Assembly: GCF_002797815.1 (NCBI RefSeq)
Contig: NZ_PGFJ01000002.1
Coordinates: forward strand, 992,001-1,056,000
Direction of reading: 5' to 3'
From: Mucilaginibacter auburnensis
GTDB lineage: Bacteria; Bacteroidota; Bacteroidia; Sphingobacteriales; Sphingobacteriaceae
Length of the DNA stretch: 64,000 bases
Below, one piece after another: positions 1 to 64,000 of the stretch. Positions within the stretch are counted from its first letter, which is position 1. Every line of letters starts with the position of its first letter. The position numbers and the translations under genes were made by a program. The notes beneath the pieces are model-generated. The model was not told where the DNA came from and ran no database searches. It saw only the letters and a program-made list of their open reading frames with translations.

Positions 1-1112
1 TTGTATCAAAAGACGCCTATGTAAACGGTGTTTTAAATGTTGACGCTAATGCCGAGTACGACCAGCCTGCTAAAGGCATAGCCCTGCAAATGAAAGGCAG
101 AGGTAACTCCACATGGTACCGTACAGATTTTTTAAAGAAACCCTATCGTTTAAAATTCAATAGCAAGGCGCCTTTATTAGGTATGCCAACGGCAAAAAAT
201 TGGGTGTTATTAGCCAACTACAGCGACAAAACTTTGATGCGTACCAAAATAGCATTTGAACTGGCCAGGCGCGTAAAATCTGACTATGCGCCGCAAAGCC
301 GTTTTGTTGAAGTGGTTTTGAACGGCGATTTTATTGGCAACTATTTGCTTACCAGCCAGGTTGAGATAAACGAAAACAGGGTTAATCTTACCCCTTTGAG
401 CGCCTCAAATATTACAGGTGGTTATTTATTTGAACTGGATGCTAAATTAGATGCCGATGCCTGGTTCCGTACCCCATTGAAGAATACACCATTGACCTTC
501 AAGGACCCTGACGCTCCTACCCCGGCTCAACTTGCTTACTTAAAAGATTATGTAACTCAAACAGAAGCAGCGTTATTCTCTGCTGATTGGACAGATGCGG
601 ACAAAGGTTATGCTAAATATATTGATGCGGAATCGTTTATGCGCTGGTACTTTGTTAACGAAACTATTAAAAATCAGGATTCATGGGATTACAGCAGTAT
701 TTATTACTATAAAAATGCCAACAGCAAAATTGGCATGGGCCCGGTATGGGATTTTGACCTGAGCGGTGGTAATTGTGATTATTCTGTTGCTAAAGATTTT
801 GATGGATGGTATACCCGCAACGGCACCTGGATGCTACAGTTAGCCAAAGACCCGGCATGGAACTTTAAATTTAGAGCCATGTGGACCAACGCCAGACAAA
901 AAGAGATCAAGCAAATGTTTGATGATATTGATTACTACGGCAAGCAGCTCCAATTATCTGCCGCTCAAAACTACAAACGCTGGCCCACGCTTGACCAATA
1001 TGTTTGGCCTAACGTGGTTTGGTTAGGCAGCTATGATAAAGAAGTTGCCTACTTTAAAAATTTTATGACACAACGTGTAGCCTGGATAGACGCCAACATA
1101 AACAGTTACTGA
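1..1112 (+). CDS. CotH-like kinase family protein (5' end outside window)
   Basis: The reading frame is open from base 3 to the stop at 1112, so the N-terminus lies upstream of the window. The motif KGRGNSTW, encoded from base 93, and GPVWDFDLSGGN near codons 215-227 (counted from the ATG at 90) are hallmarks of the CotH family, atypical protein kinases first known from spore-coat CotH. In Bacteroidetes such proteins are usually exported and often carry extra surface domains at the N-terminus, which cannot be seen here. The substrate is unknown. An intrinsic terminator follows directly, so this is the last gene of its transcript. The family call is firm; kinase activity is inferred from the family only. 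Confidence 0.85.
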   Translation, partial: VSKDAYVNGVLNVDANAEYDQPAKGIALQMKGRGNSTWYRTDFLKKPYRLKFNSKAPLLGMPTAKNWVLLANYSDKTLMRTKIAFELARRVKSDYAPQSRFVEVVLNGDFIGNYLLTSQVEINENRVNLTPLSASNITGGYLFELDAKLDADAWFRTPLKNTPLTFKDPDAPTPAQLAYLKDYVTQTEAALFSADWTDADKGYAKYIDAESFMRWYFVNETIKNQDSWDYSSIYYYKNANSKIGMGPVWDFDLSGGNCDYSVAKDFDGWYTRNGTWMLQLAKDPAWNFKFRAMWTNARQKEIKQMFDDIDYYGKQLQLSAAQNYKRWPTLDQYVWPNVVWLGSYDKEVAYFKNFMTQRVAWIDANINSY

Positions 1113-1117
1113 TTTGT

Positions 1118-1137
1118 AGCCCCGAAAGGGGCTTTTT
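1118..1137 (+). terminator. Intrinsic terminator of the CotH-like gene
   Basis: AGCCCC and GGGGCT form a 6-bp stem around a GAAA tetraloop, followed by a T run. It starts 6 bases after the stop codon. Confidence 0.8.
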
Positions 1138-1223
1138 CATTAGCTGATAACTTCAACTTAGCCTGCAAATATTGTGCTTAAACAAAATACAACAGCTGCT
1201 GTTGTACTGCAACATTTGCATTC

Positions 1224-1724
1224 ATGAGTAAGTTATCAAAAAACACGCTGCTTGAGTTTTTTTCGGGCCACCTTAACCGCATTCACTGTGGTAAACAACA
1301 CCTTTTAGCCAGTTTACCCACTTTTGCCGCAGCGGCACAATTTAAAGATCTGAAACTGGCTATTTTAGAATTGCATGACGATGTGCGCAAGCAGGTTGAC
1401 AGGATGAACGACATATACAACCTGCTTAACATACAACAAAGTGATGTAGGCTGTATAGGCATGACCACCCTGTTGCAGGAAATGTTTGATGGTATAGATG
1501 CCAACAATGGCGAGAAGCCGCTGAGCGATCTGTCGCTGGTGTTTTACCTTCAAAACATTGAAAGCATTGAGGCTACCTCTTTCCAAATGCTACGAGTAAC
1601 CGCTAATGAGTTAGATAACCAAGCCGTGAGCCAGCTTTTAAAAGAAAGTTTTGATGAAGCTAAGGAAGACAGGCAGTTACTGATAAAAATAGGAAAGCAA
1701 TTTTTAGGCTACCTCAAAAATTAG
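1224..1724 (+). CDS. DUF892 / YciF-like ferritin-like protein
   Basis: A 166-residue, mostly helical soluble protein without a signal peptide. The N-terminal pattern (LLEFFSGHLNRIHCGKQHLL) matches the DUF892 family, four-helix proteins related to YciE/YciF with a ferritin-like fold. Members are often stress-induced, but their chemistry is poorly defined. The typical length is about 160 residues, so this one is complete. Some metal-ligand Glu/His positions of true ferritins are not obvious, for example His/Cys in RIHCGKQ where many members have an E-rich helix. Iron binding is therefore not claimed. It appears to be monocistronic. Confidence 0.65.
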   Translation: MSKLSKNTLLEFFSGHLNRIHCGKQHLLASLPTFAAAAQFKDLKLAILELHDDVRKQVDRMNDIYNLLNIQQSDVGCIGMTTLLQEMFDGIDANNGEKPLSDLSLVFYLQNIESIEATSFQMLRVTANELDNQAVSQLLKESFDEAKEDRQLLIKIGKQFLGYLKN

Positions 1725-1828
1725 GCAAACCCATTGCCACCTTACCGGTTCGCTAACTAAATAATTATAACTACGGCCGGGCTTGTTTATGGCGTGTGTT
1801 CGCCACTTTTGTAAAAAACAGACTAACT

Positions 1829-2875
1829 ATGACACTTGTAAAAGCTTACGCGGCCCCGGCCGCCGACCAACCCCTTGCCCCATATACTTTTGAGCGCCGC
1901 GAACCCGGAGCCGATGATGTGGAAATAAAGATATTGTATTGCGGCGTTTGCCATTCAGATATTCACACCGCCCGTAACGAATGGGGCGGCACGGTGTACC
2001 CTGCCGTTCCGGGGCATGAAATTGTGGGGACGGTAACACGCGTTGGTAATGATGTAAGCCGCTTCAAGGTTGGCCAAACGGTAGGCGTTGGCTGCTTTGT
2101 TGACTCGTGCATGCATTGCGCTAACTGCGAAAAAGATTTGGAACAATACTGCGAAAACGGCAACACGCAAACCTATAACGCCTTAAGTCAGGACAAAAAA
2201 ACCATAACAAAAGGCGGTTATAGCAGCCATATTGTGGTGAAGGAACACTTTGTATTGTCTGTTTCAGATAAATTACCATTGGCTAACGTAGCGCCATTGC
2301 TATGCGCAGGCATTACCACTTATTCGCCCATGCGCCATTGGGGCGTTAAAGCCGGCCATAAAGTAGGCGTGGTAGGTTTAGGTGGCCTTGGCCACATGGC
2401 AGTTAAAATTGCCGCTTCTTTTGGCGCCGAAGTTACCATGCTAAGTCGATCAGAAAGTAAACGCAATGATGCAGCCGAATTAGGCGCCAAAAACTTTGTG
2501 TTGACCACTGATAAAGAGCAAATGAAAAGCGTAGCCCGCACCTTTGACTTCATTATTGACACCGTATCTGCCGAGCACGATTATAACGAGTACCTCAATC
2601 TGTTAACTACTGATGGCGTAATGATATTGGTGGGCGCGCCGCCTAAGCCGCTGCCTGTATCGGCATTTGCGCTGATAATGGAACGCCGCAGCCTGGTTGC
2701 CTCATTGGTAGGTGGCTTGAAAGAAACCCAGGAAATGCTGGACTACTGTGCTGAGCACAATATTACGTCAGACGTTGAGGTGATAAGCATTGACCAGATC
2801 AACGAGGCTTATGAACGTACCTTAGCGGCCGATGTAAAATACCGCTTTGTTATTGACATGAGTACGCTAAAATAA
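1829..2875 (+). CDS. Zinc-dependent NAD(P) alcohol dehydrogenase (YahK/AdhA type)
   Basis: A medium-chain dehydrogenase of 348 residues from the ATG at 1829. That start gives the usual MTLVKAYAA N-terminus; an in-frame upstream GTG at 1796 adds a non-conserved extension. CGVCHSD holds the catalytic zinc Cys and PGHEIVG the zinc His/Glu. Four structural zinc cysteines lie around DSCMHCANCEKDLEQYC. The Rossmann motif is GLGGLGHMAVKIA. It resembles the broad-specificity aldehyde reductases of the YahK or cinnamyl-alcohol dehydrogenase group, probably NADPH-dependent and detoxifying aldehydes. It is monocistronic and ends at a shared bidirectional terminator. Confidence 0.9.
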   Translation: MTLVKAYAAPAADQPLAPYTFERREPGADDVEIKILYCGVCHSDIHTARNEWGGTVYPAVPGHEIVGTVTRVGNDVSRFKVGQTVGVGCFVDSCMHCANCEKDLEQYCENGNTQTYNALSQDKKTITKGGYSSHIVVKEHFVLSVSDKLPLANVAPLLCAGITTYSPMRHWGVKAGHKVGVVGLGGLGHMAVKIAASFGAEVTMLSRSESKRNDAAELGAKNFVLTTDKEQMKSVARTFDFIIDTVSAEHDYNEYLNLLTTDGVMILVGAPPKPLPVSAFALIMERRSLVASLVGGLKETQEMLDYCAEHNITSDVEVISIDQINEAYERTLAADVKYRFVIDMSTLK

Positions 2876-2889
2876 CGCTGCTAATAAAG

Positions 2890-2922
2890 AAGAGCCGCAT
2901 TAAATAATACGGCTCTTTTTTT
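2890..2922. terminator. Bidirectional terminator between convergent genes
   Basis: AAGAGCCGCATT pairs with AATACGGCTCTT with one mismatch and is flanked by A-rich and T-rich runs. It lies between the dehydrogenase (+) and the kinase gene (-). Confidence 0.8.
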
Positions 2923-4450
2923 ATGCTTCAGCTTTTGAGTAATAAGCTATTTTGCGATACAACTCGTCTGGGTTAAATGGTTTACTTACATAATCATTCA
3001 TACCCACCACAAAGGCTTTATCCTTAATATCCAGCATAGCCGATGCCGTTAAAGCTATGATAGGCAGCTTTTGGTATTTTTCATCCGGAAGTTCCCTGAT
3101 AGAAGTAGTGGTTTGATAGCCATCCATTTCGGGCATTTGCAGGTCCATTAAAACCATATCATAATTACCGTTTTGCACCAGCATAAGGGCAATAGCTCCG
3201 TTCTCGGCAACATCGCACTCAACCTCCCAAAGTTTCATATACTGCTTCGCCAGTATTACGTTGATCTGGTTGTCCTCCGCAATTAATAACTTAACGCCTT
3301 TTAAACTTTTGGTTTCAATTTTTTCCTCGTTACGTTGGTGCGCGGCAAAATCCTTGTCGCTGTTTTTCATGTTAAGACTAAAATAAAATGTAGATCCTCT
3401 TCCTAATTCGCTCCTTACCTTGATCTGACTACCCATTAGTTCTAACAAGCGTTTAGTAATGGTTAAGCCCAGGCCGGTACCACCAAACTTACGTGTGGTA
3501 GCCGAACTGGCCTGTGTAAAGCTTTCAAATATATGGTCAATTTTTTCAGGCTCAATGCCAATACCTGTGTCGGTAACTTCAAAATCAATGGTGGTAAACT
3601 CATCATTCTTTTTAACTAATGATGCCGTGATAGTTACCTTACCTTCTTTAGTAAATTTAACAGCGTTACTGATCAAATTAGTTAAAATTTGCCCTATCCG
3701 TACCGGGTCGCCTTTAATGGCATTGGGTAGTTCCTGATCAACAAATAGTTTGATCTGAATGTCCTTTTCGCTGGCTTTTTGCAGCAAGGCCATTCTGATG
3801 TTGCTGATCAGGTCGCGTATACTAAAGTCGGCCTCTTCAAACTCAATTTTACCGGCTTCTATTTTGCTGAAGTCTAAAATATCATTGATCAAAACCAACA
3901 GATTCTCGGCCGAGAACTTGAGTAATTTGATATACTCCATCTGGTCTTCGCGCGGGTTAAGCTGCAATAGCAGGTGGGTAAAGCCAATAACCGCATTCAT
4001 GGGCGTACGTATCTCGTGGCTCATGGTAGACAGGAACTGCGCTTTAGTCATGGCAGCTTTTTCGGCTATGTCTTTTGATTCGATCAGCTGCGCCTCCAGT
4101 TCCTTGGCTTTTTCTATTTGCTGCTGTAAAAACTTAATAATGGTTATCAGGTCGTCTTCCGCTTCACCCTGTTCAATATTTCCGGCATCGGGTGTAAGCG
4201 AACTGATGGCTTTTTTTATTTCTGAGATGGATTTTTGCTTGATCTCGTTCTCCTTCAACAAAAAACTGTTCACTTCCTGGTATTCACGTTCGCTGATGGT
4301 AAACGCATGCTCAGATAACTTTTTTGATTTTTCAAACGAGTAATAGGAATTGCTTACACTCTCCAGAAAACGCTGCATAGCTTCATCCTGCAAACATTGT
4401 TCGGGTATGAATTTTTTTATTTGTTTAGCTAAAATACTGTGGTATTCCAT
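2921..4450 (-). CDS. Soluble hybrid sensor histidine kinase with receiver domain
   Basis: A 509-residue protein with no membrane segment. Residues 1-130 are helical and coiled-coil with no recognisable PAS or GAF domain. A HisKA domain has phospho-acceptor His145 in SHEIRTPMNAVIGF. The HATPase_c domain has N-box NLISNAVKFT, G1 DTGIGI and G2 GGTGLGL. A C-terminal receiver (about 385-505) has the acidic pair EDN, phospho-acceptor Asp in VLMDLQMPEMDG and a distal KPF lysine. The gene starts 17 bases after the FIST gene on the same strand, so the FIST protein is the likely sensory partner of this domain-poor kinase. No DNA-binding output is present; phosphate probably passes to another protein. 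Confidence 0.92.
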   Translation of the reverse strand: MEYHSILAKQIKKFIPEQCLQDEAMQRFLESVSNSYYSFEKSKKLSEHAFTISEREYQEVNSFLLKENEIKQKSISEIKKAISSLTPDAGNIEQGEAEDDLITIIKFLQQQIEKAKELEAQLIESKDIAEKAAMTKAQFLSTMSHEIRTPMNAVIGFTHLLLQLNPREDQMEYIKLLKFSAENLLVLINDILDFSKIEAGKIEFEEADFSIRDLISNIRMALLQKASEKDIQIKLFVDQELPNAIKGDPVRIGQILTNLISNAVKFTKEGKVTITASLVKKNDEFTTIDFEVTDTGIGIEPEKIDHIFESFTQASSATTRKFGGTGLGLTITKRLLELMGSQIKVRSELGRGSTFYFSLNMKNSDKDFAAHQRNEEKIETKSLKGVKLLIAEDNQINVILAKQYMKLWEVECDVAENGAIALMLVQNGNYDMVLMDLQMPEMDGYQTTTSIRELPDEKYQKLPIIALTASAMLDIKDKAFVVGMNDYVSKPFNPDELYRKIAYYSKAEA

Positions 4451-4467
4451 CCGGGGCCCTGTCTGTA

Positions 4468-5604
4468 TTATACTTCGGTAAAAGTGGTAATTGTCATGGT
4501 TTGGTTATGCAGCTCGCATTTCACGCTCTCGTTAAACGGCGAGATCTCTCCGTAGCTATAAAAGCCGGTAATGGTTGCATTGCCACCTAAAATTTCTTTA
4601 GCCGCTTCAATTTCTTCATCGGTACGTTCCTGCAATATCAACTTACGGCCAACGCAGCTCACCAACAGCGCCAGATCAGGCTTGCTGTTGTTAATATCTT
4701 CAAACGCGCTTTCGGCGGCTTTTGATGATGCTTCAATTATTTTATCAAAATTGGCTTTCATCAGCCTCACCTTACTACCCTCGGGCAGGTTACCGGCAAA
4801 GGTCATTGACTTTTGTTCTTCATCAATGCTCAAAATGGTACGCACCAGGTTTTTCTCGTCGCCATTTACGCGTATAGATAATGGGAATAGTAAAGCCGAA
4901 CCCGGCAGTTCATTTACATAATCGCCCAGGTATTTTTTATACAGATCAAGGGCGTTATCGCCATCAATCTCAAATAATATGTTTTTGTTTGATTTGGTAA
5001 TGGTACGCTCCTGTCCAAACTCGTCCCAACCACCTACAGAACCATGGCCAACTTTAATGCTATCGCCATAAAAACCAATAGCAATAACATTACCTTGCGA
5101 TGGCACCTCATTTATGCCGGTAAAAGTTTTTTCAAAACGGGCGGCATCTCCTGCCAAACCACCTGTAACGGGCACGTTATACTTATTGTGCTGGTTTAAA
5201 CCGCTCACCAATTCGCTGCCATTAATAAAAGTACCATCAGAAATAATGAATACGCAGCTCAGACCTTCAGCAGCTAATTTGTCCATTAAAAATACACCTG
5301 TATCAAAGCTGTTGGCGTGGTGTTTAATGTTGGTTTTAACGCAACGGGTAGTAGTTTTTTCAAATTGGATGGCTGTGACAACGGCGCTATCGTCATAAAC
5401 CATCTCATCCAATATCTCTCCGGCGGTTGAAGCAAAAACAATATCGGCTGTAGGATAAACAGACCGTAAATGATCATAAATTTCGGGCTTAACTATAACC
5501 TGCGAAGAGCCAAACACTAAAACCAGCTGACTTTCGGCCGCATTGAGTTCAGATGGCAGGTCTTTCCAAATACCGCCAACAAAGTGGTGTTGTTTTGTTT
5601 TCAT
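4468..5604 (-). CDS. FIST N- and C-domain sensory protein
   Basis: A 378-residue cytosolic protein with FIST_N (about 25-220) and FIST_C (about 225-370) organisation. Recognisable patterns are LVFGSSQVIV, FASTAGEI, VTGGLAGDAARF, GHGSVGGWDEFG and the C-terminal GFYSYGEISPF. FIST domains are predicted small-ligand (possibly amino-acid) sensors associated with signal transduction. It lies immediately upstream of the hybrid kinase gene in one transcription unit, which suggests that it reports ligand status to that kinase. The ligand is unknown. Confidence 0.88.
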   Translation of the reverse strand: MKTKQHHFVGGIWKDLPSELNAAESQLVLVFGSSQVIVKPEIYDHLRSVYPTADIVFASTAGEILDEMVYDDSAVVTAIQFEKTTTRCVKTNIKHHANSFDTGVFLMDKLAAEGLSCVFIISDGTFINGSELVSGLNQHNKYNVPVTGGLAGDAARFEKTFTGINEVPSQGNVIAIGFYGDSIKVGHGSVGGWDEFGQERTITKSNKNILFEIDGDNALDLYKKYLGDYVNELPGSALLFPLSIRVNGDEKNLVRTILSIDEEQKSMTFAGNLPEGSKVRLMKANFDKIIEASSKAAESAFEDINNSKPDLALLVSCVGRKLILQERTDEEIEAAKEILGGNATITGFYSYGEISPFNESVKCELHNQTMTITTFTEV

Positions 5605-5786
5605 TTAAATAAAAACAGTTTAAATTAGGGTTGTACGCATTAAAATTACAAATAATAATTATCGAAATTATAAGCGCTTAACAATACCCTGCTGCAATGC
5701 GCACCTACTTTTACGTAATAAATGTACAGATGGTTTCTTACTACAGTAAATTATGGAAAAGCTTAAACAAGTAAAGGCGTAGTTGA

Positions 5787-6161
5787 TTACTCGCTGCCTA
5801 CATGCTTTTTAACCAGCGCCAATAACTCGTCAAGATCAAAAGGTTTGCGCAGGTAGCCATCGGCCAGTCCTGCTTCGGCAATTTCTTTGATGTTGCTTAC
5901 TGCCGATATAATGATAACGGGTATATGGCTGGTAGCAGTATTACTCTTCAGCTCCTTGCTTATTTGCTGTCCGTTGGCATCGCTTTTCCACTCAGTTAGC
6001 CAGTTGTCTAACAGTACCATATCGGGCGATATGGCATCAAACTGCTTAAGTATTTTAGAATCTTCAGAAGCGGTAACAACATAACCATCCTCCTCTAACG
6101 CATATTGGATAGATTCTCTGATATCTTTATCGTCCTCAATAACTAAAATTTTCTTTGCCAT
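5787..6161 (-). CDS. Single-domain response regulator (CheY-like)
   Basis: A 124-residue stand-alone receiver. It has the acidic pair EDD near the N-terminus, a phospho-acceptor Asp in MVLLDNWLTE, Ser in IIISAVS and Lys in LRKPFDLDEL. There is no output domain, so it must act by protein contact or as a phosphorelay shuttle. It lies 182 bases upstream of the FIST-kinase pair in the same direction and is a plausible relay partner for the hybrid kinase. The direct link is inferred from proximity. Confidence 0.88.
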   Translation of the reverse strand: MAKKILVIEDDKDIRESIQYALEEDGYVVTASEDSKILKQFDAISPDMVLLDNWLTEWKSDANGQQISKELKSNTATSHIPVIIISAVSNIKEIAEAGLADGYLRKPFDLDELLALVKKHVGSE

Positions 6162-6259
6162 AGCAATTGATCTGAGCCTTAAATACGCGTTTGTTACAGG
6201 TTTAACGGTATTAATTGGATAACCAGCTATAGCCGAAAATTGTTTGCGCGTAAATAAAA

Positions 6260-6838
6260 TTAAACCTTACTATTGTAGCAAACCCGGCAGCGGGGTTCAT
6301 AACTTTCCTTCTCGCCCAGCAACACCTTCTCTTTGCCCGGCACCAACCGGTACGAGTAAAGCGCCGGGTTGCCGCATTTAACACACACCGCATGTACTTT
6401 GGTAACTGATTCGGCAATGGCCATTAGCGCAGGCATGGGGCCGAAAGGCCGCCCTTTAAAATCCATATCCAGTCCTGCTACCACCACTCTTATACCTTTA
6501 TTGGCCAGCGACTGGCAAACTTCTGGCAGTTTGGCATCAAAAAACTGAGCTTCGTCAATACCTACCACCTGCGCATGGCCGGCCAACAGCAATATTTTTT
6601 CGGATTTATCAACCGGGGTAGATGCAGCGGCTACCGCGTTGTGCGATACCACATCGCTTTCATCATACCGTACGTCAAGTTTTGGCTTGAAAACCTTCAC
6701 ACTTAAACGGGCATAGCGGGCACGATTGATACGGCGGATAAGCTCTTCGGTTTTGCCCGAAAACATGGACCCGCATATCACCTCTATACCTCCCCCGGCC
6801 TCGTTCTTTCGGTTAAAAATTTCGTCGCTTAGCTGCAT
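6260..6838 (-). CDS. tdk: Thymidine kinase, type II
   Basis: A 192-residue cytosolic enzyme that phosphorylates thymidine with ATP for dTMP salvage. It shows the P-loop GSMFSGKT (residues 23-30), the Walker-B-like GIDEAQFFD, the lasso region near YSYRLVPG and four zinc cysteines in two pairs (CVKCG and CRVC). Length matches the TK1-like family. It stands alone, divergent from the acidic protein that starts at 6914. Confidence 0.95.
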
Positions 6839-6913
6839 TCCAATGGTTTGTAGAGGCCTAATATCAGAATTTAATGCTTAATTTTGATAGCATTTTACCA
6901 CAGAATACACGTT

Positions 6914-7882
6914 ATGAGGCAACAGGAAGTATTTAATAAGATAGGAGTAATATTAAAAGAGCTGAATGATCAGTATAAATACCTTGAAGCTAACCCTGAT
7001 GATATGAACAGCCTGGAGCTGGAGCTTTTTGTAGCCAACGCTCATTTTTTGGCAGATCATGCCGAGATCATCAAAAAACTTAACCTGCAAACTGCAACTG
7101 CCAAGCCTGCACTGCCTCCTCCGCCAAAGGAGACTCCTAAAACCGAAGAAAAGTTTTTTGAACCGGTGGTACGTCAGCCCGTAAAGCCTCAAAAACCAAT
7201 TGTTATTGATGAGGAAGAAATACCGGTTATAAATTTTGAGATCACGCCAACCAGGGAAGAAGAACCAGTTGTTACGCCGCAGCCCGAAATAATAAGGCAT
7301 GAGTTGGATGTTGAACCGATAGAAGATGTGGACGAAGAAGTTGTTGAGGAAATAGAAAATTGGGAAGAGGAAGATGTGGAAGAGCTAAAAACAGAGGACC
7401 AACCGGCAGCCGCACCGATTGTTGTGGCTGAAAAACCTTTTATACCTGAGTTAAAAGAGGAAGAGCCAATTGCGCCCGAGCCGGAAGTAATACCAGAGCC
7501 GCCTGCTGTTAAAGCGCCCGAGCCACCGGTTTATGTAGCGCCCGTTAAAACCGAACCTGTAAAAGAAAAAGAGGAGGTGCTGACCATCAATCAGCGCATG
7601 TCGGCCCAGTTGAATAAGGGTGGCGTTACCGACCAGCCTGCGGGACAGCCGGTAAGTGATCTGAAACACGCAATTAGTCTTAATGATAAACTGTTGTACA
7701 TAAAAGACCTGTTTAACGGATATAACCTGGCTTACAGCGAAGCTATTGAAATATTGAACCGCTTAAGCTCGTTTGAAGATGCCGAGCGTTTTTTAAGCAA
7801 AAACTATGTAACCAAAAACAACTGGGAAACCAAACCCGATACGGTTGCCAAGTTTTACGCGGTGTTGAAAAGGCGGTATTAA
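6914..7882 (+). CDS. Acidic, proline-rich protein of unknown function
   Basis: 322 residues from the ATG at 6914; an in-frame ATG at 6884 adds a weak extension. Three regions are visible: a helical N-terminus (about 1-60), a long low-complexity middle rich in E, P and V (about 65-215), and a conserved-looking helical C-terminus (about 225-322) after the phrase TINQRMSAQLN. That C-terminal block contains SDLKHAISLNDKLLYIKDLFNGYN, typical of a Bacteroidetes family annotated only as hypothetical. No signal peptide or membrane segment was seen. The disordered acidic linker joining two helical ends suggests a scaffold or tether, but no function can be assigned. Confidence 0.75.
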   Translation: MRQQEVFNKIGVILKELNDQYKYLEANPDDMNSLELELFVANAHFLADHAEIIKKLNLQTATAKPALPPPPKETPKTEEKFFEPVVRQPVKPQKPIVIDEEEIPVINFEITPTREEEPVVTPQPEIIRHELDVEPIEDVDEEVVEEIENWEEEDVEELKTEDQPAAAPIVVAEKPFIPELKEEEPIAPEPEVIPEPPAVKAPEPPVYVAPVKTEPVKEKEEVLTINQRMSAQLNKGGVTDQPAGQPVSDLKHAISLNDKLLYIKDLFNGYNLAYSEAIEILNRLSSFEDAERFLSKNYVTKNNWETKPDTVAKFYAVLKRRY

Positions 7883-8000
7883 CTCACCCCCCGGCCCCCT
7901 CTCTGCTGAGCAAAGAGTGGGAGATTTAAACAGCTATCTTAAGCCCTCTTTCCGCCAAAGGCGAAGAGAGGGCAGACCAGCGTAGCGAGGTCGGGTGAGT
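7883..8000. repeat. ~117 bp intergenic repeat, copy 1
   Basis: It begins CTCACCCC and ends GGGTGAGT, so the termini are inverted. The core holds CCCTCTTTCCGCC, GGCGAAGAGAGGGCAGACC and AGCGTAGCGAGGTCGGG. The same unit occurs at 12927-13043 and 13058-13175. All three copies lie directly downstream of a plus-strand gene and encode no convincing protein. Confidence 0.85.
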
Positions 8001-8081
8001 AAACTGTTGATATGTGAGTAAACCCCTTATTGCAGCATTCAAAATTATTAAATAGCTTTATATCCAAATTAGCGCGGTACA

Positions 8082-8396
8082 ATGAAACGTTTGATAGATC
8101 TTTTCAGAAATAAATTCTTCCTGGTAACAGTGGCTTTTGTAGTATGGATGACGTTTTTTGACAAAAATGATCTGCTATCGCAATACCAATACCACGAGCA
8201 GGTAAGCAAACTGGAACAGGAGCGCGATTTCTATAAAACCGAAACCGACAAAGTAAGCAAAGACCTGGAAGAGCTTACCTCCAATCCTCAGCAACTGGAA
8301 AAATTTGCCCGCGAAAAATACCTCATGCGTAAAGACAATGAGGATGTTTATGTAGTGGTAAAAGAGAAGGAAAAGGAGGAGGAGTCTGAACCATGA
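8082..8396 (+). CDS. DivIC/FtsB-like septum formation initiator
   Basis: A 104-residue single-pass membrane protein with a short cytosolic N-terminus, one membrane helix (about 12-28), a coiled coil (about 38-70) and the family-typical LEKFAREKYLMRKDNEDVY near the end. FtsB/DivIC proteins form a periplasmic coiled-coil complex with FtsL and FtsQ at the division site. The protein ends in a charged KEKEKEEE tail. The gene lies alone downstream of a repeat element. Confidence 0.85.
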   Translation: MKRLIDLFRNKFFLVTVAFVVWMTFFDKNDLLSQYQYHEQVSKLEQERDFYKTETDKVSKDLEELTSNPQQLEKFAREKYLMRKDNEDVYVVVKEKEKEEESEP

Positions 8397-8528
8397 TTTT
8401 GGGATTTGAGGATTGAAGAACCTTTACTTTTCGTTATAAATTAAAAGCAACGATATTGCCTAACATACTGTGTATTTAACTGTACTTACTGAAGCTTAGG
8501 CACTTCATTCCCAATGCAAACTTGAACC

Positions 8529-8855
8529 ATGATAGTATTCACTAATGAGCATTTTACCTTTACCGGCAATTTGCATTCATGGGATGATATCAATACAATA
8601 TTTGCGTATAAAGTAGATCTATTCACTTTTGATGAGATATGCATGGACATTTTCATGGCCAACGGTAATTACTTAAAAATTATTGAATCAACAGATGGGT
8701 GGCACGAATTTCTTAACAAACTAAACAGCAGACTGTCCATATCAGACGATTGGTATGATGCCGTTGTTAAACCTGCATTTACCACAAACCTTACCTTGGT
8801 CTATGATAAGGAAAAAAGAACACAAGAAGTTTGTGAAGTTTGTTGTTACAGTTAA
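8529..8855 (+). CDS. Small soluble protein of unknown function
   Basis: A 108-residue, acidic, cytosolic protein with no signal or membrane segment. Visible features are alternating aromatic and acidic segments such as HSWDDINTIFAYKVDLFTFDEICMD split over the first 45 residues, a WHEFL segment and a CEVCCY C-terminus with three cysteines. Its size and composition resemble many immunity-like or DUF proteins of Bacteroidetes, but I do not recognise the family. It is separated by 132 and 45 bases from its neighbours. Confidence 0.6.
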   Translation: MIVFTNEHFTFTGNLHSWDDINTIFAYKVDLFTFDEICMDIFMANGNYLKIIESTDGWHEFLNKLNSRLSISDDWYDAVVKPAFTTNLTLVYDKEKRTQEVCEVCCYS

Positions 8856-8888
8856 AATCTTAGTCCAAACAAAATTCCTGCATATTAA

Positions 8889-8896
8889 TACCTTTG
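8889..8896 (+). promoter_or_regulatory. -7 box of the nrtR-like gene
   Basis: TACCTTTG matches the Bacteroidetes TAnnTTTG consensus and ends 4 bases before the ATG at 8901, implying a leaderless or very short-leader mRNA. No good TTTG at -33 was found. Confidence 0.45.
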
Positions 8897-8900
8897 CAAT

Positions 8901-9587
8901 ATGCCTGCGTTGCAAAATATAAAAGTGGCTGTTGATGCTGTAGTATTTGGATATACTTCAAAAGAAGGCTTATCTGTACTGCTCATTAAACGGAACATAC
9001 AACCCTTTAAAAATACTTGGGCCCTTCCCGGTGGTTTGGTGGGAGACGATGAATCATTAGAAAATGCCGTGCAGCGTGAACTCAAAGAGGAAACCGGCGT
9101 TAACATTAACTACCTGGAGCAGTTGTACACCTTTGGGCAACCCGGGCGCGACCCGCGTAACCGAGCTATCTCCATCACTTATTACGGCTTGGTTAAACCA
9201 GACGTTTTTGAACTGCACGCCGATACAGATGCAAGCGATGTGGCCTGGTTCAATATAAAAAAACTACCACAATTAGCTTTTGATCACGCCGAAATTATTA
9301 GCGCAGCACACACTCGCCTAAAAAGCAAAATACTTTACCAACCTGTTGGTTTTGAGCTACTGGACCAGAAATTTCCCTTCTCTGAATTAGAAAAACTCTA
9401 CATGGCCGTATTAGACAGACCTATTGACCGCCGTAACTTTAAAAAGAAGGTGATGAAGTTTGGCTTTTTAGAAGAAACCACGGAAAAACAGGCTTTGGAA
9501 GGTGCAGGGCGACCGGGTAACCTGTTCCGCTTCAATACCGAAAAGTACTACCAATTGCAAAAACAGGGTATCAACTTCGAGTTATAG
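8901..9587 (+). CDS. nrtR: NrtR-like Nudix-winged-helix regulator of NAD metabolism
   Basis: 228 residues. An N-terminal Nudix domain (about 5-145) is followed by a winged-helix-like C-terminal domain (about 150-225, with RRNFKKKVMKFGFLEET and GRPGNLFRFN), the architecture of NrtR-family repressors. Classical NrtRs sense ADP-ribose or NAD-related ligands with a Nudix fold that does not hydrolyse them. Here the Nudix box GX5EX7REUXEEXGU is fully intact (GLVGDDESLENAVQREL...EETG), so hydrolysis remains possible. It sits 81 bases upstream of the nadM-NAMPT-prs operon on the same strand. Regulation of that operon is inferred from position and from the half-sites before nadM. Confidence 0.78.
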   Translation: MPALQNIKVAVDAVVFGYTSKEGLSVLLIKRNIQPFKNTWALPGGLVGDDESLENAVQRELKEETGVNINYLEQLYTFGQPGRDPRNRAISITYYGLVKPDVFELHADTDASDVAWFNIKKLPQLAFDHAEIISAAHTRLKSKILYQPVGFELLDQKFPFSELEKLYMAVLDRPIDRRNFKKKVMKFGFLEETTEKQALEGAGRPGNLFRFNTEKYYQLQKQGINFEL

Positions 9588-9615
9588 CTCTTTCATCAAA
9601 AAAATAAAAAAATAA

Positions 9616-9650
9616 TTTGCGTATTAAAAACGCATATTTATATTTGCGTA
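9616..9650 (+). promoter_or_regulatory. Promoter and candidate NrtR operator of the NAD salvage operon
   Basis: TTTG (9616-9619), a 19-nt spacer and TATATTTG (9639-9646) match the Bacteroidetes promoter exactly. TGCGT half-sites lie at 9618-9622 (+), 9630-9634 (reverse, ACGCA) and 9645-9649 (+). The outer ones overlap the -33 and -7 boxes, so a bound repressor would block polymerase. The nadM ATG is at 9669. Confidence 0.65.
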
Positions 9651-9668
9651 TAATTAACACAAATTAAA

Positions 9669-10565
9669 ATGAAAACAGCAGTTATCATAGCCCGCTTCCA
9701 AACACCGTATCTGCACAATGGTCACAAACAATTAATTGATACGGTTAAGCAGCGCCATGCAAAGCTCATCATACTGTTAGGTGTGAGCCCGATAGTTGGC
9801 AGCCGTAAAAACCCTTACGACTATTACACTCGCGAGAAGATGATCAAAAAAGATTACCCTGAAGTAATTGTATTGCCGGTAAGCGATCATCCGAGCGACA
9901 AAACATGGTCGGAAAGTATTGATAATCTGCTTAAAAGTGTTTTCCCGGCGGAGCAATTCTGTTTGTTTGGCAGTCGCGATAGCTTTATTCCTTATTATGA
10001 AGGGCGTTTTGAAACCATAGAACTGCCTGAACATGGCGACTACAACGCTACCGAACTGCGAAAACAGTACGCCGATAAGGTTTTTGATTCAAACGACTTT
10101 CGCGCCGGTATACTTTACGCTTATTACAACCAATACACTAAGGTATACCCTACCGTTGATATAGCGGTTTTCAGAAATAACAAAACAGAAATTCTGTTAG
10201 GCAAAAAATCAACTAATAACAAATGGCGCTTTATAGGTGGCTTTTCTGATCCGGAAGATGAGTGTTATGAAGATGCTGCCAAACGTGAACTCGCTGAAGA
10301 ATGCGGACCAATGGAAACCGGTGCCATGACGTATGAAACCTCACGTAAAATAAATGACTGGCGCTATCGTAACGAGGCCGACAAGATCATTACCCTGCTA
10401 TTTAGCTGCGATTTTATAAGTGGCAGTCCCGCAGCACAGGACGACATTATTGATCTGAACTGGTTTGCTTTAGCTGATATCCCACAGATGATCGAGAATG
10501 AAACCATCAGCGATGAGCATATAGAATTATTCAATTTTATCCTTAACAAATACCTAAACAAATAA
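9669..10565 (+). CDS. nadM: Bifunctional NadM-Nudix: NMN adenylyltransferase and ADP-ribose pyrophosphatase
   Basis: 298 residues. The N-terminal nucleotidyltransferase domain (about 1-165) has the (H/T)xGH signature as HNGH and a late motif GDYNATELRKQ. The C-terminal Nudix domain (about 168-298) has the box GGFSDPEDE...KRELAEECG; relative to the canonical box there is one extra residue before the first Glu. The first domain makes NAD+ from NMN and ATP. The second, by family precedent, splits ADP-ribose to ribose-5-phosphate and AMP. It is the first gene of the operon, 5 bases from the NAMPT gene. The fusion is known in bacteria and phages. Confidence 0.9.
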   Translation: MKTAVIIARFQTPYLHNGHKQLIDTVKQRHAKLIILLGVSPIVGSRKNPYDYYTREKMIKKDYPEVIVLPVSDHPSDKTWSESIDNLLKSVFPAEQFCLFGSRDSFIPYYEGRFETIELPEHGDYNATELRKQYADKVFDSNDFRAGILYAYYNQYTKVYPTVDIAVFRNNKTEILLGKKSTNNKWRFIGGFSDPEDECYEDAAKRELAEECGPMETGAMTYETSRKINDWRYRNEADKIITLLFSCDFISGSPAAQDDIIDLNWFALADIPQMIENETISDEHIELFNFILNKYLNK

Positions 10566-10570
10566 ATATC

Positions 10571-11986
10571 ATGAAACGCGAAAACTTAGTTTTGTTGGCC
10601 GATGCCTATAAATATGCTCACCATAAATTTTACTACCCCCGTACCATGCAAATATACAGCTACCTGGAAAGCCGTGGCGGTATGTTTGATGAGACCATAT
10701 TTTTCGGTCTGCAATATTTTTTAAGAGCATACCTGGAAGGCCCTGCTTTTACACAACTGGATATTGATGAGGCCGAAGAGTTTTTGAAGCAGGTATTTGG
10801 CCGCGACGATGTTTTTGACCCGGCAAAATTTCAATATATTTTAGATAAGCATAAAGGCCGTTTGCCCATACGCATTAAAGCGGTTGCCGAAGGTACAGCT
10901 GTACCTACGGGCAATGTGTTAATGACCATTGAAAACACCGACCCGGAATGTTACTGGCTTACCAATTTTTTAGAAACCCTGTTGATGCAGGTTTGGTACC
11001 CTTGTACGGTAGCAACGCTAAGCAATCAAATAAAAAAAATAGTTAAGCAGTTTTATACCGAAACAGCTACCGAGGGTGCGGAAGCCGGAATTGACTTTGT
11101 ATTGAATGACTTTGGCTTTAGAGGCGTAAGCAGTGTTGAAAGCGCTAAACTGGGCGGTGCGGCCCATTTGCTCAACTTTGCAGGCAGCGATAACCTGGCC
11201 GGCAGTGGCATGGCCATTAATTATTACAACGCCCAAAAAGTTTATGGCTTGAGCATTCCGGCTACCGAACATAGTATTTGTACGCTACTGGGCCGCGAAG
11301 GCGAACTGGAAGTTTTTAAGCACGTGCTACGTACGTTTCCAACCGGCACCATCGCCTGCGTATCTGACAGTTTTAACATTTTTAAAGCTTGCGAAGAATA
11401 TTGGGGCGAAGAACTACGCGATGAGATACTAAAGCGGGATGGTACCTTAGTTATTCGTCCGGATAGCGGCGACCCGATCATGACCTTGCTGGAGGTCTTT
11501 AACATACTGTTTAAAAAATTCGGCTTTACTACTAATGCTAAGGGGTACAAAGTATTGCCTAAGCAGGTAAGAGTAATACAGGGCGATGGCGTTAATTATA
11601 ACGAGATCATTAACCTGTATAACGCACTAAAAGCTAACGGCATCAGCGCCGAAAATCTGGTATTGGGCATGGGCGGCGCGCTACTGCAAAAGGTAGACAG
11701 GGACACGCAAAAATTTGCCTTGAAATGCAGCGCCGCGGTGATTAACGGAAAGGAAGTTGCCGTAGAGAAAAATCCTACCGAAATGGACGCACAAGGCAAC
11801 ATAACCCCCAGTTTTAAAAAGAGCAAGGCCGGCCGCTTAAAACTGATAAAAGTGAACGGTCAGTTTAAAACGGTGAACCAAGATGCCGAGACTGATTTTG
11901 CTGACCAATTGATAACCGTTTTTGAGAACGGAGAATTGCTCAACACTATTACCTTTGAACAGGCCAAAGCCAACGCCAACAAATAA
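10571..11986 (+). CDS. nadV: Nicotinamide phosphoribosyltransferase (NAMPT)
   Basis: A 471-residue enzyme, close to the 491 residues of human NAMPT. It converts nicotinamide and PRPP to NMN. Conserved blocks are FGFRGVSS, the GSDNLAG loop, the catalytic-His context TEHS, the phosphate-binding IRPDSGDP and VIQGDG. The nearest functional alternative is the phage-type enzyme that joins nicotinamide to ADPR-pyrophosphate, a homologous fold, and sequence alone does not exclude it. Gaps of 5 bases upstream and 4 bases downstream show tight co-transcription with nadM and prs. Confidence 0.92.
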   Translation: MKRENLVLLADAYKYAHHKFYYPRTMQIYSYLESRGGMFDETIFFGLQYFLRAYLEGPAFTQLDIDEAEEFLKQVFGRDDVFDPAKFQYILDKHKGRLPIRIKAVAEGTAVPTGNVLMTIENTDPECYWLTNFLETLLMQVWYPCTVATLSNQIKKIVKQFYTETATEGAEAGIDFVLNDFGFRGVSSVESAKLGGAAHLLNFAGSDNLAGSGMAINYYNAQKVYGLSIPATEHSICTLLGREGELEVFKHVLRTFPTGTIACVSDSFNIFKACEEYWGEELRDEILKRDGTLVIRPDSGDPIMTLLEVFNILFKKFGFTTNAKGYKVLPKQVRVIQGDGVNYNEIINLYNALKANGISAENLVLGMGGALLQKVDRDTQKFALKCSAAVINGKEVAVEKNPTEMDAQGNITPSFKKSKAGRLKLIKVNGQFKTVNQDAETDFADQLITVFENGELLNTITFEQAKANANK

Positions 11987-11990
11987 TAAC

Positions 11991-12899
11991 ATGAAGAAGA
12001 TATTATTCGCCATTAAAGAATACGAATACTTAGCCGAAAAATTAATGGCCTGCGGTGATTTTAAGAAAGGTAAGTTAGAGGTAAGCACCTTTACAGATGG
12101 TGAACGCTACCAGCGAATAATCACCCCGATTGAAGACCGTGATGTTGTGGTATTGGGCGGCACAGTAAACGATAGCGCCACGCTTGAACTTTTTGATCTG
12201 GCATCATCGCTGGTGAGTTATGGGGTTAAATCGCTCACACTGGTTATTCCTTACTTTGGCTATTCAACCATGGAACGCGCTGTATTAAGCGGCGAAATTG
12301 TAACTGCTAAAACCCGTGCACGATTGCTTTCGGCCATCCCGAGGTCGAACCGCGGTAACAAGGTACTGTTGTTTGATCTTCATTCTGAAGGTATACAATA
12401 TTATTTTGAGCATGATCTGTACCCTGTGCATGTGTACTGTAAAGACATTATTTTAAAGGCAGCACGCGAATTTGGATGCGACAACTTTGTTATGGCCAGC
12501 ACAGATGCAGGCAGGGCCAAGTGGGTAGAATCATTAGCCAATGATCTGGGTGTTAACGCGGCCTTTATACTCAAGCGTCGACTTAAAGGCGACCATACGG
12601 AGGTAAGCGCTATTAACGCTGATGTGGATGGCAAAACAGTAATTATTTATGACGATATGATACGCTCGGGCGGAAGCATTATTAATGCGGCTAAAACCTA
12701 CAAGGATGCAGGAGCGGGAGATATTTACGTTATAACCACGCATGGCCTGTTTGTAAACGACGGCTTAAACAAATTGAAAAACTGCGGATTTATTAAAAAA
12801 TTGATCTGTACAGATTCGCATGTTAACACACAGAATATAACAGATGATTTTGTGGAGGTTAGAAGTTTGGCGGAGTTGATCTGTGGGGTGTTGAGGTAA
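11991..12899 (+). CDS. prs: Ribose-phosphate pyrophosphokinase-like enzyme (PRPP synthetase family)
   Basis: 302 residues from the ATG at 11991; an upstream in-frame start at 11922 would overlap the NAMPT gene by 65 bases. Conserved PRPP-synthetase elements are FTDGE, VIPYFGY, FDLHSEGIQYYF, the catalytic-loop KRR and the PRPP loop IIYDDMIRSGGS. The loop after PYFGY, usually RQDRK in bacterial Prs and contacting the ATP adenine, reads STMERA here. The protein is also shorter than housekeeping Prs (about 315). It probably supplies PRPP to NAMPT inside the operon, but an ADP-ribose pyrophosphokinase role is possible. Confidence 0.82.
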   Translation: MKKILFAIKEYEYLAEKLMACGDFKKGKLEVSTFTDGERYQRIITPIEDRDVVVLGGTVNDSATLELFDLASSLVSYGVKSLTLVIPYFGYSTMERAVLSGEIVTAKTRARLLSAIPRSNRGNKVLLFDLHSEGIQYYFEHDLYPVHVYCKDIILKAAREFGCDNFVMASTDAGRAKWVESLANDLGVNAAFILKRRLKGDHTEVSAINADVDGKTVIIYDDMIRSGGSIINAAKTYKDAGAGDIYVITTHGLFVNDGLNKLKNCGFIKKLICTDSHVNTQNITDDFVEVRSLAELICGVLR

Positions 12900-12926
12900 T
12901 CTGCTTTGAGGATATATGCCTGTCGA

Positions 12927-13043
12927 CTCACCCCCTGCCCCTCTTTACGCAGTAGAGAGGGGGGATTTTTAAACAGCAATCCTAAGCCAACTTTCCGCCG
13001 AAGGCGAAGAGAGGGCAGACCAGCGTAGCGAGATCGGGTAAGT
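12927..13043. repeat. ~117 bp intergenic repeat, copy 2
   Basis: Same family as 7883-8000, with the terminal change GGGTAAGT. It lies 27 bases after the prs stop codon and 14 bases before copy 3. A 157-codon frame on the minus strand across these copies is only the repeat translated. Confidence 0.85.
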
Positions 13044-13057
13044 ACCTTGCAAAGCGA

Positions 13058-13175
13058 CTCACCCCTTGCCCCTCTCTGCTGCGTAAAGAGGAGGGATTTT
13101 TTTAAACAGCTTCCTAAGCCCTCTTTCCGCCGAAGGCGAAGAGAGGGCAGACCAGCGTAGCGAGGTCGGGTGAGT
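13058..13175. repeat. ~117 bp intergenic repeat, copy 3
   Basis: A tandem neighbour of copy 2 with inverted ends CTCACCCC and GGGTGAGT. It differs from copy 1 at a minority of positions, mostly in the arms, as expected for a structured element. Confidence 0.85.
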
Positions 13176-13436
13176 AATTTGAAAAGCGACGGTAGCACTG
13201 TGCGAGATCTTTAGGCATCAATAAAAATCCAATAATCCCCTAAATCATAAAAATTTTAATTCAGACACACTTAGTGTACCCAACCCTGTCCCATCTGGTG
13301 GACCAAAAAACCTATAACGTCAACTTAATTTCGGAAATAGTTGTCCCAAAATGGTCAGTAGAAGTTTCAAGTATATGAAAATAAGATCAATACAAAACAA
13401 CACAATTCGCATTCACGCATACGCATGTGGGACAAC
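13176..13436. other. Non-coding stretch with a 9-bp inverted repeat
   Basis: No gene is visible. GTTGTCCCA (13340-13348) and TGGGACAAC (13428-13436) are perfect inverted arms 97 bp apart, the right arm touching the lnt stop codon. ACTTAGTGT also occurs twice. This may be a remnant of a small mobile element; evidence is thin. Confidence 0.35.
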
Positions 13437-15071
13437 TTAGTGTTCCAATGTACTGACAGGCTTACGCTTGAATCGCATTTTAACCGCTACAAACAAAATC
13501 CCCAATATGGCTAAAAAGCTACCGGTTTTAGGCAGGTAATCGCCGTGCTCAACGTAAAAGGTAATATCGCTATTGAGGTTAATATTCTGCTTCAAAGCTG
13601 CACGCACCCACCATTTGCTTTGCTGCACAATATCGCCCCGCTGATTAATAAAAGCAGATATACCGGTATTGGCAGAGCGCGCTACCCATCTACGGGTTTC
13701 TATAGCGCGCAGCTTGGCATAGTCAAGGTGCTGATCTTTGCCGGAGGTATTCTCCCACCAGCCGTCGTTAGTTATAATGGCAATGAACTGGGCACCTTTT
13801 TTAACCGCGCCGCCTACCCACTCACCCCAGATAGACTCGTAGCAAATAACGGGGGCCGCGCCTATTCCACTTTGCGAGTACAACACGCCCGGCTCCTCCT
13901 GCCCTGCATAGCTGCCCACCGCACCACCCAGGTGCTCAAACACAGGCGTTAAAAATGAGAGTGCCTTACCAAAAGGTAGTTCCTCCGCACCCGGCACCAG
14001 CTTTGACTTATGGTAGAACTGCACCTGTGCCGAATTTTCTATATTAACAGCCGCGTTGTATCTATCATAAAACTGACCGCTGCCCGGCACAGGACTGGCT
14101 GTATTGGTTTTACGGTCGTTGAATATTTTGCTGGTTTCGGCACCGGTTAAAAGGTTGCCGTTAGGATAACGTTTTAAAAACTGCTGGGCCTGCCAAAAAA
14201 ACTGGTCAGTGCGGATACGGTCCTCATCGATCACCTTGGGCAGAGCAGTTTCGGGCCATATAAAGAACTCAGTATTCACCTGCCCTACAGAGTCTGACAG
14301 GTGCGTTAAGATCTGGAACTGCTCATATGCCGGGATAAAGCCGCTTTTGCCGTATGGGTCAATATTAGGCTGTACTACCACCACATTGGAGGGGTCGGGC
14401 TGTTCTTTATACGTGTTATAAGTATACAGCGAGAAGCTCAATGGCAACACCAACATTAGTACCAATGCCGTAACAAGCTTTAACCGTGTTGGCTTTGCCT
14501 GCGCTTCGGATAGGCCGATGTACAGCAGGAAGACGAGTATGTTCACTGCCCAGATCCAAATGGTACCACCGTATACGCCGGTATACTCATACCACTGCAC
14601 CCACTGGTGCGCAACGGCGAAGCCGTTGCCTAAGGTCATCCAAGGGAAAGCGAGGTCCCAGGTTTGGTGCAGGTACTCGTAAGCTATCCAGAAACACACC
14701 AAGGCTATCAGTCCCTTGCTTCTGTTGGTTATTAGCCGGAACCTGTAATACAACCAAAACGCCGATGCCATCAGCAACGGACCAAGCGCATAAGGTATTA
14801 AAGAAATAGGCACTGCCACCACTTCTCCAACTAACTTAAGTGAATTGTACACCCAGTAAATGCTCAGCGTGTTCCAAACAAAAAAACCTAAAAAAACAGT
14901 CTCAAATATTTTGGCGCCCTTGCGTGTATAGTTTGATTTGATGATGTTTTCTACCGCCATCAACATGGGCACCAAGCCAAAAAACAAAAAGAAAGTGGTA
15001 TAGTGCATAGGCGGCCAGGCCAGCCACAACATTAACCCCGAAAATATAGCTAAAAGGATGTTCTTCTTCAT
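13437..15071 (-). CDS. lnt: Apolipoprotein N-acyltransferase
   Basis: A 544-residue inner-membrane enzyme that transfers the third acyl chain to lipoprotein N-terminal cysteines. Several membrane helices (about residues 1-215) precede a periplasmic nitrilase-like domain (about 228-500) and a final membrane helix. The Glu-Lys-Cys triad is visible as E274 (FIWPETALP), K355 (YHKSKLVPG) and C410 (VICYESIW). The start ATG overlaps the upstream DUF1572 stop by ATGA, so translation is coupled. Confidence 0.95.
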   Translation of the reverse strand: MKKNILLAIFSGLMLWLAWPPMHYTTFFLFFGLVPMLMAVENIIKSNYTRKGAKIFETVFLGFFVWNTLSIYWVYNSLKLVGEVVAVPISLIPYALGPLLMASAFWLYYRFRLITNRSKGLIALVCFWIAYEYLHQTWDLAFPWMTLGNGFAVAHQWVQWYEYTGVYGGTIWIWAVNILVFLLYIGLSEAQAKPTRLKLVTALVLMLVLPLSFSLYTYNTYKEQPDPSNVVVVQPNIDPYGKSGFIPAYEQFQILTHLSDSVGQVNTEFFIWPETALPKVIDEDRIRTDQFFWQAQQFLKRYPNGNLLTGAETSKIFNDRKTNTASPVPGSGQFYDRYNAAVNIENSAQVQFYHKSKLVPGAEELPFGKALSFLTPVFEHLGGAVGSYAGQEEPGVLYSQSGIGAAPVICYESIWGEWVGGAVKKGAQFIAIITNDGWWENTSGKDQHLDYAKLRAIETRRWVARSANTGISAFINQRGDIVQQSKWWVRAALKQNINLNSDITFYVEHGDYLPKTGSFLAILGILFVAVKMRFKRKPVSTLEH

Positions 15072-15604
15072 TTAGAATTGTTAGTACGATACTTGTCAGC
15101 CATTTGCTGGTAAAACTGTTTTGATTGTCCCTTCGGAACGGTTAATGATTTCCAGTGTTCAGCACGCATCTTGCCTATCAGCACTATTTGCCCGATGTGG
15201 TAAGGCACATGCGCCAACTGACGGTTGATGGCATCAACAACTTTATGCGGCTCATGCCTTATGTAAACGGTTTTACCCCAATCATCCGGAGTTAGCGCTT
15301 TTAATGCAGATAACAGGCAGTTCCAACCCTCGTTCCATTTTTGCAGAAACTCTTTGCGGTTGCTTATATTTTGCTCAAACTCACCATCTCTATCGCGCCA
15401 GGGCTTGTCGCCATCCGTAGTTAAAAAGTCGGTCCAGCGGGATAGCATATTGCCGTGCAGGTGTTGAACAATTATAGCTATGCTGTTGCTTTCCTCATTA
15501 TATTGCCAAAACAGGTCTTCATCGCGCAGTTGCTCAAAAGTGCGCTCGGCAACACCTTTGTGGTATTCAAACTGCTTGATCGCGCTTTTTAAATAATCTT
15601 CCAT
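15068..15604 (-). CDS. DUF1572 / DinB-superfamily protein
   Basis: A 178-residue four-helix protein of the DinB/YfiT-like superfamily. Three metal-ligand histidines appear as VQHLHGN (about residue 47), near IRHEPHKV and in LAHVPYHIGQI. The motif HVPYHIGQIVLIGK is the DUF1572 signature. Members are divalent-metal proteins, sometimes thiol-dependent transferases, with mostly unknown substrates. The gene lies between rsmI (11-base gap) and lnt (4-base overlap), giving a three-gene operon. Confidence 0.85.
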   Translation of the reverse strand: MEDYLKSAIKQFEYHKGVAERTFEQLRDEDLFWQYNEESNSIAIIVQHLHGNMLSRWTDFLTTDGDKPWRDRDGEFEQNISNRKEFLQKWNEGWNCLLSALKALTPDDWGKTVYIRHEPHKVVDAINRQLAHVPYHIGQIVLIGKMRAEHWKSLTVPKGQSKQFYQQMADKYRTNNSK

Positions 15605-15615
15605 AAAATTGTGCT

Positions 15616-16296
15616 TTATTGTTTACCTGCAACACAGATCACAAACTCACCTTTAACCGGATGGGTTTCGTAATAAGTTTTTACCTCGGCTACGGTACCG
15701 CGTACAGTTTCTTCAAACATTTTGGTTAGCTCGCGCGATACGGACAGTTGTCTGTCTGTACCAAAATAAGTAGCCATTTCGTCCAGTGTTTTTAACAAAC
15801 GGTGCGGCGACTCGTAAAGTATAATAGTGCGCTCCTCTTCGGCTAAAAATTTGTAGCGGGTTTGGCGACCTTTTTTAAGCGGTAAAAATCCCTCAAAACA
15901 AAACTTATCAGTAGGAAAGCCGGAATTAACCAGCGCCGGAACAAAAGCGGTAGCGCCCGGCAGGCACTCCACGGCTATATTAAACTTCAAAGCCTCACGC
16001 ACCAGGTAAAAACCCGGATCGGAAATAGCGGGCGTGCCTGCATCAGATATTAAAGCTATGTTTTTCCCTTGCAGCAAAAACTTAACTATCTCATTACTCG
16101 ACTGGTGTTCATTATGCTGATGATGCGCAAATACCTTTTGCTGTATATCAAAGTGCTTCAACAGTGGTGCCGATGTACGCGTATCTTCAGCTAATATCAG
16201 ATCAGCTTCTTTCAATATCCGGATAGCCCTGAAGGTGATATCCTCCAGATTACCGATGGGTGTAGGAACGAGGTATAGTTTGCCTGTTGGGTTCAT
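15616..16296 (-). CDS. rsmI: 16S rRNA 2'-O-ribose C1402 methyltransferase RsmI
   Basis: A 226-residue SAM-dependent tetrapyrrole-methylase-fold enzyme. Signature segments are LYLVPTPIGNLEDITFRA, LAEDTR, SDAGTPAISDPG, LPGATAFVPAL and ESPHRL. It modifies C1402 of 16S rRNA, which in E. coli affects decoding fidelity. It is shorter than E. coli RsmI (286 residues), as is usual for Bacteroidetes. First gene of the rsmI-DUF1572-lnt operon. Confidence 0.95.
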   Translation of the reverse strand: MNPTGKLYLVPTPIGNLEDITFRAIRILKEADLILAEDTRTSAPLLKHFDIQQKVFAHHQHNEHQSSNEIVKFLLQGKNIALISDAGTPAISDPGFYLVREALKFNIAVECLPGATAFVPALVNSGFPTDKFCFEGFLPLKKGRQTRYKFLAEEERTIILYESPHRLLKTLDEMATYFGTDRQLSVSRELTKMFEETVRGTVAEVKTYYETHPVKGEFVICVAGKQ

Positions 16297-16304
16297 AGCT
16301 TAGC

Positions 16305-16379
16305 GTCGATAGTCTATGGACGATAGACCATAGCTTCATCCAAACAAAAACTATGGACCATGGACTATCGGCTATCGAC
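16305..16379. repeat. Long imperfect inverted repeat between rsmI and serS
   Basis: Arms of 29 nt at 16305-16333 and 16351-16379 pair at 22 positions around a 17-nt loop. The arms are built from iterated CTATGGAC/GATAGAC words. It lies between two divergent gene starts, so it is not a terminator for either. Confidence 0.7.
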
Positions 16380-16386
16380 TAATTTA

Positions 16387-16394
16387 TATCTTTG
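16387..16394 (+). promoter_or_regulatory. -7 box of serS
   Basis: TATCTTTG matches TAnnTTTG, 17 bases before the serS ATG. The expected -33 region falls in the right arm of the inverted repeat and lacks TTTG. Confidence 0.5.
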
Positions 16395-16411
16395 CCTTAA
16401 AATTAAAAACA

Positions 16412-17683
16412 ATGCTGCAAGTTAGTTATATCCGCGATAACCGCGAACTGGTTTTAGAACGTTTAGCTGTAAAAAATTTTAAACAGCTTGATCTGGTTGA
16501 TGAAATTATTCAATTGGATGATAAACGTCGTTCCACTCAGGCTAAACTTGACAACACTTCCGCTGAGGCCAACGCTGCCGCCAAACAAATTGGCGAACTG
16601 ATGCGTACCGGCAAAAAAGACGAAGCCGAAGCTATTAAAAGCAAAACCGGCGTTTGGAAGGAAGAGATAAAACAATACAACGAACAACTTACAACTGTAG
16701 AGGCAGAGCTTTTTGAGAAACTGGTATTGCTGCCTAACCTGCCCCATTCATCTGTACCAAAAGGTTTAACGCCTGAGGACAATGAAGTAGTATTGGAGAA
16801 TGGCGACAAGCCTCAACTAATAGAAGGCGCCCTACCCCACTGGGAACTGGCGGCTAAATATAAACTCATCGATTTTGAACTGGGGGTTAAAATAACCGGT
16901 GCGGGTTTCCCGGTTTATACCGGAAAAGGTGCCAAACTGCAACGCGCTTTGATCAACTTCTTTATTGATGAGGCCGAAAAAGCAGGGTACGCTGAAGTTG
17001 GCGTACCGTTGATGGTTAACGAAGCATCAGGTTTTGGTACAAGTCAGCTGCCTGATAAAGAAGGGCAAATGTACTTTGTTACCGAGGACCAATTCTATTT
17101 GATCCCGACTGCCGAAGTGCCTATTACCAACTTATACCGCGATGTAATTTTGAAAGGTGAAGAACTGCCTGTTAAAAACTGCGGACATACGCCTTGCTTC
17201 CGCAGAGAAGCAGGCTCATACGGCGCGCATGTGCGCGGCTTGAACCGCTTGCACCAGTTTGATAAGGTAGAAATTGTACAGGTGGCCCATCCCGATAAGT
17301 CTTACGAGATTTTGGAGGAAATGAGCGCACATGTGCAGGGGTTGTTACAAAAGTTGGGTTTACCCTACCGTGTATTGCGCCTGTGCGGTGGCGATATGGG
17401 GTTTGGTTCTGCTTTAACTTATGATATGGAAACCTGGAGCGCGGCACAACAACGCTGGCTGGAGGTATCATCAGTATCTAACTTTGAAACCTACCAGAGC
17501 AACAGGTTGAAACTTCGTTTCCGTAATGCTGAGGGTAAAACACAACTGGCGCATACGCTTAACGGCAGCGCTTTGGCTTTACCGCGTATAGTAGCTACTT
17601 TGTTAGAAAACAACCAAACTGAAAACGGAATTAAAATTCCTGAAGCATTGGTGCCTTATACAAGGTTTGATCTTATAAACTAA
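16412..17683 (+). CDS. serS: Seryl-tRNA synthetase
   Basis: A 423-residue class II synthetase that charges tRNA-Ser. The N-terminal long coiled-coil arm (about 25-105) binds the tRNA variable arm. Class II motif 2 is visible in CFRREAGSYGAHVRGLNRLHQFDKVE (residues about 268-293, given here as its key F-R-R-E and R-L-H-Q-F elements) and motif 3 in the C-terminal NGSALALPRI. Length matches the family. Ends at an intrinsic terminator. Confidence 0.97.
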   Translation: MLQVSYIRDNRELVLERLAVKNFKQLDLVDEIIQLDDKRRSTQAKLDNTSAEANAAAKQIGELMRTGKKDEAEAIKSKTGVWKEEIKQYNEQLTTVEAELFEKLVLLPNLPHSSVPKGLTPEDNEVVLENGDKPQLIEGALPHWELAAKYKLIDFELGVKITGAGFPVYTGKGAKLQRALINFFIDEAEKAGYAEVGVPLMVNEASGFGTSQLPDKEGQMYFVTEDQFYLIPTAEVPITNLYRDVILKGEELPVKNCGHTPCFRREAGSYGAHVRGLNRLHQFDKVEIVQVAHPDKSYEILEEMSAHVQGLLQKLGLPYRVLRLCGGDMGFGSALTYDMETWSAAQQRWLEVSSVSNFETYQSNRLKLRFRNAEGKTQLAHTLNGSALALPRIVATLLENNQTENGIKIPEALVPYTRFDLIN

Positions 17684-17701
17684 TAATCAATTTGTTGTAG
17701 T

Positions 17702-17737
17702 AAACTCCGCTCAATGTGTTTGAGCGGAGTTTGTTTT
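17702..17737 (+). terminator. serS intrinsic terminator
   Basis: AAACTCCGCTCAA pairs with TTGAGCGGAGTTT around a 5-nt loop, followed by GTTTT. Confidence 0.85.
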
Positions 17738-17757
17738 ATGGCGCAAACATGTCGCAT

Positions 17758-17797
17758 ATATGTCGCTGAATATTACCTTCAATGCTGTTTAGATTTG
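17758..17797 (+). promoter_or_regulatory. Promoter and candidate operator of first XRE/DUF4870 gene
   Basis: TAGATTTG (17790-17797) fits the -7 consensus. ATATGTCG (17758-17765) lies exactly 24 nt before it, the same spacing as in the paralog at 18547-18586. A second ATGTCGC lies just upstream, at 17749-17755. Confidence 0.5.
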
Positions 17798-17813
17798 TGA
17801 AAAAAAGTACAAA

Positions 17814-18416
17814 ATGAAAGACAACATCATAGGTGAAAAGATAAAATCACTTCGAATTGCACAGGGCTTCAGTCAGGCAGAACTTGCCAACCAAACTGCG
17901 TTGAGTTTAAGAACAATTCAGCGGATAGAAAACAGCGAAACCGAAGCAAGAGGCGATAGTTTGATACGACTGTCAAAGGCCTTAAATGTAACTCCCGCAG
18001 AACTAACAAAAAACCCTGTAGATATTAATGCGGCACCGCGTCTTGAAAATAACAGCTATCTGTTAATGCTTAATTTATCGGCCATATGCTTTTTAGCTTT
18101 TCCGTTATTGGGTGTAATAGCCCCACTTGTATTATGGTCGTTAAAAAAAGGTTCCATTTACAACATAGACCTGGTTGCTAAACGGGTGATAAATTTTCAA
18201 ATCTCGTGGGTTTTATGCGGCATTTTTCTGTGGGTAATTGCAGTTATTTTAACAGCACTAAAAACGAACGGCATTATAGATCTTGGCTCAACAATAATCC
18301 TTTTTTCAGGTGTATTCGCAATGTATGCCATTAACCTCACCTACATCATTACCAACACTATAATATTATTAAGAAAACGTACCGTAGTTTACCAACCTGC
18401 AATTAATTTTTTCTGA
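17814..18416 (+). CDS. XRE-type HTH regulator fused to a DUF4870 membrane domain (copy 1)
   Basis: 200 residues. An XRE/Cro helix-turn-helix (about 8-62, GFSQAELANQTALSLRTIQRIEN) is followed by a DUF4870-like membrane part with about three helices (about 85-190) and the motif KRVINFQISW. A membrane-tethered DNA-binding protein of this kind could sense envelope state and act on nearby promoters. The next gene is a paralog with the same layout, and both promoters share a motif. Targets are unknown. Confidence 0.85.
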   Translation: MKDNIIGEKIKSLRIAQGFSQAELANQTALSLRTIQRIENSETEARGDSLIRLSKALNVTPAELTKNPVDINAAPRLENNSYLLMLNLSAICFLAFPLLGVIAPLVLWSLKKGSIYNIDLVAKRVINFQISWVLCGIFLWVIAVILTALKTNGIIDLGSTIILFSGVFAMYAINLTYIITNTIILLRKRTVVYQPAINFF

Positions 18417-18443
18417 AGTTAGTATTAAGAGTTAATCACTAAA

Positions 18444-18480
18444 AAAACCCCGCTGGCGATAACCAGTGGGGTTTTCTTTT
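18444..18480 (+). terminator. Intrinsic terminator after XRE/DUF4870 copy 1
   Basis: AAAACCCCGCTGG pairs with CCAGTGGGGTTTT (one G-T pair) and is followed by CTTTT. The copy-2 gene has a closely similar terminator, so the duplication included it. Confidence 0.85.
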
Positions 18481-18546
18481 GTACTATGTTTATACAAGTG
18501 ATAGAATTGATTTGGATAATTGCTTATTGTCGCAAACTCGTCATCA

Positions 18547-18586
18547 ATATGTCGTTTAATTTTTTGTATATTGATATTTAGCTTTG
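18547..18586 (+). promoter_or_regulatory. Promoter and candidate operator of second XRE/DUF4870 gene
   Basis: TAGCTTTG (18579-18586) is the -7 box. ATATGTCG (18547-18554) ends 24 nt upstream of it, as in copy 1, while the bases between differ. Confidence 0.5.
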
Positions 18587-18602
18587 CTGCAAACCTTATA
18601 GA

Positions 18603-19202
18603 ATGAGTGGCAATAAAATAAAAAAGCTAAGGGTATCGAAAGGCTTAAGTCAGGCAGACCTGGCTAACCTAACTGCTTTAAGCATCCGGACCATACAGCG
18701 CATAGAAAACAATAACACCGAACCGCGAGGCGATAGCTTATTGAAATTAGCAGCGGCACTAAATATCGCGCCGCGAGAATTAACGGTAAGTGAAATTTCC
18801 ACAGATCAGCATGATTTACAGGATAATCAAACCTATTTAGTACTTTTAAATTTATCTGCACTAACTTTTATTTTCTTCCCGCTTTTAGCGGTATTCGCTC
18901 CTTTTGTGCTATGGCATTTGAAAAAAGATATCAAGGGAATTGATGCCGTTGCAAAGCCGCTGATTAACTTCCAAATATCGTTTTTACTACTTGGCTTAGT
19001 AGTGCTGTCAGGTGCAATTGCTAATCAGGAATTACATTGGCGTTTAAAATTACCTTATGAACTTGGTGGGTATAGTTTTTTTGAATTATTACTATTTGGC
19101 GTTCCCGCCCTTAACGTTTTATACATAGTTACAAACAGCATATTAATAGCAACTAAGCGCCCCGTCCTATACAAGCCAGCAATTAAATTCATAAAAAGTT
19201 AA
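18603..19202 (+). CDS. XRE-type HTH regulator fused to a DUF4870 membrane domain (copy 2)
   Basis: 199 residues, a paralog of the gene at 17814. The HTH (about 4-58) retains LSQADLANLTALSIRTIQRIENN nearly unchanged, so both proteins probably read similar DNA. The membrane part has diverged more but keeps KPLINFQISF and the closing KRPVLYKPAIKF. The two genes have separate promoters and terminators rather than forming one operon. Confidence 0.85.
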   Translation: MSGNKIKKLRVSKGLSQADLANLTALSIRTIQRIENNNTEPRGDSLLKLAAALNIAPRELTVSEISTDQHDLQDNQTYLVLLNLSALTFIFFPLLAVFAPFVLWHLKKDIKGIDAVAKPLINFQISFLLLGLVVLSGAIANQELHWRLKLPYELGGYSFFELLLFGVPALNVLYIVTNSILIATKRPVLYKPAIKFIKS

Positions 19203-19209
19203 ACCACTA

Positions 19210-19246
19210 AAAAACCCCGCTGGTTATAACCAACGGGGTTTTTCTT
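19210..19246 (+). terminator. Intrinsic terminator after XRE/DUF4870 copy 2
   Basis: AAAAACCCCGCTGGTT pairs with AACCAACGGGGTTTTT with one mismatch. It lies near the convergent sigma-factor gene. Confidence 0.85.
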
Positions 19247-19272
19247 TATATATGTTGAGTTTAATTTTCTAA

Positions 19273-19809
19273 TTAGTTTTCAGCGTAGATAGGTTTTTTA
19301 ACACCATTATCATAAGCTTTAAGGCTTTTCTTTAACAGCTTACGTGCTACGTGAATACGCGTTTTAACAGTTCCGATAGGAATATCCAGATGGTCTGCTA
19401 TCTCGTGATATTTGTGACCTTCAAAGTACATGGTGAAAGGTACATAGTAATCAGCAGGTAACCTGTCTAATGCTTTTTTGATATCATCCATCACAAATTT
19501 TGATTCGCCCTGATTTTTGGTTGAGCTGAATACCAGGTTAGGTGAAGATATCTCGTCAGATTTAGTTACGAAGGTGCTCATTTTAACAAAACGGCGGTAG
19601 TTGTTTATGAAAGTGTTTTTCATAATGGTATACAACCATCCTTTTAAATTAGTTCCTTCTTTAAACTTGTTATAATAAGTTATCGCTTTCAAAATAGTGT
19701 CTTGCACTAAATCATTTGCGTCGTCTGCATCGTGAGTAAAGTGTAAGGCATATGACCTTAAAGAACTTGCTTGACGTAATACCAGGGTGTTAAACTCAAT
19801 TTTTGTCAT
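19273..19809 (-). CDS. ECF-family RNA polymerase sigma factor
   Basis: 178 residues from the ATG at 19809, which gives the usual MTKIEFNTLVLRQ start; a farther in-frame ATG at 19863 adds 18 non-conserved residues. Sigma region 2 covers about 10-80 (DADDANDLVQDTILKA, WLYTIMKNTFINNYRR). Region 4 covers about 115-165 (LPADYYVPFTMYFEGHKYHEIADHLDIPIGTVKTRIH). No anti-sigma gene is adjacent. Bacteroidetes carry a conserved single-gene ECF sigma of this type. Its regulon is not shown by the sequence. Confidence 0.92.
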   Translation of the reverse strand: MTKIEFNTLVLRQASSLRSYALHFTHDADDANDLVQDTILKAITYYNKFKEGTNLKGWLYTIMKNTFINNYRRFVKMSTFVTKSDEISSPNLVFSSTKNQGESKFVMDDIKKALDRLPADYYVPFTMYFEGHKYHEIADHLDIPIGTVKTRIHVARKLLKKSLKAYDNGVKKPIYAEN

Positions 19810-20045
19810 TTTGCTATCGTTTTGTATTCCTTTTAAGACAAAGTTGATACCACAATAGCCCATTGTTACATTTATTACAACGTTTTCAATGACTTATGGA
19901 TGACGAAAGCACAAATAAGGCACAATCGTCCCAAACAAACAAAACACACTGATTTTAAGGGGATTAAATAGCTTAACACCTTACATAAAGAGATGTGTAT
20001 CGTAAAAAAGACACATCACAAATGCACTTAAAAAAAAGTTTTAAA

Positions 20046-21065
20046 TTATTTTACAATGTTCACTTCGCGTTGTAGGGTAACGCCAAATTTAGTGTACACA
20101 CTGTCTATGATTTGCGACGAAAGGTTGTACACCTCTTGTCCTGTAGCGCCGCCATGGTTAACTAAAACCAGCGCCTGGTTCTTCCACGTGCCGGTATTTC
20201 CAACCACTTTTCCTTTCCACCCGCATTGTTCTATCAACCATCCGGCAGCCAATTTAACCAAGCCATCGCCAGCCGGAAAATGTACCACCTCCGGATTTTT
20301 TTGATGAACAGCCTCAAATTCAGCGGAAGTAATAACCGGATTTTTAAAGAAGCTGCCCGCATTGCCTATGGTTGATGGATCGGGCAGTTTGCTAACGCGA
20401 ATGTGCGACACCACCTGCGATACATCTTTAATAGTTGGTTCGGTTATACCACGGTTCGCCAGTTCCTGCTCAATGGCACCATATTTTAAATTTAGCTGAG
20501 GAATCAGCGATAAATGAAATTTTACAAAAGTAATAATGTACTGTCCTTTCAGCTCATCCTTAAAAACACTTTCGCGGTAGCCAAATTTGCAGCAGGCTTT
20601 GGTAAACGTTTTGAATTTTCCGGTTGCTATCTCAAATGCTTTACAGCTTTCAAACACATCTTTCAACTCAACACCGTAAGCACCAATATTTTGTATGGGA
20701 GATGCACCTACCGAACCCGGTATTAAACTCAGGTTTTCCATACCGGCAAAATTGTGATTGACGCAGTAACTAACCAGATCATTCCACACCTCGCCTGCCC
20801 CCGCCTCTACAAAAACATCATCATGATTAATGCGGTGTTCAATGCCACGTATGTTAAGGCGGATAACCAATCCGTCAAAATCATTAATGAGCAACATATT
20901 GCTGCCGCCGCCCATTACCAGGCGCTGGGTTTGCTGCCATTGCGGATCCATAAAAAGCTCCACCAGCTCATCTTCATGAGCTATCTCAACAAAGTATTTG
21001 GCGTGGGCATCAACACCAAAGGTGTTAAAGTTTTTTAGGGATACGTTTTCCTGTATTTGCAGCAT
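20046..21065 (-). CDS. murB: UDP-N-acetylenolpyruvoylglucosamine reductase
   Basis: A 339-residue flavoenzyme that reduces UDP-GlcNAc-enolpyruvate to UDP-MurNAc in peptidoglycan synthesis. The FAD-binding N-terminal domain shows NTFGVDA and MGGGSNMLL; PGSVGASPIQNIGAYGVE and the proton-donor Ser in NAGSFFKNP are also visible. Length and layout match type I MurB, as in E. coli (342 residues). It appears to be monocistronic. Confidence 0.95.
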   Translation of the reverse strand: MLQIQENVSLKNFNTFGVDAHAKYFVEIAHEDELVELFMDPQWQQTQRLVMGGGSNMLLINDFDGLVIRLNIRGIEHRINHDDVFVEAGAGEVWNDLVSYCVNHNFAGMENLSLIPGSVGASPIQNIGAYGVELKDVFESCKAFEIATGKFKTFTKACCKFGYRESVFKDELKGQYIITFVKFHLSLIPQLNLKYGAIEQELANRGITEPTIKDVSQVVSHIRVSKLPDPSTIGNAGSFFKNPVITSAEFEAVHQKNPEVVHFPAGDGLVKLAAGWLIEQCGWKGKVVGNTGTWKNQALVLVNHGGATGQEVYNLSSQIIDSVYTKFGVTLQREVNIVK

Positions 21066-21209
21066 GTGGGCGAATTTCGGAAATATTTTTGACTGTCCAC
21101 CAGATTGCTGACGCGTTTAGACAAGTTCTGATATGAGGCAGGCCTTTTGAGTAAGGTAAACTACTCAAATCATTACAGAAAAGCGTTGGATCAGTATCAA
21201 AAAACAAAA

Positions 21210-21234
21210 AAGTCGTTTCTTAAAGAAACGACTT
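21210..21234 (-). terminator. Terminator of the small secreted protein gene
   Basis: A near-perfect 12-bp stem, AAGTCGTTTCTT against AAGAAACGACTT, with a minimal loop. On the minus strand it is followed by T-rich sequence. It lies 16 bases downstream of the gene ending at 21250. Confidence 0.75.
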
Positions 21235-21249
21235 TAAATTGTAGATGTT

Positions 21250-21615
21250 TTAATCGTAAATCGCGGGAGGTGTAGTAGACCCTGTATAAGTAAATGAACT
21301 GGTTGTTTCTGTTCTCTTAACTATCAAATGGGCCACATAATTTGGAATTGACGGATTGTATACACCATTGCTGAAAGAATACACATCGTACCAGCCAAAT
21401 CCATAAGTATACATTACACCGGTTATAGTGTTTGTTGAATTGTCAATGTAAACCCTGTAGGTAATACCATCTCGGGTAAAGTCTCCTAATTCAACAATGC
21501 TCTGCTTAGCAGTAGCAGTTCTGTTTACATGTTGTGGGTGATCAATGTTTTTAAATGAGAAAGCAGGAATAAGCAATACTAATGCGAATGCTGACATGAA
21601 AATTTGTTTTTTCAT
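21250..21615 (-). CDS. Small secreted protein of unknown function
   Basis: 121 residues with a clear signal peptide (MKKQIFMSAFALVLLIPAFS, about 1-20). The mature part is rich in Y, T and S and predicted to be beta-rich, for example YRVYIDNSTNTITGVMYTYG. No cysteines or known domain were seen. A promoter candidate lies 36 bases upstream and a strong terminator directly downstream, so it is a single-gene unit. Confidence 0.7.
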   Translation of the reverse strand: MKKQIFMSAFALVLLIPAFSFKNIDHPQHVNRTATAKQSIVELGDFTRDGITYRVYIDNSTNTITGVMYTYGFGWYDVYSFSNGVYNPSIPNYVAHLIVKRTETTSSFTYTGSTTPPAIYD

Positions 21616-21946
21616 ACAATTTTAAGTTAGGTTAATATTAAACTATTAGTCAAATTTAATTTTTAACATACTTAAAATCAATATATAAAGAAAAAATAAT
21701 TTAATTATAGGTTATATATGATCTAAATTATATAAGTGAGTTGTATTTGACTAAATGAGGTAGATTGACACCAATTTTACTGCAAGCCAACACCGTCGAT
21801 TGCTTAGTTTTAATTTTGTCATTACTACTTATAAAAGATTAAGTGCAGACTTAGCAAAGGTAAATTAGACTACGATTATTAAATAACTTGAGAAGGAGGC
21901 GCAGATTATTCAAAAATAGATTAGCTTGCAGTACCAATTCCTTATT
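21616..21946. other. AT-rich divergent intergenic region
   Basis: 331 bases of mostly A and T between divergent genes. CAAATTTA at 21651-21658 is a minus-strand TAnnTTTG -7 box, and CAAT about 20 bases beyond resembles its -33 element. Apart from this promoter for the 21615 gene I see nothing: no coding frame, repeat or stable hairpin. Confidence 0.5.
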
Positions 21947-22801
21947 ATGAAACAACTCTTTTTGATTATATCATTTTTAGTCTCTTCTATAAACGCTATT
22001 GCTCAGGAAATAGACCTGGATAAAGTTGCAGACAGTATACGTGCCGAGGCAGAAGTGCTTTACCGCTCGGAATTTGCTTCATGGCATGGCACGGATATTT
22101 TTAAAGAGAAATGCGGTTCAAAACTTAAGCAGGCCGGCGGATATTTATCTTACGACAACGGCACCAACCTAATTAACGTTTTCTATTCGGCCCAGGCCAA
22201 TACAACAGTATTGGCTACTATATCATTCAATTATGATTTCAATCCGGGCAATTATAAATTAGATACAACTGAAAGGGTGATGAATAGTAACGAGAGTGCG
22301 CTTTACAAGATCCGAGCTGCAGCAATAGCTGATATGCGGAAAGACACCTTATACAAACTTTATAACAATACGAGTTTGAATCCGATACCATTGGTAAACA
22401 AAGGCAAAAAAATGGTATACATACTTACCGGACCAAGCGTTAATGGCGTGGTTATATTCGGTAATGACTACTTGTTGAACTTTGACGACAACAATAACAT
22501 CACCTCCAAAAAAACGCTTCATAAGAATATAATTCCTATATATACCAATACTCCTGACAGCAAAACAACGGTGGCTCAGATGCATACTCATCTACCCGAA
22601 ACAGGCGACTTTATTACCGCTACAGACATATGCACGTTACGGCTTTACAAGCCATTAAGCGGTTGGAAACAGCATTATGTTACTTCGAAAAAATATACAT
22701 CAATATGGGATGGTGATAAAAATGATTTGCTAATAATGACTAATGAAGCCTTAAAACGGATAAGTGAAGACCATAAGGAACGTTCGAAAAGCTCAAATTA
22801 A
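21947..22801 (+). CDS. Secreted protein of unknown function
   Basis: 284 residues from the ATG at 21947, which places the signal peptide (MKQLFLIISFLVSSINAIAQ) at the N-terminus. A slightly longer in-frame start exists at 21926. The mature protein has no motif I recognise; HTHLPETGDFITATDI near residue 215 and HWKQ-like aromatic segments follow a region with VYILTGPSVNGVVIFGNDY. It probably acts in the periplasm. It stands alone, divergent from the small secreted gene. Confidence 0.7.
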   Translation: MKQLFLIISFLVSSINAIAQEIDLDKVADSIRAEAEVLYRSEFASWHGTDIFKEKCGSKLKQAGGYLSYDNGTNLINVFYSAQANTTVLATISFNYDFNPGNYKLDTTERVMNSNESALYKIRAAAIADMRKDTLYKLYNNTSLNPIPLVNKGKKMVYILTGPSVNGVVIFGNDYLLNFDDNNNITSKKTLHKNIIPIYTNTPDSKTTVAQMHTHLPETGDFITATDICTLRLYKPLSGWKQHYVTSKKYTSIWDGDKNDLLIMTNEALKRISEDHKERSKSSN

Positions 22802-22836
22802 TATCTATGAATTAATTCAAAATAAATCCGAGTGTG

Positions 22837-23565
22837 TTACCTGCGCTTTAACCGCAAAACGACTTTATGTATTCTGAACCTGAAAATGTCATAGAACATA
22901 ACAACAATGAGTATTGCTGCCGGGATAAAAAACTCCTTCAGTTTAAAAACCGGATACCAATAAGCTGCCGTTACACATCCGAGGAAAAAGAAAAAGATAA
23001 TTGCCAGGCGTAAAAATACGCGCTGCCTCAACAACCTGGCATCCTCGGTTTTGTTGATTTGTAATAATGCCGACAGGTCAATACCCAGATCGGTAAATAT
23101 GCCCGTTAAATGCGTGGTACGCACTACGGAACCCGAAACCATGGAAACCATGGCATTTTGCAAACCCATAGCAAACAGTAAACATCCGGCTAACAGTCTG
23201 GTATTGGTAACAGATTGCGGCATGTTTGTTCCGTAAACGGCAACAAACAGCAATATCACTATTTCTATACATAATGATATGGTGTATGCAAAGCGATGCT
23301 CCTTACCCACCTTTCCAATTATAAAACTTGATACCATAGCGCCGCCTAAAAACAGCAGCATCCACAGGCCAACGGTTCCGGCTGCTGGAAAATCTGCAAT
23401 GGCCAGCTTTTCGGCAAACAGGGCAACATGACCGGTTACATTGGTAGTAAGCACATAAAACGACAGGAAGCCTGCGCCATTAACAAACCCGGCTGTCAAA
23501 CACAGCAACGCTGCTAACCGCAGGTTGTGCGCGTACGTACGGTATTTGCCTGTATGATGTAGCAT
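22837..23565 (-). CDS. DUF1275 (YoaK-like) membrane protein
   Basis: 242 residues with about six membrane helices. The family motifs AGFVNGAGFLSF near the start and TNVTGHVALFAEKLA, then GLQNAMVSMVSGSVVRTTHLTGIFTDLG, are typical of DUF1275. The function is unknown; members are predicted transporters or permease-like proteins. Length matches the family and no partner gene is adjacent. Confidence 0.88.
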   Translation of the reverse strand: MLHHTGKYRTYAHNLRLAALLCLTAGFVNGAGFLSFYVLTTNVTGHVALFAEKLAIADFPAAGTVGLWMLLFLGGAMVSSFIIGKVGKEHRFAYTISLCIEIVILLFVAVYGTNMPQSVTNTRLLAGCLLFAMGLQNAMVSMVSGSVVRTTHLTGIFTDLGIDLSALLQINKTEDARLLRQRVFLRLAIIFFFFLGCVTAAYWYPVFKLKEFFIPAAILIVVMFYDIFRFRIHKVVLRLKRR

Positions 23566-23692
23566 TTTATTTGTGTTTGATGCAGGATGGTCTGCATAAC
23601 GGAAACCACTAAATTACAAAACAAAGCAGCCCCAAGCAAAACAGTGAACGCCTATAGCAATACAGGTGGCCAAGTTGGCTGCGGTGTGGCTC

Positions 23693-24814
23693 TTACCGGC
23701 TCTTGGTGGCCTTTGGTGGCTCACCTGGACCAGAGCCTCCACCTGCTTTATACCAGTTGACCAACAGCAACACCATTTGGTTATAGGTATCCATCCCCAT
23801 GGGTTGGTTGTTGGCCTTTAAAAAATCATCATAAAACATGCCGCTTAAGGCACCGGCCTTACCCCGGAATGACAGCCAGTAGCGGCGTTCGGCAATAAAG
23901 TCGTAACGCACCTGCGGAGATAAGCGCAATCTTAGTCCTTTGCTGATGGTGGTATCTCTTCGGCGCATGGCCCACATGCATTCGCCTAAAGCCATTTGGT
24001 AAACCGAGTATCGTAATAACCTGTCGTTTGAGCGCACACCTGCCAAAAAGCCGGCAAAGCTGGCTTCATCTTCGGCTCCAAAACCCGTTTGGTGCGAAAG
24101 TTCATGGCAGGCCACCGCGGGGCGGGTTATTAAAGGCATCTGGTAGTTCATCTGCGCCTCGCCGGTAAAAGGGTTGTAATACCCGGAAGTTGACAAATAA
24201 TTAATGATGGGTGTAAGCAATGAGGGCTTTATGCCCGGATAATAGGTGCGGAAATTAGCTGAATCTGCCGATAGTTTTTTGATGGCTAACAGTGCATTGG
24301 CGTAAATAGCAGTATTGGTTTGTAAAGTGTCCTGATGCTGTAGCCGGGCACGGGTAGCATTGGCGCTGTCTATCATAATAGAGGTAACGGCTTGCAGGTC
24401 AGCGGTGGTATAAGCGGTGTCGCGCAGGTTTAAACGTTCTGCTGCAGATGGGCGGAAATAATTCAATCCCCAAAACAGGTAAAAAATAAGGTAGGCCACC
24501 TGTATGCCTATTGCCAAGCCAAGCACTCCCCTGCCTATAACCTTAAACTGTTTTTTAAACAGCAGGTAGATACACCTGCCCAACAAGTATAGCAGATACC
24601 CAATAACCGCGATATAAATAACATCGCCAATGCTGAAAGGTAATATGTTTAACAGCGGATGCAGTACATAACAAACCCCTACATAAAAGGCTTGCGAATA
24701 ATACCGTTCAACCAGCTGCGGATAGTTGGTAAAAACACCAAGCAGCCATATAGCCACCGCTAAAGCAGCTATAGTTATAAGTTGTTTCAGGTAAGGGTTA
24801 ATTGGCTTTGGCAT
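23693..24814 (-). CDS. DUF3810 membrane metalloprotease-like protein
   Basis: A 373-residue protein with three or four membrane helices in the first 130 residues and a soluble domain with HELSHQTGF, an HExxH-like zinc motif in which the fourth residue is S (HELSH). EDEASF follows closely and could supply a third ligand. DUF3810 is a Bacteroidetes-rich family of predicted membrane-bound peptidases, with no established substrate. Confidence 0.82.
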   Translation of the reverse strand: MPKPINPYLKQLITIAALAVAIWLLGVFTNYPQLVERYYSQAFYVGVCYVLHPLLNILPFSIGDVIYIAVIGYLLYLLGRCIYLLFKKQFKVIGRGVLGLAIGIQVAYLIFYLFWGLNYFRPSAAERLNLRDTAYTTADLQAVTSIMIDSANATRARLQHQDTLQTNTAIYANALLAIKKLSADSANFRTYYPGIKPSLLTPIINYLSTSGYYNPFTGEAQMNYQMPLITRPAVACHELSHQTGFGAEDEASFAGFLAGVRSNDRLLRYSVYQMALGECMWAMRRRDTTISKGLRLRLSPQVRYDFIAERRYWLSFRGKAGALSGMFYDDFLKANNQPMGMDTYNQMVLLLVNWYKAGGGSGPGEPPKATKSR

Positions 24815-24840
24815 TACGCAAATATAGTTGCTGCAAACAA

Positions 24841-24871
24841 AAAAGCGCCCTGAGTTGGTCAGGACGCTTTT
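24841..24871 (-). terminator. Terminator of the DUF2911 gene
   Basis: AAAAGCG-CCTGA pairs with TCAGG-CGCTTTT (one mismatch) around GTTGG. T-rich sequence follows on the minus strand. Confidence 0.8.
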
Positions 24872-24891
24872 ATTGAATGTTTAATATTTAA

Positions 24892-25419
24892 TTATTTAAT
24901 AGATACAGGCACTTCAAGTTTATCCCAAACCAATGAAAAACCGTTTGCTGATGCAACGTATTTCAAGCGCTCAGTCATTGGCGCTGGTTTAGGTTTAACA
25001 GTTACTTCCAATACATTCTTTGCAGGGTCAGCGTTAGCTGTACCATCTCTTTTTATACCCCACTGACCTGTTTCGGAGTTGAAGGTAATTTTCCAGCTAT
25101 CTTTTCCGGGAGTAGCAAACAATGTGTATTTACCTGCTGCCAATTTTTTACCTTCTACCATAATGTCTTTATCTGTGATAAAAGTGGTTGCCTGATTAGC
25201 ACCCGCTCTCCACATCTTATCATAAGGCACAAGGTCGCCCCATACGGTCCTGCCATCTACAGCAGGACTGCTATAATTAATGGTGATTTTAGCACCTGCA
25301 ACTGTAGTTTTAAGGCTATCTTTTAGACTGGTACGTCCCTGTGCAAATGCCGTTGATGACACTAAAAATAATGCGAATGCGAAACATGCAACCGCTACAT
25401 ACTGAAATACTTTTTTCAT
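24892..25419 (-). CDS. DUF2911 periplasmic protein
   Basis: 175 residues with a signal peptide (about 1-26, ending TAFAQ). The mature domain holds the DUF2911 pattern: KITINYSSPAVDGRTVWG, VPYDKMWRAGANQATTF and LAAGKYTLFATPG. This beta-rich domain is widespread in Bacteroidetes and secreted. No activity is established. It has its own terminator. Confidence 0.88.
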   Translation of the reverse strand: MKKVFQYVAVACFAFALFLVSSTAFAQGRTSLKDSLKTTVAGAKITINYSSPAVDGRTVWGDLVPYDKMWRAGANQATTFITDKDIMVEGKKLAAGKYTLFATPGKDSWKITFNSETGQWGIKRDGTANADPAKNVLEVTVKPKPAPMTERLKYVASANGFSLVWDKLEVPVSIK

Positions 25420-25554
25420 GATTTTTCTTAAGCTTGATATTGTTCTGTTTAATACAAATTGGTACCGCTAATATAAGCGATTAGTTATTAAACGCTGTTA
25501 TATTCAAATTATGTTTAAAATTTTCAAAACTAAATATTAAGGTGCCTTGTTTAT

Positions 25555-25660
25555 TATTCGTGCTCGCGTTGCAATTAGGAATAGACCCGAGGGTTAACCA
25601 TACCCCAAGGTTAAACAATTGTTGTGAGTTGGCCCTTGCCGCGAGGCAGGGGTTTTTTGT
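25555..25660 (+). ncRNA. Candidate structured small RNA with intrinsic terminator (6S-like?)
   Basis: A terminator-grade hairpin (CCCTTGCC, GCGA loop, GGCAGGGG, then T6) at 25633-25657 faces plus, yet no plus-strand gene precedes it. Upstream, CTCGCG and TGTGAG, then CAATT and AATTG, form an interrupted helix around a ~40-nt internal region that itself contains TTAACC/GGTTAA. A long irregular rod with an open middle plus a terminator resembles 6S RNA of Bacteroidetes, but I cannot confirm the family. The 5' end is approximate. Confidence 0.45.
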
Positions 25661-25689
25661 TTGTGCTTAATTATGCCTTAATTTGAGGC

Positions 25690-27342
25690 ATGAAAAAACA
25701 GGAAAAGCTGTTTTACCTGCTGTTTATCCTTCTTGCTTTTGCGGTTAACCTTAGCGGCATCACCAACGCTTTTTTTACCGATGACCCCGGTTTGTATGGA
25801 GCCATTGCCAAAAACATGCTTTACCGTAACGACTGGCTCTCCCTTTACAGTTACGGGCAAGACTGGCTGGACAAACCCCATTTCCCGTTCTGGATGGCGG
25901 CAGTTAGTTTTAAAGTTTTTGGTATAAGTACATGGGCCTACCGCTTGCCTGCGCTGTTGTTTTTTGCTATGAGTTTGTGGTATACTTACTTGTTAGGCAA
26001 AAAATTTTATACACAGGAGATAGCTTTCATAGCCGTGCTCATTGTGTTTGCATCACAGTATGTGATAATGAGCAATACCGATGTTCGCGCCGAGCCCTAC
26101 CTGATGGGTTTGATCACCGGCGCCATCTACCACATTACCGGCCTCTACGATAGATTTAGTGTAAAAGACCTGTTGCTGGCCGCCCTGTTAACCGCCTGCG
26201 CCATCATGACCAAAGGAATTTTTGTGTTGGTGGTAATTTATGGCAGTTTGTTAGGGCAACTTATTTTCACCGGCAATTTCCGTCAGGTATTTTCTTTTAA
26301 GTGGATAGGATTATTTATCCTCACCCTATTACTAACCGCGCCTGAGGTGTATGCACTGTATGTACAGTTTGATCTCCATCCTGAAAAAACGGTATTTGGT
26401 AGACAGGACGTATCAGGCATTAAATGGTTTTTGTGGGATAGCCAGTTTGGGCGCTTTGTGAACAGCGGACCTATCAGTCAGCAAAAATCGGGCGATGTGT
26501 TTTTTTATATGCATACCTTGCTTTGGGCCTTTGCTCCATGGTGCCTGCTGTTTTATTACGCTTTGTATAAGCGGATACGCGGCATGATCAAAAAAGAAAA
26601 ACAACCAGAGTTCTATACTATTGTTGGCAGCTTGTTATTGTTATTACTGTTTTCCCTTTCGCGGTTCCAGTTACCGTTTTATACCAATATTTTGTTCCCG
26701 CTGTTTGCATTGATAACTGCTCCCTACTGCTTTGAACAGCTGGAAACATGGGGTAACCGCATACGCATTATATCGTGGTGGTTATACATAGCTGCGTTTA
26801 CTTTGGGCGTGTTCCTGATCAACTTTTTGCTTCAACCCGACACCTATGGATGGTTGGCAGTTGGATGCATTTGGTTTTTCGGGCTGATCAACATTACCAG
26901 TAGCCTGGTTAAACACAGGGTTAAGGTCACGTTTTTTATCGCGATAGCGGCTTCGCTATTTGCTAACTTTTACCTGGCTACCTATCTCTACCCGCTGTTG
27001 GGTAACTATAACGGACAAATAGCCGCCGCGCAATACCTTAATCAGCCTCAATTTAAAGACTACAGCCCGTATTCTTTAAAACAAACCAACAACGTTTTTC
27101 AGTTTGAATGCAACCGGCCCGTTGGGTACATTCCATTAGAAGATTTTGGCAAAGCTGCCACATCGAAAAACATGGCATACTATGCTAACCAGCAATCGAT
27201 TGATTATTTGCGGGAACAAAACATACCGTTCAAAGTAATGGCCTCCTTCACCAATTATCCGCAGGAACGCATATTGCCGGCCTTTATTAATAAAGACAAA
27301 CGGGAAACAACTTTAGATAAAGTATATCTGATAACTAAATAA
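25690..27342 (+). CDS. GT39/ArnT-type polyprenyl-phosphate-sugar glycosyltransferase
   Basis: A 550-residue integral membrane protein with about 11-12 helices. The first periplasmic loop carries the acidic pair in FFTDDPGLYGAIAKNM, the usual catalytic region of GT-C (PMT/ArnT) enzymes. KPHFPFWMAA and TNTDVRAEP-type motifs (here SNTDVRAEPYLMG) follow. Such enzymes move a sugar from an undecaprenyl carrier to lipid A or protein in the periplasm. The acceptor here is unknown. Monocistronic. Confidence 0.87.
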   Translation: MKKQEKLFYLLFILLAFAVNLSGITNAFFTDDPGLYGAIAKNMLYRNDWLSLYSYGQDWLDKPHFPFWMAAVSFKVFGISTWAYRLPALLFFAMSLWYTYLLGKKFYTQEIAFIAVLIVFASQYVIMSNTDVRAEPYLMGLITGAIYHITGLYDRFSVKDLLLAALLTACAIMTKGIFVLVVIYGSLLGQLIFTGNFRQVFSFKWIGLFILTLLLTAPEVYALYVQFDLHPEKTVFGRQDVSGIKWFLWDSQFGRFVNSGPISQQKSGDVFFYMHTLLWAFAPWCLLFYYALYKRIRGMIKKEKQPEFYTIVGSLLLLLLFSLSRFQLPFYTNILFPLFALITAPYCFEQLETWGNRIRIISWWLYIAAFTLGVFLINFLLQPDTYGWLAVGCIWFFGLINITSSLVKHRVKVTFFIAIAASLFANFYLATYLYPLLGNYNGQIAAAQYLNQPQFKDYSPYSLKQTNNVFQFECNRPVGYIPLEDFGKAATSKNMAYYANQQSIDYLREQNIPFKVMASFTNYPQERILPAFINKDKRETTLDKVYLITK

Positions 27343-27350
27343 GCGGTTTA

Positions 27351-28508
27351 CTATTTATCATCCTCTATGCGGTAAACCAGCAACACTATCATTAATCCCA
27401 AAACAGAAATTAGTCCGAATGATGCCCGCAGGTTAATAGCTTCGGCAATAAAACCTACTAAAGGCGGTACCAGCAAAAATCCCAGGTAACCAACTGAAGA
27501 AATTGATGCGAGCGCGGCGCCACCGCTCATGGTTTTTGAGCGACCGGCCAACTGAAAGATCATAGGTACAATGCATGATACACCAAAGCCTACCATTACA
27601 AAACCCAGGGCCGCAAGTAACTGATAAGGGAAAATAACCGACAGCATTAATCCTACAAAAATAAATAACCCGCTGCCGCGTAGCATGTTCTTAATTCCAA
27701 AACGGTTTACTATGGCATCGCCTATAAACCTGCCTATGGTCATGGCTATCATGTAAACCACAAAGCCTTCGGTAGCATTGCCTTTGGCTACCTGTATTAC
27801 TTTTTCAAAGTAAATACCGCTCCAATCGTACATGGTATTCTCGCAAGCCATGCAGCAAAAGCAGATCAACGAAAAAACGATCAGTGACTTTTCAGGCAGT
27901 GTGAATATCTTTTTCTTAGGCTGAGGTACGGGCGGCTGGTAAATGGTACCTGATATAAAACCGAAGGAACAGATAATCAAAAATATACTCATCAGCAATA
28001 AATGCTGCGCGGTGCTTACACCGTAATGCACGGCAAAATAACCTAAAGCCGCCCCCGCGAAACCTGCCAGGCTCCAAATGCCATGAAAGTTGGCCATGAT
28101 GGATCGGTCGTATAGTGTTTGTACGGCCACTGCCTGCGCGTTGGTTGATATGTTGAACAGGTTGCGTGATGCACCCAGCAAAAACAGCACAGGTATCAAC
28201 TGCCATCCTGAGGTACAAAAACCAAGTATGCCTAAAATTACAGCGAATAAAGTTGCCCCGATCAGCATTACGGTGCGGCTGCTGTATTTGCTTAATAATT
28301 GCCCGGTGAGCGGTATGGTTACCAATAAGCCAATAGGCATGGCAAATAATATTCCGCCCAGTTCGGCCTCATTTAAATTAAGCTGCTTTTGAATGTTGGG
28401 GATGCGCGAGGCCCAGGTAGCATAACCAATCCCCGACAGGAAAAAGAAAACCGCATTAGCTAAACGTAATTGCCGGGGTGTTTTATGGTGAGTGGGGGTT
28501 TTTAGCAC
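27351..28508 (-). CDS. MFS transporter
   Basis: A 385-residue major facilitator superfamily protein with about 12 helices and the YnfM/FucP-like N-terminal motif GIGYATWASRIPNIQKQLN. The motif-A region appears as LSKYSSRTVMLIG after helix 2. Closely related proteins are annotated only as general sugar or drug transporters; the substrate cannot be read from sequence. It converges with the GT39 gene (8-base gap). Confidence 0.88.
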   Translation of the reverse strand: MLKTPTHHKTPRQLRLANAVFFFLSGIGYATWASRIPNIQKQLNLNEAELGGILFAMPIGLLVTIPLTGQLLSKYSSRTVMLIGATLFAVILGILGFCTSGWQLIPVLFLLGASRNLFNISTNAQAVAVQTLYDRSIMANFHGIWSLAGFAGAALGYFAVHYGVSTAQHLLLMSIFLIICSFGFISGTIYQPPVPQPKKKIFTLPEKSLIVFSLICFCCMACENTMYDWSGIYFEKVIQVAKGNATEGFVVYMIAMTIGRFIGDAIVNRFGIKNMLRGSGLFIFVGLMLSVIFPYQLLAALGFVMVGFGVSCIVPMIFQLAGRSKTMSGGAALASISSVGYLGFLLVPPLVGFIAEAINLRASFGLISVLGLMIVLLVYRIEDDK

Positions 28509-28648
28509 AGTGGTGCAAAGGTAAGTAATACGCCTTGAATGATTGGAACGTTAACCACCGATTCTCCATCTGCCAATTTAAGATCAAACTACCTTTACTT
28601 ACTGTTCACAAATTTAAATTTTATAACTTTTATGTAAAATTTTATAAT

Positions 28649-28656
28649 TATTTTTG
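28649..28656 (+). promoter_or_regulatory. -7 box of the sphingolipid desaturase-like gene
   Basis: TATTTTTG fits TAnnTTTG, with TTTT at 28628-28631 in place of a -33 TTTG. This predicts a leader of about 50 nt before the ATG at 28713. Confidence 0.4.
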
Positions 28657-28712
28657 AAAAATAGAGTTTTAAGGAACTAACCGATTTAAACTAAAGAATA
28701 CTAACTGATAAA

Positions 28713-29726
28713 ATGGCTAAAAGAACCGATTTCTATTACTCGGAAGCGTCCGAACCACACCGTATACGTACCAAAAAAATATTAAAAGAATTTCCGGGAT
28801 TAAGAAACCTCATTGGCAAAAACCCAAACACTATTTGGGCAATAATTGGTTTGGTATCTTTTCAGTTAATTTTAGCCTGGCTATTGCGTGATCAATCATG
28901 GTGGTTGGTTTTTGGCGCCGCTTACTTATTGGGTGCATTTGCAGACCACGCCCTTTTTGTTATGATACACGAGTGCGCGCACCAATTAATATTTAAAGGT
29001 AAAAGCGCCAATCGCTGGGCGGGTATATTGGCCAACATGCCGCAGATCTTCCCGAGCTCTATCTCATTTGAGCGTTACCATATTAAACACCACTCTTTTC
29101 AGGGTGTACATGAGTTAGACGCCGACTTACCTAACAAATGGGAAGCTAAATTGATCAATAACTCATTTTTAGGTAAAGCTTTATGGTTACTGTTCTACCC
29201 GGTGTTCCAGGTTTTCCGTTTATCTCGCTTACGCGAAATTCAAACATTTGACATCTGGATAGTAACCAACCTGTTGGTACAGGTTGCCTTCACAGCCGCC
29301 ATTTATTACTTTATGGGATGGCATTCACTGGCGTTCCTGCTGTTAAGTTTCTCGTTCTCTGTAGGTTTACACCCGCTTGGCGCCCGTTGGATACAGGAAC
29401 ACTATTTAACGCACAGTGTTGAACAGGAAACTTACAGCTACTATGGTGGTTTAAACAAAGTGGCCTTTAACGTAGGCTTCCACAATGAGCATCATGATTT
29501 TCCTTCTATTCCGTGGAACAAGCTTCCGCAAATAAAAAGCACGGCTCCGGGATATTACGAAACCTTGTATTACCATAAATCATGGACCAAGCTGTTCTTC
29601 CGCTTTTTGTTTGATAAAGAAATATCACTGTTTAACCGCATACTGCGCAGAGAGCGTGGCAAAGTAGCGCTTACAGATGTTTCAAAACCCGACGTAGAAC
29701 TGGTACAGGTGCAGGCACAGGCTTAA
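28713..29726 (+). CDS. DEGS-like sphingolipid desaturase (fatty acid desaturase superfamily)
   Basis: 337 residues. The three histidine boxes of membrane di-iron desaturases are HECAH (86-90), HIKHH (123-127) and HNEHH (257-261), with hydrophobic stretches between. Overall it reads like eukaryotic dihydroceramide delta-4 desaturase (DEGS): an N-terminal YSEASEPHRIRTKKILKEFP block, AxMIHECAH context, SISFERYHIKHH, ETYSYYGGLN and FNVGFHNEHHDFPSIP all align by eye. Sphingobacteriaceae make sphingolipids, so a ceramide substrate fits. Substrate and regiospecificity are inferred. Confidence 0.85.
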   Translation: MAKRTDFYYSEASEPHRIRTKKILKEFPGLRNLIGKNPNTIWAIIGLVSFQLILAWLLRDQSWWLVFGAAYLLGAFADHALFVMIHECAHQLIFKGKSANRWAGILANMPQIFPSSISFERYHIKHHSFQGVHELDADLPNKWEAKLINNSFLGKALWLLFYPVFQVFRLSRLREIQTFDIWIVTNLLVQVAFTAAIYYFMGWHSLAFLLLSFSFSVGLHPLGARWIQEHYLTHSVEQETYSYYGGLNKVAFNVGFHNEHHDFPSIPWNKLPQIKSTAPGYYETLYYHKSWTKLFFRFLFDKEISLFNRILRRERGKVALTDVSKPDVELVQVQAQA

Positions 29727-29771
29727 CACAAGCGCTTTTTAAGTTATATTTGCTGTATGTTATTCCCCCGA

Positions 29772-30674
29772 ATGAGCAGAAGCAAAAGGCTTAAATACAT
29801 TGCTGCGGTAGTTATTCTGTTATTTATTGGCGCTTATGCAAGGCACAGGTATCTGGCAAATAAAATTACTGTAACAGGTAGATTGCAGGACAGAAGCATG
29901 TCTGAAGCATCGGGCATTGCGGCATCGGGCATCAATAATGAAATATTTTACGTACACAATGATAGCGGCGACACCAGCCGCTTTTTTGTTATAAACGATC
30001 ATGGTCAGCTCATCAATACCGTTTACTTTAAAGGAGATGGTTCACAGTACAGAGGTGTAAATGATTGTGAGGATATAGCCGTTGGCCCCGGCCCGGAAAC
30101 CGGCAAAAGCTATATTTATATTGGTGATATAGGCGATAACTTTTTTGTAAGACCTACAATCATTATCTATCGCATTCAGGAAAGCAAAAGCTTATTTGAT
30201 AGCAATAAAAAGCAGGTAAAGGCAACTCCTATTTATTTAAGATACCCGGATGGACCAAAGGATGCTGAGACATTAATGATAGATCCGCTGGAAAAGCTGT
30301 TATATATAGTAACTAAACGCGGCGATAGAGTTGGTGTATATACAGCATCACTCAACTTTACGCCCGGTGACACCACAACGCTAACTAAAAGGGCTACGCT
30401 CACCTTCGGCGGCATAAAGCCGCTTAAATGGATAACCGGAGGTGATATTTCGAAAGATGGCGAACACATTTTATTGAAAAGCTACCAGGAAGTTTATTAC
30501 TGGGACCGCAAAGAGGGCGAAAGCGTTTGGCAAAGCATGCAGCGTAAGCCTTATAAGCCACGTTATGAAGAGGAAAAACTGGGCGAAGGTATTGGCTTTA
30601 GTGCTGACGGCAAGGGCTATTATACCGTTGGCGAAGGCGTGTTTGCTCCTATTTATTATTATAAAACGCCTTAA
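29772..30674 (+). CDS. Membrane-anchored beta-propeller-like protein
   Basis: 300 residues from the ATG at 29772 (a start at 29757 is equally in frame). An N-terminal hydrophobic anchor (about 7-23) precedes an exported domain with repeated beta-strand patterns: FYVHNDSGDTSRFFVIN, DCEDIAVGPG, YIGDIGDN, DAETLMIDP and EGIGFSADGKGYYTV. These resemble NHL or SMP-30-like propeller blades with D/G-rich turns. Ligand and role are unknown. Confidence 0.7.
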   Translation: MSRSKRLKYIAAVVILLFIGAYARHRYLANKITVTGRLQDRSMSEASGIAASGINNEIFYVHNDSGDTSRFFVINDHGQLINTVYFKGDGSQYRGVNDCEDIAVGPGPETGKSYIYIGDIGDNFFVRPTIIIYRIQESKSLFDSNKKQVKATPIYLRYPDGPKDAETLMIDPLEKLLYIVTKRGDRVGVYTASLNFTPGDTTTLTKRATLTFGGIKPLKWITGGDISKDGEHILLKSYQEVYYWDRKEGESVWQSMQRKPYKPRYEEEKLGEGIGFSADGKGYYTVGEGVFAPIYYYKTP

Positions 30675-30733
30675 AATTTTAAAACTTCTGCCTATATTTA
30701 AGCCGACCGAAACAACCATTTATACTAAAAATC

Positions 30734-31087
30734 ATGAAAAAAACATTTACAATTGCAGCGCTACTGGTGTGTAGCTTTGCCGCTGCCTTCGCAGCATTTG
30801 CAGACCTTTCGGGGAAATGGAAAGGTATGATGAAATTTAACGACATGGAATTTCCGCTTAACTACACTTTTAAAGTGGATGGCGAGAAATTAACCGGAAC
30901 CATTGGCTCCGATCAGGGCGAATTCCCAATTGCTGATGGCAAGATCAAAGGAAGTGACTTCACCTTCACACTTGATTTTAACGGAGAGAAAATACCTAAC
31001 ACAGGTAAATATTATGGCGACTCAACCGTTATTACCTCTGAATTTCAGGGAATGAAAAACAAGATCAAGCTTACCCGCGCTCAATAA
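30734..31087 (+). CDS. Small periplasmic beta-barrel-like protein (copy 1)
   Basis: 117 residues with a signal peptide (about 1-22). The mature domain of about 94 residues starts DLSGKWKG and contains YTFKVDGEKLTGTIGSDQGE, a lipocalin/fatty-acid-binding-like strand pattern common in Bacteroidetes secreted proteins. It is a close paralog of the next gene (30-base gap), so a tandem duplication is evident. No ligand is known. Confidence 0.75.
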   Translation: MKKTFTIAALLVCSFAAAFAAFADLSGKWKGMMKFNDMEFPLNYTFKVDGEKLTGTIGSDQGEFPIADGKIKGSDFTFTLDFNGEKIPNTGKYYGDSTVITSEFQGMKNKIKLTRAQ

Positions 31088-31116
31088 CTTATTAATCACA
31101 TTTAAAAATTATTATC

Positions 31117-31470
31117 ATGAAAAAAAGATTATCAATTGCAGCTTTACTGGTATGCTGTTTTGCTGCTGCTTTCGCGGCATTTGCAGACCTGAACGGCAAA
31201 TGGAAAGGCACTTTAAAAATTGCCGATTTTGAATTACCGCTAACCTATACTTTTAAAGTTGATGGCGAAACTTTAACCGGTGCCTGCTCTACAGACCAGG
31301 GCGACTTGCCAATATTGAATGGTAAAATAAAAGGAAGCGATTTTACTTTCGCTTTAGACATTCAGGGTCAACAAATGCCACAAGTAGGCAAATTTTACGG
31401 CGACTCAACCGTTATAACCTCAGAATTTCAAGGACAAAAAACGCACGTTAAACTATTACGCGCTCAATAA
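31117..31470 (+). CDS. Small periplasmic beta-barrel-like protein (copy 2)
   Basis: 117 residues, equal in length to copy 1. The signal peptide differs at a few positions; the mature domain keeps DLNGKWKGTLKI, YTFKVDGETLTGAC and YGDSTVITSEFQGQ. The main differences are in surface positions (for example FNGEKIPN versus IQGQQMPQ), suggesting separate ligands or relaxed selection. Ends at an intrinsic terminator. Confidence 0.75.
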   Translation: MKKRLSIAALLVCCFAAAFAAFADLNGKWKGTLKIADFELPLTYTFKVDGETLTGACSTDQGDLPILNGKIKGSDFTFALDIQGQQMPQVGKFYGDSTVITSEFQGQKTHVKLLRAQ

Positions 31471-31480
31471 CCCAATTTAT

Positions 31481-31511
31481 AAAAAGGCTTGTTAATTAAA
31501 CAGGCCTTTTT
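31481..31511 (+). terminator. Intrinsic terminator of the tandem pair
   Basis: AAAAAGGCTTGTT pairs with AACAGGCCTTTTT (one G-T pair). Confidence 0.8.
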
Positions 31512-31550
31512 ATTTGGTTTTCCTCCTCTCCTACGCTACTTTTGTTGCGC

Positions 31551-31922
31551 ATGTTCACCAGACTTACTTCCATCGTTTTAATTATTGCGCTTTTATCAGC
31601 CAACTTTTCGCGCTTGTTTGTATTTGCCGGTTTTGAGCTCAACAAAAAATACATAGCCACAGAACTTTGCGAAAATTTAGATAAACCCTGGCTGCATTGC
31701 GATGGGCATTGTTACTTTATGAAAAAAGTAAAGCAGGCCCAGGAAAAAGAAAAAAGCGATGAACGCCAAACACAGAAAAGCCTTTTTCAGGAAGTGTTTG
31801 TAGCATCGGGCAACTCCATCAAATTTTATTCGCGAGTAATTAATATTATTTCCACACCTTACCATGCACCCAAGGCTACGCCTTTCCCGGGTGCTGTTTT
31901 TCGCCCTCCGCAGGTAGCATAA
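31551..31922 (+). CDS. Small secreted/membrane protein with CENL...CDGHC metal-type motif
   Basis: 123 residues from the ATG at 31551; a TTG at 31542 would add three. The N-terminal hydrophobic helix (about 5-25) is followed by CEN, CDGHC (three cysteines and two histidines within about 15 residues) and a charged KKVKQAQEKEKSDERQ segment. Its position directly upstream of a TonB receptor, PepSY protein and HMBD lipoprotein suggests a role in periplasmic metal handling. I do not recognise a named family. Confidence 0.65.
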   Translation: MFTRLTSIVLIIALLSANFSRLFVFAGFELNKKYIATELCENLDKPWLHCDGHCYFMKKVKQAQEKEKSDERQTQKSLFQEVFVASGNSIKFYSRVINIISTPYHAPKATPFPGAVFRPPQVA

Positions 31923-32008
31923 TCAATTTCTTATTGTATTGTATGTTGATGAGCGGATCGTTGTGCGCGGACGATAGGTTGGTCGGCATAAATACCCTTT
32001 AACTTATT

Positions 32009-34393
32009 ATGCACTATCAGGAGCGAAACACTCCTGCAATAATCATTCAGGTGAAAAAATATTCTATATTATTTCTGCTGAGCGTGCTGTATACTACAGT
32101 AACGTTAGGGCAGATAAAAGGCACTGTTACGGATGCCATAACTCACGAGGCACTCGCGGGTGCCGTTATATGCAAAGTTGATGGCAACACAACTTCAACC
32201 CTAACACAAACCAATGCGCGCGGCGAATTCAGCATACAACAAGCTTCAATAAAGGCCATTAAAGTAACTATGGTGGGCTATACGTCCGCAACTTTAACGG
32301 TAACCGATGGCGCCGAAGTAAACGTTGTGCTGGAACCATCGGTTACAGATTTACAAACTGTAATTGTATCAGCCAACCGCGAGGGGCAGTCGCGGCAAGA
32401 TGCGCCCATTGCCATCAGCAAGATCAATTCAACACAAATTAAAGATACCAAAGCAACTGCCCTGTACCAGCTGTTGAACAAAACACCGGGCGTATACATG
32501 GTGAATTTGGGCAACGAGCAGCACACCATGGCCATAAGGCAGCCTATTACCTACAACGCGCTGTACTTGTACATGGAAGATGGCCTGCCTATTCGCCCCA
32601 CGGGTATTTTCAACCATAACTCGCTTTATGAGATCAACATGTCGGGCGTAAAGGATATTGAGGTTATTAAAGGTCCGGCTTCATCACTGTATGGCAGCAA
32701 TGCCATTGGGGGCGCAATAAACTTTATAACGCAAAACCCGCCTGCCGGCTATGCAGGGAATGTATCTGTACAAGGCGATAACTACAATTACCGCCGCATT
32801 GATGCTGATGGAGGTTTTACCAAAGGCAAATTCGGCTTTTATGTGGGTGGCTACCAGGCACGTCAGCGTGATAGCTGGCAGGATTACACAGATTTTGACA
32901 AAACCTCTGTAAACCTGAAAATGACCTATGATGCCAGCGAAAAAACCAAACTAAGTTTTACAACGGCTTACAATTATCTGAATACCCAAACACCGGGCAG
33001 TTTAGATGCAACCCGTTTTTACAACCGCAGTTACAGCAGCAACCAGCGCTTTACTTATCGCAGGGTAAAGGCGTTACGTGCATCATTAAAACTGGAGCAT
33101 ATGTGGAACGAAAAAAGCAGCACGTTTATCACGCTGTTTACCCGCGCCAATTCAACAGCGCAATTACCCAGCTATTTCATTTCGGATGTGCGCGATAATA
33201 CCGGCGCTTACCTGAGCTCAAACGGACAGGTAAATGATCAACGCCTGCAAAGCTATGGTGTGTTGGCGCAGCACCGCATCAACATGGATTTTTTGAATTC
33301 GAGATTTATATTGGGTGGTTATTTGGATAACAGTCCGAGTTCGTTCTACTCGCAATATCTGGATATTCAAAAAGATGTAGCCCGTAACTACTATACCGGC
33401 TTTACTAATACAGGTAAATATATTGACGATTATAAGATCAAGCTGTTTAATACAGCGGCTTATGCACAATATGAAATGAACCCTGTTGAGCCGCTGCGTG
33501 TGGTGTTAGGTTTAAGGTATGACCACGTACATTACAACTTCAACAACAACTTAACCGCGGGTTCAAAATATAAACTGCATGAGGTGAATGACTTTAATAT
33601 TGTAGCGCCCAAAATTGGCCTCACCTACAACTTTGGTAACAACAAAGGCTTATATGCCAATTACAGCGTAGGTTTTCAGCCACCCGAAACCGGCGACCTG
33701 TACAGCGCCCGTCAGCAAACGCCGCTTAAGCAGGCTACCTTTAACAATTATGAGTTAGGCGGATGGTTTTCGGCCTTCAATAAAAAGCTTTACGTAGAAG
33801 TAAGCTTATATGATTTGGAAGGACGGAATGAAATTATCAGTCAGCTGTTGCCTAATAACACCACACAAAACCAAAACGCAGGAGCAACACGCCACAGAGG
33901 TATTGAGTATGCTGTAACTTACGCGCCTGTACGGTCATTAAGCTTCAGGTTTAGCGGCACCAACGCGCAGCATCAGTATTTAGATTACAGCGAGGTGAGC
34001 ACCAACTTTGCCACCGGTACAAGTACGGTATTAGTTTACAACGGTAACCGTATGGCCAACGCCCCTGCCTGGATAGCCAACAGCGAGCTGACTTATAAGC
34101 CCTTGTTTATTCCGGGTTTCCGTATTGCAGGCGAGTGGCAGCATATTGATAAATTCTTTACCAATCCGGCTAATACCAAAAGCTATGAAGGGTATGACAT
34201 CTTCAACCTGCGCTTAGGCTACGAAGCCAAACAAGCTGCGCTAAAAGGTTTTGGTATATGGTTCAATGTATTGAATGTAACCAATAAACTATATGCTACC
34301 ACTGTGGTGAGTAATCAGTATGGTGATACCTACACCGCAGCGCCGCCACGGGTTTACACATTAGGTTTAAGCTATTCGTTCTTAAAAAACTGA
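32009..34393 (+). CDS. TonB-dependent outer-membrane receptor
   Basis: 794 residues. Order: signal peptide (about 15-34), carboxypeptidase-like regulatory domain (about 36-110, GTVTDAITHEALAGAV), plug (about 125-235, with the VIKGPASSLYGSNAIGGAINF plug motif) and a C-terminal barrel ending in LGLSYSFLKN. The TonB-box-like region precedes the plug. The neighbours (small Cys/His protein, PepSY, HMBD) suggest a metal or metal-chelate substrate, perhaps copper or iron. SusD is absent, so it is not a polysaccharide system. Confidence 0.92.
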   Translation: MHYQERNTPAIIIQVKKYSILFLLSVLYTTVTLGQIKGTVTDAITHEALAGAVICKVDGNTTSTLTQTNARGEFSIQQASIKAIKVTMVGYTSATLTVTDGAEVNVVLEPSVTDLQTVIVSANREGQSRQDAPIAISKINSTQIKDTKATALYQLLNKTPGVYMVNLGNEQHTMAIRQPITYNALYLYMEDGLPIRPTGIFNHNSLYEINMSGVKDIEVIKGPASSLYGSNAIGGAINFITQNPPAGYAGNVSVQGDNYNYRRIDADGGFTKGKFGFYVGGYQARQRDSWQDYTDFDKTSVNLKMTYDASEKTKLSFTTAYNYLNTQTPGSLDATRFYNRSYSSNQRFTYRRVKALRASLKLEHMWNEKSSTFITLFTRANSTAQLPSYFISDVRDNTGAYLSSNGQVNDQRLQSYGVLAQHRINMDFLNSRFILGGYLDNSPSSFYSQYLDIQKDVARNYYTGFTNTGKYIDDYKIKLFNTAAYAQYEMNPVEPLRVVLGLRYDHVHYNFNNNLTAGSKYKLHEVNDFNIVAPKIGLTYNFGNNKGLYANYSVGFQPPETGDLYSARQQTPLKQATFNNYELGGWFSAFNKKLYVEVSLYDLEGRNEIISQLLPNNTTQNQNAGATRHRGIEYAVTYAPVRSLSFRFSGTNAQHQYLDYSEVSTNFATGTSTVLVYNGNRMANAPAWIANSELTYKPLFIPGFRIAGEWQHIDKFFTNPANTKSYEGYDIFNLRLGYEAKQAALKGFGIWFNVLNVTNKLYATTVVSNQYGDTYTAAPPRVYTLGLSYSFLKN

Positions 34394-34397
34394 TCAA

Positions 34398-35861
34398 ATG
34401 AAAAAAAGTAACGCCGGTAACCAGCAAGCCAAACGACTGTTTTATAAGTGGCACCGAGTATTGGGCTTAATTGCATTAATACCGGTTATGGCATGGACCA
34501 TCAGCGGGTTATCGCACCCGTTGATGTCTAACTGGTTGCGTCCATCTATTCCTAAAGAAGTTTTTGTACCCGGAACCCAGGACAAGATAGCCCCAAAAAT
34601 TTCTTTGCATGAGGTATTGGCGAAGAATGGCGTTTCAGAACTTCGAAACTTTAGTCTGATACAATTCAGCAAGGGAGCGTATTACCAGGTATTGGACAAA
34701 GACAGCGTTTACAATTATTATTCGGCCAATGATGGCAGTTTACTACCTGATGGCGATAAGCTTTATGCCGAATATCTTGCCCGTTACTTTATGCAGGATA
34801 GCACCTCTGCAATAAAAGAGATGCATGTTCAGAAAAGTTTTGATAGCCACTACCAGCCCATTAACCGTTTGCTACCTGTTTGGAAAGTTACTTTTGACCG
34901 CCCCGGCGGTATGGATGTGTATGTTGAGACCGCGCAAAGCAGGTTAGGCACATTTAACAACAACACCAGGAAGTTTTTCCTGGTGTTGTTTGAGCAGCTG
35001 CACACCTGGAGCTTTTTAGCGGCTATTGGTGGTGAGCAGTTCAGGTTGATATTTATGTTATGCGTTGTGGGGGTAATGTTCTTATCGCTGTTAAGTGGTG
35101 TTACTGTTTATGGCCTTTTATGGAAGAAGTTTAAAGAAGTAAGGCAGAAAAGGCAAAACAATGACAAGCGGTTTATCCATCGCTACCACAGGCAACTGGG
35201 GCTCATCATGTCATTCCTTATGCTGACTTTTACCATAAGCGCTGCTTTTCACTTGTACATTACATTGTATAACTTAAAGGGCGAGAGCAAAGCCTACAGC
35301 CAACTAATAAAAGCAAGCGATTTGAAACTGAGCAACTTTAACCTGCCTGTTGCAGATAGCACCATATTCCGTACCGGGCTGGCAGAATTTGATGGTAAAA
35401 GCTACTATCAAATTCTTAATAACAAAAAGCAGATTGTATATATTAACGTGAACACAGGTGAGGAGTTAACGGATGGTGATCAAGCCTATGCACGCTTTTT
35501 GGCTTCTTATTATAAAACCTTTGGCGAACAAAAGAGAAAAGAAAAAGTATACGGAAAAACTGAGGTTACTCCGGTTAAACAATTCACAAACGATTACGGC
35601 TTCATTAATAAGCGGCTGCCTGTTGAAAAAGTTAGCTATCCTAACGATGGTGACTGGTACATTGAAACTACATCAGCAAAGCTGGCAACCAAAGTTGATG
35701 GTTTGGACCGCGCCGAAGGTTTAACTTTTATCTTCCTGCATAAATTTTTTTGGATGACCTGGGCCGGAAAAGATGTGCGCGATATAGTGAGCATGCTGGC
35801 AGCACTGGGCATTTTAGTAGTATCTTTGCTGGGCTTTACGGCCTTTATCAAAAACAAATAA
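34398..35861 (+). CDS. PepSY-domain inner-membrane protein
   Basis: 487 residues, 4 bases after the receptor gene. Helix 1 (about 18-35, WHRVLGLIALIPVMAWTISG), a periplasmic PepSY-type part, helices at about 213-240, 265-290 and a final one near 470. This PepSY_TM layout occurs in reductases that act on ferric siderophores or other metal complexes brought in by a TonB receptor. Several periplasmic histidines are present, for example HTWSFLA and HRYHRQLG, which may bind haem. The reductase role is inferred. Confidence 0.85.
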   Translation: MKKSNAGNQQAKRLFYKWHRVLGLIALIPVMAWTISGLSHPLMSNWLRPSIPKEVFVPGTQDKIAPKISLHEVLAKNGVSELRNFSLIQFSKGAYYQVLDKDSVYNYYSANDGSLLPDGDKLYAEYLARYFMQDSTSAIKEMHVQKSFDSHYQPINRLLPVWKVTFDRPGGMDVYVETAQSRLGTFNNNTRKFFLVLFEQLHTWSFLAAIGGEQFRLIFMLCVVGVMFLSLLSGVTVYGLLWKKFKEVRQKRQNNDKRFIHRYHRQLGLIMSFLMLTFTISAAFHLYITLYNLKGESKAYSQLIKASDLKLSNFNLPVADSTIFRTGLAEFDGKSYYQILNNKKQIVYINVNTGEELTDGDQAYARFLASYYKTFGEQKRKEKVYGKTEVTPVKQFTNDYGFINKRLPVEKVSYPNDGDWYIETTSAKLATKVDGLDRAEGLTFIFLHKFFWMTWAGKDVRDIVSMLAALGILVVSLLGFTAFIKNK

Positions 35862-35862
35862 T

Positions 35863-36066
35863 ATGATCAAAAATATAACCGCGGGATTAGCTTTTGCACT
35901 ATTAGGCTTAACCGCCTGCAGCGGACCGGCAGAGAAAAAAGCACCTGTCAAAAAATACAAGTACGTATGCACCATGCATCCTGAAATTGGCGCCGATAAG
36001 CCCGGCACCTGTTCCAAATGCGGCATGGATTTGGTAGAACGCGACACTACCGAAGACGCTAAATAA
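35863..36066 (+). CDS. Heavy-metal-binding-domain (HMBD) lipoprotein
   Basis: 67 residues. A lipobox with cysteine near residue 19 (LTAC) is followed by a compact HMBD domain: YVCTMHPEIGADKPGTCSKCGMDL. The CTMHP and CxxCGMDL elements are diagnostic of heavy-metal-binding modules found in copper-handling proteins. It lies one base after the PepSY gene, so it is translated from the same mRNA as the receptor pair. Confidence 0.9.
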   Translation: MIKNITAGLAFALLGLTACSGPAEKKAPVKKYKYVCTMHPEIGADKPGTCSKCGMDLVERDTTEDAK

Positions 36067-36098
36067 AAAATGCCTGCCGGAATCGGCAGGCATTTTTT
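36065..36098. terminator. Bidirectional terminator
   Basis: AAAAAATGCCTGCCG pairs perfectly with CGGCAGGCATTTTTT around GAAT. It serves both the HMBD gene (+) and the convergent DinB gene (-). Confidence 0.9.
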
Positions 36099-36099
36099 A

Positions 36100-36597
36100 T
36101 TATTTGCCCATTTCGTCGGCACTTGGACCGTAAGATCCGGGAATAGGAATGTTTAGCAGGCGCAGAAAAACGCCCAGTTGTGCCCGGTGGTGTATAATCT
36201 GAGCAATACACATTCGTAGGGTTTCGTATTTATTTCTGTCAACCAGAATTTGTTCTCCATGGCGCAGCAACCAGCGCTTTTCAAGGTCTGCTTCGCTGAA
36301 ATTTTGCAAGTGCGCGCGGCCGTCTGCGTATGATTGCTCGAAGAATTCAAGCAGGTCAGTAACGTTATCTATTTTACTTGGTTCATAAGGAGTAGTGGCA
36401 AAATCTAAACCATCAGTAGTAACGGTCATGGTTATCCACGCAGGCAATTCGGCTATGTGGGTAGTAAGCTGCTGCAGGTTCATGCTTTTTGGATGCGGCC
36501 TCCAGTCAAACTTATCTTGCGGAACTATTTTTAGGAATTTACGGGTGATTTGAGCTTCCTGCTCAATTTCATTCAAAAGGTTTTCAATGATTGTCAT
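36100..36597 (-). CDS. DinB-family four-helix protein
   Basis: A 165-residue DinB-superfamily protein. Metal-ligand histidines are visible as TTHIAEL (about residue 46) and the C-terminal IAQIIHHRAQLGVFLRLL (about 140-157). The pattern KFDWRPHPKSMNL is family-typical. Members bind a divalent metal; many are thiol-dependent enzymes with unknown substrate. It is the last gene that can be assigned to the host before the prophage. Confidence 0.85.
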   Translation of the reverse strand: MTIIENLLNEIEQEAQITRKFLKIVPQDKFDWRPHPKSMNLQQLTTHIAELPAWITMTVTTDGLDFATTPYEPSKIDNVTDLLEFFEQSYADGRAHLQNFSEADLEKRWLLRHGEQILVDRNKYETLRMCIAQIIHHRAQLGVFLRLLNIPIPGSYGPSADEMGK

Positions 36598-36689
36598 GGT
36601 TTGTTTGTTTTTGTTGATACAAAGAAACCATGAGGTGGTGACAGCCCTATGTCAGCAGGTTTTATAGCGATGAAAATATTTTTGTTTTC

Positions 36690-37055
36690 TTATCCTGCGG
36701 CTTTGCGCTCTTCGTCCCGGGAACCTTTCAGTTCCTTAATTTCCAGTTCAAAAGCGCGCATACGGGCATGTAGGATATCTACCTCCGTACGCATCATCTG
36801 TATTTCTGTAATAAGTTTGGCCGATTCCGGTTTGTTGATGTTCTTGTCGCCGGTACCCAATATCAACCACTCGGGAGAATAGCGTAACTGAAGGCACAAT
36901 TTGCGGATGAGGTAGTAGCTCACCTCCTGTTTTTTATTGATAACCTTGCTGATAAAGCCTTGGTCTACATTAATGGCATTAGCCAACGCCAGTTGCCCAC
37001 CGTGCTCTTTAACTATAATTTTGATACGTTTTACTATACCCTCGTCAGACAACAT
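36690..37055 (-). CDS. Phage-type HTH regulator with coiled-coil tail
   Basis: 121 residues. A helix-turn-helix (about 10-55, GGQLALANAINVDQGFISKVINKK) is followed by a short WLILGTGDK linker and a C-terminal coiled coil (about 75-110). The layout resembles small phage repressors or antirepressor partners that dimerise by coiled coil. It lies at the left border of the prophage, on the same strand as the S24 repressor. Confidence 0.75.
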   Translation of the reverse strand: MLSDEGIVKRIKIIVKEHGGQLALANAINVDQGFISKVINKKQEVSYYLIRKLCLQLRYSPEWLILGTGDKNINKPESAKLITEIQMMRTEVDILHARMRAFELEIKELKGSRDEERKAAG

Positions 37056-37120
37056 ATGCCTGCAATTATAAACAATGTATATCCAAAACCGAAATACATC
37101 TTATATCATAGAACGTGAAT

Positions 37121-37462
37121 TTACAGCTTGCTTGTTTTAAGTTGTAATTGCTGTAGCCTGTCATTATAATCGCGAAGACCAATCTTTTTATCGGCGTAAG
37201 CCGTTTCAAGTGTTTCCAACTCTTGTATCAGTTGCAGCTTTTTACCGTTGGGTTCGCCCTCGGTTCTAACGCCATTATCATATAAACTGCCATAAATATT
37301 ATTCAGTTTACGTTCAACCGATTGTATCATTAATAATGACGGCGCTTTTTCGGCTTCCATTACAAATGCATTTAGCTTGTTTTTTTGCTTTTTGTGGTTA
37401 AAAACAATTATGGCAGTAACAACAAAACCACCTGCTATAAAATAAAGTATTAAATCATTCAT
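37121..37462 (-). CDS. Single-pass membrane protein, possible SHOCT-like tail
   Basis: 113 residues with an N-terminal membrane helix (about 3-21) and a charged cytosolic part. The C-terminal segment LETAYADKKIGLRDYNDRLQQL resembles a SHOCT motif, found in proteins whose role is mostly unknown. In a lysogeny region it could be a superinfection-exclusion protein, but that is only position-based. Confidence 0.55.
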   Translation of the reverse strand: MNDLILYFIAGGFVVTAIIVFNHKKQKNKLNAFVMEAEKAPSLLMIQSVERKLNNIYGSLYDNGVRTEGEPNGKKLQLIQELETLETAYADKKIGLRDYNDRLQQLQLKTSKL

Positions 37463-37525
37463 ACTGTTTAAGTTAATGGGGTATTAAAAACCGGTTACGA
37501 TATTATTAAAATAATAAATATAAAA

Positions 37526-37557
37526 AAATAGCCGGCAAGAATACTTGCCGGCTATTT
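37526..37557 (-). terminator. Terminator of the S24 repressor gene
   Basis: AAATAGCCGGCAAG pairs perfectly with CTTGCCGGCTATTT around AATA. On the minus strand it is followed by T-rich sequence. Confidence 0.8.
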
Positions 37558-37603
37558 AGCCATAATTAACTTATTAACAACGAGTAATGAAATCAATACA
37601 CTA

Positions 37604-38290
37604 CTAATGGTTGTGCTTTTTATGAATATCCTTTACCAAACACAATTTCTTTATCTCGTCAATCTTTATAACAAATGGCGCGTACTTAAGGCGGTTGCCT
37701 ATCATCTCTGTAACATTGTCTGAGTGCGCTATTACCTCATCCGGACTGTTACCGGCTAATAATCTTTTATACATGCGGTAATCGCCCCATTCAATATAAT
37801 ATACCTCGCCTGGCAGTATCTTCTTATCGTGGATGATCTTTAAGGCTACCCAACAACCGTTCTCTAAATAAGGATACATGGAGTGCCCCCAAACCGGTAG
37901 CGCAAAGTCGCAGTCCTCAATACCGGGAAAATTCATTCTGCCCACCGCCTGCTTGTCGTTTATATCATTATAAACCTCCACACCCGATGCTGTTACAGAA
38001 ACCTCAAACATTGGAATGCCGCCACCCATTACAGCTACTGGCTGTGCAGTTGTTCCATTATCCAGGTAATCTTTAAAATATTCTTTAAATACCTTGAATT
38101 TTTCAGGATCTATATTCTGCCTGCTTTTAATTATTTCTGTAATAGAGCTGGTAGAATTAAATCCAAGTATCTCGGCCAGCTGCGCATTGCCTGTAAATGC
38201 CTTTCCCTTTAACTGGTTATACAGAATTATGAATTCCAATGTTTCCGGTCTTACGGTTTTGATTTTGTTGGGCTTGTCTTTGGTTTCCAT
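37604..38290 (-). CDS. Prophage CI/LexA-like S24 repressor
   Basis: 228 residues. The N-terminal HTH (about 15-75, AQLAEILGFNSTSSITEIIKSRQN) is followed by a C-terminal S24 peptidase domain with Ser137 in WGHSMYPYLENG and Lys175 in YRMYKRLL, the LexA-type self-cleavage dyad. This predicts RecA-stimulated inactivation and SOS induction of the prophage. It is transcribed away from the late genes, and a promoter and repeated ATACAG words lie in the divergent space. Confidence 0.9.
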   Translation of the reverse strand: METKDKPNKIKTVRPETLEFIILYNQLKGKAFTGNAQLAEILGFNSTSSITEIIKSRQNIDPEKFKVFKEYFKDYLDNGTTAQPVAVMGGGIPMFEVSVTASGVEVYNDINDKQAVGRMNFPGIEDCDFALPVWGHSMYPYLENGCWVALKIIHDKKILPGEVYYIEWGDYRMYKRLLAGNSPDEVIAHSDNVTEMIGNRLKYAPFVIKIDEIKKLCLVKDIHKKHNH

Positions 38291-38341
38291 AAATGTTAAT
38301 AATTTTCTGAATTATTTCTTTAAATAAAGATATTTCTTTTC

Positions 38342-38412
38342 TATATTTGTATCACAACACAGCAATAATACAGCATATATTTTATAAATACAAATTTTAT
38401 ACAGAAATACAG
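38342..38412 (+). promoter_or_regulatory. Prophage rightward promoter and candidate repressor operators
   Basis: TATATTTG (38342-38349) is a perfect -7 box. Downstream are ATACAG at 38368-38373, 38399-38404 and 38407-38412 and ATACAA at 38388-38393. The region is AT-rich and divides the repressor from the first rightward genes. Confidence 0.45.
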
Positions 38413-38484
38413 AATAAATGAACTTACCGCCTTAAAAAATGACTACCTCAAAACTACCCTTTAAAACATTTTTAATACCTTATT

Positions 38485-38661
38485 ATGTACCTTATCTATT
38501 CTGCACTTCAAAATCAGGCATCGCCTGATTCGAATGAACGAAACGTTCAGGAAAAGCAACTGCGTTATGAAGCTTATCGCGCAGTTTGCGAAAAGTACCG
38601 GCATGAGATTGCCGCGATACAGAAATATCTGCCCAACTGGAAACCGCGATTTGAGCAGTAA
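38485..38661 (+). CDS. Small phage protein (58 residues)
   Basis: A 58-residue frame from ATG 38485 to TAA 38661. It encodes an amphipathic, charged sequence with an N-terminal MYLIYSALQN, central helix VQEKQLRYEAYRAVCEKYRHEIAAIQ and a YLPNWKPRF end. Codon use and composition match the neighbours, and homologous small helical proteins are common in phage early regions. It follows the divergent promoter, so it is the first rightward gene. Function unknown. Confidence 0.6.
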   Translation: MYLIYSALQNQASPDSNERNVQEKQLRYEAYRAVCEKYRHEIAAIQKYLPNWKPRFEQ

Positions 38662-38716
38662 ACTCACATAAACCAAACCGGCCCCGCGCCTGCGGGGCTT
38701 TAATTACTTATTGAAA

Positions 38717-39142
38717 ATGATTAAGATCTCGCAAAAAACGAAAGACGCGATATGGTGGATGATCATATCGGTAGATTACAATTACAGCCGCATTAGTATA
38801 GCCGACCATGAACTGGGCGAAGATGCACTGACGTTGTGGCTGGAAGACAAGCACGACTTTAAAAACACTTTAGAGGAATGCCTGGAACTAAACATACCCT
38901 TTAAACAGCTGGCTAAAGTAATAAGAGCCGAAGGCTTAAACAGCTATGAAGGAACCAAAATTCACCCGCGCAAAGGCTTTATTTATAAAACCCGCATTGA
39001 AATAAACGAACCCATCCGTTGGTATAAAGAGGATGCAACTTTAACAGAGCAGCAATGGTTACGTGAAACGGTTGTTAAAATCTTACTTACACAGTTAGTG
39101 GAGAATGAAGTGGCTGACACAGAAATTAAATATGCCATTTAA
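38717..39142 (+). CDS. Phage protein of unknown function
   Basis: 141 residues from the ATG at 38717; a TTG at 38711 is in frame just upstream. It begins IKISQKTKDAIWWMIISVDYNYSRI and ends with helical QQWLRETVVKILLTQLVENEV. There is no membrane segment or known motif. Located between the repressor and the packaging genes, it is probably a small early or regulatory protein. Confidence 0.6.
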   Translation: MIKISQKTKDAIWWMIISVDYNYSRISIADHELGEDALTLWLEDKHDFKNTLEECLELNIPFKQLAKVIRAEGLNSYEGTKIHPRKGFIYKTRIEINEPIRWYKEDATLTEQQWLRETVVKILLTQLVENEVADTEIKYAI

Positions 39143-39200
39143 CATAGTAAACATATTATTATTTTTGTATATTTGTATTCACTGAAAAAGCTTTTAAAAA

Positions 39201-39767
39201 TTACTTTATAAGATTAAATGTGCCGGTAGCACGCTGGTAGGTTGACTTACCCTTGGTGGCAAGTGTAGTATAAAAAGTACCGCGACTGAGTGTACTGTCC
39301 TGCTGGAATTTAATTAGGTAAAGTTTTCCAATATCGCCCGGGCTTATATATTTCGGCAAGGTATATTGAATAGTTCCTTTTTCTTCAGTACTTAACAGCA
39401 ATTGTGTACCTGCTATAGTGGCGTTAGTATCTGGCCGGGCAATACCCGCCGAGCTTATGCCAAAACTCAATGTATGTTCTTTATTGATAGCGGTGATGCC
39501 AAAATATTGCGTACTGTCCAGTTCAACGGTAATAAAAGCAACAGAATCTGTAGCTGCATCAAAGGTATACGTAGAATCGCCTACATTAATTTTTAGCGTG
39601 CCTTTAGTTGCCAGATAAGTACCTGGGCTGTTAACGCTTACAACAGCACTTAAGGAATCTGATTTAACTACCGGTTTTAAACCTACAGGCCGCTCGTCTT
39701 CTTTTTGGCAGGCAGTAAATGCCACAAAAAGAAACATTATATAAGCTATGTGTTTAAATAATTTCAC
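39201..39767 (-). CDS. Lipoprotein of unknown function (likely moron)
   Basis: 188 residues with lipobox FTAC near residue 20, followed by QKEDERP and a beta-rich domain (for example TYLATKGTLKINVGDSTYTF). It is a typical Bacteroidetes surface lipoprotein. It lies opposite to all neighbouring phage genes and is bounded by two TATATTTGTAT copies (39168-39178 and 39891-39901), as a cargo gene might be. A lysogen surface or exclusion role is possible but unproven. Confidence 0.6.
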   Translation of the reverse strand: MKLFKHIAYIMFLFVAFTACQKEDERPVGLKPVVKSDSLSAVVSVNSPGTYLATKGTLKINVGDSTYTFDAATDSVAFITVELDSTQYFGITAINKEHTLSFGISSAGIARPDTNATIAGTQLLLSTEEKGTIQYTLPKYISPGDIGKLYLIKFQQDSTLSRGTFYTTLATKGKSTYQRATGTFNLIK

Positions 39768-39890
39768 CGTGTAAAGTGCAGATAAACAAATATAATGCTA
39801 AATTATTGTCGGTTGTACATTTTAACATTTATTTAACGCTGCGAGTAAAAAATAACAATTAATTTATTTTAAAATGCTAAATATTTTAGC

Positions 39891-39898
39891 TATATTTG
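39891..39898 (+). promoter_or_regulatory. Candidate late promoter of the packaging/tail operon
   Basis: TATATTTG is a perfect -7 box, 41 bases before the terminase small-subunit ATG. The upstream -33 window is TTTT rather than TTTG. Confidence 0.5.
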
Positions 39899-39939
39899 TA
39901 TCTCAATTATGCCAAACGGCAACTAAATCATAAAATCAC

Positions 39940-40395
39940 ATGCCTAAAAAATTATTTAAGAGCGTGGCTGACCTATGCACCCTTGTGGAAGAATACTTTA
40001 AAAGCATTGAGGGTGAATACAGCATGGAGGAAAAGCCGCAAAAAAAATCAGAAGACTCTCCTGCACTACAAAAAGTAACTATCAGGGAGCCTGAACCGGC
40101 AACCATGGCAGGCTTAGCATTGCACCTCGGCTTTAACAGCAGAGACGAGTTTGATAAAATGGAAAAAGCAGGCAAATACTCCGCAACGTTACAACGCGCA
40201 CGTCTCCGCGTAGAGGTAGGTTATGAGAAAAAGCTGCATCAGCAGTCGGCCAGCGGCGCTTTATTCGCTTTAAAAAACATGGGTTGGAATGATAAGCCCG
40301 ACGACAAGCAAGTGCGTTCAAGCACAACCATCGCTATAAAATTAATTGATAGCGGCCCTGCACCTGCATCCAGCGAAAGAGAAGTAGCACTTTGA
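39940..40395 (+). CDS. Terminase small subunit
   Basis: A 151-residue DNA-packaging protein. A central part (about 45-75, TMAGLALHLGFNSRDEFDKME) fits the terminase small-subunit HTH family that recognises the packaging site. A C-terminal helical region ends DKPDDKQVRSSTTIAIKL. It lies 35 bases upstream of the large subunit, as expected. Confidence 0.85.
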   Translation: MPKKLFKSVADLCTLVEEYFKSIEGEYSMEEKPQKKSEDSPALQKVTIREPEPATMAGLALHLGFNSRDEFDKMEKAGKYSATLQRARLRVEVGYEKKLHQQSASGALFALKNMGWNDKPDDKQVRSSTTIAIKLIDSGPAPASSEREVAL

Positions 40396-40430
40396 TCTGC
40401 GCTTAAAAAACAAACATTTAAACTACAAGT

Positions 40431-41657
40431 ATGGCAGCACAGGCATCAATACTGTTCAGGCGCAACTATGCCGCTACGGCTCAGGTGGTGGTCAATCAGG
40501 GCGGTACCAGTTCGGGCAAAACATTTGCCATTGAGCAGGTGCTGTTTTGTAAAGCCTGCGAAACCGGCAATCTGGTTATTACGGTTGTTGGGCAGGATAT
40601 TCCGAACCTAAAAGCGGGCGCGCTCAGAGATGCGCTGAAAATATACAACGACTCAGAAGAGATAAAAAGCGCGGTTAAAAGCTTTAATAAAACCGACCGG
40701 ATATTTGAGTTTCATAATGGCTCTATCATTGAGTTTAAGAGCTATGATAATGATCAGGATGCAAAGTCGGGTAAGCGCGACTACCTTTTCGTTAACGAAG
40801 CAAATGGTATAGACTGGCTGATTTACAGCGAACTTGCTTTACGCACAAGGATAAGGATATTTATTGACTACAACCCCAATACCGCTTTTTGGGTGCACGA
40901 TAATTTGCTGGGTAAACCGGGTGTTGAATTGATCATATCCGACCATCGGCATAATCCTTTTTTGGATGATGCCTCGCGCCAAAAGATTGAGGGGTTAAAA
41001 GATGACGACGAAGAACGTTGGAAAGTTTATGCACGTGGCTTAACCGGCAAAATAAGCGGATTGGTACTAACCAACTGGCACTTATGCGATGCGATACCTG
41101 TTGATGCGAGGTTGTTAGCTGCGGGATTAGACTTTGGCTTTACCAATGATGAAACGGGATGTTTGTTGGTCTATCAAAAATCGGGTGAGTTATGGATAAA
41201 CGAAGTTTTGTATGAAACCGGTCTTACCAATCAGGATGTATCTAAAAGATTGTTGCTGGCCGGGTTAACTAAAAGTCACGAGATAGTAGCAGATTCTGCC
41301 GAACCCAAATCAATTGAAGAATTGAAGCGATTAGGATGGTTTATCAGCGCTGCCAAAAAAGGGCCCGACAGCGTTAAGCACTCTATTGATATTTTAAAGC
41401 GCTACAAGCTCAACATAACCCGCCAAAGCGTCAACCTGCGTAAAGAATTGGAGCGTTATAAATGGCGTACAGATGCCTCGGGCAAGGCCACTAACCAGCC
41501 CGTTGACACCTGGAACCACCTGATCGATCCGCTGCGTTATGTGGCGTTAAACAAATTAAAGGTAAACGCAACAGGCGGAACACGTTCCCGTCTGCCACAC
41601 CTCAACACTAATAATAGCAATAACAACGACCTATTGAACCAAATGATATCAGCATGA
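40431..41657 (+). CDS. terL: Terminase large subunit
   Basis: A 408-residue packaging motor. ATPase Walker A is GGTSSGKT (24-31) and Walker B is DYLFVNEA (117-124). The nuclease domain begins near Asp234 (GLDFGFTND), with further acidic residues at about 283 (ADSAEP) and in the C-terminal DTWNHLIDPLRY block. Length matches the PBSX/terminase_3-like family. Its stop overlaps the next start as ATGA. Confidence 0.95.
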   Translation: MAAQASILFRRNYAATAQVVVNQGGTSSGKTFAIEQVLFCKACETGNLVITVVGQDIPNLKAGALRDALKIYNDSEEIKSAVKSFNKTDRIFEFHNGSIIEFKSYDNDQDAKSGKRDYLFVNEANGIDWLIYSELALRTRIRIFIDYNPNTAFWVHDNLLGKPGVELIISDHRHNPFLDDASRQKIEGLKDDDEERWKVYARGLTGKISGLVLTNWHLCDAIPVDARLLAAGLDFGFTNDETGCLLVYQKSGELWINEVLYETGLTNQDVSKRLLLAGLTKSHEIVADSAEPKSIEELKRLGWFISAAKKGPDSVKHSIDILKRYKLNITRQSVNLRKELERYKWRTDASGKATNQPVDTWNHLIDPLRYVALNKLKVNATGGTRSRLPHLNTNNSNNNDLLNQMISA

Positions 41658-42379
41658 TAGAAAAACCCATATCCACCATTACAGGTAAGATCACCCTGAA
41701 AATACCGTCCACACTGCAGGAATTAACCCTGGGCCAGCTAATGGCTATGCAGGAAAAACCTGAGCTGAATGACCTTGATGCGATCAGTATTTTATCCGGG
41801 ACGCCAACGCAGGAATTACAAAACATAAAAAATGCAGATGATCTGCATGTGTTTGGCGAAGCTGTATTGTCATTAGCTAACCAGCTCAAGTATTTGTACA
41901 ATAGCGACGAAATTCCGGAGCATGTAATATTCCATCATACAACAAAGCCATTGAAGATAAAGGTGATGCATAACCTGTCTGTTGAACCAGCGGGAGCCTT
42001 CCTTGCATCAAAAGACATTATAGCCACCGAGATCAACGAGCACATAAGCAAACATGGCGAAGAAAATTGGCAGGAAAGCTTTAACCCATCGTTAAACGCA
42101 TGCTGCAAGGTGTTGGCCAATTACTTTTACTGCAAAGTTACCAAGGACAGGTATGATGAATATAAGATAGAAGAATTTTGCGAAACCATTAAACAATTGA
42201 GGGTAACGGAGGCGCTGCCCATCGCGAAACATTTTTTTATTTGCTATCCCAGCTTATACAAACGGAGACCAGGCTTTTGGCATCGGCTCCTACCCTTTTG
42301 GAAAAAAAAGCAGGCTTACAAAACTTTGAGCGGTTTAAATACATCAACACCGTTAACTCCCTCGCAGGCGGCGATCTGA
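41654..42379 (+). CDS. Tail assembly chaperone, short (zero-frame) form
   Basis: 241 residues. The N-terminus has ITLKIPSTLQELTLGQLMAMQ, a pattern of phage tail assembly chaperones that bind the tape-measure protein. Near the 3' end the codons read AAA AAA AAG at 42302-42310, which contains the A-AAA-AAG slippery heptamer (42304-42310). A -1 shift there enters a frame open to 42498. This mirrors gpG/gpGT of lambda. The zero-frame tail after the site is only 22 residues. The function call rests on this context and motif. Confidence 0.75.
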   Translation: MIEKPISTITGKITLKIPSTLQELTLGQLMAMQEKPELNDLDAISILSGTPTQELQNIKNADDLHVFGEAVLSLANQLKYLYNSDEIPEHVIFHHTTKPLKIKVMHNLSVEPAGAFLASKDIIATEINEHISKHGEENWQESFNPSLNACCKVLANYFYCKVTKDRYDEYKIEEFCETIKQLRVTEALPIAKHFFICYPSLYKRRPGFWHRLLPFWKKKQAYKTLSGLNTSTPLTPSQAAI

Positions 42380-42498
42380 GCAAATGGGACAATGTTTTGA
42401 ACATGCCCTATGAGCGCGTATTAACCAAACTCCTGCTCAACAAAACCGAAGCCGAATATCAAAAAAGGTATGCAGAGCTGCTACACGCTCAACATTAA
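42304..42498 (+). CDS. -1 frameshift extension of the tail assembly chaperone
   Basis: After a -1 slip at 42304-42310, the frame continues from GCA at 42310 to TAA at 42498, adding 62 residues (starting AGLQNFERFKY and ending YAELLHAQH). The fused product would be about 281 residues. Read alone, the only start for this frame is a TTG at 42241, and no separate promoter is visible, so the frameshift reading is preferred. A simple sequencing indel is less likely because the shift site is an exact heptamer. Confidence 0.6.
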   Translation, partial: KKAGLQNFERFKYINTVNSLAGGDLSKWDNVLNMPYERVLTKLLLNKTEAEYQKRYAELLHAQH

Positions 42499-42574
42499 GG
42501 GCAAACTAAGACTTAACCAAGACCTAATCACTAATCAACCAATCACTAATCAACCAATCACTAATCAACTAACA

Positions 42575-43024
42575 ATGCCCATACGTAACCAAATAGAAGC
42601 CATTGTACAAAGCCTTACAAATAGCCCGGCTTTTGCCTACGGCACCACTAATGAGTTGAACACGCTGGCAGATGATATCACCACTTTTCCCTGCGTGTTT
42701 ATGTATCCTGTTCAGCCTATTGAGCTGTCGCCTCATGTTAATAGCTCGGTAAGTAACACGTTTACGCTTACACTGGAATTCCTGTTCAAAACAGAGTTTG
42801 ACCAATACACCGCCGACAACGAAACTTATGTTAGCCAGGCGCTGAAGCTAGCTAATGAGCTTATAGTAAAGGCGTCAACCTACCGCGAAAGCGAAGGCAG
42901 GTACTTTAAGATCAAAACCGGCACAAAAGCCAGGTGCCTGCCGGTATACAATAAGTTTGATGCCAATACAACAGGTGTTTCGCTCACCATAACATTAACG
43001 GCCATGTACTTTCAAAATTTTTAA
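42575..43024 (+). CDS. Probable tail completion/terminator-like protein
   Basis: 149 residues from the ATG at 42575. An upstream extension would run through the repeat ACCAATCACTAATCA (three copies, 42527-42570), which is not protein-like, so that start was rejected. The sequence has helical N- and beta-rich C-parts (TFTLTLEFLFKTEFDQYT, SLTITLTAMYFQNF). It sits between chaperone and the large tail protein. Role inferred from position. Confidence 0.6.
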   Translation: MPIRNQIEAIVQSLTNSPAFAYGTTNELNTLADDITTFPCVFMYPVQPIELSPHVNSSVSNTFTLTLEFLFKTEFDQYTADNETYVSQALKLANELIVKASTYRESEGRYFKIKTGTKARCLPVYNKFDANTTGVSLTITLTAMYFQNF

Positions 43025-43027
43025 CCT

Positions 43028-45121
43028 ATGCCAATAATAGCCAATATACAGCTTGATGAACGTTACGAAAATCACGGTAACGATAGGTACGCCGACGCCT
43101 ATATTAATCTGTACGACTCGGAGACAGGTCAGCCGGTTAACGGTAATAACGTTGAGGTAACTTACCAGATTGATGAGTTTAGTGAAGGCGCACTCAATAG
43201 TTACGTTAACACCATTACCATTTCAGGCCAATCGCAGCAAATTGCCACTAATTTCCCAACATTTAGGGTTGCGGTTGATGAGTATGGAAATTCGTCAATA
43301 CAGTTTTACCGTAACTACTTTATCGTCAACGTATCAGAAACGCCCAACCCGGCGCCTCCGGTTTATGCCTGTAACTTGCAAATTTTAGGTATAGATGTTG
43401 ACAAATTTGAAACCACACCGGGTGCAGCCGATGGACAAATAACAGTAAAGGCTTACTCCAGCTATTTACCAATTAAATACAGTCTGGACAATGTTAATTT
43501 TCAAACTTCCAACGTTTTTACAGGCTTAAGCGGCGGCCTAAAAACGGTTTATGTAACCGATGCCAACACGCTGGGATGTTCGGCCAGCCAGGACATAGCT
43601 GTCCCTACATTGAATAACTTGCTTCTTGATGATCCATCTGTAACAGTTGGAGGAAACATCTGCCGTTGGAACGCTGCTTTTAATCCGATAGTGTTCACCT
43701 ATCAGCGCCGGGACTTTAGCGTTTACAGCGTGAGCTACGATAGTATTACCGGCTATGCGGCATTATTGCTCAATACAAATGATACGAGTAAGCTTTTAAA
43801 GAACGACAAAGTTTATGTTAATGCGGGTGCTTACAAAGGTGTGTTTAATGTAATACGCGCCGACGGCAGCACCGTGGTAATTGAAGCTTATTTTACAACA
43901 AGCGCCACAGGTTTTATTAATATTGACAAGTTAAGACCCTACTATGCCATACGTACAAAAATAGTTTATCAGGATGCTACAACCGGGCAACAGAAAACAA
44001 TAGAATCTATTAACCGCCCGGACAACACCGGTTTGGTCAAGGCCGACCTGTCCAGCTTTTTGCAAAGCCTGGTAAAGCCCGTTGATGAGAGTGATTACGC
44101 GCTTGTTAACTACCGGGATGCCAACCTCAGCGCAAGTTATTCCATATCATACGCCCCACAGTATGACGATGCGAACGGGCAAGAGATCGTATCGCCATAC
44201 TATGACATGCAACACCCGTTTTATGTGGTTTATGCCGCTAAACAATTAGGCGACCGCTTTGGCGGTAACATGGCAGCTTACGTACCATTTAAAACCTTAA
44301 CCGGCGGCGCACAACCGGCTAAATGGCTTACTGATTTTGCAGAACCGGCTTATAGCAAAAGCTATCCGTTTGACATTGGTTTTATTTATAGCGAAGATAT
44401 TTTAGGCTTAGACCTGTATTGTGAGATGGAGTTACTTGACGTTAACCGTAAACCGCTGCCCGGTGGTACACAAGCTGTTGCTTTGTTAAACGAAGACGGA
44501 TCATGGTTACTCAATCAGGATGGCACTAAATACATTATTGCAGGGCAAATGGCATCAACTACTGCATTGGCTGCTCAATTAGGTTTGAACAGGCTGCTCA
44601 TCAATAACAATTTCCCACCTAATGCGCAATATTTTAGCTTAACTATTAAGTACGATGACAGCAATAACGTTAGTCATGCCGTAACACAAACCCAGGTTGT
44701 ACGCATAGACAAAACTATTGATGACAACTCCGTTTATCTGCGCTGGATTGGGCTGAACGGATCATGGAACTATTACAGGTTTGTGTATAATCAGGAAGTT
44801 ACCTTAGATGTGCAGAACGCGGTCATCATTAAAAAATACGTTAGCGACTGGGAGAACCAACAAGGCATTGAAGACGTGATTAGCAAATCCGCAGAACAAA
44901 AAATGAAGGTGATGGCCGAGGACTTATCGGTTAATGACATAAAAGGATTGCAATCCATCAAATACTCGCCTAAAGTGCAAATGCTGGTTAACAAAAACCC
45001 GGTTAAATGGCAAACTGTTATACTTAACACCGCCACCTTCGCAGAGTACGAAACCCGTAACGGCCAGGCACCATTTAGCATTACGTTTAATTTGCCTGCA
45101 ATTAATATACAAACGCAGTAA
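43028..45121 (+). CDS. Large phage tail protein with SprB-type repeat
   Basis: 697 residues. Residues about 114-193 form a module (CNLQILGIDVDKFETT, GAADGQITVKAYSSYLPIKYSL, GLSGGLKTVYVTDANTLGC) of the SprB repeat kind. SprB repeats occur in the gliding adhesins of Bacteroidetes. The N-terminal 105 residues and the rest lack known motifs. Placed directly after tail completion and before the next large tail gene, it is probably a tail-tip or adhesion protein. It is 3 bases from the upstream gene. Confidence 0.65.
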   Translation: MPIIANIQLDERYENHGNDRYADAYINLYDSETGQPVNGNNVEVTYQIDEFSEGALNSYVNTITISGQSQQIATNFPTFRVAVDEYGNSSIQFYRNYFIVNVSETPNPAPPVYACNLQILGIDVDKFETTPGAADGQITVKAYSSYLPIKYSLDNVNFQTSNVFTGLSGGLKTVYVTDANTLGCSASQDIAVPTLNNLLLDDPSVTVGGNICRWNAAFNPIVFTYQRRDFSVYSVSYDSITGYAALLLNTNDTSKLLKNDKVYVNAGAYKGVFNVIRADGSTVVIEAYFTTSATGFINIDKLRPYYAIRTKIVYQDATTGQQKTIESINRPDNTGLVKADLSSFLQSLVKPVDESDYALVNYRDANLSASYSISYAPQYDDANGQEIVSPYYDMQHPFYVVYAAKQLGDRFGGNMAAYVPFKTLTGGAQPAKWLTDFAEPAYSKSYPFDIGFIYSEDILGLDLYCEMELLDVNRKPLPGGTQAVALLNEDGSWLLNQDGTKYIIAGQMASTTALAAQLGLNRLLINNNFPPNAQYFSLTIKYDDSNNVSHAVTQTQVVRIDKTIDDNSVYLRWIGLNGSWNYYRFVYNQEVTLDVQNAVIIKKYVSDWENQQGIEDVISKSAEQKMKVMAEDLSVNDIKGLQSIKYSPKVQMLVNKNPVKWQTVILNTATFAEYETRNGQAPFSITFNLPAINIQTQ

Positions 45122-45125
45122 CCTG

Positions 45126-45217
45126 GTGAGTGGTGAATAGTGTGTTGTTAAATTCCGAAATGCGAAACTACAGCTATTTTGATTTCTGCTACTTTCTAAA
45201 CACTATTCACCACTCAC
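45126..45217. repeat. 18-bp inverted repeat element between tail genes
   Basis: GTGAGTGGTGAATAGTGT (45126-45143) is a perfect reverse complement of 45200-45217, with 56 bases between. The right arm is followed by ACTACTCACCATTCAC, a degenerate echo. No gene is encoded. Confidence 0.75.
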
Positions 45218-45235
45218 TACTCACCATTCACTAAA

Positions 45236-47233
45236 ATGCTTCAACTTTACATAAACGACACGCTGGTTGACCTGAGCGACGACAGCCCTATTGCCCTAAC
45301 CTTCCAGATCAATAACCTGGCCGAGGTAAAAAACCAGCAGGGTAACACTTCTAACCAGTTCAAAATACCGCTTACGCAACACAACCGGCGCATACTGGGC
45401 TTTCCGGACGATGTAGCTTTTTGCTCTGACGCTCCATACAAAAAATATCCTGCAAAACTGGTTCAGGATGGCCTGGAGATCATCCCTTATGGCCTGGCCG
45501 AACTGAACAGTGTTGATAATGATACGGCAAGCGTAACCATACTATCAGGCAATGTTGATTTTTTTGATGCCATTGATGGTAAGTTGTACGACATGGGCGA
45601 AATTTTTAAGCCTTATGAACATAAGTGGGACGTTGACAGCGTAGCTTCATCACAAACCAAAACTTCGGGCTGGATATATCCGGTTATTGATTATGGCAAT
45701 TTACCAAGTTATCCCCAGCCCATTAACGTTAACTATTTAAGGCCGGGTTTCTTCATCAAAACAGCCATTGATGAGATAGTTAAAAAAACAGGATATCGGG
45801 CTTCAGGTTCTTTGTTGAATGATCCGCTTTATCCTAAACTCATTGCTCAGTTTAGTAACAGCGCCTGGGAACACGGCACCATTTTTCAAAACAACGAAGC
45901 TGATGATCCGTACAGGTGTGTTGTAAAAACCAATGCCGACCAAACGTTTAACAAAAACAATTACGCCGACAGGTTTAGATTTTATAATACTGTTGTAGAT
46001 AAAAGCAATTTATGGCAAACAGATAACGGAAACCATGTATACCGCGCGCCGGCCACCCTTTCTGTTTCGGTTGTATTTGAATTTTCGGTTGAGTTGATGG
46101 GCGATTTGAGTAAGAATAATGAGGATCAACATTTTGGCATTGTGTTTCGCATAAAAAAGCACCCCAATGCTGATTTCCTTACCGATATCACTATAGATCT
46201 GAGCACAGACACCCAACCTGTTACCTGGCAGTTATACCGGCGTGTGGCAAACAATGTCAAACTGTCTTACGAGTTAGAATTATTGCAAGGCGAAGGTGTT
46301 TACGTTGAGTACAACGTTAATAATAGCAAGCATGGTACCGTTGTTGTTAAGCAAGATGCCACCTTAACCATTAACACTAAGCGGCAAAATGTACTTTACG
46401 GGCACAATGTGCAGTGCGAACGCATATTCCCGGATATATCGGCAAAAGACCTGTTAAAAGATACGCTGCAACGCTTTGGTATAATTTGCCAGACCGATAA
46501 TGCAAAACGTACCGTATCATTCAACTCCTTCCGCGATATTGTTAACAACATACCTGTGGCAAAAAACTGGTCGGATAAGTGTTTGGACCAGGGTAAGGCT
46601 ATCAGTTTTCAGTTAGGTGGCTACGCGCAGGAAAACAAACTGAAGTACAAAGAAGACGACGCGGTACTGCCTATAGGCTTTGCCGACGCGGTTATTAAAG
46701 TTAATGACGCAACGCTACCGGCATCGGCAGACCTGTTTGAAAGCCAGTTTGCACCTACGCTTGCATCGCCTTATATGAACAGCAGCGTAGCTCAAATAAA
46801 AATGACCGAGCATGACGGTAATGAATTTAACATTGGCGTTGCACCACGCATTTTAATAGACCAAAAGCTACCGCTTGGCGGTGGAAAAACAGTAACATTT
46901 ACTGATGGCCGCGGTAATAACCGAATAGTTAATGACTATATAAGCACACCGTACTTTCATAAAGTTGATGCACCCGATATTGAAGGCAACTATGGCCAGG
47001 CCAGTTTAAAGTTTGATAACCTGCGCAAACGCTACTACCCCGAACTGGAGAAGATACTAAAGCAAACCAAAAAAGTTGTACGTTATTTTTTACTGACGCC
47101 GCTTGATATATTAGAGCTTGACCTGATGGTACCGGTTTACATTGAGCAGGATAGCGCCTACTATTATATTAATAAAATTGATGCCTGGCGCAAGGGGCAG
47201 GCTACTAAAGTAGAGTTGGTGAAGTTGGGGTAA
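45236..47233 (+). CDS. Large phage tail protein of unknown subtype
   Basis: A 665-residue protein starting LQLYINDTLVDLSDDSPIALTFQ, a type found repeatedly in Bacteroidetes phages and annotated only as hypothetical. The middle contains PGFFIKTAIDEIVKKTGY and a C-terminal DLMVPVYIEQDSAYYYINK. No enzymatic motif is visible. It probably forms a tail or baseplate part. Its last ~70 bases are also duplicated at about 47690-47763. Confidence 0.6.
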   Translation: MLQLYINDTLVDLSDDSPIALTFQINNLAEVKNQQGNTSNQFKIPLTQHNRRILGFPDDVAFCSDAPYKKYPAKLVQDGLEIIPYGLAELNSVDNDTASVTILSGNVDFFDAIDGKLYDMGEIFKPYEHKWDVDSVASSQTKTSGWIYPVIDYGNLPSYPQPINVNYLRPGFFIKTAIDEIVKKTGYRASGSLLNDPLYPKLIAQFSNSAWEHGTIFQNNEADDPYRCVVKTNADQTFNKNNYADRFRFYNTVVDKSNLWQTDNGNHVYRAPATLSVSVVFEFSVELMGDLSKNNEDQHFGIVFRIKKHPNADFLTDITIDLSTDTQPVTWQLYRRVANNVKLSYELELLQGEGVYVEYNVNNSKHGTVVVKQDATLTINTKRQNVLYGHNVQCERIFPDISAKDLLKDTLQRFGIICQTDNAKRTVSFNSFRDIVNNIPVAKNWSDKCLDQGKAISFQLGGYAQENKLKYKEDDAVLPIGFADAVIKVNDATLPASADLFESQFAPTLASPYMNSSVAQIKMTEHDGNEFNIGVAPRILIDQKLPLGGGKTVTFTDGRGNNRIVNDYISTPYFHKVDAPDIEGNYGQASLKFDNLRKRYYPELEKILKQTKKVVRYFLLTPLDILELDLMVPVYIEQDSAYYYINKIDAWRKGQATKVELVKLG

Positions 47234-47237
47234 GCGA

Positions 47238-47432
47238 TTAATCTTCTTTTAAATTACCCCAAAAGTTGCGATCTTTTTCTTTCAGGTCTTTATCAGCATA
47301 AAAAAAAATAGTATAGTCGCTCCCGCCACCTTGAGTTATGGCAATTATATCTTCTCTAACGATACAGTTGTCGTCCACAAATTGCAGGAGCTGCACATAA
47401 CTTAAAAAACTTCTGCCTTTCAAGATTTTCAT
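47238..47432 (-). CDS. Small paralogous protein, copy A
   Basis: 64 residues, opposite to the late genes. It shares the scheme MK-[IV]-LK...F...L..F[VI]..N.I.RED-I..I, then FFYAD..L.EKDRN.WG.LK. Two further paralogs lie at 47766 and 48797. The start is 34 bases from a decayed tape-measure start at 47467, so it reads out divergently. The function is unknown; a phage regulator or inhibitor would fit the size but nothing proves it. Confidence 0.65.
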   Translation of the reverse strand: MKILKGRSFLSYVQLLQFVDDNCIVREDIIAITQGGGSDYTIFFYADKDLKEKDRNFWGNLKED

Positions 47433-47765
47433 GATTAATGATCTTTTTTGATAAAACTAAACCAATATGACAAATAAAAATAATATATACATCGACCCCA
47501 CTGGTCGAAGTTTAGCGTAACTAACTTCGACCTTAAATATCACAAGCTTTTAGCTTGACTGGTTTCTTGTGTCGAATTTACGACCATGTAGTGAATTATT
47601 TAAATTTCAAAAAAATAGCAAAAAAAGCCTATAAACCGATATTTAGTACTAAGCCTCATGACATTCGTTTACCTTGATCACGATAGCATCACTATTACAT
47701 TAATAAAATTGATGCCTGGCGCAAAGGGCAAGCTACTAAGGTGGAGTTGATGATGTTGGGGTAGG
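47433..47765. other. Decayed copy of the tape-measure start plus a duplicated tail-gene 3' end
   Basis: The frame at 47467 encodes MTNKNNIYIDPTGRSLA and stops; it matches the first residues of the tape measure (MADNNKNISIDIE). A hairpin follows: GGTCGAAGTT-TAG (47503-47515) against CTAACTTCGACC (47521-47532). At about 47690-47763 the last ~70 bases of the upstream tail gene recur with few changes. Otherwise no gene is visible. Confidence 0.65.
47503..47532. repeat. Hairpin in the decayed tape-measure copy
   Basis: GGTCGAAGTTTAG and CTAACTTCGACC pair almost perfectly around five bases. It lies exactly where the tape-measure frame is cut, so a small inserted element may have broken it. Confidence 0.55.
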
Positions 47766-47963
47766 TTAATCTTTTAATTTACCCCACATATTGCGCTCTT
47801 TTTCCTCAACCTCTGAATCGCCGTAGAAGAAAAGTATGCAACCCGTTGAATGTGAGTTACTCGAAATAATAACATGGATGTCATCTCTCCTGATATTGTT
47901 ATCATTTACAAAAGTAGCCAGTGGGCCATGCCCGGCAAATTCTTTAGATTTCAAAATTTTCAT
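47766..47963 (-). CDS. Small paralogous protein, copy B
   Basis: 65 residues from the ATG at 47963; a longer in-frame start at 47981 adds six residues, but the shorter form aligns with copies A and C. It shares NNIRRDDI and LFFYGDSEVEEKERNMWGKLK with copy A. The start lies 28 bases from the truncated tape-measure gene's ATG, giving the same divergent arrangement as the other copies. Confidence 0.65.
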   Translation of the reverse strand: MKILKSKEFAGHGPLATFVNDNNIRRDDIHVIISSNSHSTGCILFFYGDSEVEEKERNMWGKLKD

Positions 47964-47991
47964 AAATAAATATAGTATCAATTATAATATT

Positions 47992-48762
47992 ATGGCAAAC
48001 AACGACAAAATTTCTATAGATGTAGAAATTAGTGCTTCAGGACAACAACAATTGAATCAATACAACAGAGCTCTTGATGGTTTGAGAATGGCAATTAACA
48101 ACTTGTCAACTCCCCTTAATGTTCTCGACAAAAACTTATCAAGATTTTCCAATTCAGTCAATAAACTAAATGAAGAAAATATTTCACTGGATGCGACAAT
48201 TAAAAATGTTGCTACCGGGTTTGGTAGTTTTAGAAGTATTATACAGGGATTAGAGGATGTTCTAAAACTTTTCAAGTTGCAAGCAGCTGCATTAAATACT
48301 ACTTTAACTGGCGGCATTGGTTTAGTACTTGCCTTTTTACCGGAAATAATAAATCTTGTTACTTGTTTTTTCAAAGGCAAAGGAGCAGTTGCCCAGATGA
48401 CTGATAAACTTAAAGGCTTTAATGAAATAATGAAAGCCGCCAACAGCGACACCGCAACTCAAACTGCAAAACTTAATTTGCTTTATAAAGCAGCAACCGA
48501 TGTTAAAAAATCTGATGAGGCGAGGGCGGAAAGTATAAAACTGTTAAATAAAGAATTCCCTGGCTATTTTGAACACCTAAGCACCGAGGCCTTTAAAAAC
48601 GGCAAAGCAAACGAAACCTATTTCAAACTGACCCAAACAATAATTGAAAACGCCAAGGCCAAAGCAGCGTTAAATAAAATTACAGAAGAATCGGCCAAAA
48701 TTCTGGATGCGGAACATAAAACAATACTCCACTTAGCGGAAGGCTTAGCCATCGCCGCCTAA
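47992..48762 (+). pseudogene. Truncated tape-measure copy (N-terminal third)
   Basis: 256 residues from the ATG at 47992. The first ~245 residues parallel the N-terminus of the full tape measure at 49019: NDKISIDVEISASGQQQLNQY, a hydrophobic stretch (about 95-125) and QMTDKLKGFNEIMKAANSD, which is identical in both. After LDAEHK it leaves the full-length sequence and stops. Bases from 48366 match 49396 onward almost exactly, which points to recent duplication or gene conversion. It might still make a short protein, but as a tape measure it is non-functional. Confidence 0.75.
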
Positions 48763-48796
48763 CTAAGGATATCCCATAAAAAAACGACGTTTGTTG

Positions 48797-48985
48797 CTAA
48801 TCCCAAAAACCCTTCTTCGGCAGTTCAACATTTTCATCATGATAAAAGAACACGACGTATTCGCTTGACGAAGCAAAATTAGGGGTATTTATAGAAAGAA
48901 TATCTTCTCTTTCAATCTTCTGTTGATTAATAAACTTGGTCAATGAGTTGTGAGCTGTAAATTTCTCCGATTTTAAAACTTTCAT
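48797..48985 (-). CDS. Small paralogous protein, copy C
   Basis: 62 residues: MKVLKSEKFTAHNSLTKF, QKIEREDILSI and VVFFYHDENVELPKKGFWD. The C-terminus is shorter and lacks the EK-RN-WG string of A and B. Its start is 33 bases from the ATG of the intact tape measure, so this pair is the probable original or best-kept unit. Function unknown. Confidence 0.65.
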   Translation of the reverse strand: MKVLKSEKFTAHNSLTKFINQQKIEREDILSINTPNFASSSEYVVFFYHDENVELPKKGFWD

Positions 48986-49018
48986 GGCTATAAATTAAAC
49001 TAATCAATAATAAAAATT

Positions 49019-51130
49019 ATGGCAGATAATAACAAAAACATATCTATAGATATAGAAATCGATGCTTCCGGGCAGCAAATTATCAATCAATACAAAACTG
49101 CATTTGATTCTTTAAGGGTTTCGATAAATAGTTTATCGCAACCGGTAAACAAACTTAACGGCGAAATTTCAAAGTTATCAGGTGTTGTTAGTGATTTAGG
49201 TAAACAAAATGGGTCTTTGGGAGAATCTATAGTTAAGATCGGTGAAAATTACACCCAACTTAAATTAACCTTTGAAACAGTAAAGGCAGGAATAGATGCT
49301 TTAAAAGCCGGAGCGCTGACATTAACGACGGCGTTAACCGGCGGTCTATCCATACTATTAATATTCGGACCGGAGTTAATAAGCATAATAAGTTCTTTTT
49401 TCAAAGGCAAAGAAGCAGTTGCCCAGATGACTGATAAACTTAAAGGCTTTAATGAAATAATGAAAGCCGCCAACAGCGATGCCGCAACTCAAACTGCAAA
49501 GCTTAATTTGCTTTATAAGGCAGCAACGGATGTAAAAAACTCGGATGAAGCCAGAGCCGAAAGCATAAGAACGTTAAAAAACGAATATCCCGACTACTTT
49601 GGCAAATTAACCGATGAGGAAATAAAAAACGGCAGAGCGAATTCCACGTATTTAAAACTCACCCAAACAATCATTGAAAACGCCAGGGCCAAAGCAGCGT
49701 TAAATAAAATCACAGAAGAATCGGCCAAAGTTCTGGATGCGGAATATAAGATTCAGAAAATTAATACGGCGCATGCACAAGAACAGCATGCTCTGGATAA
49801 ACAAAAACAAGACTTAGATAAAAAAGCCGGTCGATCCGGAGGTTACAGATTGGGGAACGCTTTGCAATATATTGCAACCGAGAAAAAAAAGAGCGATGAA
49901 CGATGGGAAAAGAGCCTTGCGGAAACACAAAAAATAATTGACAAAGCCGACAAATCGATTGAAGGATATACAAAACTGGGTGGCGGCGCAAACAAAATTG
50001 CCAGTTTGGCTGCACAAGAAGATGGTAAAAGCGATGTCAATACGGTGTCCCTAAGGGTTAGTACTGGCAAAAATAAACCAAAAAATCCCAAACCTGCTGT
50101 AGTTGACAGTAATAAAACTATGGGTGAACCAATGCAGGGATTGGATTTTAACCAGAATAAATACTTCAAAGAATCGCTTGACAAAAATGTTCAACAAGAT
50201 TTAGATGCACAAAGAAATGCAGCAGTAAAAAAAGTTCAGATAAGCAGCACTTTTGACGAAAGCAAAGAGCAGCAAAAAATTGAGGAAACAGAAAAAAGCG
50301 GACATCATACCAGAGCGCTCCAGATGCAAATAGATCTGGCAAATCAGCAGTACCACATTGCTATTGAGGCAGCCCGCAAAAAAGGTGAAGACACCACAAA
50401 AATTGAAGAAAGTTATGCTAAGAAAAAAGCTGCACTTGAAGATCAGTTAACGCAGTCGAAAATACACGCCGGCGACAAATTTATTGATGCAGCCATGAAA
50501 GGAAGCAAAAAAGATTCGGCTATTTTTAAAGCTGCTTTCCTGGCAAAAAAAGCCACTTCAATAGCCGATACTATTATTAGCACCAAACGGGCTGTGATGG
50601 ATTCGTTCAAGGCCTACGCAGGCATTCCGTTTATTGGTCAGGCATTAGGTATTGCGCAAGCGGTATTTATGGGCGCACAGGGCGCTATGTCTATAGCAGA
50701 AATAGCCAAACAAAAGCCTGGGTTTGCTGGTGGCGGCCGGTTCAGGTCAGATGGCAAAGGGGCTCTCCTATCAGGTTACAGCCGCACGGATGATACCAAC
50801 GCCTATCTGCGCTCCGGTGAAGCCGTAGTGGTATCAGAAGCCATGCGTAACCCTTGGGCGCGTAATTTAGTAAGCGCCATTAATGTAGCTTATGGCGGCA
50901 GGGATTTCTCGGTAGCCAACGCGGGCAGTGGCTATGCTATTGGTGGTATTTATACAGATGGCGGTAACTCCAACAGATATTACAGTCAGCCGGCTAATGA
51001 TGTGAAGGATCTGGCCAATACTTTGGCGTACCAAATGATCAACAACTTCCCGCCTGTGTATGTAGATGTAAAGGATATCAACACACAGCAAAGCATACTG
51101 GCTAAAACGGTGGAGAGGGTGAATTTATGA
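49019..51130 (+). CDS. Tape-measure protein
   Basis: 703 residues. The N-terminal half has helical and coiled-coil repeats. A hydrophobic region (about 95-125, GGLSILLIFGPELISIISSFF) and a second (about 510-570, KKATSIADTIISTKRAVMDSFK to MSIAEIAKQ) fit tape measures that enter the host membrane. The C-terminus has FAGGGRFRSDGKGALLSGYSR and TDDTNAYLRSGEAVV, common in tape-measure C-termini. If about 0.15 nm per residue holds, the tail would be about 105 nm. It lies downstream of a chaperone, as expected. Confidence 0.85.
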   Translation: MADNNKNISIDIEIDASGQQIINQYKTAFDSLRVSINSLSQPVNKLNGEISKLSGVVSDLGKQNGSLGESIVKIGENYTQLKLTFETVKAGIDALKAGALTLTTALTGGLSILLIFGPELISIISSFFKGKEAVAQMTDKLKGFNEIMKAANSDAATQTAKLNLLYKAATDVKNSDEARAESIRTLKNEYPDYFGKLTDEEIKNGRANSTYLKLTQTIIENARAKAALNKITEESAKVLDAEYKIQKINTAHAQEQHALDKQKQDLDKKAGRSGGYRLGNALQYIATEKKKSDERWEKSLAETQKIIDKADKSIEGYTKLGGGANKIASLAAQEDGKSDVNTVSLRVSTGKNKPKNPKPAVVDSNKTMGEPMQGLDFNQNKYFKESLDKNVQQDLDAQRNAAVKKVQISSTFDESKEQQKIEETEKSGHHTRALQMQIDLANQQYHIAIEAARKKGEDTTKIEESYAKKKAALEDQLTQSKIHAGDKFIDAAMKGSKKDSAIFKAAFLAKKATSIADTIISTKRAVMDSFKAYAGIPFIGQALGIAQAVFMGAQGAMSIAEIAKQKPGFAGGGRFRSDGKGALLSGYSRTDDTNAYLRSGEAVVVSEAMRNPWARNLVSAINVAYGGRDFSVANAGSGYAIGGIYTDGGNSNRYYSQPANDVKDLANTLAYQMINNFPPVYVDVKDINTQQSILAKTVERVNL

Positions 51131-51132
51131 GG

Positions 51133-51227
51133 CCAGCCCCCTAACCCCCTGAAGGGGGAACATAAATTTTCTAAAATTAAAAGTATTATTTACTAAAGCA
51201 TCCCCTTTAGGGGACGGGAGGGGTATG
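51133..51227. repeat. G/C-run inverted element, copy 1
   Basis: CCCCCTAACCCCCTGAAGGGGGAA on the left and CCCCTTTAGGGGACGGGAGGGG on the right, about 45 bases apart, with AT-rich sequence between. The same arrangement recurs at 53085-53206. Each arm contains its own CCCC/GGGG hairpin. Confidence 0.75.
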
Positions 51228-51521
51228 AACATAAAAACAGCCAACGCCCTGTTTGATGAGGGCATATTTTCTGAACTATATAAAGCCGGATTTGTAACCA
51301 ATAAATTTTTCACTTATCGCGAGATCTATTTATGGGTACATGCTCAAATTCAGATAAGAGGTATTGCCAAAAACCAGGCGGTATTAGAAGCCGAAGCGAA
51401 ATTTAATAAAGATGAACGCACTATTTGGCGGGCGCTAAACAGTTTTACAACTACTGACACACTTGTGTCACCATCTGATAAAAATAAAATAACGACCTTT
51501 GAATTATGCCAAACAGCATAA
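51225..51521 (+). CDS. Small phage HTH-like protein
   Basis: 98 residues. The middle has AKNQAVLEAEAKFNKDERTIWRALNSF, compatible with a helix-turn-helix, followed by a TTTDTLVSPSDKNK tail. Its 3' end carries a palindrome (51455-51470) and a near copy follows it at 51551-51566. It could be a small regulator of the capsid operon; the assignment is weak. Confidence 0.5.
   Translation: MNIKTANALFDEGIFSELYKAGFVTNKFFTYREIYLWVHAQIQIRGIAKNQAVLEAEAKFNKDERTIWRALNSFTTTDTLVSPSDKNKITTFELCQTA
51455..51470. promoter_or_regulatory. Perfect palindrome TGACACACTTGTGTCA (candidate operator)
   Basis: A 16-bp inverted repeat inside the small HTH-like gene. A second copy, TGACACACTTTTGTCA, lies at 51551-51566, 80 bases downstream, and the flanking ACT and CCA bases are also shared. 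Confidence 0.4.
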
Positions 51522-51890
51522 TTTTCAAACAGCAAAAAAAATTTAATTACTGACACACTTTTGTCACCACTTTGGTGAAAAACAGTACCGATATTTGTAT
51601 CAACCGTCTGAACCTTGATTCGCTTAATTAAAGGATTATCAGATTCAAGTCTGCGAAACCTGCACCACAGATCAATCAGGCAACCTGAAAACCAGCTAAC
51701 AAAAACTCTTCCGGACTTGCGGACTTCCCCAACTTCGGACTCAACAAAAACAATCTTCCGGACTTTCCGACTTGCGGACTTCGGACTCAAAAAAACAATC
51801 TTCCGGACTTTCCGACTTGCGGACTTCGGACTCAAAAAAACAATCTTCCGGACTTTCCGACTTGCGGACTTCCGGACTCAACAAAACATC
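51522..51890. other. Leader of the capsid-protease operon with tandem repeats
   Basis: 369 bases with no preferred gene start. It holds the second TGACACA palindrome (51551-51566), a GATATTTG promoter-like box near 51590-51597 and three 45-bp tandem repeats (51751-51880). The frame is open through it into the protease, but the translation is only the repeat. Confidence 0.6.
51751..51880. repeat. 45-bp tandem repeat, three copies
   Basis: Units start at 51751, 51796 and 51841 with period exactly 45. Each has CTTCCGGACTTTCCGACTTG and GCGGACTTCGGACTC with A-run spacers. A degenerate half unit precedes them at about 51709-51750. There are no unique spacers, so this is not CRISPR. Confidence 0.85.
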
Positions 51891-53084
51891 ATGAACCACA
51901 AAATCTACCTGTACGATACCGATACAGACAGCATCGGTACCGGTAATTTATCATCGGCCCATATAAAATTGCAGTTGGAAGCAGCAGCCGGCCGCGATGT
52001 AGACGTTCACATTAGCTCGGCAGGTGGCAGCGCCTTTGATGCCATTGCCATTTACGACCTGTTAAAGAAATATCCGGGTAATGTAACTACTTACATTGAT
52101 GCGCTGGCTGCCTCCGCCGCCTCGGTTGTTGCGATGGCCGGCAGCAACATTGTAATGAGCAAATATGCTTTGTTAATGATACACAAACCCATTGCGGGCA
52201 GCGGAGGCAATGCCGATGAACTGCTTAAAGACATTCATTTATTGAATGTGGTACAATCTCGCCTGGCGGCAATTTACGAAGACAAAACCGGGTTAGACGG
52301 CGTTACCATTAACAGTCTTATCAACGCCGTAACCTGGCTTACTGCCGACCAGGCGCTTGACCTCGGATTCATTGACTCCATTGATGATTACCAGGTCGAG
52401 ATTACCAATACGGCCATTATCGGCAACTACACCAGCAATGCGCCTGCATTTTACCAACGCTACATCAACAAACTTTTAAACCCAAATAACAGCACAATGA
52501 ACATTGAAAACAGAGAACTTATTGAAAAAACAACATCGGTTTTGGATAAGATCATGAACTTTTTTAAGAAAGTGGTTAACAAGCAAACCATTACAGACAA
52601 AGGCACCCTGCACCATGCCGGCGAATTGAGCGAAGGCGCGGAAGCCTACCAGGATGAGGACATGATCAAACCCGCCATTACCGATAGCTACACTACATCA
52701 ACCGGTAAAAAAATAAGTGTAAAAAACGGCAAGGTTGAAAAGGTTGTTGAACCCGAAGCAGAGCCGGAGGATGAGGAAGAAGAAGCATTGCCCGAAAACT
52801 TTTTTAAGCGTAGCGGTAAGCAAAAAGACATTCAAAACCTCGTACAAGAAATGAAAGCCAAGCTACATGCCCAAAACGCTTTACTTACTGAAGCTAAAGC
52901 TGCGTTAGAAGAAGCCGGTCGCAGGTTAAACAAAACACACACCGAAATTAAAAACGAAATTAAATCAGACTTTACTCCTGAAGGATCAAAACGCAGCAGC
53001 AAAGCCAAAACAGAGGCTGATCCTTTCTTCGCTCCTAAAACTACATTAGCGCAAAACGCTGTAAAAAAGGCAGTGGCGCGCTAA
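51891..53084 (+). CDS. Prohead protease (ClpP-type) fused to scaffold-like tail
   Basis: 397 residues from the ATG at 51891; longer in-frame starts run through the tandem repeat and were rejected. The N-terminal ClpP/S49 domain (about 1-185) shows HISSAGGSAFDAIAIY, the catalytic-Ser context DALAASAASVVAMAG and the His context LMIHKP. The C-terminal part (about 200-397) is charged and coiled, as in scaffold fusions (for example KDIQNLVQEMKAKLHAQNALL). It lies directly upstream of the capsid gene, as expected. Confidence 0.88.
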   Translation: MNHKIYLYDTDTDSIGTGNLSSAHIKLQLEAAAGRDVDVHISSAGGSAFDAIAIYDLLKKYPGNVTTYIDALAASAASVVAMAGSNIVMSKYALLMIHKPIAGSGGNADELLKDIHLLNVVQSRLAAIYEDKTGLDGVTINSLINAVTWLTADQALDLGFIDSIDDYQVEITNTAIIGNYTSNAPAFYQRYINKLLNPNNSTMNIENRELIEKTTSVLDKIMNFFKKVVNKQTITDKGTLHHAGELSEGAEAYQDEDMIKPAITDSYTTSTGKKISVKNGKVEKVVEPEAEPEDEEEEALPENFFKRSGKQKDIQNLVQEMKAKLHAQNALLTEAKAALEEAGRRLNKTHTEIKNEIKSDFTPEGSKRSSKAKTEADPFFAPKTTLAQNAVKKAVAR

Positions 53085-53206
53085 CCCCCTACCCCCCTGA
53101 AGGGGGAACTCTTAAAATCAAAATAACCTATTCAAAATACACTGTATCCCTAAACCAGTAAACTAATCAATCAAAAAGCTCCCCCTTTAGGGGGCCGGGG
53201 GGCTAA
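53085..53206. repeat. G/C-run inverted element, copy 2
   Basis: CCCCCTACCCCCCTGAAGGGGGAA on the left and CCCCCTTTAGGGGGCCGGGGGG on the right, about 70 bases apart. It matches 51133-51227 in its arms while the middle differs. It lies between protease and capsid genes. Confidence 0.75.
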
Positions 53207-53212
53207 ACCATT

Positions 53213-54421
53213 ATGGCTCAATTTACATTTACAAACAACACCTACGCCGGCGAAGCGCTGGCCGGGTTTATGGCAAGCACACTGCTGGAGGCCGATTCGG
53301 TTAAGCGTGGTTTGCTAACCGTTATCAACGACGTAAAATCGCGCAAAGTGATCCTCGACGTTGATGACGATGTGGTACTGCAAAACCCATCGGGCACCTT
53401 TACCGACCAGGGAACTACAGCATCACAAAAAGAAAGTTACCTTGACCCTGTTGTATACGAGTTTATGAAACAGGAACAATGGGATAAGCTGGTACAATCA
53501 TGGGAGGCCCAAAGCCTTAAACCGGGCGCCTTTATGGATTATGAAGGCGTAGTTGACCTGTCGGATTTTATGGTACAGCGTTACCTTACCAAAATACAAA
53601 TAGCTAACGAGCGTTTGTACTGGTTAGGCAAAGGAGCTACCAAAGAAGCGGCATTTACAGCAGGCTTTGACGGCTTATTGCCAAGCATCGCGGCAGCATC
53701 GGGTGTTTACAAAGTGGGCTTAGGTAAATCGGCTACTTCAATGGCCGCTACCGCTATCAGCAACACCGGCATAGTAACAGTTTCAAGCACCGCAACTTTA
53801 TCTGACGGCGACGTGGTGACCCTTACCGCGGTAACCGGCAGCAGCAAAGACACTACTAATGGCGGAGGCGGCATTGACGTGCAAGGGCAATCGTACTTTA
53901 TCCAGGTGCAAAGCGCAACTACTTTTAAATTAGTGCGTAACTACAATGAAATTAACACCCGTAAGGCGGCAACATTCAGCGGCTCGGCAACAGCTGCTAC
54001 CGTTAACTACATTAACGCCAGCAACGTATTGGGCGTGTTGAGCAGCGTGTATGCGCAGTTAGACCCTGCAGACCGTAGCCAGGAAGATTTTAACCTGCAA
54101 ATACCTTTACACGTAGGTTATGCTTATGCGCAAGCTCAGGCTGATAAAGCGGTTAATGTGTTGAACGCCTTTACAGACAGAAAGAAAATGGATTACTTAG
54201 GTCTTCCGTTACAACTAATGAACCACTGGCAGGCTAATACCATTTTAGGCGCGCGTTCATCTAACCTCTTCCTGGGTGTAGATCTTTTAGGCGACTCATC
54301 AGAACTGTCAACCGTTTACATGAAGCCCTACACCAACGACAACGTGGTACGCATGAAAGCCCGTATGAAAGCGGCAGTTAACTTCAAATTTGCCAACGAG
54401 TTATTCTACCTGTCGGCCTAA
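53213..54421 (+). CDS. Major capsid protein
   Basis: 402 residues directly after the protease-scaffold gene. An N-terminal alpha/beta region, then a T/S/A/G-rich insertion (about 195-265), is followed by NVLGVLSSVYAQLDPADRSQEDFNLQIPLHVGYAY and a C-terminal VVRMKARMKAAVNFKFANELFYLSA, which resembles HK97-type capsid C-termini. The call rests on position, length and this C-terminal pattern. Confidence 0.8.
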   Translation: MAQFTFTNNTYAGEALAGFMASTLLEADSVKRGLLTVINDVKSRKVILDVDDDVVLQNPSGTFTDQGTTASQKESYLDPVVYEFMKQEQWDKLVQSWEAQSLKPGAFMDYEGVVDLSDFMVQRYLTKIQIANERLYWLGKGATKEAAFTAGFDGLLPSIAAASGVYKVGLGKSATSMAATAISNTGIVTVSSTATLSDGDVVTLTAVTGSSKDTTNGGGGIDVQGQSYFIQVQSATTFKLVRNYNEINTRKAATFSGSATAATVNYINASNVLGVLSSVYAQLDPADRSQEDFNLQIPLHVGYAYAQAQADKAVNVLNAFTDRKKMDYLGLPLQLMNHWQANTILGARSSNLFLGVDLLGDSSELSTVYMKPYTNDNVVRMKARMKAAVNFKFANELFYLSA

Positions 54422-54527
54422 GCCAATTACTGAACTATTGAATGATTGATTTATTGAATTGATCATTCATAGTTCACCATTGGAAATCAAGAATTCCATA
54501 ACTCATTAAATCAATAATTAAACACAC

Positions 54528-55112
54528 ATGTCTATTTACAATAAAATAAATGCAGGCTTTGCCCTGGGCGTTGATGAGCCTATAACATCAGGTGTTGAAG
54601 ATGTGATCTACATTTTTAACCAGGATGATGTAACAATTTCTTACGATACTTTAAATCCGCTGATTGTTGAAGACCTTACAGTAGTTGGCTCTGCAAAAGT
54701 TTACAAGTTTCAAGGAACCAATAACAGCTTCAACTCCATTTCAAAAATTGCAAAAACAGCGGTAGGTCCGCGTTATACCGAGGAGATCGACTTTAACATT
54801 GCCGGTTTATCTGTTGATATCAAAGCCCAGTTACAGGCCATGGGCTATGGTCGTGTTTGCGCTATTGTGGTGAACAATTACAAATCAAGCGACTCTGCAG
54901 TTGAACTTTTTGGCGCTGTTAATGGCCTTATCCTTACCGAAGCCGAACGTAACGCAGCCGACGAAGGCCTGGATGGTGGTTACAAATTAAAACTAACCAA
55001 CCCGGATAAATTGAAAGAGCCTTACCCACCACGTGCGGTGTCAATCCCACCGGTAAGCGGCCCGGCTACCTATGCCAGCACAATTGCTGCTATTGAGGCA
55101 CTAACTGTCTAA
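54528..55112 (+). CDS. Structural protein, possible major tail (tube) protein
   Basis: 194 residues with mainly beta character: VEDVIYIFNQDDVTISY, KVYKFQGTNNSFNSISKIAK and YTEEIDFNIAGLSVDIKAQL. It follows the capsid gene and ends before a strong hairpin. Size and composition fit a tail-tube or head-decoration protein. Which one is open. Confidence 0.55.
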   Translation: MSIYNKINAGFALGVDEPITSGVEDVIYIFNQDDVTISYDTLNPLIVEDLTVVGSAKVYKFQGTNNSFNSISKIAKTAVGPRYTEEIDFNIAGLSVDIKAQLQAMGYGRVCAIVVNNYKSSDSAVELFGAVNGLILTEAERNAADEGLDGGYKLKLTNPDKLKEPYPPRAVSIPPVSGPATYASTIAAIEALTV

Positions 55113-55117
55113 AACTG

Positions 55118-55146
55118 TTCCGGCAGGTACTTACTACCTGCCGGAA
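55118..55146 (+). terminator. Strong hairpin, likely terminator or processing site
   Basis: TTCCGGCAGGTA and TACCTGCCGGAA form a perfect 12-bp stem around CTTAC. The following sequence is T-rich but lacks a pure T run, so pausing or RNA processing is also possible. Confidence 0.6.
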
Positions 55147-55179
55147 ATCTTAAATCTTAATAAAAACAAAACCTAATAC

Positions 55180-56460
55180 ATGAAAACCTATCTGCCACAA
55201 ATTGAGCGACGTATTATAGTTAGGCCTAACCAAACCTTTGGCATACTTAACTATGATATGGATAACGCCTATCCGCAACGCATGCTGGAACTGGTGGCCC
55301 AATCGCCTACTGCTAAAGATTGCTGGAACAAGCGCGCAAAATTTATAGCAGGTAATGGCTTTGAACAAAAAGAACTGGGCAAGCTGGTAATTAACAGCCG
55401 AGGGCTCACACTTGCCAAGCTTTTAAAAGCTGTAGCTAAGGATATTGCCTTGTTTACCGGCTTTGGCATACATGTTAATTATAATGCCAACTATAAAATA
55501 GCGTCTGTTAATTACGTAAAGTTTGAAGATATCCGCATGGGTGATATTGACAATGCTGATACTGCCGATAAATACGCTATCTACTCAGACTGGGGCCGGA
55601 AAACATGGAAACACATTACCCGCAGCAAAGTATGCTTTATTGATAAGTATAATCCGGATGCCGAAACAATAAAAAAACAGGTTACCAAGGCAGGCGGCTG
55701 GAAAAACTATAAAGGGCAACTTTACTACTTTAACCCAGCGGTTGATGATTACCCATTGATTGAAGCTGACAGCGTTTGGGAAGACTTTGAAACCGAAGCC
55801 GGTATTAAAACTTTCAATAACCGTGAAGTAACCACCGGGTTCTTGCCGTCAACCATGCTCTTTATGCAATCGCGTAGAGAAGAAGCGGATAACGCCGGCG
55901 GTGATACCGAACAAAGCGTTGGTAACAGTCCATCTCAATTAGAAAAAGACCTCGGCACTTTCCAGGGAGCTAAAAGCGCGCAAAAGATCATTGTGATCGA
56001 GTATGAAGACGAGAGCCAGAAACCCGAGTTCCAGCCGTACTCCATTCAAAATAATGACAAGCTTTTTGAAAGCACGGAGCGTTCTGTTGAGGCGCGCATC
56101 ATCAAAGGCTTTTCGGTTCCGAAAGAACTGATCAACGCTGAAAAATCATCGGGCTTGAGCAATGGCGGTGAAAAAAAAGAAGCGATACGTGAATTCAACG
56201 ACAATACCGCACCGGATAGGTTAGAACTATCAGAAACGTTTGAAGAGATATTCAAAAACTTTTATACTAACATCAATCCATCCGGCAACTGGAATATAAT
56301 ACCTGTGCCTGCTACGGTTGCAGATGACAGTCCGGGTAGAACCGCTGGTTCCTCCATCAATCAACTGCTGTTATCTGACATTCCACGCGAAAACAAAATA
56401 GCGATTCTAATTCATGCCTACGGCTTCAAACAGCACGAGGCTGAAAACATGGTAGCATAA
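55180..56460 (+). CDS. Portal protein
   Basis: 426 residues. Portal features include NAYPQRMLELVAQSPTAKDCWNKRA, the strand YVKFEDIRMG, a long helical C-terminal region and SVPKELINAEKSSGLSNGGEKKEAIREFNDNT (stated here as the key S-V-P-K-E-L and N-G-G-E-K-K elements), the usual stem-like portal ending. It lies far from the terminase gene, after the capsid gene; most phages place portal between the two. Confidence 0.82.
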   Translation: MKTYLPQIERRIIVRPNQTFGILNYDMDNAYPQRMLELVAQSPTAKDCWNKRAKFIAGNGFEQKELGKLVINSRGLTLAKLLKAVAKDIALFTGFGIHVNYNANYKIASVNYVKFEDIRMGDIDNADTADKYAIYSDWGRKTWKHITRSKVCFIDKYNPDAETIKKQVTKAGGWKNYKGQLYYFNPAVDDYPLIEADSVWEDFETEAGIKTFNNREVTTGFLPSTMLFMQSRREEADNAGGDTEQSVGNSPSQLEKDLGTFQGAKSAQKIIVIEYEDESQKPEFQPYSIQNNDKLFESTERSVEARIIKGFSVPKELINAEKSSGLSNGGEKKEAIREFNDNTAPDRLELSETFEEIFKNFYTNINPSGNWNIIPVPATVADDSPGRTAGSSINQLLLSDIPRENKIAILIHAYGFKQHEAENMVA

Positions 56461-56468
56461 CCCATCTT

Positions 56469-57080
56469 ATGATCTTAATAGACCAACTCACGTTTCAGCG
56501 ATACGAGGATATTTCTGCAAACGTAAAGCCCGAGCGCCTTAAAGTATTCATCACAAAAGCGCAGGATCTTGACCTCAAACCCTTTTTAGGACGCACTTTA
56601 TACTTTGACTTTATCAAACATTTTAATGAAGACGGAACAATAAAAGACGATGCTCCGCAGCATTACAAAGATCTGCTGAATGGCAGCGAGTATTTAAACA
56701 AACGTGGACACATTGTATTATATGAGGGCTTACTGCCAACGCTTTTATACTTCGCGTTTTCCCGATTTATTGAAGCCGATGCGATACGTTATACCTCAAC
56801 CGGCCCGGTTCAAAAACAAGCAGACCAAAGCATCCGGCTCTCTCCTGCCGAGCTTAGCAAACTGGTTCAACAGCAACGCAGCGTAGCTAATGCTCACGCG
56901 AACGAGGTACAGAAATTTTTGCGCGATCATAGAGATGATTTTCCGCTTTGGGAAGATAATGGCAAAAACAGAACAGCCCGACAATCGGGCCCGCGCATAC
57001 GGGCGGTAGATAAATCGGATTTCAATTATCCGGGTGGCTCATACAGCCAGACCAACTACTTACCATTAACAGATAACTAA
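56469..57080 (+). CDS. Head-tail connector-like protein (DUF6712 type)
   Basis: 203 residues. The N-terminal FITKAQDLDLKPFLG and middle LLPTLLYFAFSRFIEADAIR pattern fits a family seen next to portal genes in Bacteroidetes phages. The C-terminal part is charged (RDHRDDFPLWEDN). It lies 8 bases after the portal gene and one base before the fibre gene. Head-completion or connector role is inferred. Confidence 0.7.
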   Translation: MILIDQLTFQRYEDISANVKPERLKVFITKAQDLDLKPFLGRTLYFDFIKHFNEDGTIKDDAPQHYKDLLNGSEYLNKRGHIVLYEGLLPTLLYFAFSRFIEADAIRYTSTGPVQKQADQSIRLSPAELSKLVQQQRSVANAHANEVQKFLRDHRDDFPLWEDNGKNRTARQSGPRIRAVDKSDFNYPGGSYSQTNYLPLTDN

Positions 57081-57081
57081 T

Positions 57082-58794
57082 ATGGCAGATAAAAAACTCA
57101 GCGAATTACCTTTAGCATCCGGTATAAATGCTAACGATATATCATTATTGGTAAGCAACGGTGCCGACTACCAATTTGCATTTGCCAGTCTGCTTCAATT
57201 TATTGGCGATAATTTAACAGTTGGCGCAAAAATATCATTCGGCACCACCCTGCCGGCAAACAACAGCGGCAAAAATGGCGACCTGTTTATCAAGACCGAT
57301 ACAGGCGCGTTTGCTCAAAAGGTTTTGGGTGTTTGGACTGTGGTGTACACTATCCCTGCATCATCAGGAACAACCGACGGAACCATACTTTATGGAGTTG
57401 GAACACCGGGCAATTTTATTGGAAGCGATAACGACACTTACATTAACACAGGCAACGGCATATTTTACAAAAAAACCGCCGGAACCTGGAGCCAGGTATT
57501 CTCCATGCAAACCGGTCCGCAAGGGCCACAGGGAACTCCCGGTATCAATGGCGCTAACGGAACCAATGGCTTCAGCTTGTTAAGCGGTAACTCCATTCCA
57601 TCTAACTCGGTCACCGGTGTAAATGGCGATTTTTACCTGAACACAAGCACTTACACGCTTTATGGCCCTAAAACTGCCGGACTTTGGGGAAATGGTATAT
57701 CATTGATAAGTCCCGGCTTGCCAATTGGCGGCACTTCAGGGCAGATCCTATTGAAAAGTAGCAGCACTAATTGGGATACTGATTGGGGAGAACTATCGTT
57801 TGAAAGTTTGACGGGCGACCCTTTAGATAACGACGACTTAAGCGCATTATTTAACACCAAAGCCGACCTTGTTTCCGGGAAGATTCCCGCTACTCAGTTA
57901 CCAAGTTACGTGGATGATGTATTGGAATACGTTAACCTGGCAGGTTTACCGGCAACGGGCGAAACAGGAAAAATATACATCACTTTAAACGACAACGCGC
58001 AATACCGCTGGAGCGGCTCAACTTATGTTTTATTAGTAGCCTCACCCGGTAGTACTGATGCAGTGCCCGAGGGCAGCACCAATAAATATTTTACCACTTC
58101 ACGAGTGTTATCAACGCTTTTATCAGGCGTAAATTTTTTAAACACTGCTGCCGTGTCTGCCACTGATAGTATTTTAGGTGCAATTGGGAAACTGCAGGCG
58201 CAAATAAATGGGTTACTTAAAGTTCCTGCAGGGGGAACTGCCGGGCAAATATTAGCAAAAATTGACAATGCTGACGGGAATGCAGAATGGATAGATGCTC
58301 CGGTTGGTGGTATAGCCGACGGACTTGTTTTAGGCGGCGAAGCTTCTGTATCCGGGCAAACAGTAACCATCCACCCTGCAACATGGCGAATAAACGGCAA
58401 CAACTACAGTACGGTAAGCGCAGAAGATTTTTTACTCTCTGATGCAGACCCGGTTAATGGCCGCTATGATGTTATTTATGGCGATGCATCAGGTATGCTT
58501 CATCTTATAGAAGGAACTACATCCGCTAACCCTGTAAAACCACCTATACCCGATGCTACCATTGAGATTGCCGTTGCCTATGTTGAACCAGGCACTATAA
58601 GCACCATTGGCGTTGAATTGGCTAATTACGCGACAAAGCAAGACGTTTTAAATGTAACCGGAGAAAAGGCAGAGTTGCAAACAGACGCTAAGGGAAACCT
58701 GGTTGAAGCGGTAAACGAAGTAAGACGAAAAATAAGCGAGCTTAACCAGGATAGCTTAATGATAAAAGCTTTTAAATACTCAAACTATAAATAA
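57082..58794 (+). CDS. Tail fibre protein with collagen-like segment
   Basis: 570 residues. A short collagen-like GXY run (GPQGPQGTPGINGANG, about 145-160) is followed by beta-strand repeats of the type GDFYLNTSTYTLYGPKTAG. The C-terminal part ends in a coiled coil (ELQTDAKGNLVEAVNEVRRKISEL). Such layouts form trimeric fibres. The next two genes are likely to be distal host-contact proteins. Confidence 0.8.
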   Translation: MADKKLSELPLASGINANDISLLVSNGADYQFAFASLLQFIGDNLTVGAKISFGTTLPANNSGKNGDLFIKTDTGAFAQKVLGVWTVVYTIPASSGTTDGTILYGVGTPGNFIGSDNDTYINTGNGIFYKKTAGTWSQVFSMQTGPQGPQGTPGINGANGTNGFSLLSGNSIPSNSVTGVNGDFYLNTSTYTLYGPKTAGLWGNGISLISPGLPIGGTSGQILLKSSSTNWDTDWGELSFESLTGDPLDNDDLSALFNTKADLVSGKIPATQLPSYVDDVLEYVNLAGLPATGETGKIYITLNDNAQYRWSGSTYVLLVASPGSTDAVPEGSTNKYFTTSRVLSTLLSGVNFLNTAAVSATDSILGAIGKLQAQINGLLKVPAGGTAGQILAKIDNADGNAEWIDAPVGGIADGLVLGGEASVSGQTVTIHPATWRINGNNYSTVSAEDFLLSDADPVNGRYDVIYGDASGMLHLIEGTTSANPVKPPIPDATIEIAVAYVEPGTISTIGVELANYATKQDVLNVTGEKAELQTDAKGNLVEAVNEVRRKISELNQDSLMIKAFKYSNYK

Positions 58795-58795
58795 A

Positions 58796-59221
58796 ATGGC
58801 TAAAAACACAGAAATATTTTTTACTAAAGCGGTACGGTTCAAACCAACTGCTTACAATAGTGCAGACGGCACTACAGCCAAGCAGGTATTTGCACCATCA
58901 AGCGAGGGCAGCCGCGTAACATTGATGGCAATATCATCAACCAGCGCTACGCAAAAAACAGTACTGTTACAGGTGAACGACGGTACAAACATCTCGTTAA
59001 TGGGGCATATAACTGTACCTGCAGCAGCAGGAACAAATGGATCGGTGCCGGTAGTTAGCGGTTTGAACCGCGGAAACCTGCCATGGCTGCAAATAGACAG
59101 CGACGGCAACCCATTTATTGACCTGAATTACGGCATGAACCTGGAAGCCAAACTGCTTGCAGCACTGTCATCAGGCGAACAATTAACTATAGTAGTGGGT
59201 GGTGGCAATTACGATGAATAA
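58796..59221 (+). CDS. Phage structural protein of unknown role
   Basis: A 141-residue, beta-rich protein: EIFFTKAVRFKPTAYNSADG, TLMAISSTSATQKTVLLQVNDG and GEQLTIVVGGGNYDE. It begins one base after the fibre gene and ends 2 bases before the LamG gene, so it is a co-translated tail-tip or fibre-associated part. No enzymatic motif was seen. Confidence 0.65.
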   Translation: MAKNTEIFFTKAVRFKPTAYNSADGTTAKQVFAPSSEGSRVTLMAISSTSATQKTVLLQVNDGTNISLMGHITVPAAAGTNGSVPVVSGLNRGNLPWLQIDSDGNPFIDLNYGMNLEAKLLAALSSGEQLTIVVGGGNYDE

Positions 59222-59223
59222 TT

Positions 59224-60018
59224 ATGGCGAATAGAAACGGATTAAACCATAAAGTACGCGGGGTTAAAGGTGTTGGTTGGAATCGTGCGCTGCCGGCAGC
59301 GTTTGGGTTTGGAAATGGCATTAAACCCGATGGGATTAATGACTATATGGACGTTCCCCGTTTAGTAAACTATGTTTTACCAGATAAGCTGACTATTGAG
59401 TTGTGGTTGTATAAAGACATTACAATCAATAATGGTTATATATTTAGTATATATGATGATTTGAAAGATGCTACGCTTAATTTTAATACTAATGGAAGTG
59501 CACGGTTGTTAAGATTCGACAGCCAATCCGGTGGATTAGTCGGTCAATCTTACTGGCCAGAATCAGAAGATGGATTAAAAGCCCATTGTGTATGGTGTAT
59601 TGACAAAGTCGAAAACTATTCTAAATTCTATCTTAACGGATACCTCATGAGTACGATGTCTTCAATTGCTGCTTATGCGCCAAATTATATAAAGTCAATA
59701 AATTTTTTCAGATATTATACCGGCACGCTTAATAGCAATGCCCTTGTAGATGAATTTAGAATATACTCCAAGGTTTTACGTGAAGACCAAATAGTAATTA
59801 ATTATAACAGTGGTGTGGGAAATAATCCGTGCGTGACAGAGTATTTGCTACTCTGGTATAATTTTGATAAAATTGAGTCACTTGATTTCTCACCTTTACT
59901 CGACAAATCTCTAATTGGGAATGGAGTAAGGGACCTAAGCGGGAACGACAATCACGCTAGGTTGTTTAATATGGATGTTACTCCGACTTCATCGTCCTTT
60001 GTTTTGAAGCCGTTTTAA
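59224..60018 (+). CDS. LamG/concanavalin-like receptor-binding protein
   Basis: 264 residues. The LamG-like pattern is KPDGINDYMDVPRLV, DKLTIELWLYKD, AHCVWCIDKVENYSKFYLNG and ALVDEFRIYSKVLREDQI, the usual jelly-roll core (about 35-215). LamG domains bind glycans, so this is a likely host-receptor protein. It closes the structural operon. Confidence 0.75.
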   Translation: MANRNGLNHKVRGVKGVGWNRALPAAFGFGNGIKPDGINDYMDVPRLVNYVLPDKLTIELWLYKDITINNGYIFSIYDDLKDATLNFNTNGSARLLRFDSQSGGLVGQSYWPESEDGLKAHCVWCIDKVENYSKFYLNGYLMSTMSSIAAYAPNYIKSINFFRYYTGTLNSNALVDEFRIYSKVLREDQIVINYNSGVGNNPCVTEYLLLWYNFDKIESLDFSPLLDKSLIGNGVRDLSGNDNHARLFNMDVTPTSSSFVLKPF

Positions 60019-60082
60019 TTTTGTCTAACAAAGTCAATTTGTCTTGCTTTTTAATGCTGATATATTTTAATATGTTCGCACA

Positions 60083-60925
60083 ATGGCTCAACATCAAACA
60101 ATCATAAAACCTAGAGGTAAAGACTGGCAGCATAAAGTATTAATGTCGCTTTCGAAATCTAAAGACTTTCCAACTAGATTAAGAATTTTAGGCTTATTAA
60201 AACGTGTATTCAACTTAGACTTGCTTAAATATGAGACTCCATCTGGCTTAAAACTTTTAATAGATTTTGATGATTGGGTTCAAACTCAAATATATTATCA
60301 CGGGAATTATGAGCCTGTGAGTTTAGCACTATTTAAACGAATAGCAAGAAACTCTAGAGTAATACTTGATTTAGGAGCGCATATTGGTCAATATGCATTA
60401 GAATGTGCACAAGACGATAAAGACCAATCAAAAGAGATATTTGCGATAGAAGTTAATCCGAAAACATTTACCTATTTATTGAACAACATTCAAATAAATA
60501 AATTTCGACAAGTAAAACCTATTTTAGGTGCATTGAGCGAAAGTAATGAAATTTTGAATATATCAATTCCCGCGTATTGGAATATGGGAAATACCCAAAT
60601 TTCAAAAACAGATGAGGGTTTAGATAGCTTTAGTTCGGCATCGTTTAATATTTACGATTTGACTAAAAAATATAACTTAAAAACTATAGACCTCGTAAAG
60701 TTAGATGTAGAGGGTCAGGAGTTTAATATTTTAGTTAGCTTTTTTAAGATTGGGATATATCCGCGTTATGTGATGTTTGAATTCATTCCTGACGCCTTTT
60801 CTGATGCAAATAAAGTTATTGCACTTCTAAAAGAGAATGGATATGAAATACGTGACGTTGAAGGATCTATGTATTTTGATGGACATTCCGTTTTAGAGCA
60901 AAATCTAATTGGTGAGAAAATTTAA
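60083..60925 (+). CDS. FkbM-family methyltransferase
   Basis: 280 residues. The SAM-binding motif I is VILDLGAHIGQYAL (about 95-105) followed by EIFAIEVNPKTFTYLLNNIQ; the FkbM motif is TIDLVKLDVEGQEFNIL. Such enzymes often O-methylate sugars in surface polysaccharides. The gene is more AT-rich than its neighbours and sits between structural and lysis genes, typical of a cargo gene that alters the host surface. Confidence 0.85.
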   Translation: MAQHQTIIKPRGKDWQHKVLMSLSKSKDFPTRLRILGLLKRVFNLDLLKYETPSGLKLLIDFDDWVQTQIYYHGNYEPVSLALFKRIARNSRVILDLGAHIGQYALECAQDDKDQSKEIFAIEVNPKTFTYLLNNIQINKFRQVKPILGALSESNEILNISIPAYWNMGNTQISKTDEGLDSFSSASFNIYDLTKKYNLKTIDLVKLDVEGQEFNILVSFFKIGIYPRYVMFEFIPDAFSDANKVIALLKENGYEIRDVEGSMYFDGHSVLEQNLIGEKI

Positions 60926-61051
60926 GTTTGTAATAAGCATCTAAATCGACCTCTTATCAACAAGAAATTATTTTTAATAAACAGCAACCTCAATTCCCCC
61001 TGTCTTAACAAACAACACTTAAAACCCTTAAGCCTCCCTACTTCAATCCGC

Positions 61052-62143
61052 TTAACCACCATCAGCAAAACGGCGCCTCAATTTCAACATTGGCTTTTCA
61101 AAAAAATAATAGGATATTGAAGCAACGCCAAGCGCGCCAGCAATGTTGATTAGCTTTGAAGACGTTAAAACACTGTCGGTTGATAGTAAAAATAATTGCT
61201 GCCAGATATAAATGCTGTAAGATATTAAACCGATAAAACGGATGATTGGATTGCTTAACAGTTGGGTGAAAAAGCTAAACGGGTTAAGGTTAAGAACAAT
61301 TACCGTTGCAATAAGGGATGGGAACACAAACAAGCCGCAGTATGGTATTGGCAATATAAATTTCTCGGTATGAATTAATACTGCGATTATAAAAAGCACA
61401 AAACTTAAATATCTATTCGAACTTGTGCTTTTAATCACCACTACACCTTTGAATAACAATATGGCGGCAAATGACCCTATTAATATACACACGGTTTTTC
61501 CAAAAAGATTGATGATCACGAATGCAGCTGCGTGAAGTAAGTGATTGGTGTAAAATGCCCCCGTATTTGTGTAGCCTAAAAACGCTATTATGGGAATAAA
61601 TACAATAAGACACATAACCACTTTAATGTATTTGTTTATGCTGGTGACTAACAGAAAAGGAAACAAAATGTAAAACTGCTCCTCAACAGACAAGCTCCAA
61701 AAATGACCAACATACCAACTGTCGCCTTTTATGAAAGGTATATTCTGATAAAAAAACGCGGCAGACAAAAATGATTTTAAGTCAACTTTAAGTACCGAGA
61801 AGTAACTAAGGAGTAAAAGCGTTAGTAAATACAGATAGGCTACCGGTAATATCCTGAATAGCCTCCTGATGTAAAATCTTTTAAGAGAAATCTTATTAAA
61901 GACAATTTTTTCTTTGATAAGCAATGAAGTGATCAAAAAGCCACTTATTACGAAAAAAATCTCAACACCAATATCACCTGCAAAATATTTACTAAAGCGG
62001 GTATCCATAAATACATGGCTTAGCATAACAATTATTATCGCCACCCCGCGTAAACCATCAAGTCCGATGAAATGCTTACTACTTAAACGTGCGGGTACAG
62101 ACACCTCGTTCTTAATCAGTGTCGAGAAAAAAATAGTAACCAA
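61052..62143 (-). CDS. Acyltransferase-3 family (OafA/YrhL-like) membrane protein
   Basis: 363 residues with about ten membrane helices. The signature HFIGLDGLRGVAIIIVMLSH, VEIFFVISGFLI and GHFWSLSVEEQFYILFP are typical of acyltransferase 3, which adds acetyl groups to O-antigen or other polysaccharides. It is AT-rich and opposite to the late operon. Together with the FkbM gene it suggests lysogenic change of the host surface to block reinfection. Confidence 0.9.
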   Translation of the reverse strand: MVTIFFSTLIKNEVSVPARLSSKHFIGLDGLRGVAIIIVMLSHVFMDTRFSKYFAGDIGVEIFFVISGFLITSLLIKEKIVFNKISLKRFYIRRLFRILPVAYLYLLTLLLLSYFSVLKVDLKSFLSAAFFYQNIPFIKGDSWYVGHFWSLSVEEQFYILFPFLLVTSINKYIKVVMCLIVFIPIIAFLGYTNTGAFYTNHLLHAAAFVIINLFGKTVCILIGSFAAILLFKGVVVIKSTSSNRYLSFVLFIIAVLIHTEKFILPIPYCGLFVFPSLIATVIVLNLNPFSFFTQLLSNPIIRFIGLISYSIYIWQQLFLLSTDSVLTSSKLINIAGALGVASISYYFFEKPMLKLRRRFADGG

Positions 62144-62289
62144 CCTTCAGAATAAATATTACGCTAATATATCAAAATAGCTCATCAATGTGCCGCGTAG
62201 CATTTCTCTCAGTTTGAGATGTTCTGACTACACACGCACTGCGATTAACAGTCATTTCCAACCATTACTTTACCATTAAACCCACTACT

Positions 62290-62646
62290 ATGATCTCCAC
62301 TCTCCTGCCCTTGCTGTGCTCGGCAGCATGCGCTGCGCTGATAACATTTTTGGCAAGCCGCAAAAAAACTGTCGCCGAAACACAGCTTTTCAATACCGAG
62401 GTATACAGCACTATGCTTGGTGATCTGCGTGCGCAACTCAACCTGCAGGGCGACCAATTAAAAAACCAGGCACAGCAAATACTAAATCTCCAAAAAAAAG
62501 AGACTGAAAATATGCGTGTCATCCATCAGCAGCAAAAGCGCGAACGGGAATACCTCAACAAGATAAAACACCTGGAAACTACTATCCGTCAAATGGAATC
62601 AAGAATTAATCACCTTCAATACCAACTTTATGGAAAGCAAAACTAA
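62290..62646 (+). CDS. Membrane-anchored coiled-coil phage protein
   Basis: 118 residues. An N-terminal hydrophobic helix (about 5-22) is followed by a long coiled coil (about 45-115, DQLKNQAQQILNLQKKETEN). It overlaps the next gene by 17 bases. In the lysis cassette it could be a holin partner or an i-spanin-like helper, but no u-spanin partner is needed because a u-spanin candidate lies downstream. Confidence 0.6.
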   Translation: MISTLLPLLCSAACAALITFLASRKKTVAETQLFNTEVYSTMLGDLRAQLNLQGDQLKNQAQQILNLQKKETENMRVIHQQQKREREYLNKIKHLETTIRQMESRINHLQYQLYGKQN

Positions 62647-63037
62647 ACACAAAGCTTCACCGCATAGCTTCTTTTTAAAATACAATGAATACCTGCTTAT
62701 GGCAGCTGCAATATTGTTGTTTTGGGTCTCGCCGGTATTATTGCGAGCCATAGATCCAACAGCCGGCAGCTATGACATCGGCGTATTACAAATACCTATT
62801 ACCGCCATTATCAGCTTCTGTATTTTTCAATCGGTAGTTTGGATAACTCTTAAGTTAAACTGGCTGTCGCTGCGCACTTATTTTGAACAGGAATTTATTA
62901 ACGACTTTAAGCATTTACCGGCATGGCTAAAAATTATTATCTCATTATCGGTTTACTTTTTATTAATGTTTTCGCTTGTGTTGCTCAATCAAGTGATACA
63001 AGGGCAAGCGTACAGCGTACCTATGCCAGCCAGATAG
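62630..63037 (+). CDS. Holin-like membrane protein
   Basis: 135 residues with about three membrane helices (about 20-40, 50-75 and 105-125), charged termini and a small soluble loop. It directly overlaps the endolysin gene, which begins inside its 3' end. Size, topology and position suit a class I or III holin. The sequence is not close to a named family that I recognise. Confidence 0.65.
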   Translation: MESKTKHKASPHSFFLKYNEYLLMAAAILLFWVSPVLLRAIDPTAGSYDIGVLQIPITAIISFCIFQSVVWITLKLNWLSLRTYFEQEFINDFKHLPAWLKIIISLSVYFLLMFSLVLLNQVIQGQAYSVPMPAR

Positions 63038-63453
63038 GCATCCGCGAACTTACAGGCAATAATGATGGCAAACAGGTTGAGGCCTACCTTAAATATGTAG
63101 GTCTACCAAAAGGCAATCCGTGGTGTGCAGCATTTGTGTGTTGGGTGCTTGGTCAAAACAATGTGTCCAATCCTCAAAATGGGTATTGCCCGGCCTTATT
63201 CATTTCTAAAAACCAGGTATGGAAGCGCAACGCCCAAAACAATCGTACTCCGCTTACAGGTGATGTATTCGGCATTTATTTTAAGGAGAAAGGCCGCATT
63301 GCTCATGTTGGTTTTGTTGACAAATGGACAAGCACCACAGTAAATACCGTTGAAGGAAACACAAATGACGCCGGTAGCCGGGAAGGCGACGGCGTGTACA
63401 GAAAAATTAGACTAACCCGGCAGATCTATGCCGTAACACAATTTATTAAATGA
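62923..63453 (+). CDS. Sec-exported CHAP-domain endolysin
   Basis: 176 residues. The start at 62923 supplies a signal peptide (about 1-22, ending CVAQ), so the protein can be exported without a holin hole. The CHAP domain has Cys68 in NPWCAAFVCW, His128 in RIAHVGFV and an acidic residue in TVEGNTND (about 144). It is a cysteine peptidase/amidase that cuts peptidoglycan. Its first 115 bases lie in the holin gene, and its stop overlaps the next start (ATGA). Confidence 0.85.
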   Translation: MAKNYYLIIGLLFINVFACVAQSSDTRASVQRTYASQIGIRELTGNNDGKQVEAYLKYVGLPKGNPWCAAFVCWVLGQNNVSNPQNGYCPALFISKNQVWKRNAQNNRTPLTGDVFGIYFKEKGRIAHVGFVDKWTSTTVNTVEGNTNDAGSREGDGVYRKIRLTRQIYAVTQFIK

Positions 63454-64000
63454 AAAATTACCTTATCATACTTTGCTTAATTGTTTTATCCGGATGCGCA
63501 AAAAAAATGCACATTACTGATAATTATGCCTCAACAACTAAAATAAAAACTACCGGTGATACATCTACTCATAAAAGCCTGTTGGTTGTGGACAAAACAA
63601 AAACCTTTAGAATGAGGCAAGTCGACACCATTGTAACCGTAGCAGGTGGCGCTTTAAGCGGTTACTTATCGCCATTACAAACAGCGAATGACACTTCTGC
63701 TTACTTTGAAAACGAAGACCTGTCTGTAGTGCTCAATGTAAACAGTTTGGGGTATACCCGTTTTATAGCCAGGTCTAAGCCCAAAAAAGTACCTGTACAA
63801 ATACTTGAACAAACATCAGTGTATAATGATGTAACAACAAATGAGGATGCTCAGGTTGACACAAAATCGTCAACAGAAGTTAAAACGGCTTTAAATCAAA
63901 CGCATTCAATAAAACAAAGCACACCTTCTACAAGCGTATGGTTTAATTTAGTATTGGTAACTATTTTGGCAATTGTAGTGATCTGGTTGATTAGGAAAAT
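63450..64000 (+). CDS. Unimolecular-spanin-like lipoprotein (3' end outside window)
   Basis: An open frame from the ATG at 63450 past the window edge (183 codons seen). The N-terminus is MKNYLIILCLIVLSGC with lipobox LSGC and Cys16; the last visible segment WFNLVLVTILAIVVIWLI is a membrane helix. A lipoprotein start plus a C-terminal membrane helix joined by a periplasmic rod is the plan of u-spanins, which fuse inner and outer membranes in the last lysis step. The rod here is S/T-rich and partly beta-like. Confidence 0.7.
   Translation, partial: MKNYLIILCLIVLSGCAKKMHITDNYASTTKIKTTGDTSTHKSLLVVDKTKTFRMRQVDTIVTVAGGALSGYLSPLQTANDTSAYFENEDLSVVLNVNSLGYTRFIARSKPKKVPVQILEQTSVYNDVTTNEDAQVDTKSSTEVKTALNQTHSIKQSTPSTSVWFNLVLVTILAIVVIWLIRK

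Follow-up and report, generated by a model that had tools for sequence, protein, structure and literature searches.

The window analysed here (64,000 nucleotides of the Mucilaginibacter auburnensis genome, read on the forward strand) contains a cluster of phage-type structural genes in which three small minus-strand genes of one family, SM, face start codons of tape-measure type. The genes and features are, with positions in the window:

37604..38290, minus strand: S24 (LexA/CI-type) regulator left of the cluster, synteny conserved (PF00717, E 4.5e-7)
39201..39767, minus strand: lipoprotein-like conserved left neighbour, still present where genomes have lost the cluster (neighbourhood comparison)
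39940..40395, plus strand: terminase small subunit (phrog_606, E 6e-15)
40431..41657, plus strand: terminase large subunit (phrog_6672, E 1e-30)
45236..47233, plus strand: UP, a conserved tail gene upstream of the TMP (665 aa), which borders the hypervariable region on the left (phrog_33698 match)
47238..47432, minus strand: small partner gene copy 1, SM family, orphan, 64 aa (ATG 34 nt from the TMP-like ATG at 47467)
47467..47520, plus strand: putative remnant of a tape-measure protein (TMP) start, about 10 recognisable codons and then a stop (sequence; geometry like other orphan modules)
47503..47532, no strand: REP-like inverted repeat GGTCGAAGTT..AACTTCGACC at the truncation point (sequence)
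47691..47763, plus strand: duplicated 3' end of UP, opening unit 2 (90% nucleotide identity to 47160-47232)
47766..47963, minus strand: small partner gene copy 2, SM family, orphan, 65 aa from its ATG (paralog searches)
47992..48762, plus strand: truncated TMP N-terminal segment, 256 codons open (60% identity to residues 4-245 of the intact TMP)
48797..48985, minus strand: small partner gene copy 3, SM family, 62 aa, partner of the intact TMP (paralog searches; predicted fold)
49019..51130, plus strand: intact TMP gene, 703 aa (PHROG families; Bacteroides phage homology; C-terminal conservation)
51615..53084, plus strand: head maturation protease (phrog_94, E 4e-61)
53213..54421, plus strand: probable major capsid protein, 71-91% identity between species (position and conservation; weak PHROG match only)
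55180..56460, plus strand: portal protein, 71-84% identity between cluster-bearing species (phrog_11226, E 2e-81)

Re-checking the reading frames confirmed the three units, with start-to-start spacings of 34, 28 and 33 nt in units 1, 2 and 3. The small genes are true paralogs (37-41% pairwise identity; E 1e-8 and 4e-7 in a translated search of the genome), so that the original prediction of three paralogous genes lying 28-34 nt from TMP-type ATGs on the other strand holds in coordinates, spacing and paralogy. It had also distinguished a dead, a truncated and an intact TMP copy. The intact gene matches PHROG tail tape-measure families, homology to proteins annotated as tape measures in Bacteroides phages extends over its residues 115-256, and the truncated copy is 81% identical to it in nucleotides at 48339-48638. 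The dead copy at 47467 is a weak identification, made because its geometry fits and because equally short TMP remnants (MADDNKIS, MANNKNIS) occur in other loci: MTNKNNIYID resembles a TMP start, is followed by the inverted repeat and a stop, and gave no significant BLAST match by itself. A palindrome related to this inverted repeat is present in locus L074. REP-like palindromes at truncation points were also considered as an active mechanism and set aside, the 33-nt sequence being single-copy in this genome. The repeat unit first described, small gene plus TMP start, proved real but incomplete: since the 3' end of the tail gene, overlooked in that description, recurs at 47691-47763, the repeated block consists of the tail-gene end, the small gene and the TMP start. 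The arrangement is not due to chance, because tens of other loci show it.

Comparison of about 70 Mucilaginibacter loci, found with the conserved TMP C-terminus as query, revealed a hypervariable region between the conserved tail gene and the TMP, filled by cassettes made of a partner gene and a TMP N-terminus. A full-length homologue of UP (45-66% identity) borders this gap in all compared loci, and intact TMPs combine a variable N-terminal region with a highly conserved stretch of 130 residues at the end. What stays constant is the frame formed by the tail gene and the TMP C-terminus, and what changes is the TMP N-terminus together with the adjacent gene. The tail gene and the TMP C-terminus follow host descent with r 0.74 and 0.65, compared with a poor agreement along the first 300 residues of the TMP (r 0.38, 0.21 and 0.04). 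The partners fall into few families, namely SM, a membrane-anchored family, lipoproteins and secreted proteins, several of them mutually non-homologous, and one lies within 330 nt of the intact TMP in 57 of 68 cases. In most other loci the slot gene is on the plus strand and its product is exported or a membrane protein; envelope-targeted slot genes there occur on either strand, and the sequence of the LP family has a typical lipoprotein start.

Partner family and TMP N-terminal type are strongly associated. Nearest-neighbour purity reached 47/62 in a first set of 62 units (permutation mean 18.8, maximum 34) and 62/85, with 23/24 for SM, in a second set of 85 units that partly covers the genomes of the first (permutation mean 21.9, maximum 39), and the signal was much weaker for the control segments (z 1.9 for the TMP C-terminus and 1.3 for the tail-gene end, versus 7.4 for the N-terminus). 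Physical linkage alone, without interaction, could give such pairing. The membrane family, whose matches in 120 genomes lie nearly all in the TMP slot, also co-varies with the TMP N-terminus (Mantel r 0.47-0.52, p 2e-4), with r still 0.49 after removal of the C-terminus signal. Within the SM family, sequence showed no such co-variation (Mantel r 0.04, p 0.37); in the 9 intact pairs only, r was 0.35 (p 0.04).

Homologues of the SM family, genes of 45-65 codons starting 18-85 nt from the TMP start in SM units, are abundant beside TMPs in Mucilaginibacter, the kind of neighbourhood in which the original prediction had proposed to look for them; phage records contained no SM homologue. One conserved subfamily sits directly after the tail gene, away from TMP starts. 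It also stands alone in the chromosome among conserved neighbours, both at other Mucilaginibacter sites and, in a related genus, next to pyrE. SM sequences carry no signal or lipobox. Copy 3 is predicted to adopt a beta-alpha-beta-beta fold (mean pLDDT 85.5), and searches of Pfam, PHROGs, NCBIfam and PADLOC gave nothing credible for SM (DUF3139, E 0.001, below cutoff and in one member only); PDB fold searches gave no match for SM (best E 0.6) or for the membrane partner (best E 0.24). The same fold is predicted for two uncharacterised proteins of about 50 aa from crAss-like phages (BFVD A0A7M1RYC4 and A0A8S5QU20; Foldseek probability 1.0, TM-score about 0.7, rmsd 1.0-1.3), at E values of only 4e-3 to 5e-3 and about 20% identity. 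The SM copies are under purifying selection, judging from a pooled dN/dS of about 0.14 among related copies; the three copies in the window, for which this comparison had been suggested, are too divergent from one another for a useful value. Some SM copies are broken; L085 and L093 contain truncated ones.

Cassettes that have been displaced survive in a lopsided state, the partner frame being open and the TMP cut short. Over all families, 30 of 31 orphan modules retain an open, full-length partner frame, a count from which badly broken partners escape because the gene finder misses them, and the TMP piece is truncated in 31/31, with the start codon lost in 6. The partners beside these start-less remnants have 45, 172, 175, 191, 206 and 207 codons, and long orphan partners (146-228 codons) survive as well. 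An orphan SM pair (L063:10013 and L065:7558) is still 94% identical in amino acids at a dS of about 1, and the TMPs of the two are broken at different points. One idea considered was that the first 8 TMP codons, which orphans retain, may contain the -33 box of the SM promoter; a scan for the box scored 8 of 27 (shuffle mean 1.9), but also 9 of 58 at non-SM TMP starts. The idea that small genes staying open beside decaying TMP copies reflect selection thus finds support in the open frames and in the low dN/dS, but the TMP copies have mostly been shortened by structural cuts and not by point decay. Moreover, the surviving TMP pieces have a dN/dS of 0.15, as low as that of the partners; dN/dS alone is therefore no proof of selection after displacement and was discarded as such, and the case for it rests on the asymmetry in open frames.

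The cluster itself looks like a domesticated element of the gene-transfer-agent (GTA) type and not a mobile prophage. Its head-tail set is complete (TerS, TerL, portal, protease, TMP and CHAP endolysin by family, capsid by position), and no integration or replication family was found among the reading frames scanned at about 36.7-65 kb, several of which match no family at all. A YCF48-like flanking gene lies at most 25 kb from the cluster in 23 of the 29 genomes that have both on one contig; the structural genes and this flank co-diverge (Mantel r 0.58-0.81), the portal is single-copy per genome (one MAG excepted), and genomes without the cluster have remnants of it. It is this combination of no recognisable integrase or replication gene, a usual single address and co-divergence with a flanking host gene that points to domestication. 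The lysogen setting in which the small genes had first been placed is probably wrong, the cluster being apparently inherited vertically.

What do the partners do? A regulatory or host-directed role had been suggested from their orientation; this was too vague and found no specific support, the slot elsewhere holding envelope proteins on either strand and its family tracking TMP type. The envelope-targeted slot genes of other loci and the match between slot family and TMP N-terminal type point instead to a product that partners the TMP in immunity or exclusion. Established precedents for exclusion proteins that target a TMP are Ltp (PMC3952083), Tab (PMC10884400) and SNIPE (PMC13190303). We thus propose, at roughly even confidence, that the partners are putative immunity or exclusion factors against particles with the matching TMP front, and that orphans are kept as immunity genes. 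Recombination between related clusters would insert a new cassette beside the conserved TMP body, leaving older ones upstream, and each partner would block particles whose TMP has the matching N-terminus. Partners located in the envelope may act at the moment of DNA injection, when the TMP passes into the inner membrane, in the way HK97 gp15, Ltp and SNIPE act on TMPs. SM, which has no export signal, may work in the cytosol, for instance by attaching to the TMP N-terminus and stopping assembly of the tail or entry, as Tab does. The orphans would be retained because they still protect against relatives using old TMP types. It is tempting to go further, although here we are only tentative, and speculate that the polymorphic TMP N-terminus of a domesticated gene-transfer or killing particle is read by a cognate guard in the recipient, that cassette swaps change kin specificity and that orphan guards form an immunity archive. 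On this speculative view kin recognition would be built on a tail-length ruler, formally a mirror image of contact-dependent growth inhibition (CDI).

Other explanations may account for parts of these data. The partners could be morons hitch-hiking in an insertion-tolerant spot, with unrelated host functions and tied to the TMP only through recombination breakpoints inside it; SM would on this view be a small protein generally present in these bacteria. We consider this possible though doubtful: the solitary chromosomal SM genes with conserved neighbours, the lack of SM co-variation with the TMP N-terminus and the sharing of one slot by several non-homologous families all fit, but it gives no reason for the replacement of the TMP N-terminus, and the membrane family is almost confined to the slot and co-varies with the N-terminus beyond the C-terminal signal. 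Intact TMPs, too, nearly always have a close partner. Neutral debris, in which recombination duplicates the units and short frames stay open through shortness, appears improbable: SM genes are indeed short and sometimes broken, and TMP remnants have nearly the dN/dS of partners, yet much longer partners also survive, even beside start-less remnants, and the L063/L065 orphan pair has kept its amino-acid sequence.

The short start-to-start distances in SM units and the orientation opposite to the structural operon would suit local regulators that lower or adjust expression of the TMP or of the late operon, possibly by antisense transcription. To this we attach little probability, as slot genes elsewhere are mostly plus-strand with exported or membrane products, and SM is a tiny predicted beta-alpha-beta-beta protein with no known DNA-binding match. 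Finally, the slot gene might be a chaperone or accessory subunit required by its own TMP N-terminus, in agreement with a pairing that follows N-terminus type; however, intact orphans after TMP loss, export signals and transcription against the late operon would all be left unexplained, and we regard this as very improbable.

If the guard reading is correct, the TMP N-terminus would determine specificity, would undergo diversifying exchange and would have guard genes dedicated to it, and orphan arrays would be a record of past variants. It would provide many candidate TMP-targeting exclusion proteins in testable pairs, several of their families being absent from Pfam, PHROGs and PADLOC, point to a GTA-like element in Bacteroidota, and make the role of the variable TMP end in DNA entry directly testable by cassette swaps between non-pathogenic laboratory strains.

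GTAs such as RcGTA and others have a complete phage structural set, vertical inheritance and no recognisable integration or replication genes (PMC8987985). The Mucilaginibacter cluster shares with them the full head-tail set, the lack of any integration or replication family found, vertical inheritance, a fixed address and single copy number; unlike RcGTA it belongs to another phylum and has an S24 regulator. We know of no hypervariable TMP region described for GTAs. The orphan modules of CDI/Rhs systems offer a closer parallel for the cassettes: in both, a large delivered protein swaps its polymorphic end along with the gene next to it and older modules stay arrayed beside the active gene, and in cdiA-CT/cdiI arrays fragments of the large gene are frequently without start signals, whereas the small gene can still be expressed (PMC3150448). 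In the TMP cassettes, likewise, the body is conserved while a terminal segment, linked to a small neighbour, is exchanged, and displaced modules keep an intact gene in the immunity position beside a truncated large gene. They are nevertheless a mirror image, with a variable N-terminus, an upstream array and a phage tape measure as carrier; no toxin family was found in the variable segment, in contrast to the C-terminal toxins of CDI/Rhs, and the partners appear unrelated to CdiI/RhsI and match no known immunity or defence family in library searches. Among exclusion proteins, Ltp of phage TP-J34 is a small phage-encoded envelope protein that blocks injection with the TMP as its target (PMC3952083), and HK97 gp15 is described in similar terms, with the TMP implicated. 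The likeness is one of architecture and concerns the non-SM partner families: the SM partners in the window have no signal peptide and are no exported lipoproteins of the Ltp type, and the target of Ltp is the positively charged C-terminus of the TMP, whereas the variable part in Mucilaginibacter is the N-terminus. Tab of Pseudomonas phage JBD26, a resident-prophage protein that prevents tail assembly and recognises an invader by its TMP (PMC10884400), may by analogy be the closest functional model for the unexported SM; Tab phages need an anti-Tab for their own tails, and the Mucilaginibacter cassettes exchange the TMP N-terminus instead.

The triplicated arrangement in front of the tape-measure (TMP) gene is general, extending beyond the window. 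Locally, three minus-strand genes of 62-65 residues (the SM family) face TMP-type starts at start-to-start spacings of 34, 28 and 33 nt, so that the coordinates and the 28-34 nt spacings of the original prediction hold:

45236-47233, plus strand: conserved tail gene, 665 aa
47238-47432, minus strand: SM copy 1
47467, plus strand: first TMP-type start
47691-47763: duplicate of the 3' end of the tail gene, 90% identical
47766-47963, minus strand: SM copy 2
47992, plus strand: middle TMP-type start
48797-48985, minus strand: SM copy 3
49019-51130, plus strand: intact TMP gene, 703 aa

As predicted, the small genes are paralogs (37-41% identity; E 1e-8 and 4e-7 in a search of the genome), the copy at 47992 is truncated (256 codons left, 60% identical), and the start at 49019 opens an intact gene that by sequence similarity is a tape measure, residues 115-256 matching annotated Bacteroides phage TMPs, with matches to PHROG TMP families as well. 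The "dead copy" at 47467 does have a TMP-type start but just ~10 recognisable codons, adjoining an inverted repeat. The duplicated tail-gene end had been overlooked; its presence indicates that the repeated block comprises tail-gene end, small gene and TMP front. REP-like palindromes lie at or near the cut points of TMP fragments in the window (47503-47532) and in the compared loci L063 (~9400, 9500, 9895), L074 (10054-10076) and L075 (~10150).

The small family does recur next to tape measures: of 200 genomes compared, 25 yielded SM genes, every one of them a Mucilaginibacter, and 70 yielded TMP relatives. Across two sets of 60 and 97 loci, partly from the same genomes, the gap between tail gene and TMP varies from 65 nt to ~4.5 kb and contains few gene families, together with TMP front fragments (several in L088): SM (35 copies, 21 loci; five genes in L063), a single membrane-anchored family (49 copies, 28 loci), lipoproteins and secreted proteins. 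Matches to the membrane family in 120 genomes fall nearly all inside this slot.

The cassette itself, a partner gene joined to a TMP N-terminus, is well supported. When each TMP start, intact or fragmentary, was taken as a unit with the gene directly upstream, nearest-neighbour N-termini shared the partner family in 47 of 62 units (permutations: mean 18.8, maximum 34) and, in a second set sharing genomes with the first and not fully independent of it, in 62 of 85 (mean 21.9, maximum 39); there, the nearest N-terminus of SM units belonged to another SM unit in 23 of 24 cases. Host relatedness does not account for this, because only the TMP N-terminus gives a strong signal (z 7.4); that at its C-terminus (1.9) and at the tail-gene end (1.3) is weak. 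The membrane partner also co-varies with the TMP N-terminus (r ~0.5), even once the C-terminus signal is removed. No such co-variation was found between SM and the TMP N-terminus (r 0.04), a real weakness in the SM case.

The whole phage-like cluster (window 37-64 kb; L221 1-3419; L222-L257) looks vertically inherited and GTA-like, mostly at one chromosomal address. It contains terminase, tail, TMP, head protease, capsid, portal, fibre and lysis genes, and no recognisable integrase or replication gene. Its right neighbour, a YCF48-like host gene, is no more than 25 kb away in 23 of the 29 genomes with both on one contig, the left neighbours are likewise conserved, and cluster-less genomes (L239, L240) retain the neighbour and a terminase remnant. 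The flanking host gene is less conserved (47-59%) than either capsid (71-91%) or portal (77-83% in the flank-compared set), and the divergence of capsid and portal tracks that of this gene (Mantel 0.58-0.81). This is the pattern expected of a domesticated, GTA-like element. Agreement with host descent is poor for the TMP front (0.38, 0.21 and 0.04 across its first 300 residues) compared with the tail gene (0.74) and the TMP end (0.65), which argues for a hypervariable exchanged segment inside a vertically inherited machine.

Elsewhere in the window, the head protease ORF, read from a TTG start, carries in its 5' part four tandem in-frame 45-base repeats (51699-51880), the first degenerate; an FkbM-type methyltransferase and an acyltransferase, perhaps for surface modification, sit between the fibre and lysis genes (60083-62143). 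Just downstream of the cluster in L221 (6263-15073, minus strand) lies a 2936-aa protein, Rhs/YD-repeat-like in appearance, with a zinc-metalloprotease-like HEFGH motif close to its end.

The observation behind the original prediction is confirmed and extended, and its interpretation is partly supported. In 31 displaced cassettes (orphans), 30 partner frames are full length and all 31 TMP pieces are truncated, six without start codon; badly broken partners escape this count, and at least two broken SM copies exist (L085, L093). This asymmetry is better evidence for selection on orphans than dN/dS, which for SM is 0.14 in the pooled comparison, 0.25 among orphans and 0.03 within one orphan pair (L063:10013 / L065:7558). 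TMP remnants give a similar value (0.15), which places most of the divergence before displacement and means that dN/dS by itself does not prove later selection.

The predicted structures, beta-alpha-beta-beta for SM (mean pLDDT 85.5) and helices at the N-terminus plus a beta domain for the membrane partner (mean pLDDT 92.3), had no match in the PDB; the SM fold resembles uncharacterised ~50-aa proteins of crAss-like phages.

The main rival explanation is that partner and TMP front are linked without interacting, and solitary chromosomal SM genes speak for it. A conserved 58-aa SM subfamily (L266-L270, L272, L273, L069, L081, L083) occurs in this way, next to and divergent from pyrE in another genus of the family, and in other places close to exonuclease, accC and mdh genes. 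We favour, by analogy, a guard function: partners would protect against particles bearing the matching TMP front, and displaced guards would be retained as an archive.

HK97 gp15 is reportedly an exclusion protein acting on the TMP. Exclusion of phages through the TMP is a known route, exemplified by Ltp (PMC3952083), by the prophage-expressed Tab, which blocks tail assembly (PMC10884400), and by SNIPE (PMC13190303). CDI and Rhs systems retain orphan immunity arrays beside an exchanged effector end (PMC3150448), and here too an orphan array lies beside the exchanged end of a large protein. The Mucilaginibacter structure thus combines features of TMP-directed exclusion and of orphan immunity arrays, which favours reading the partners as guards.
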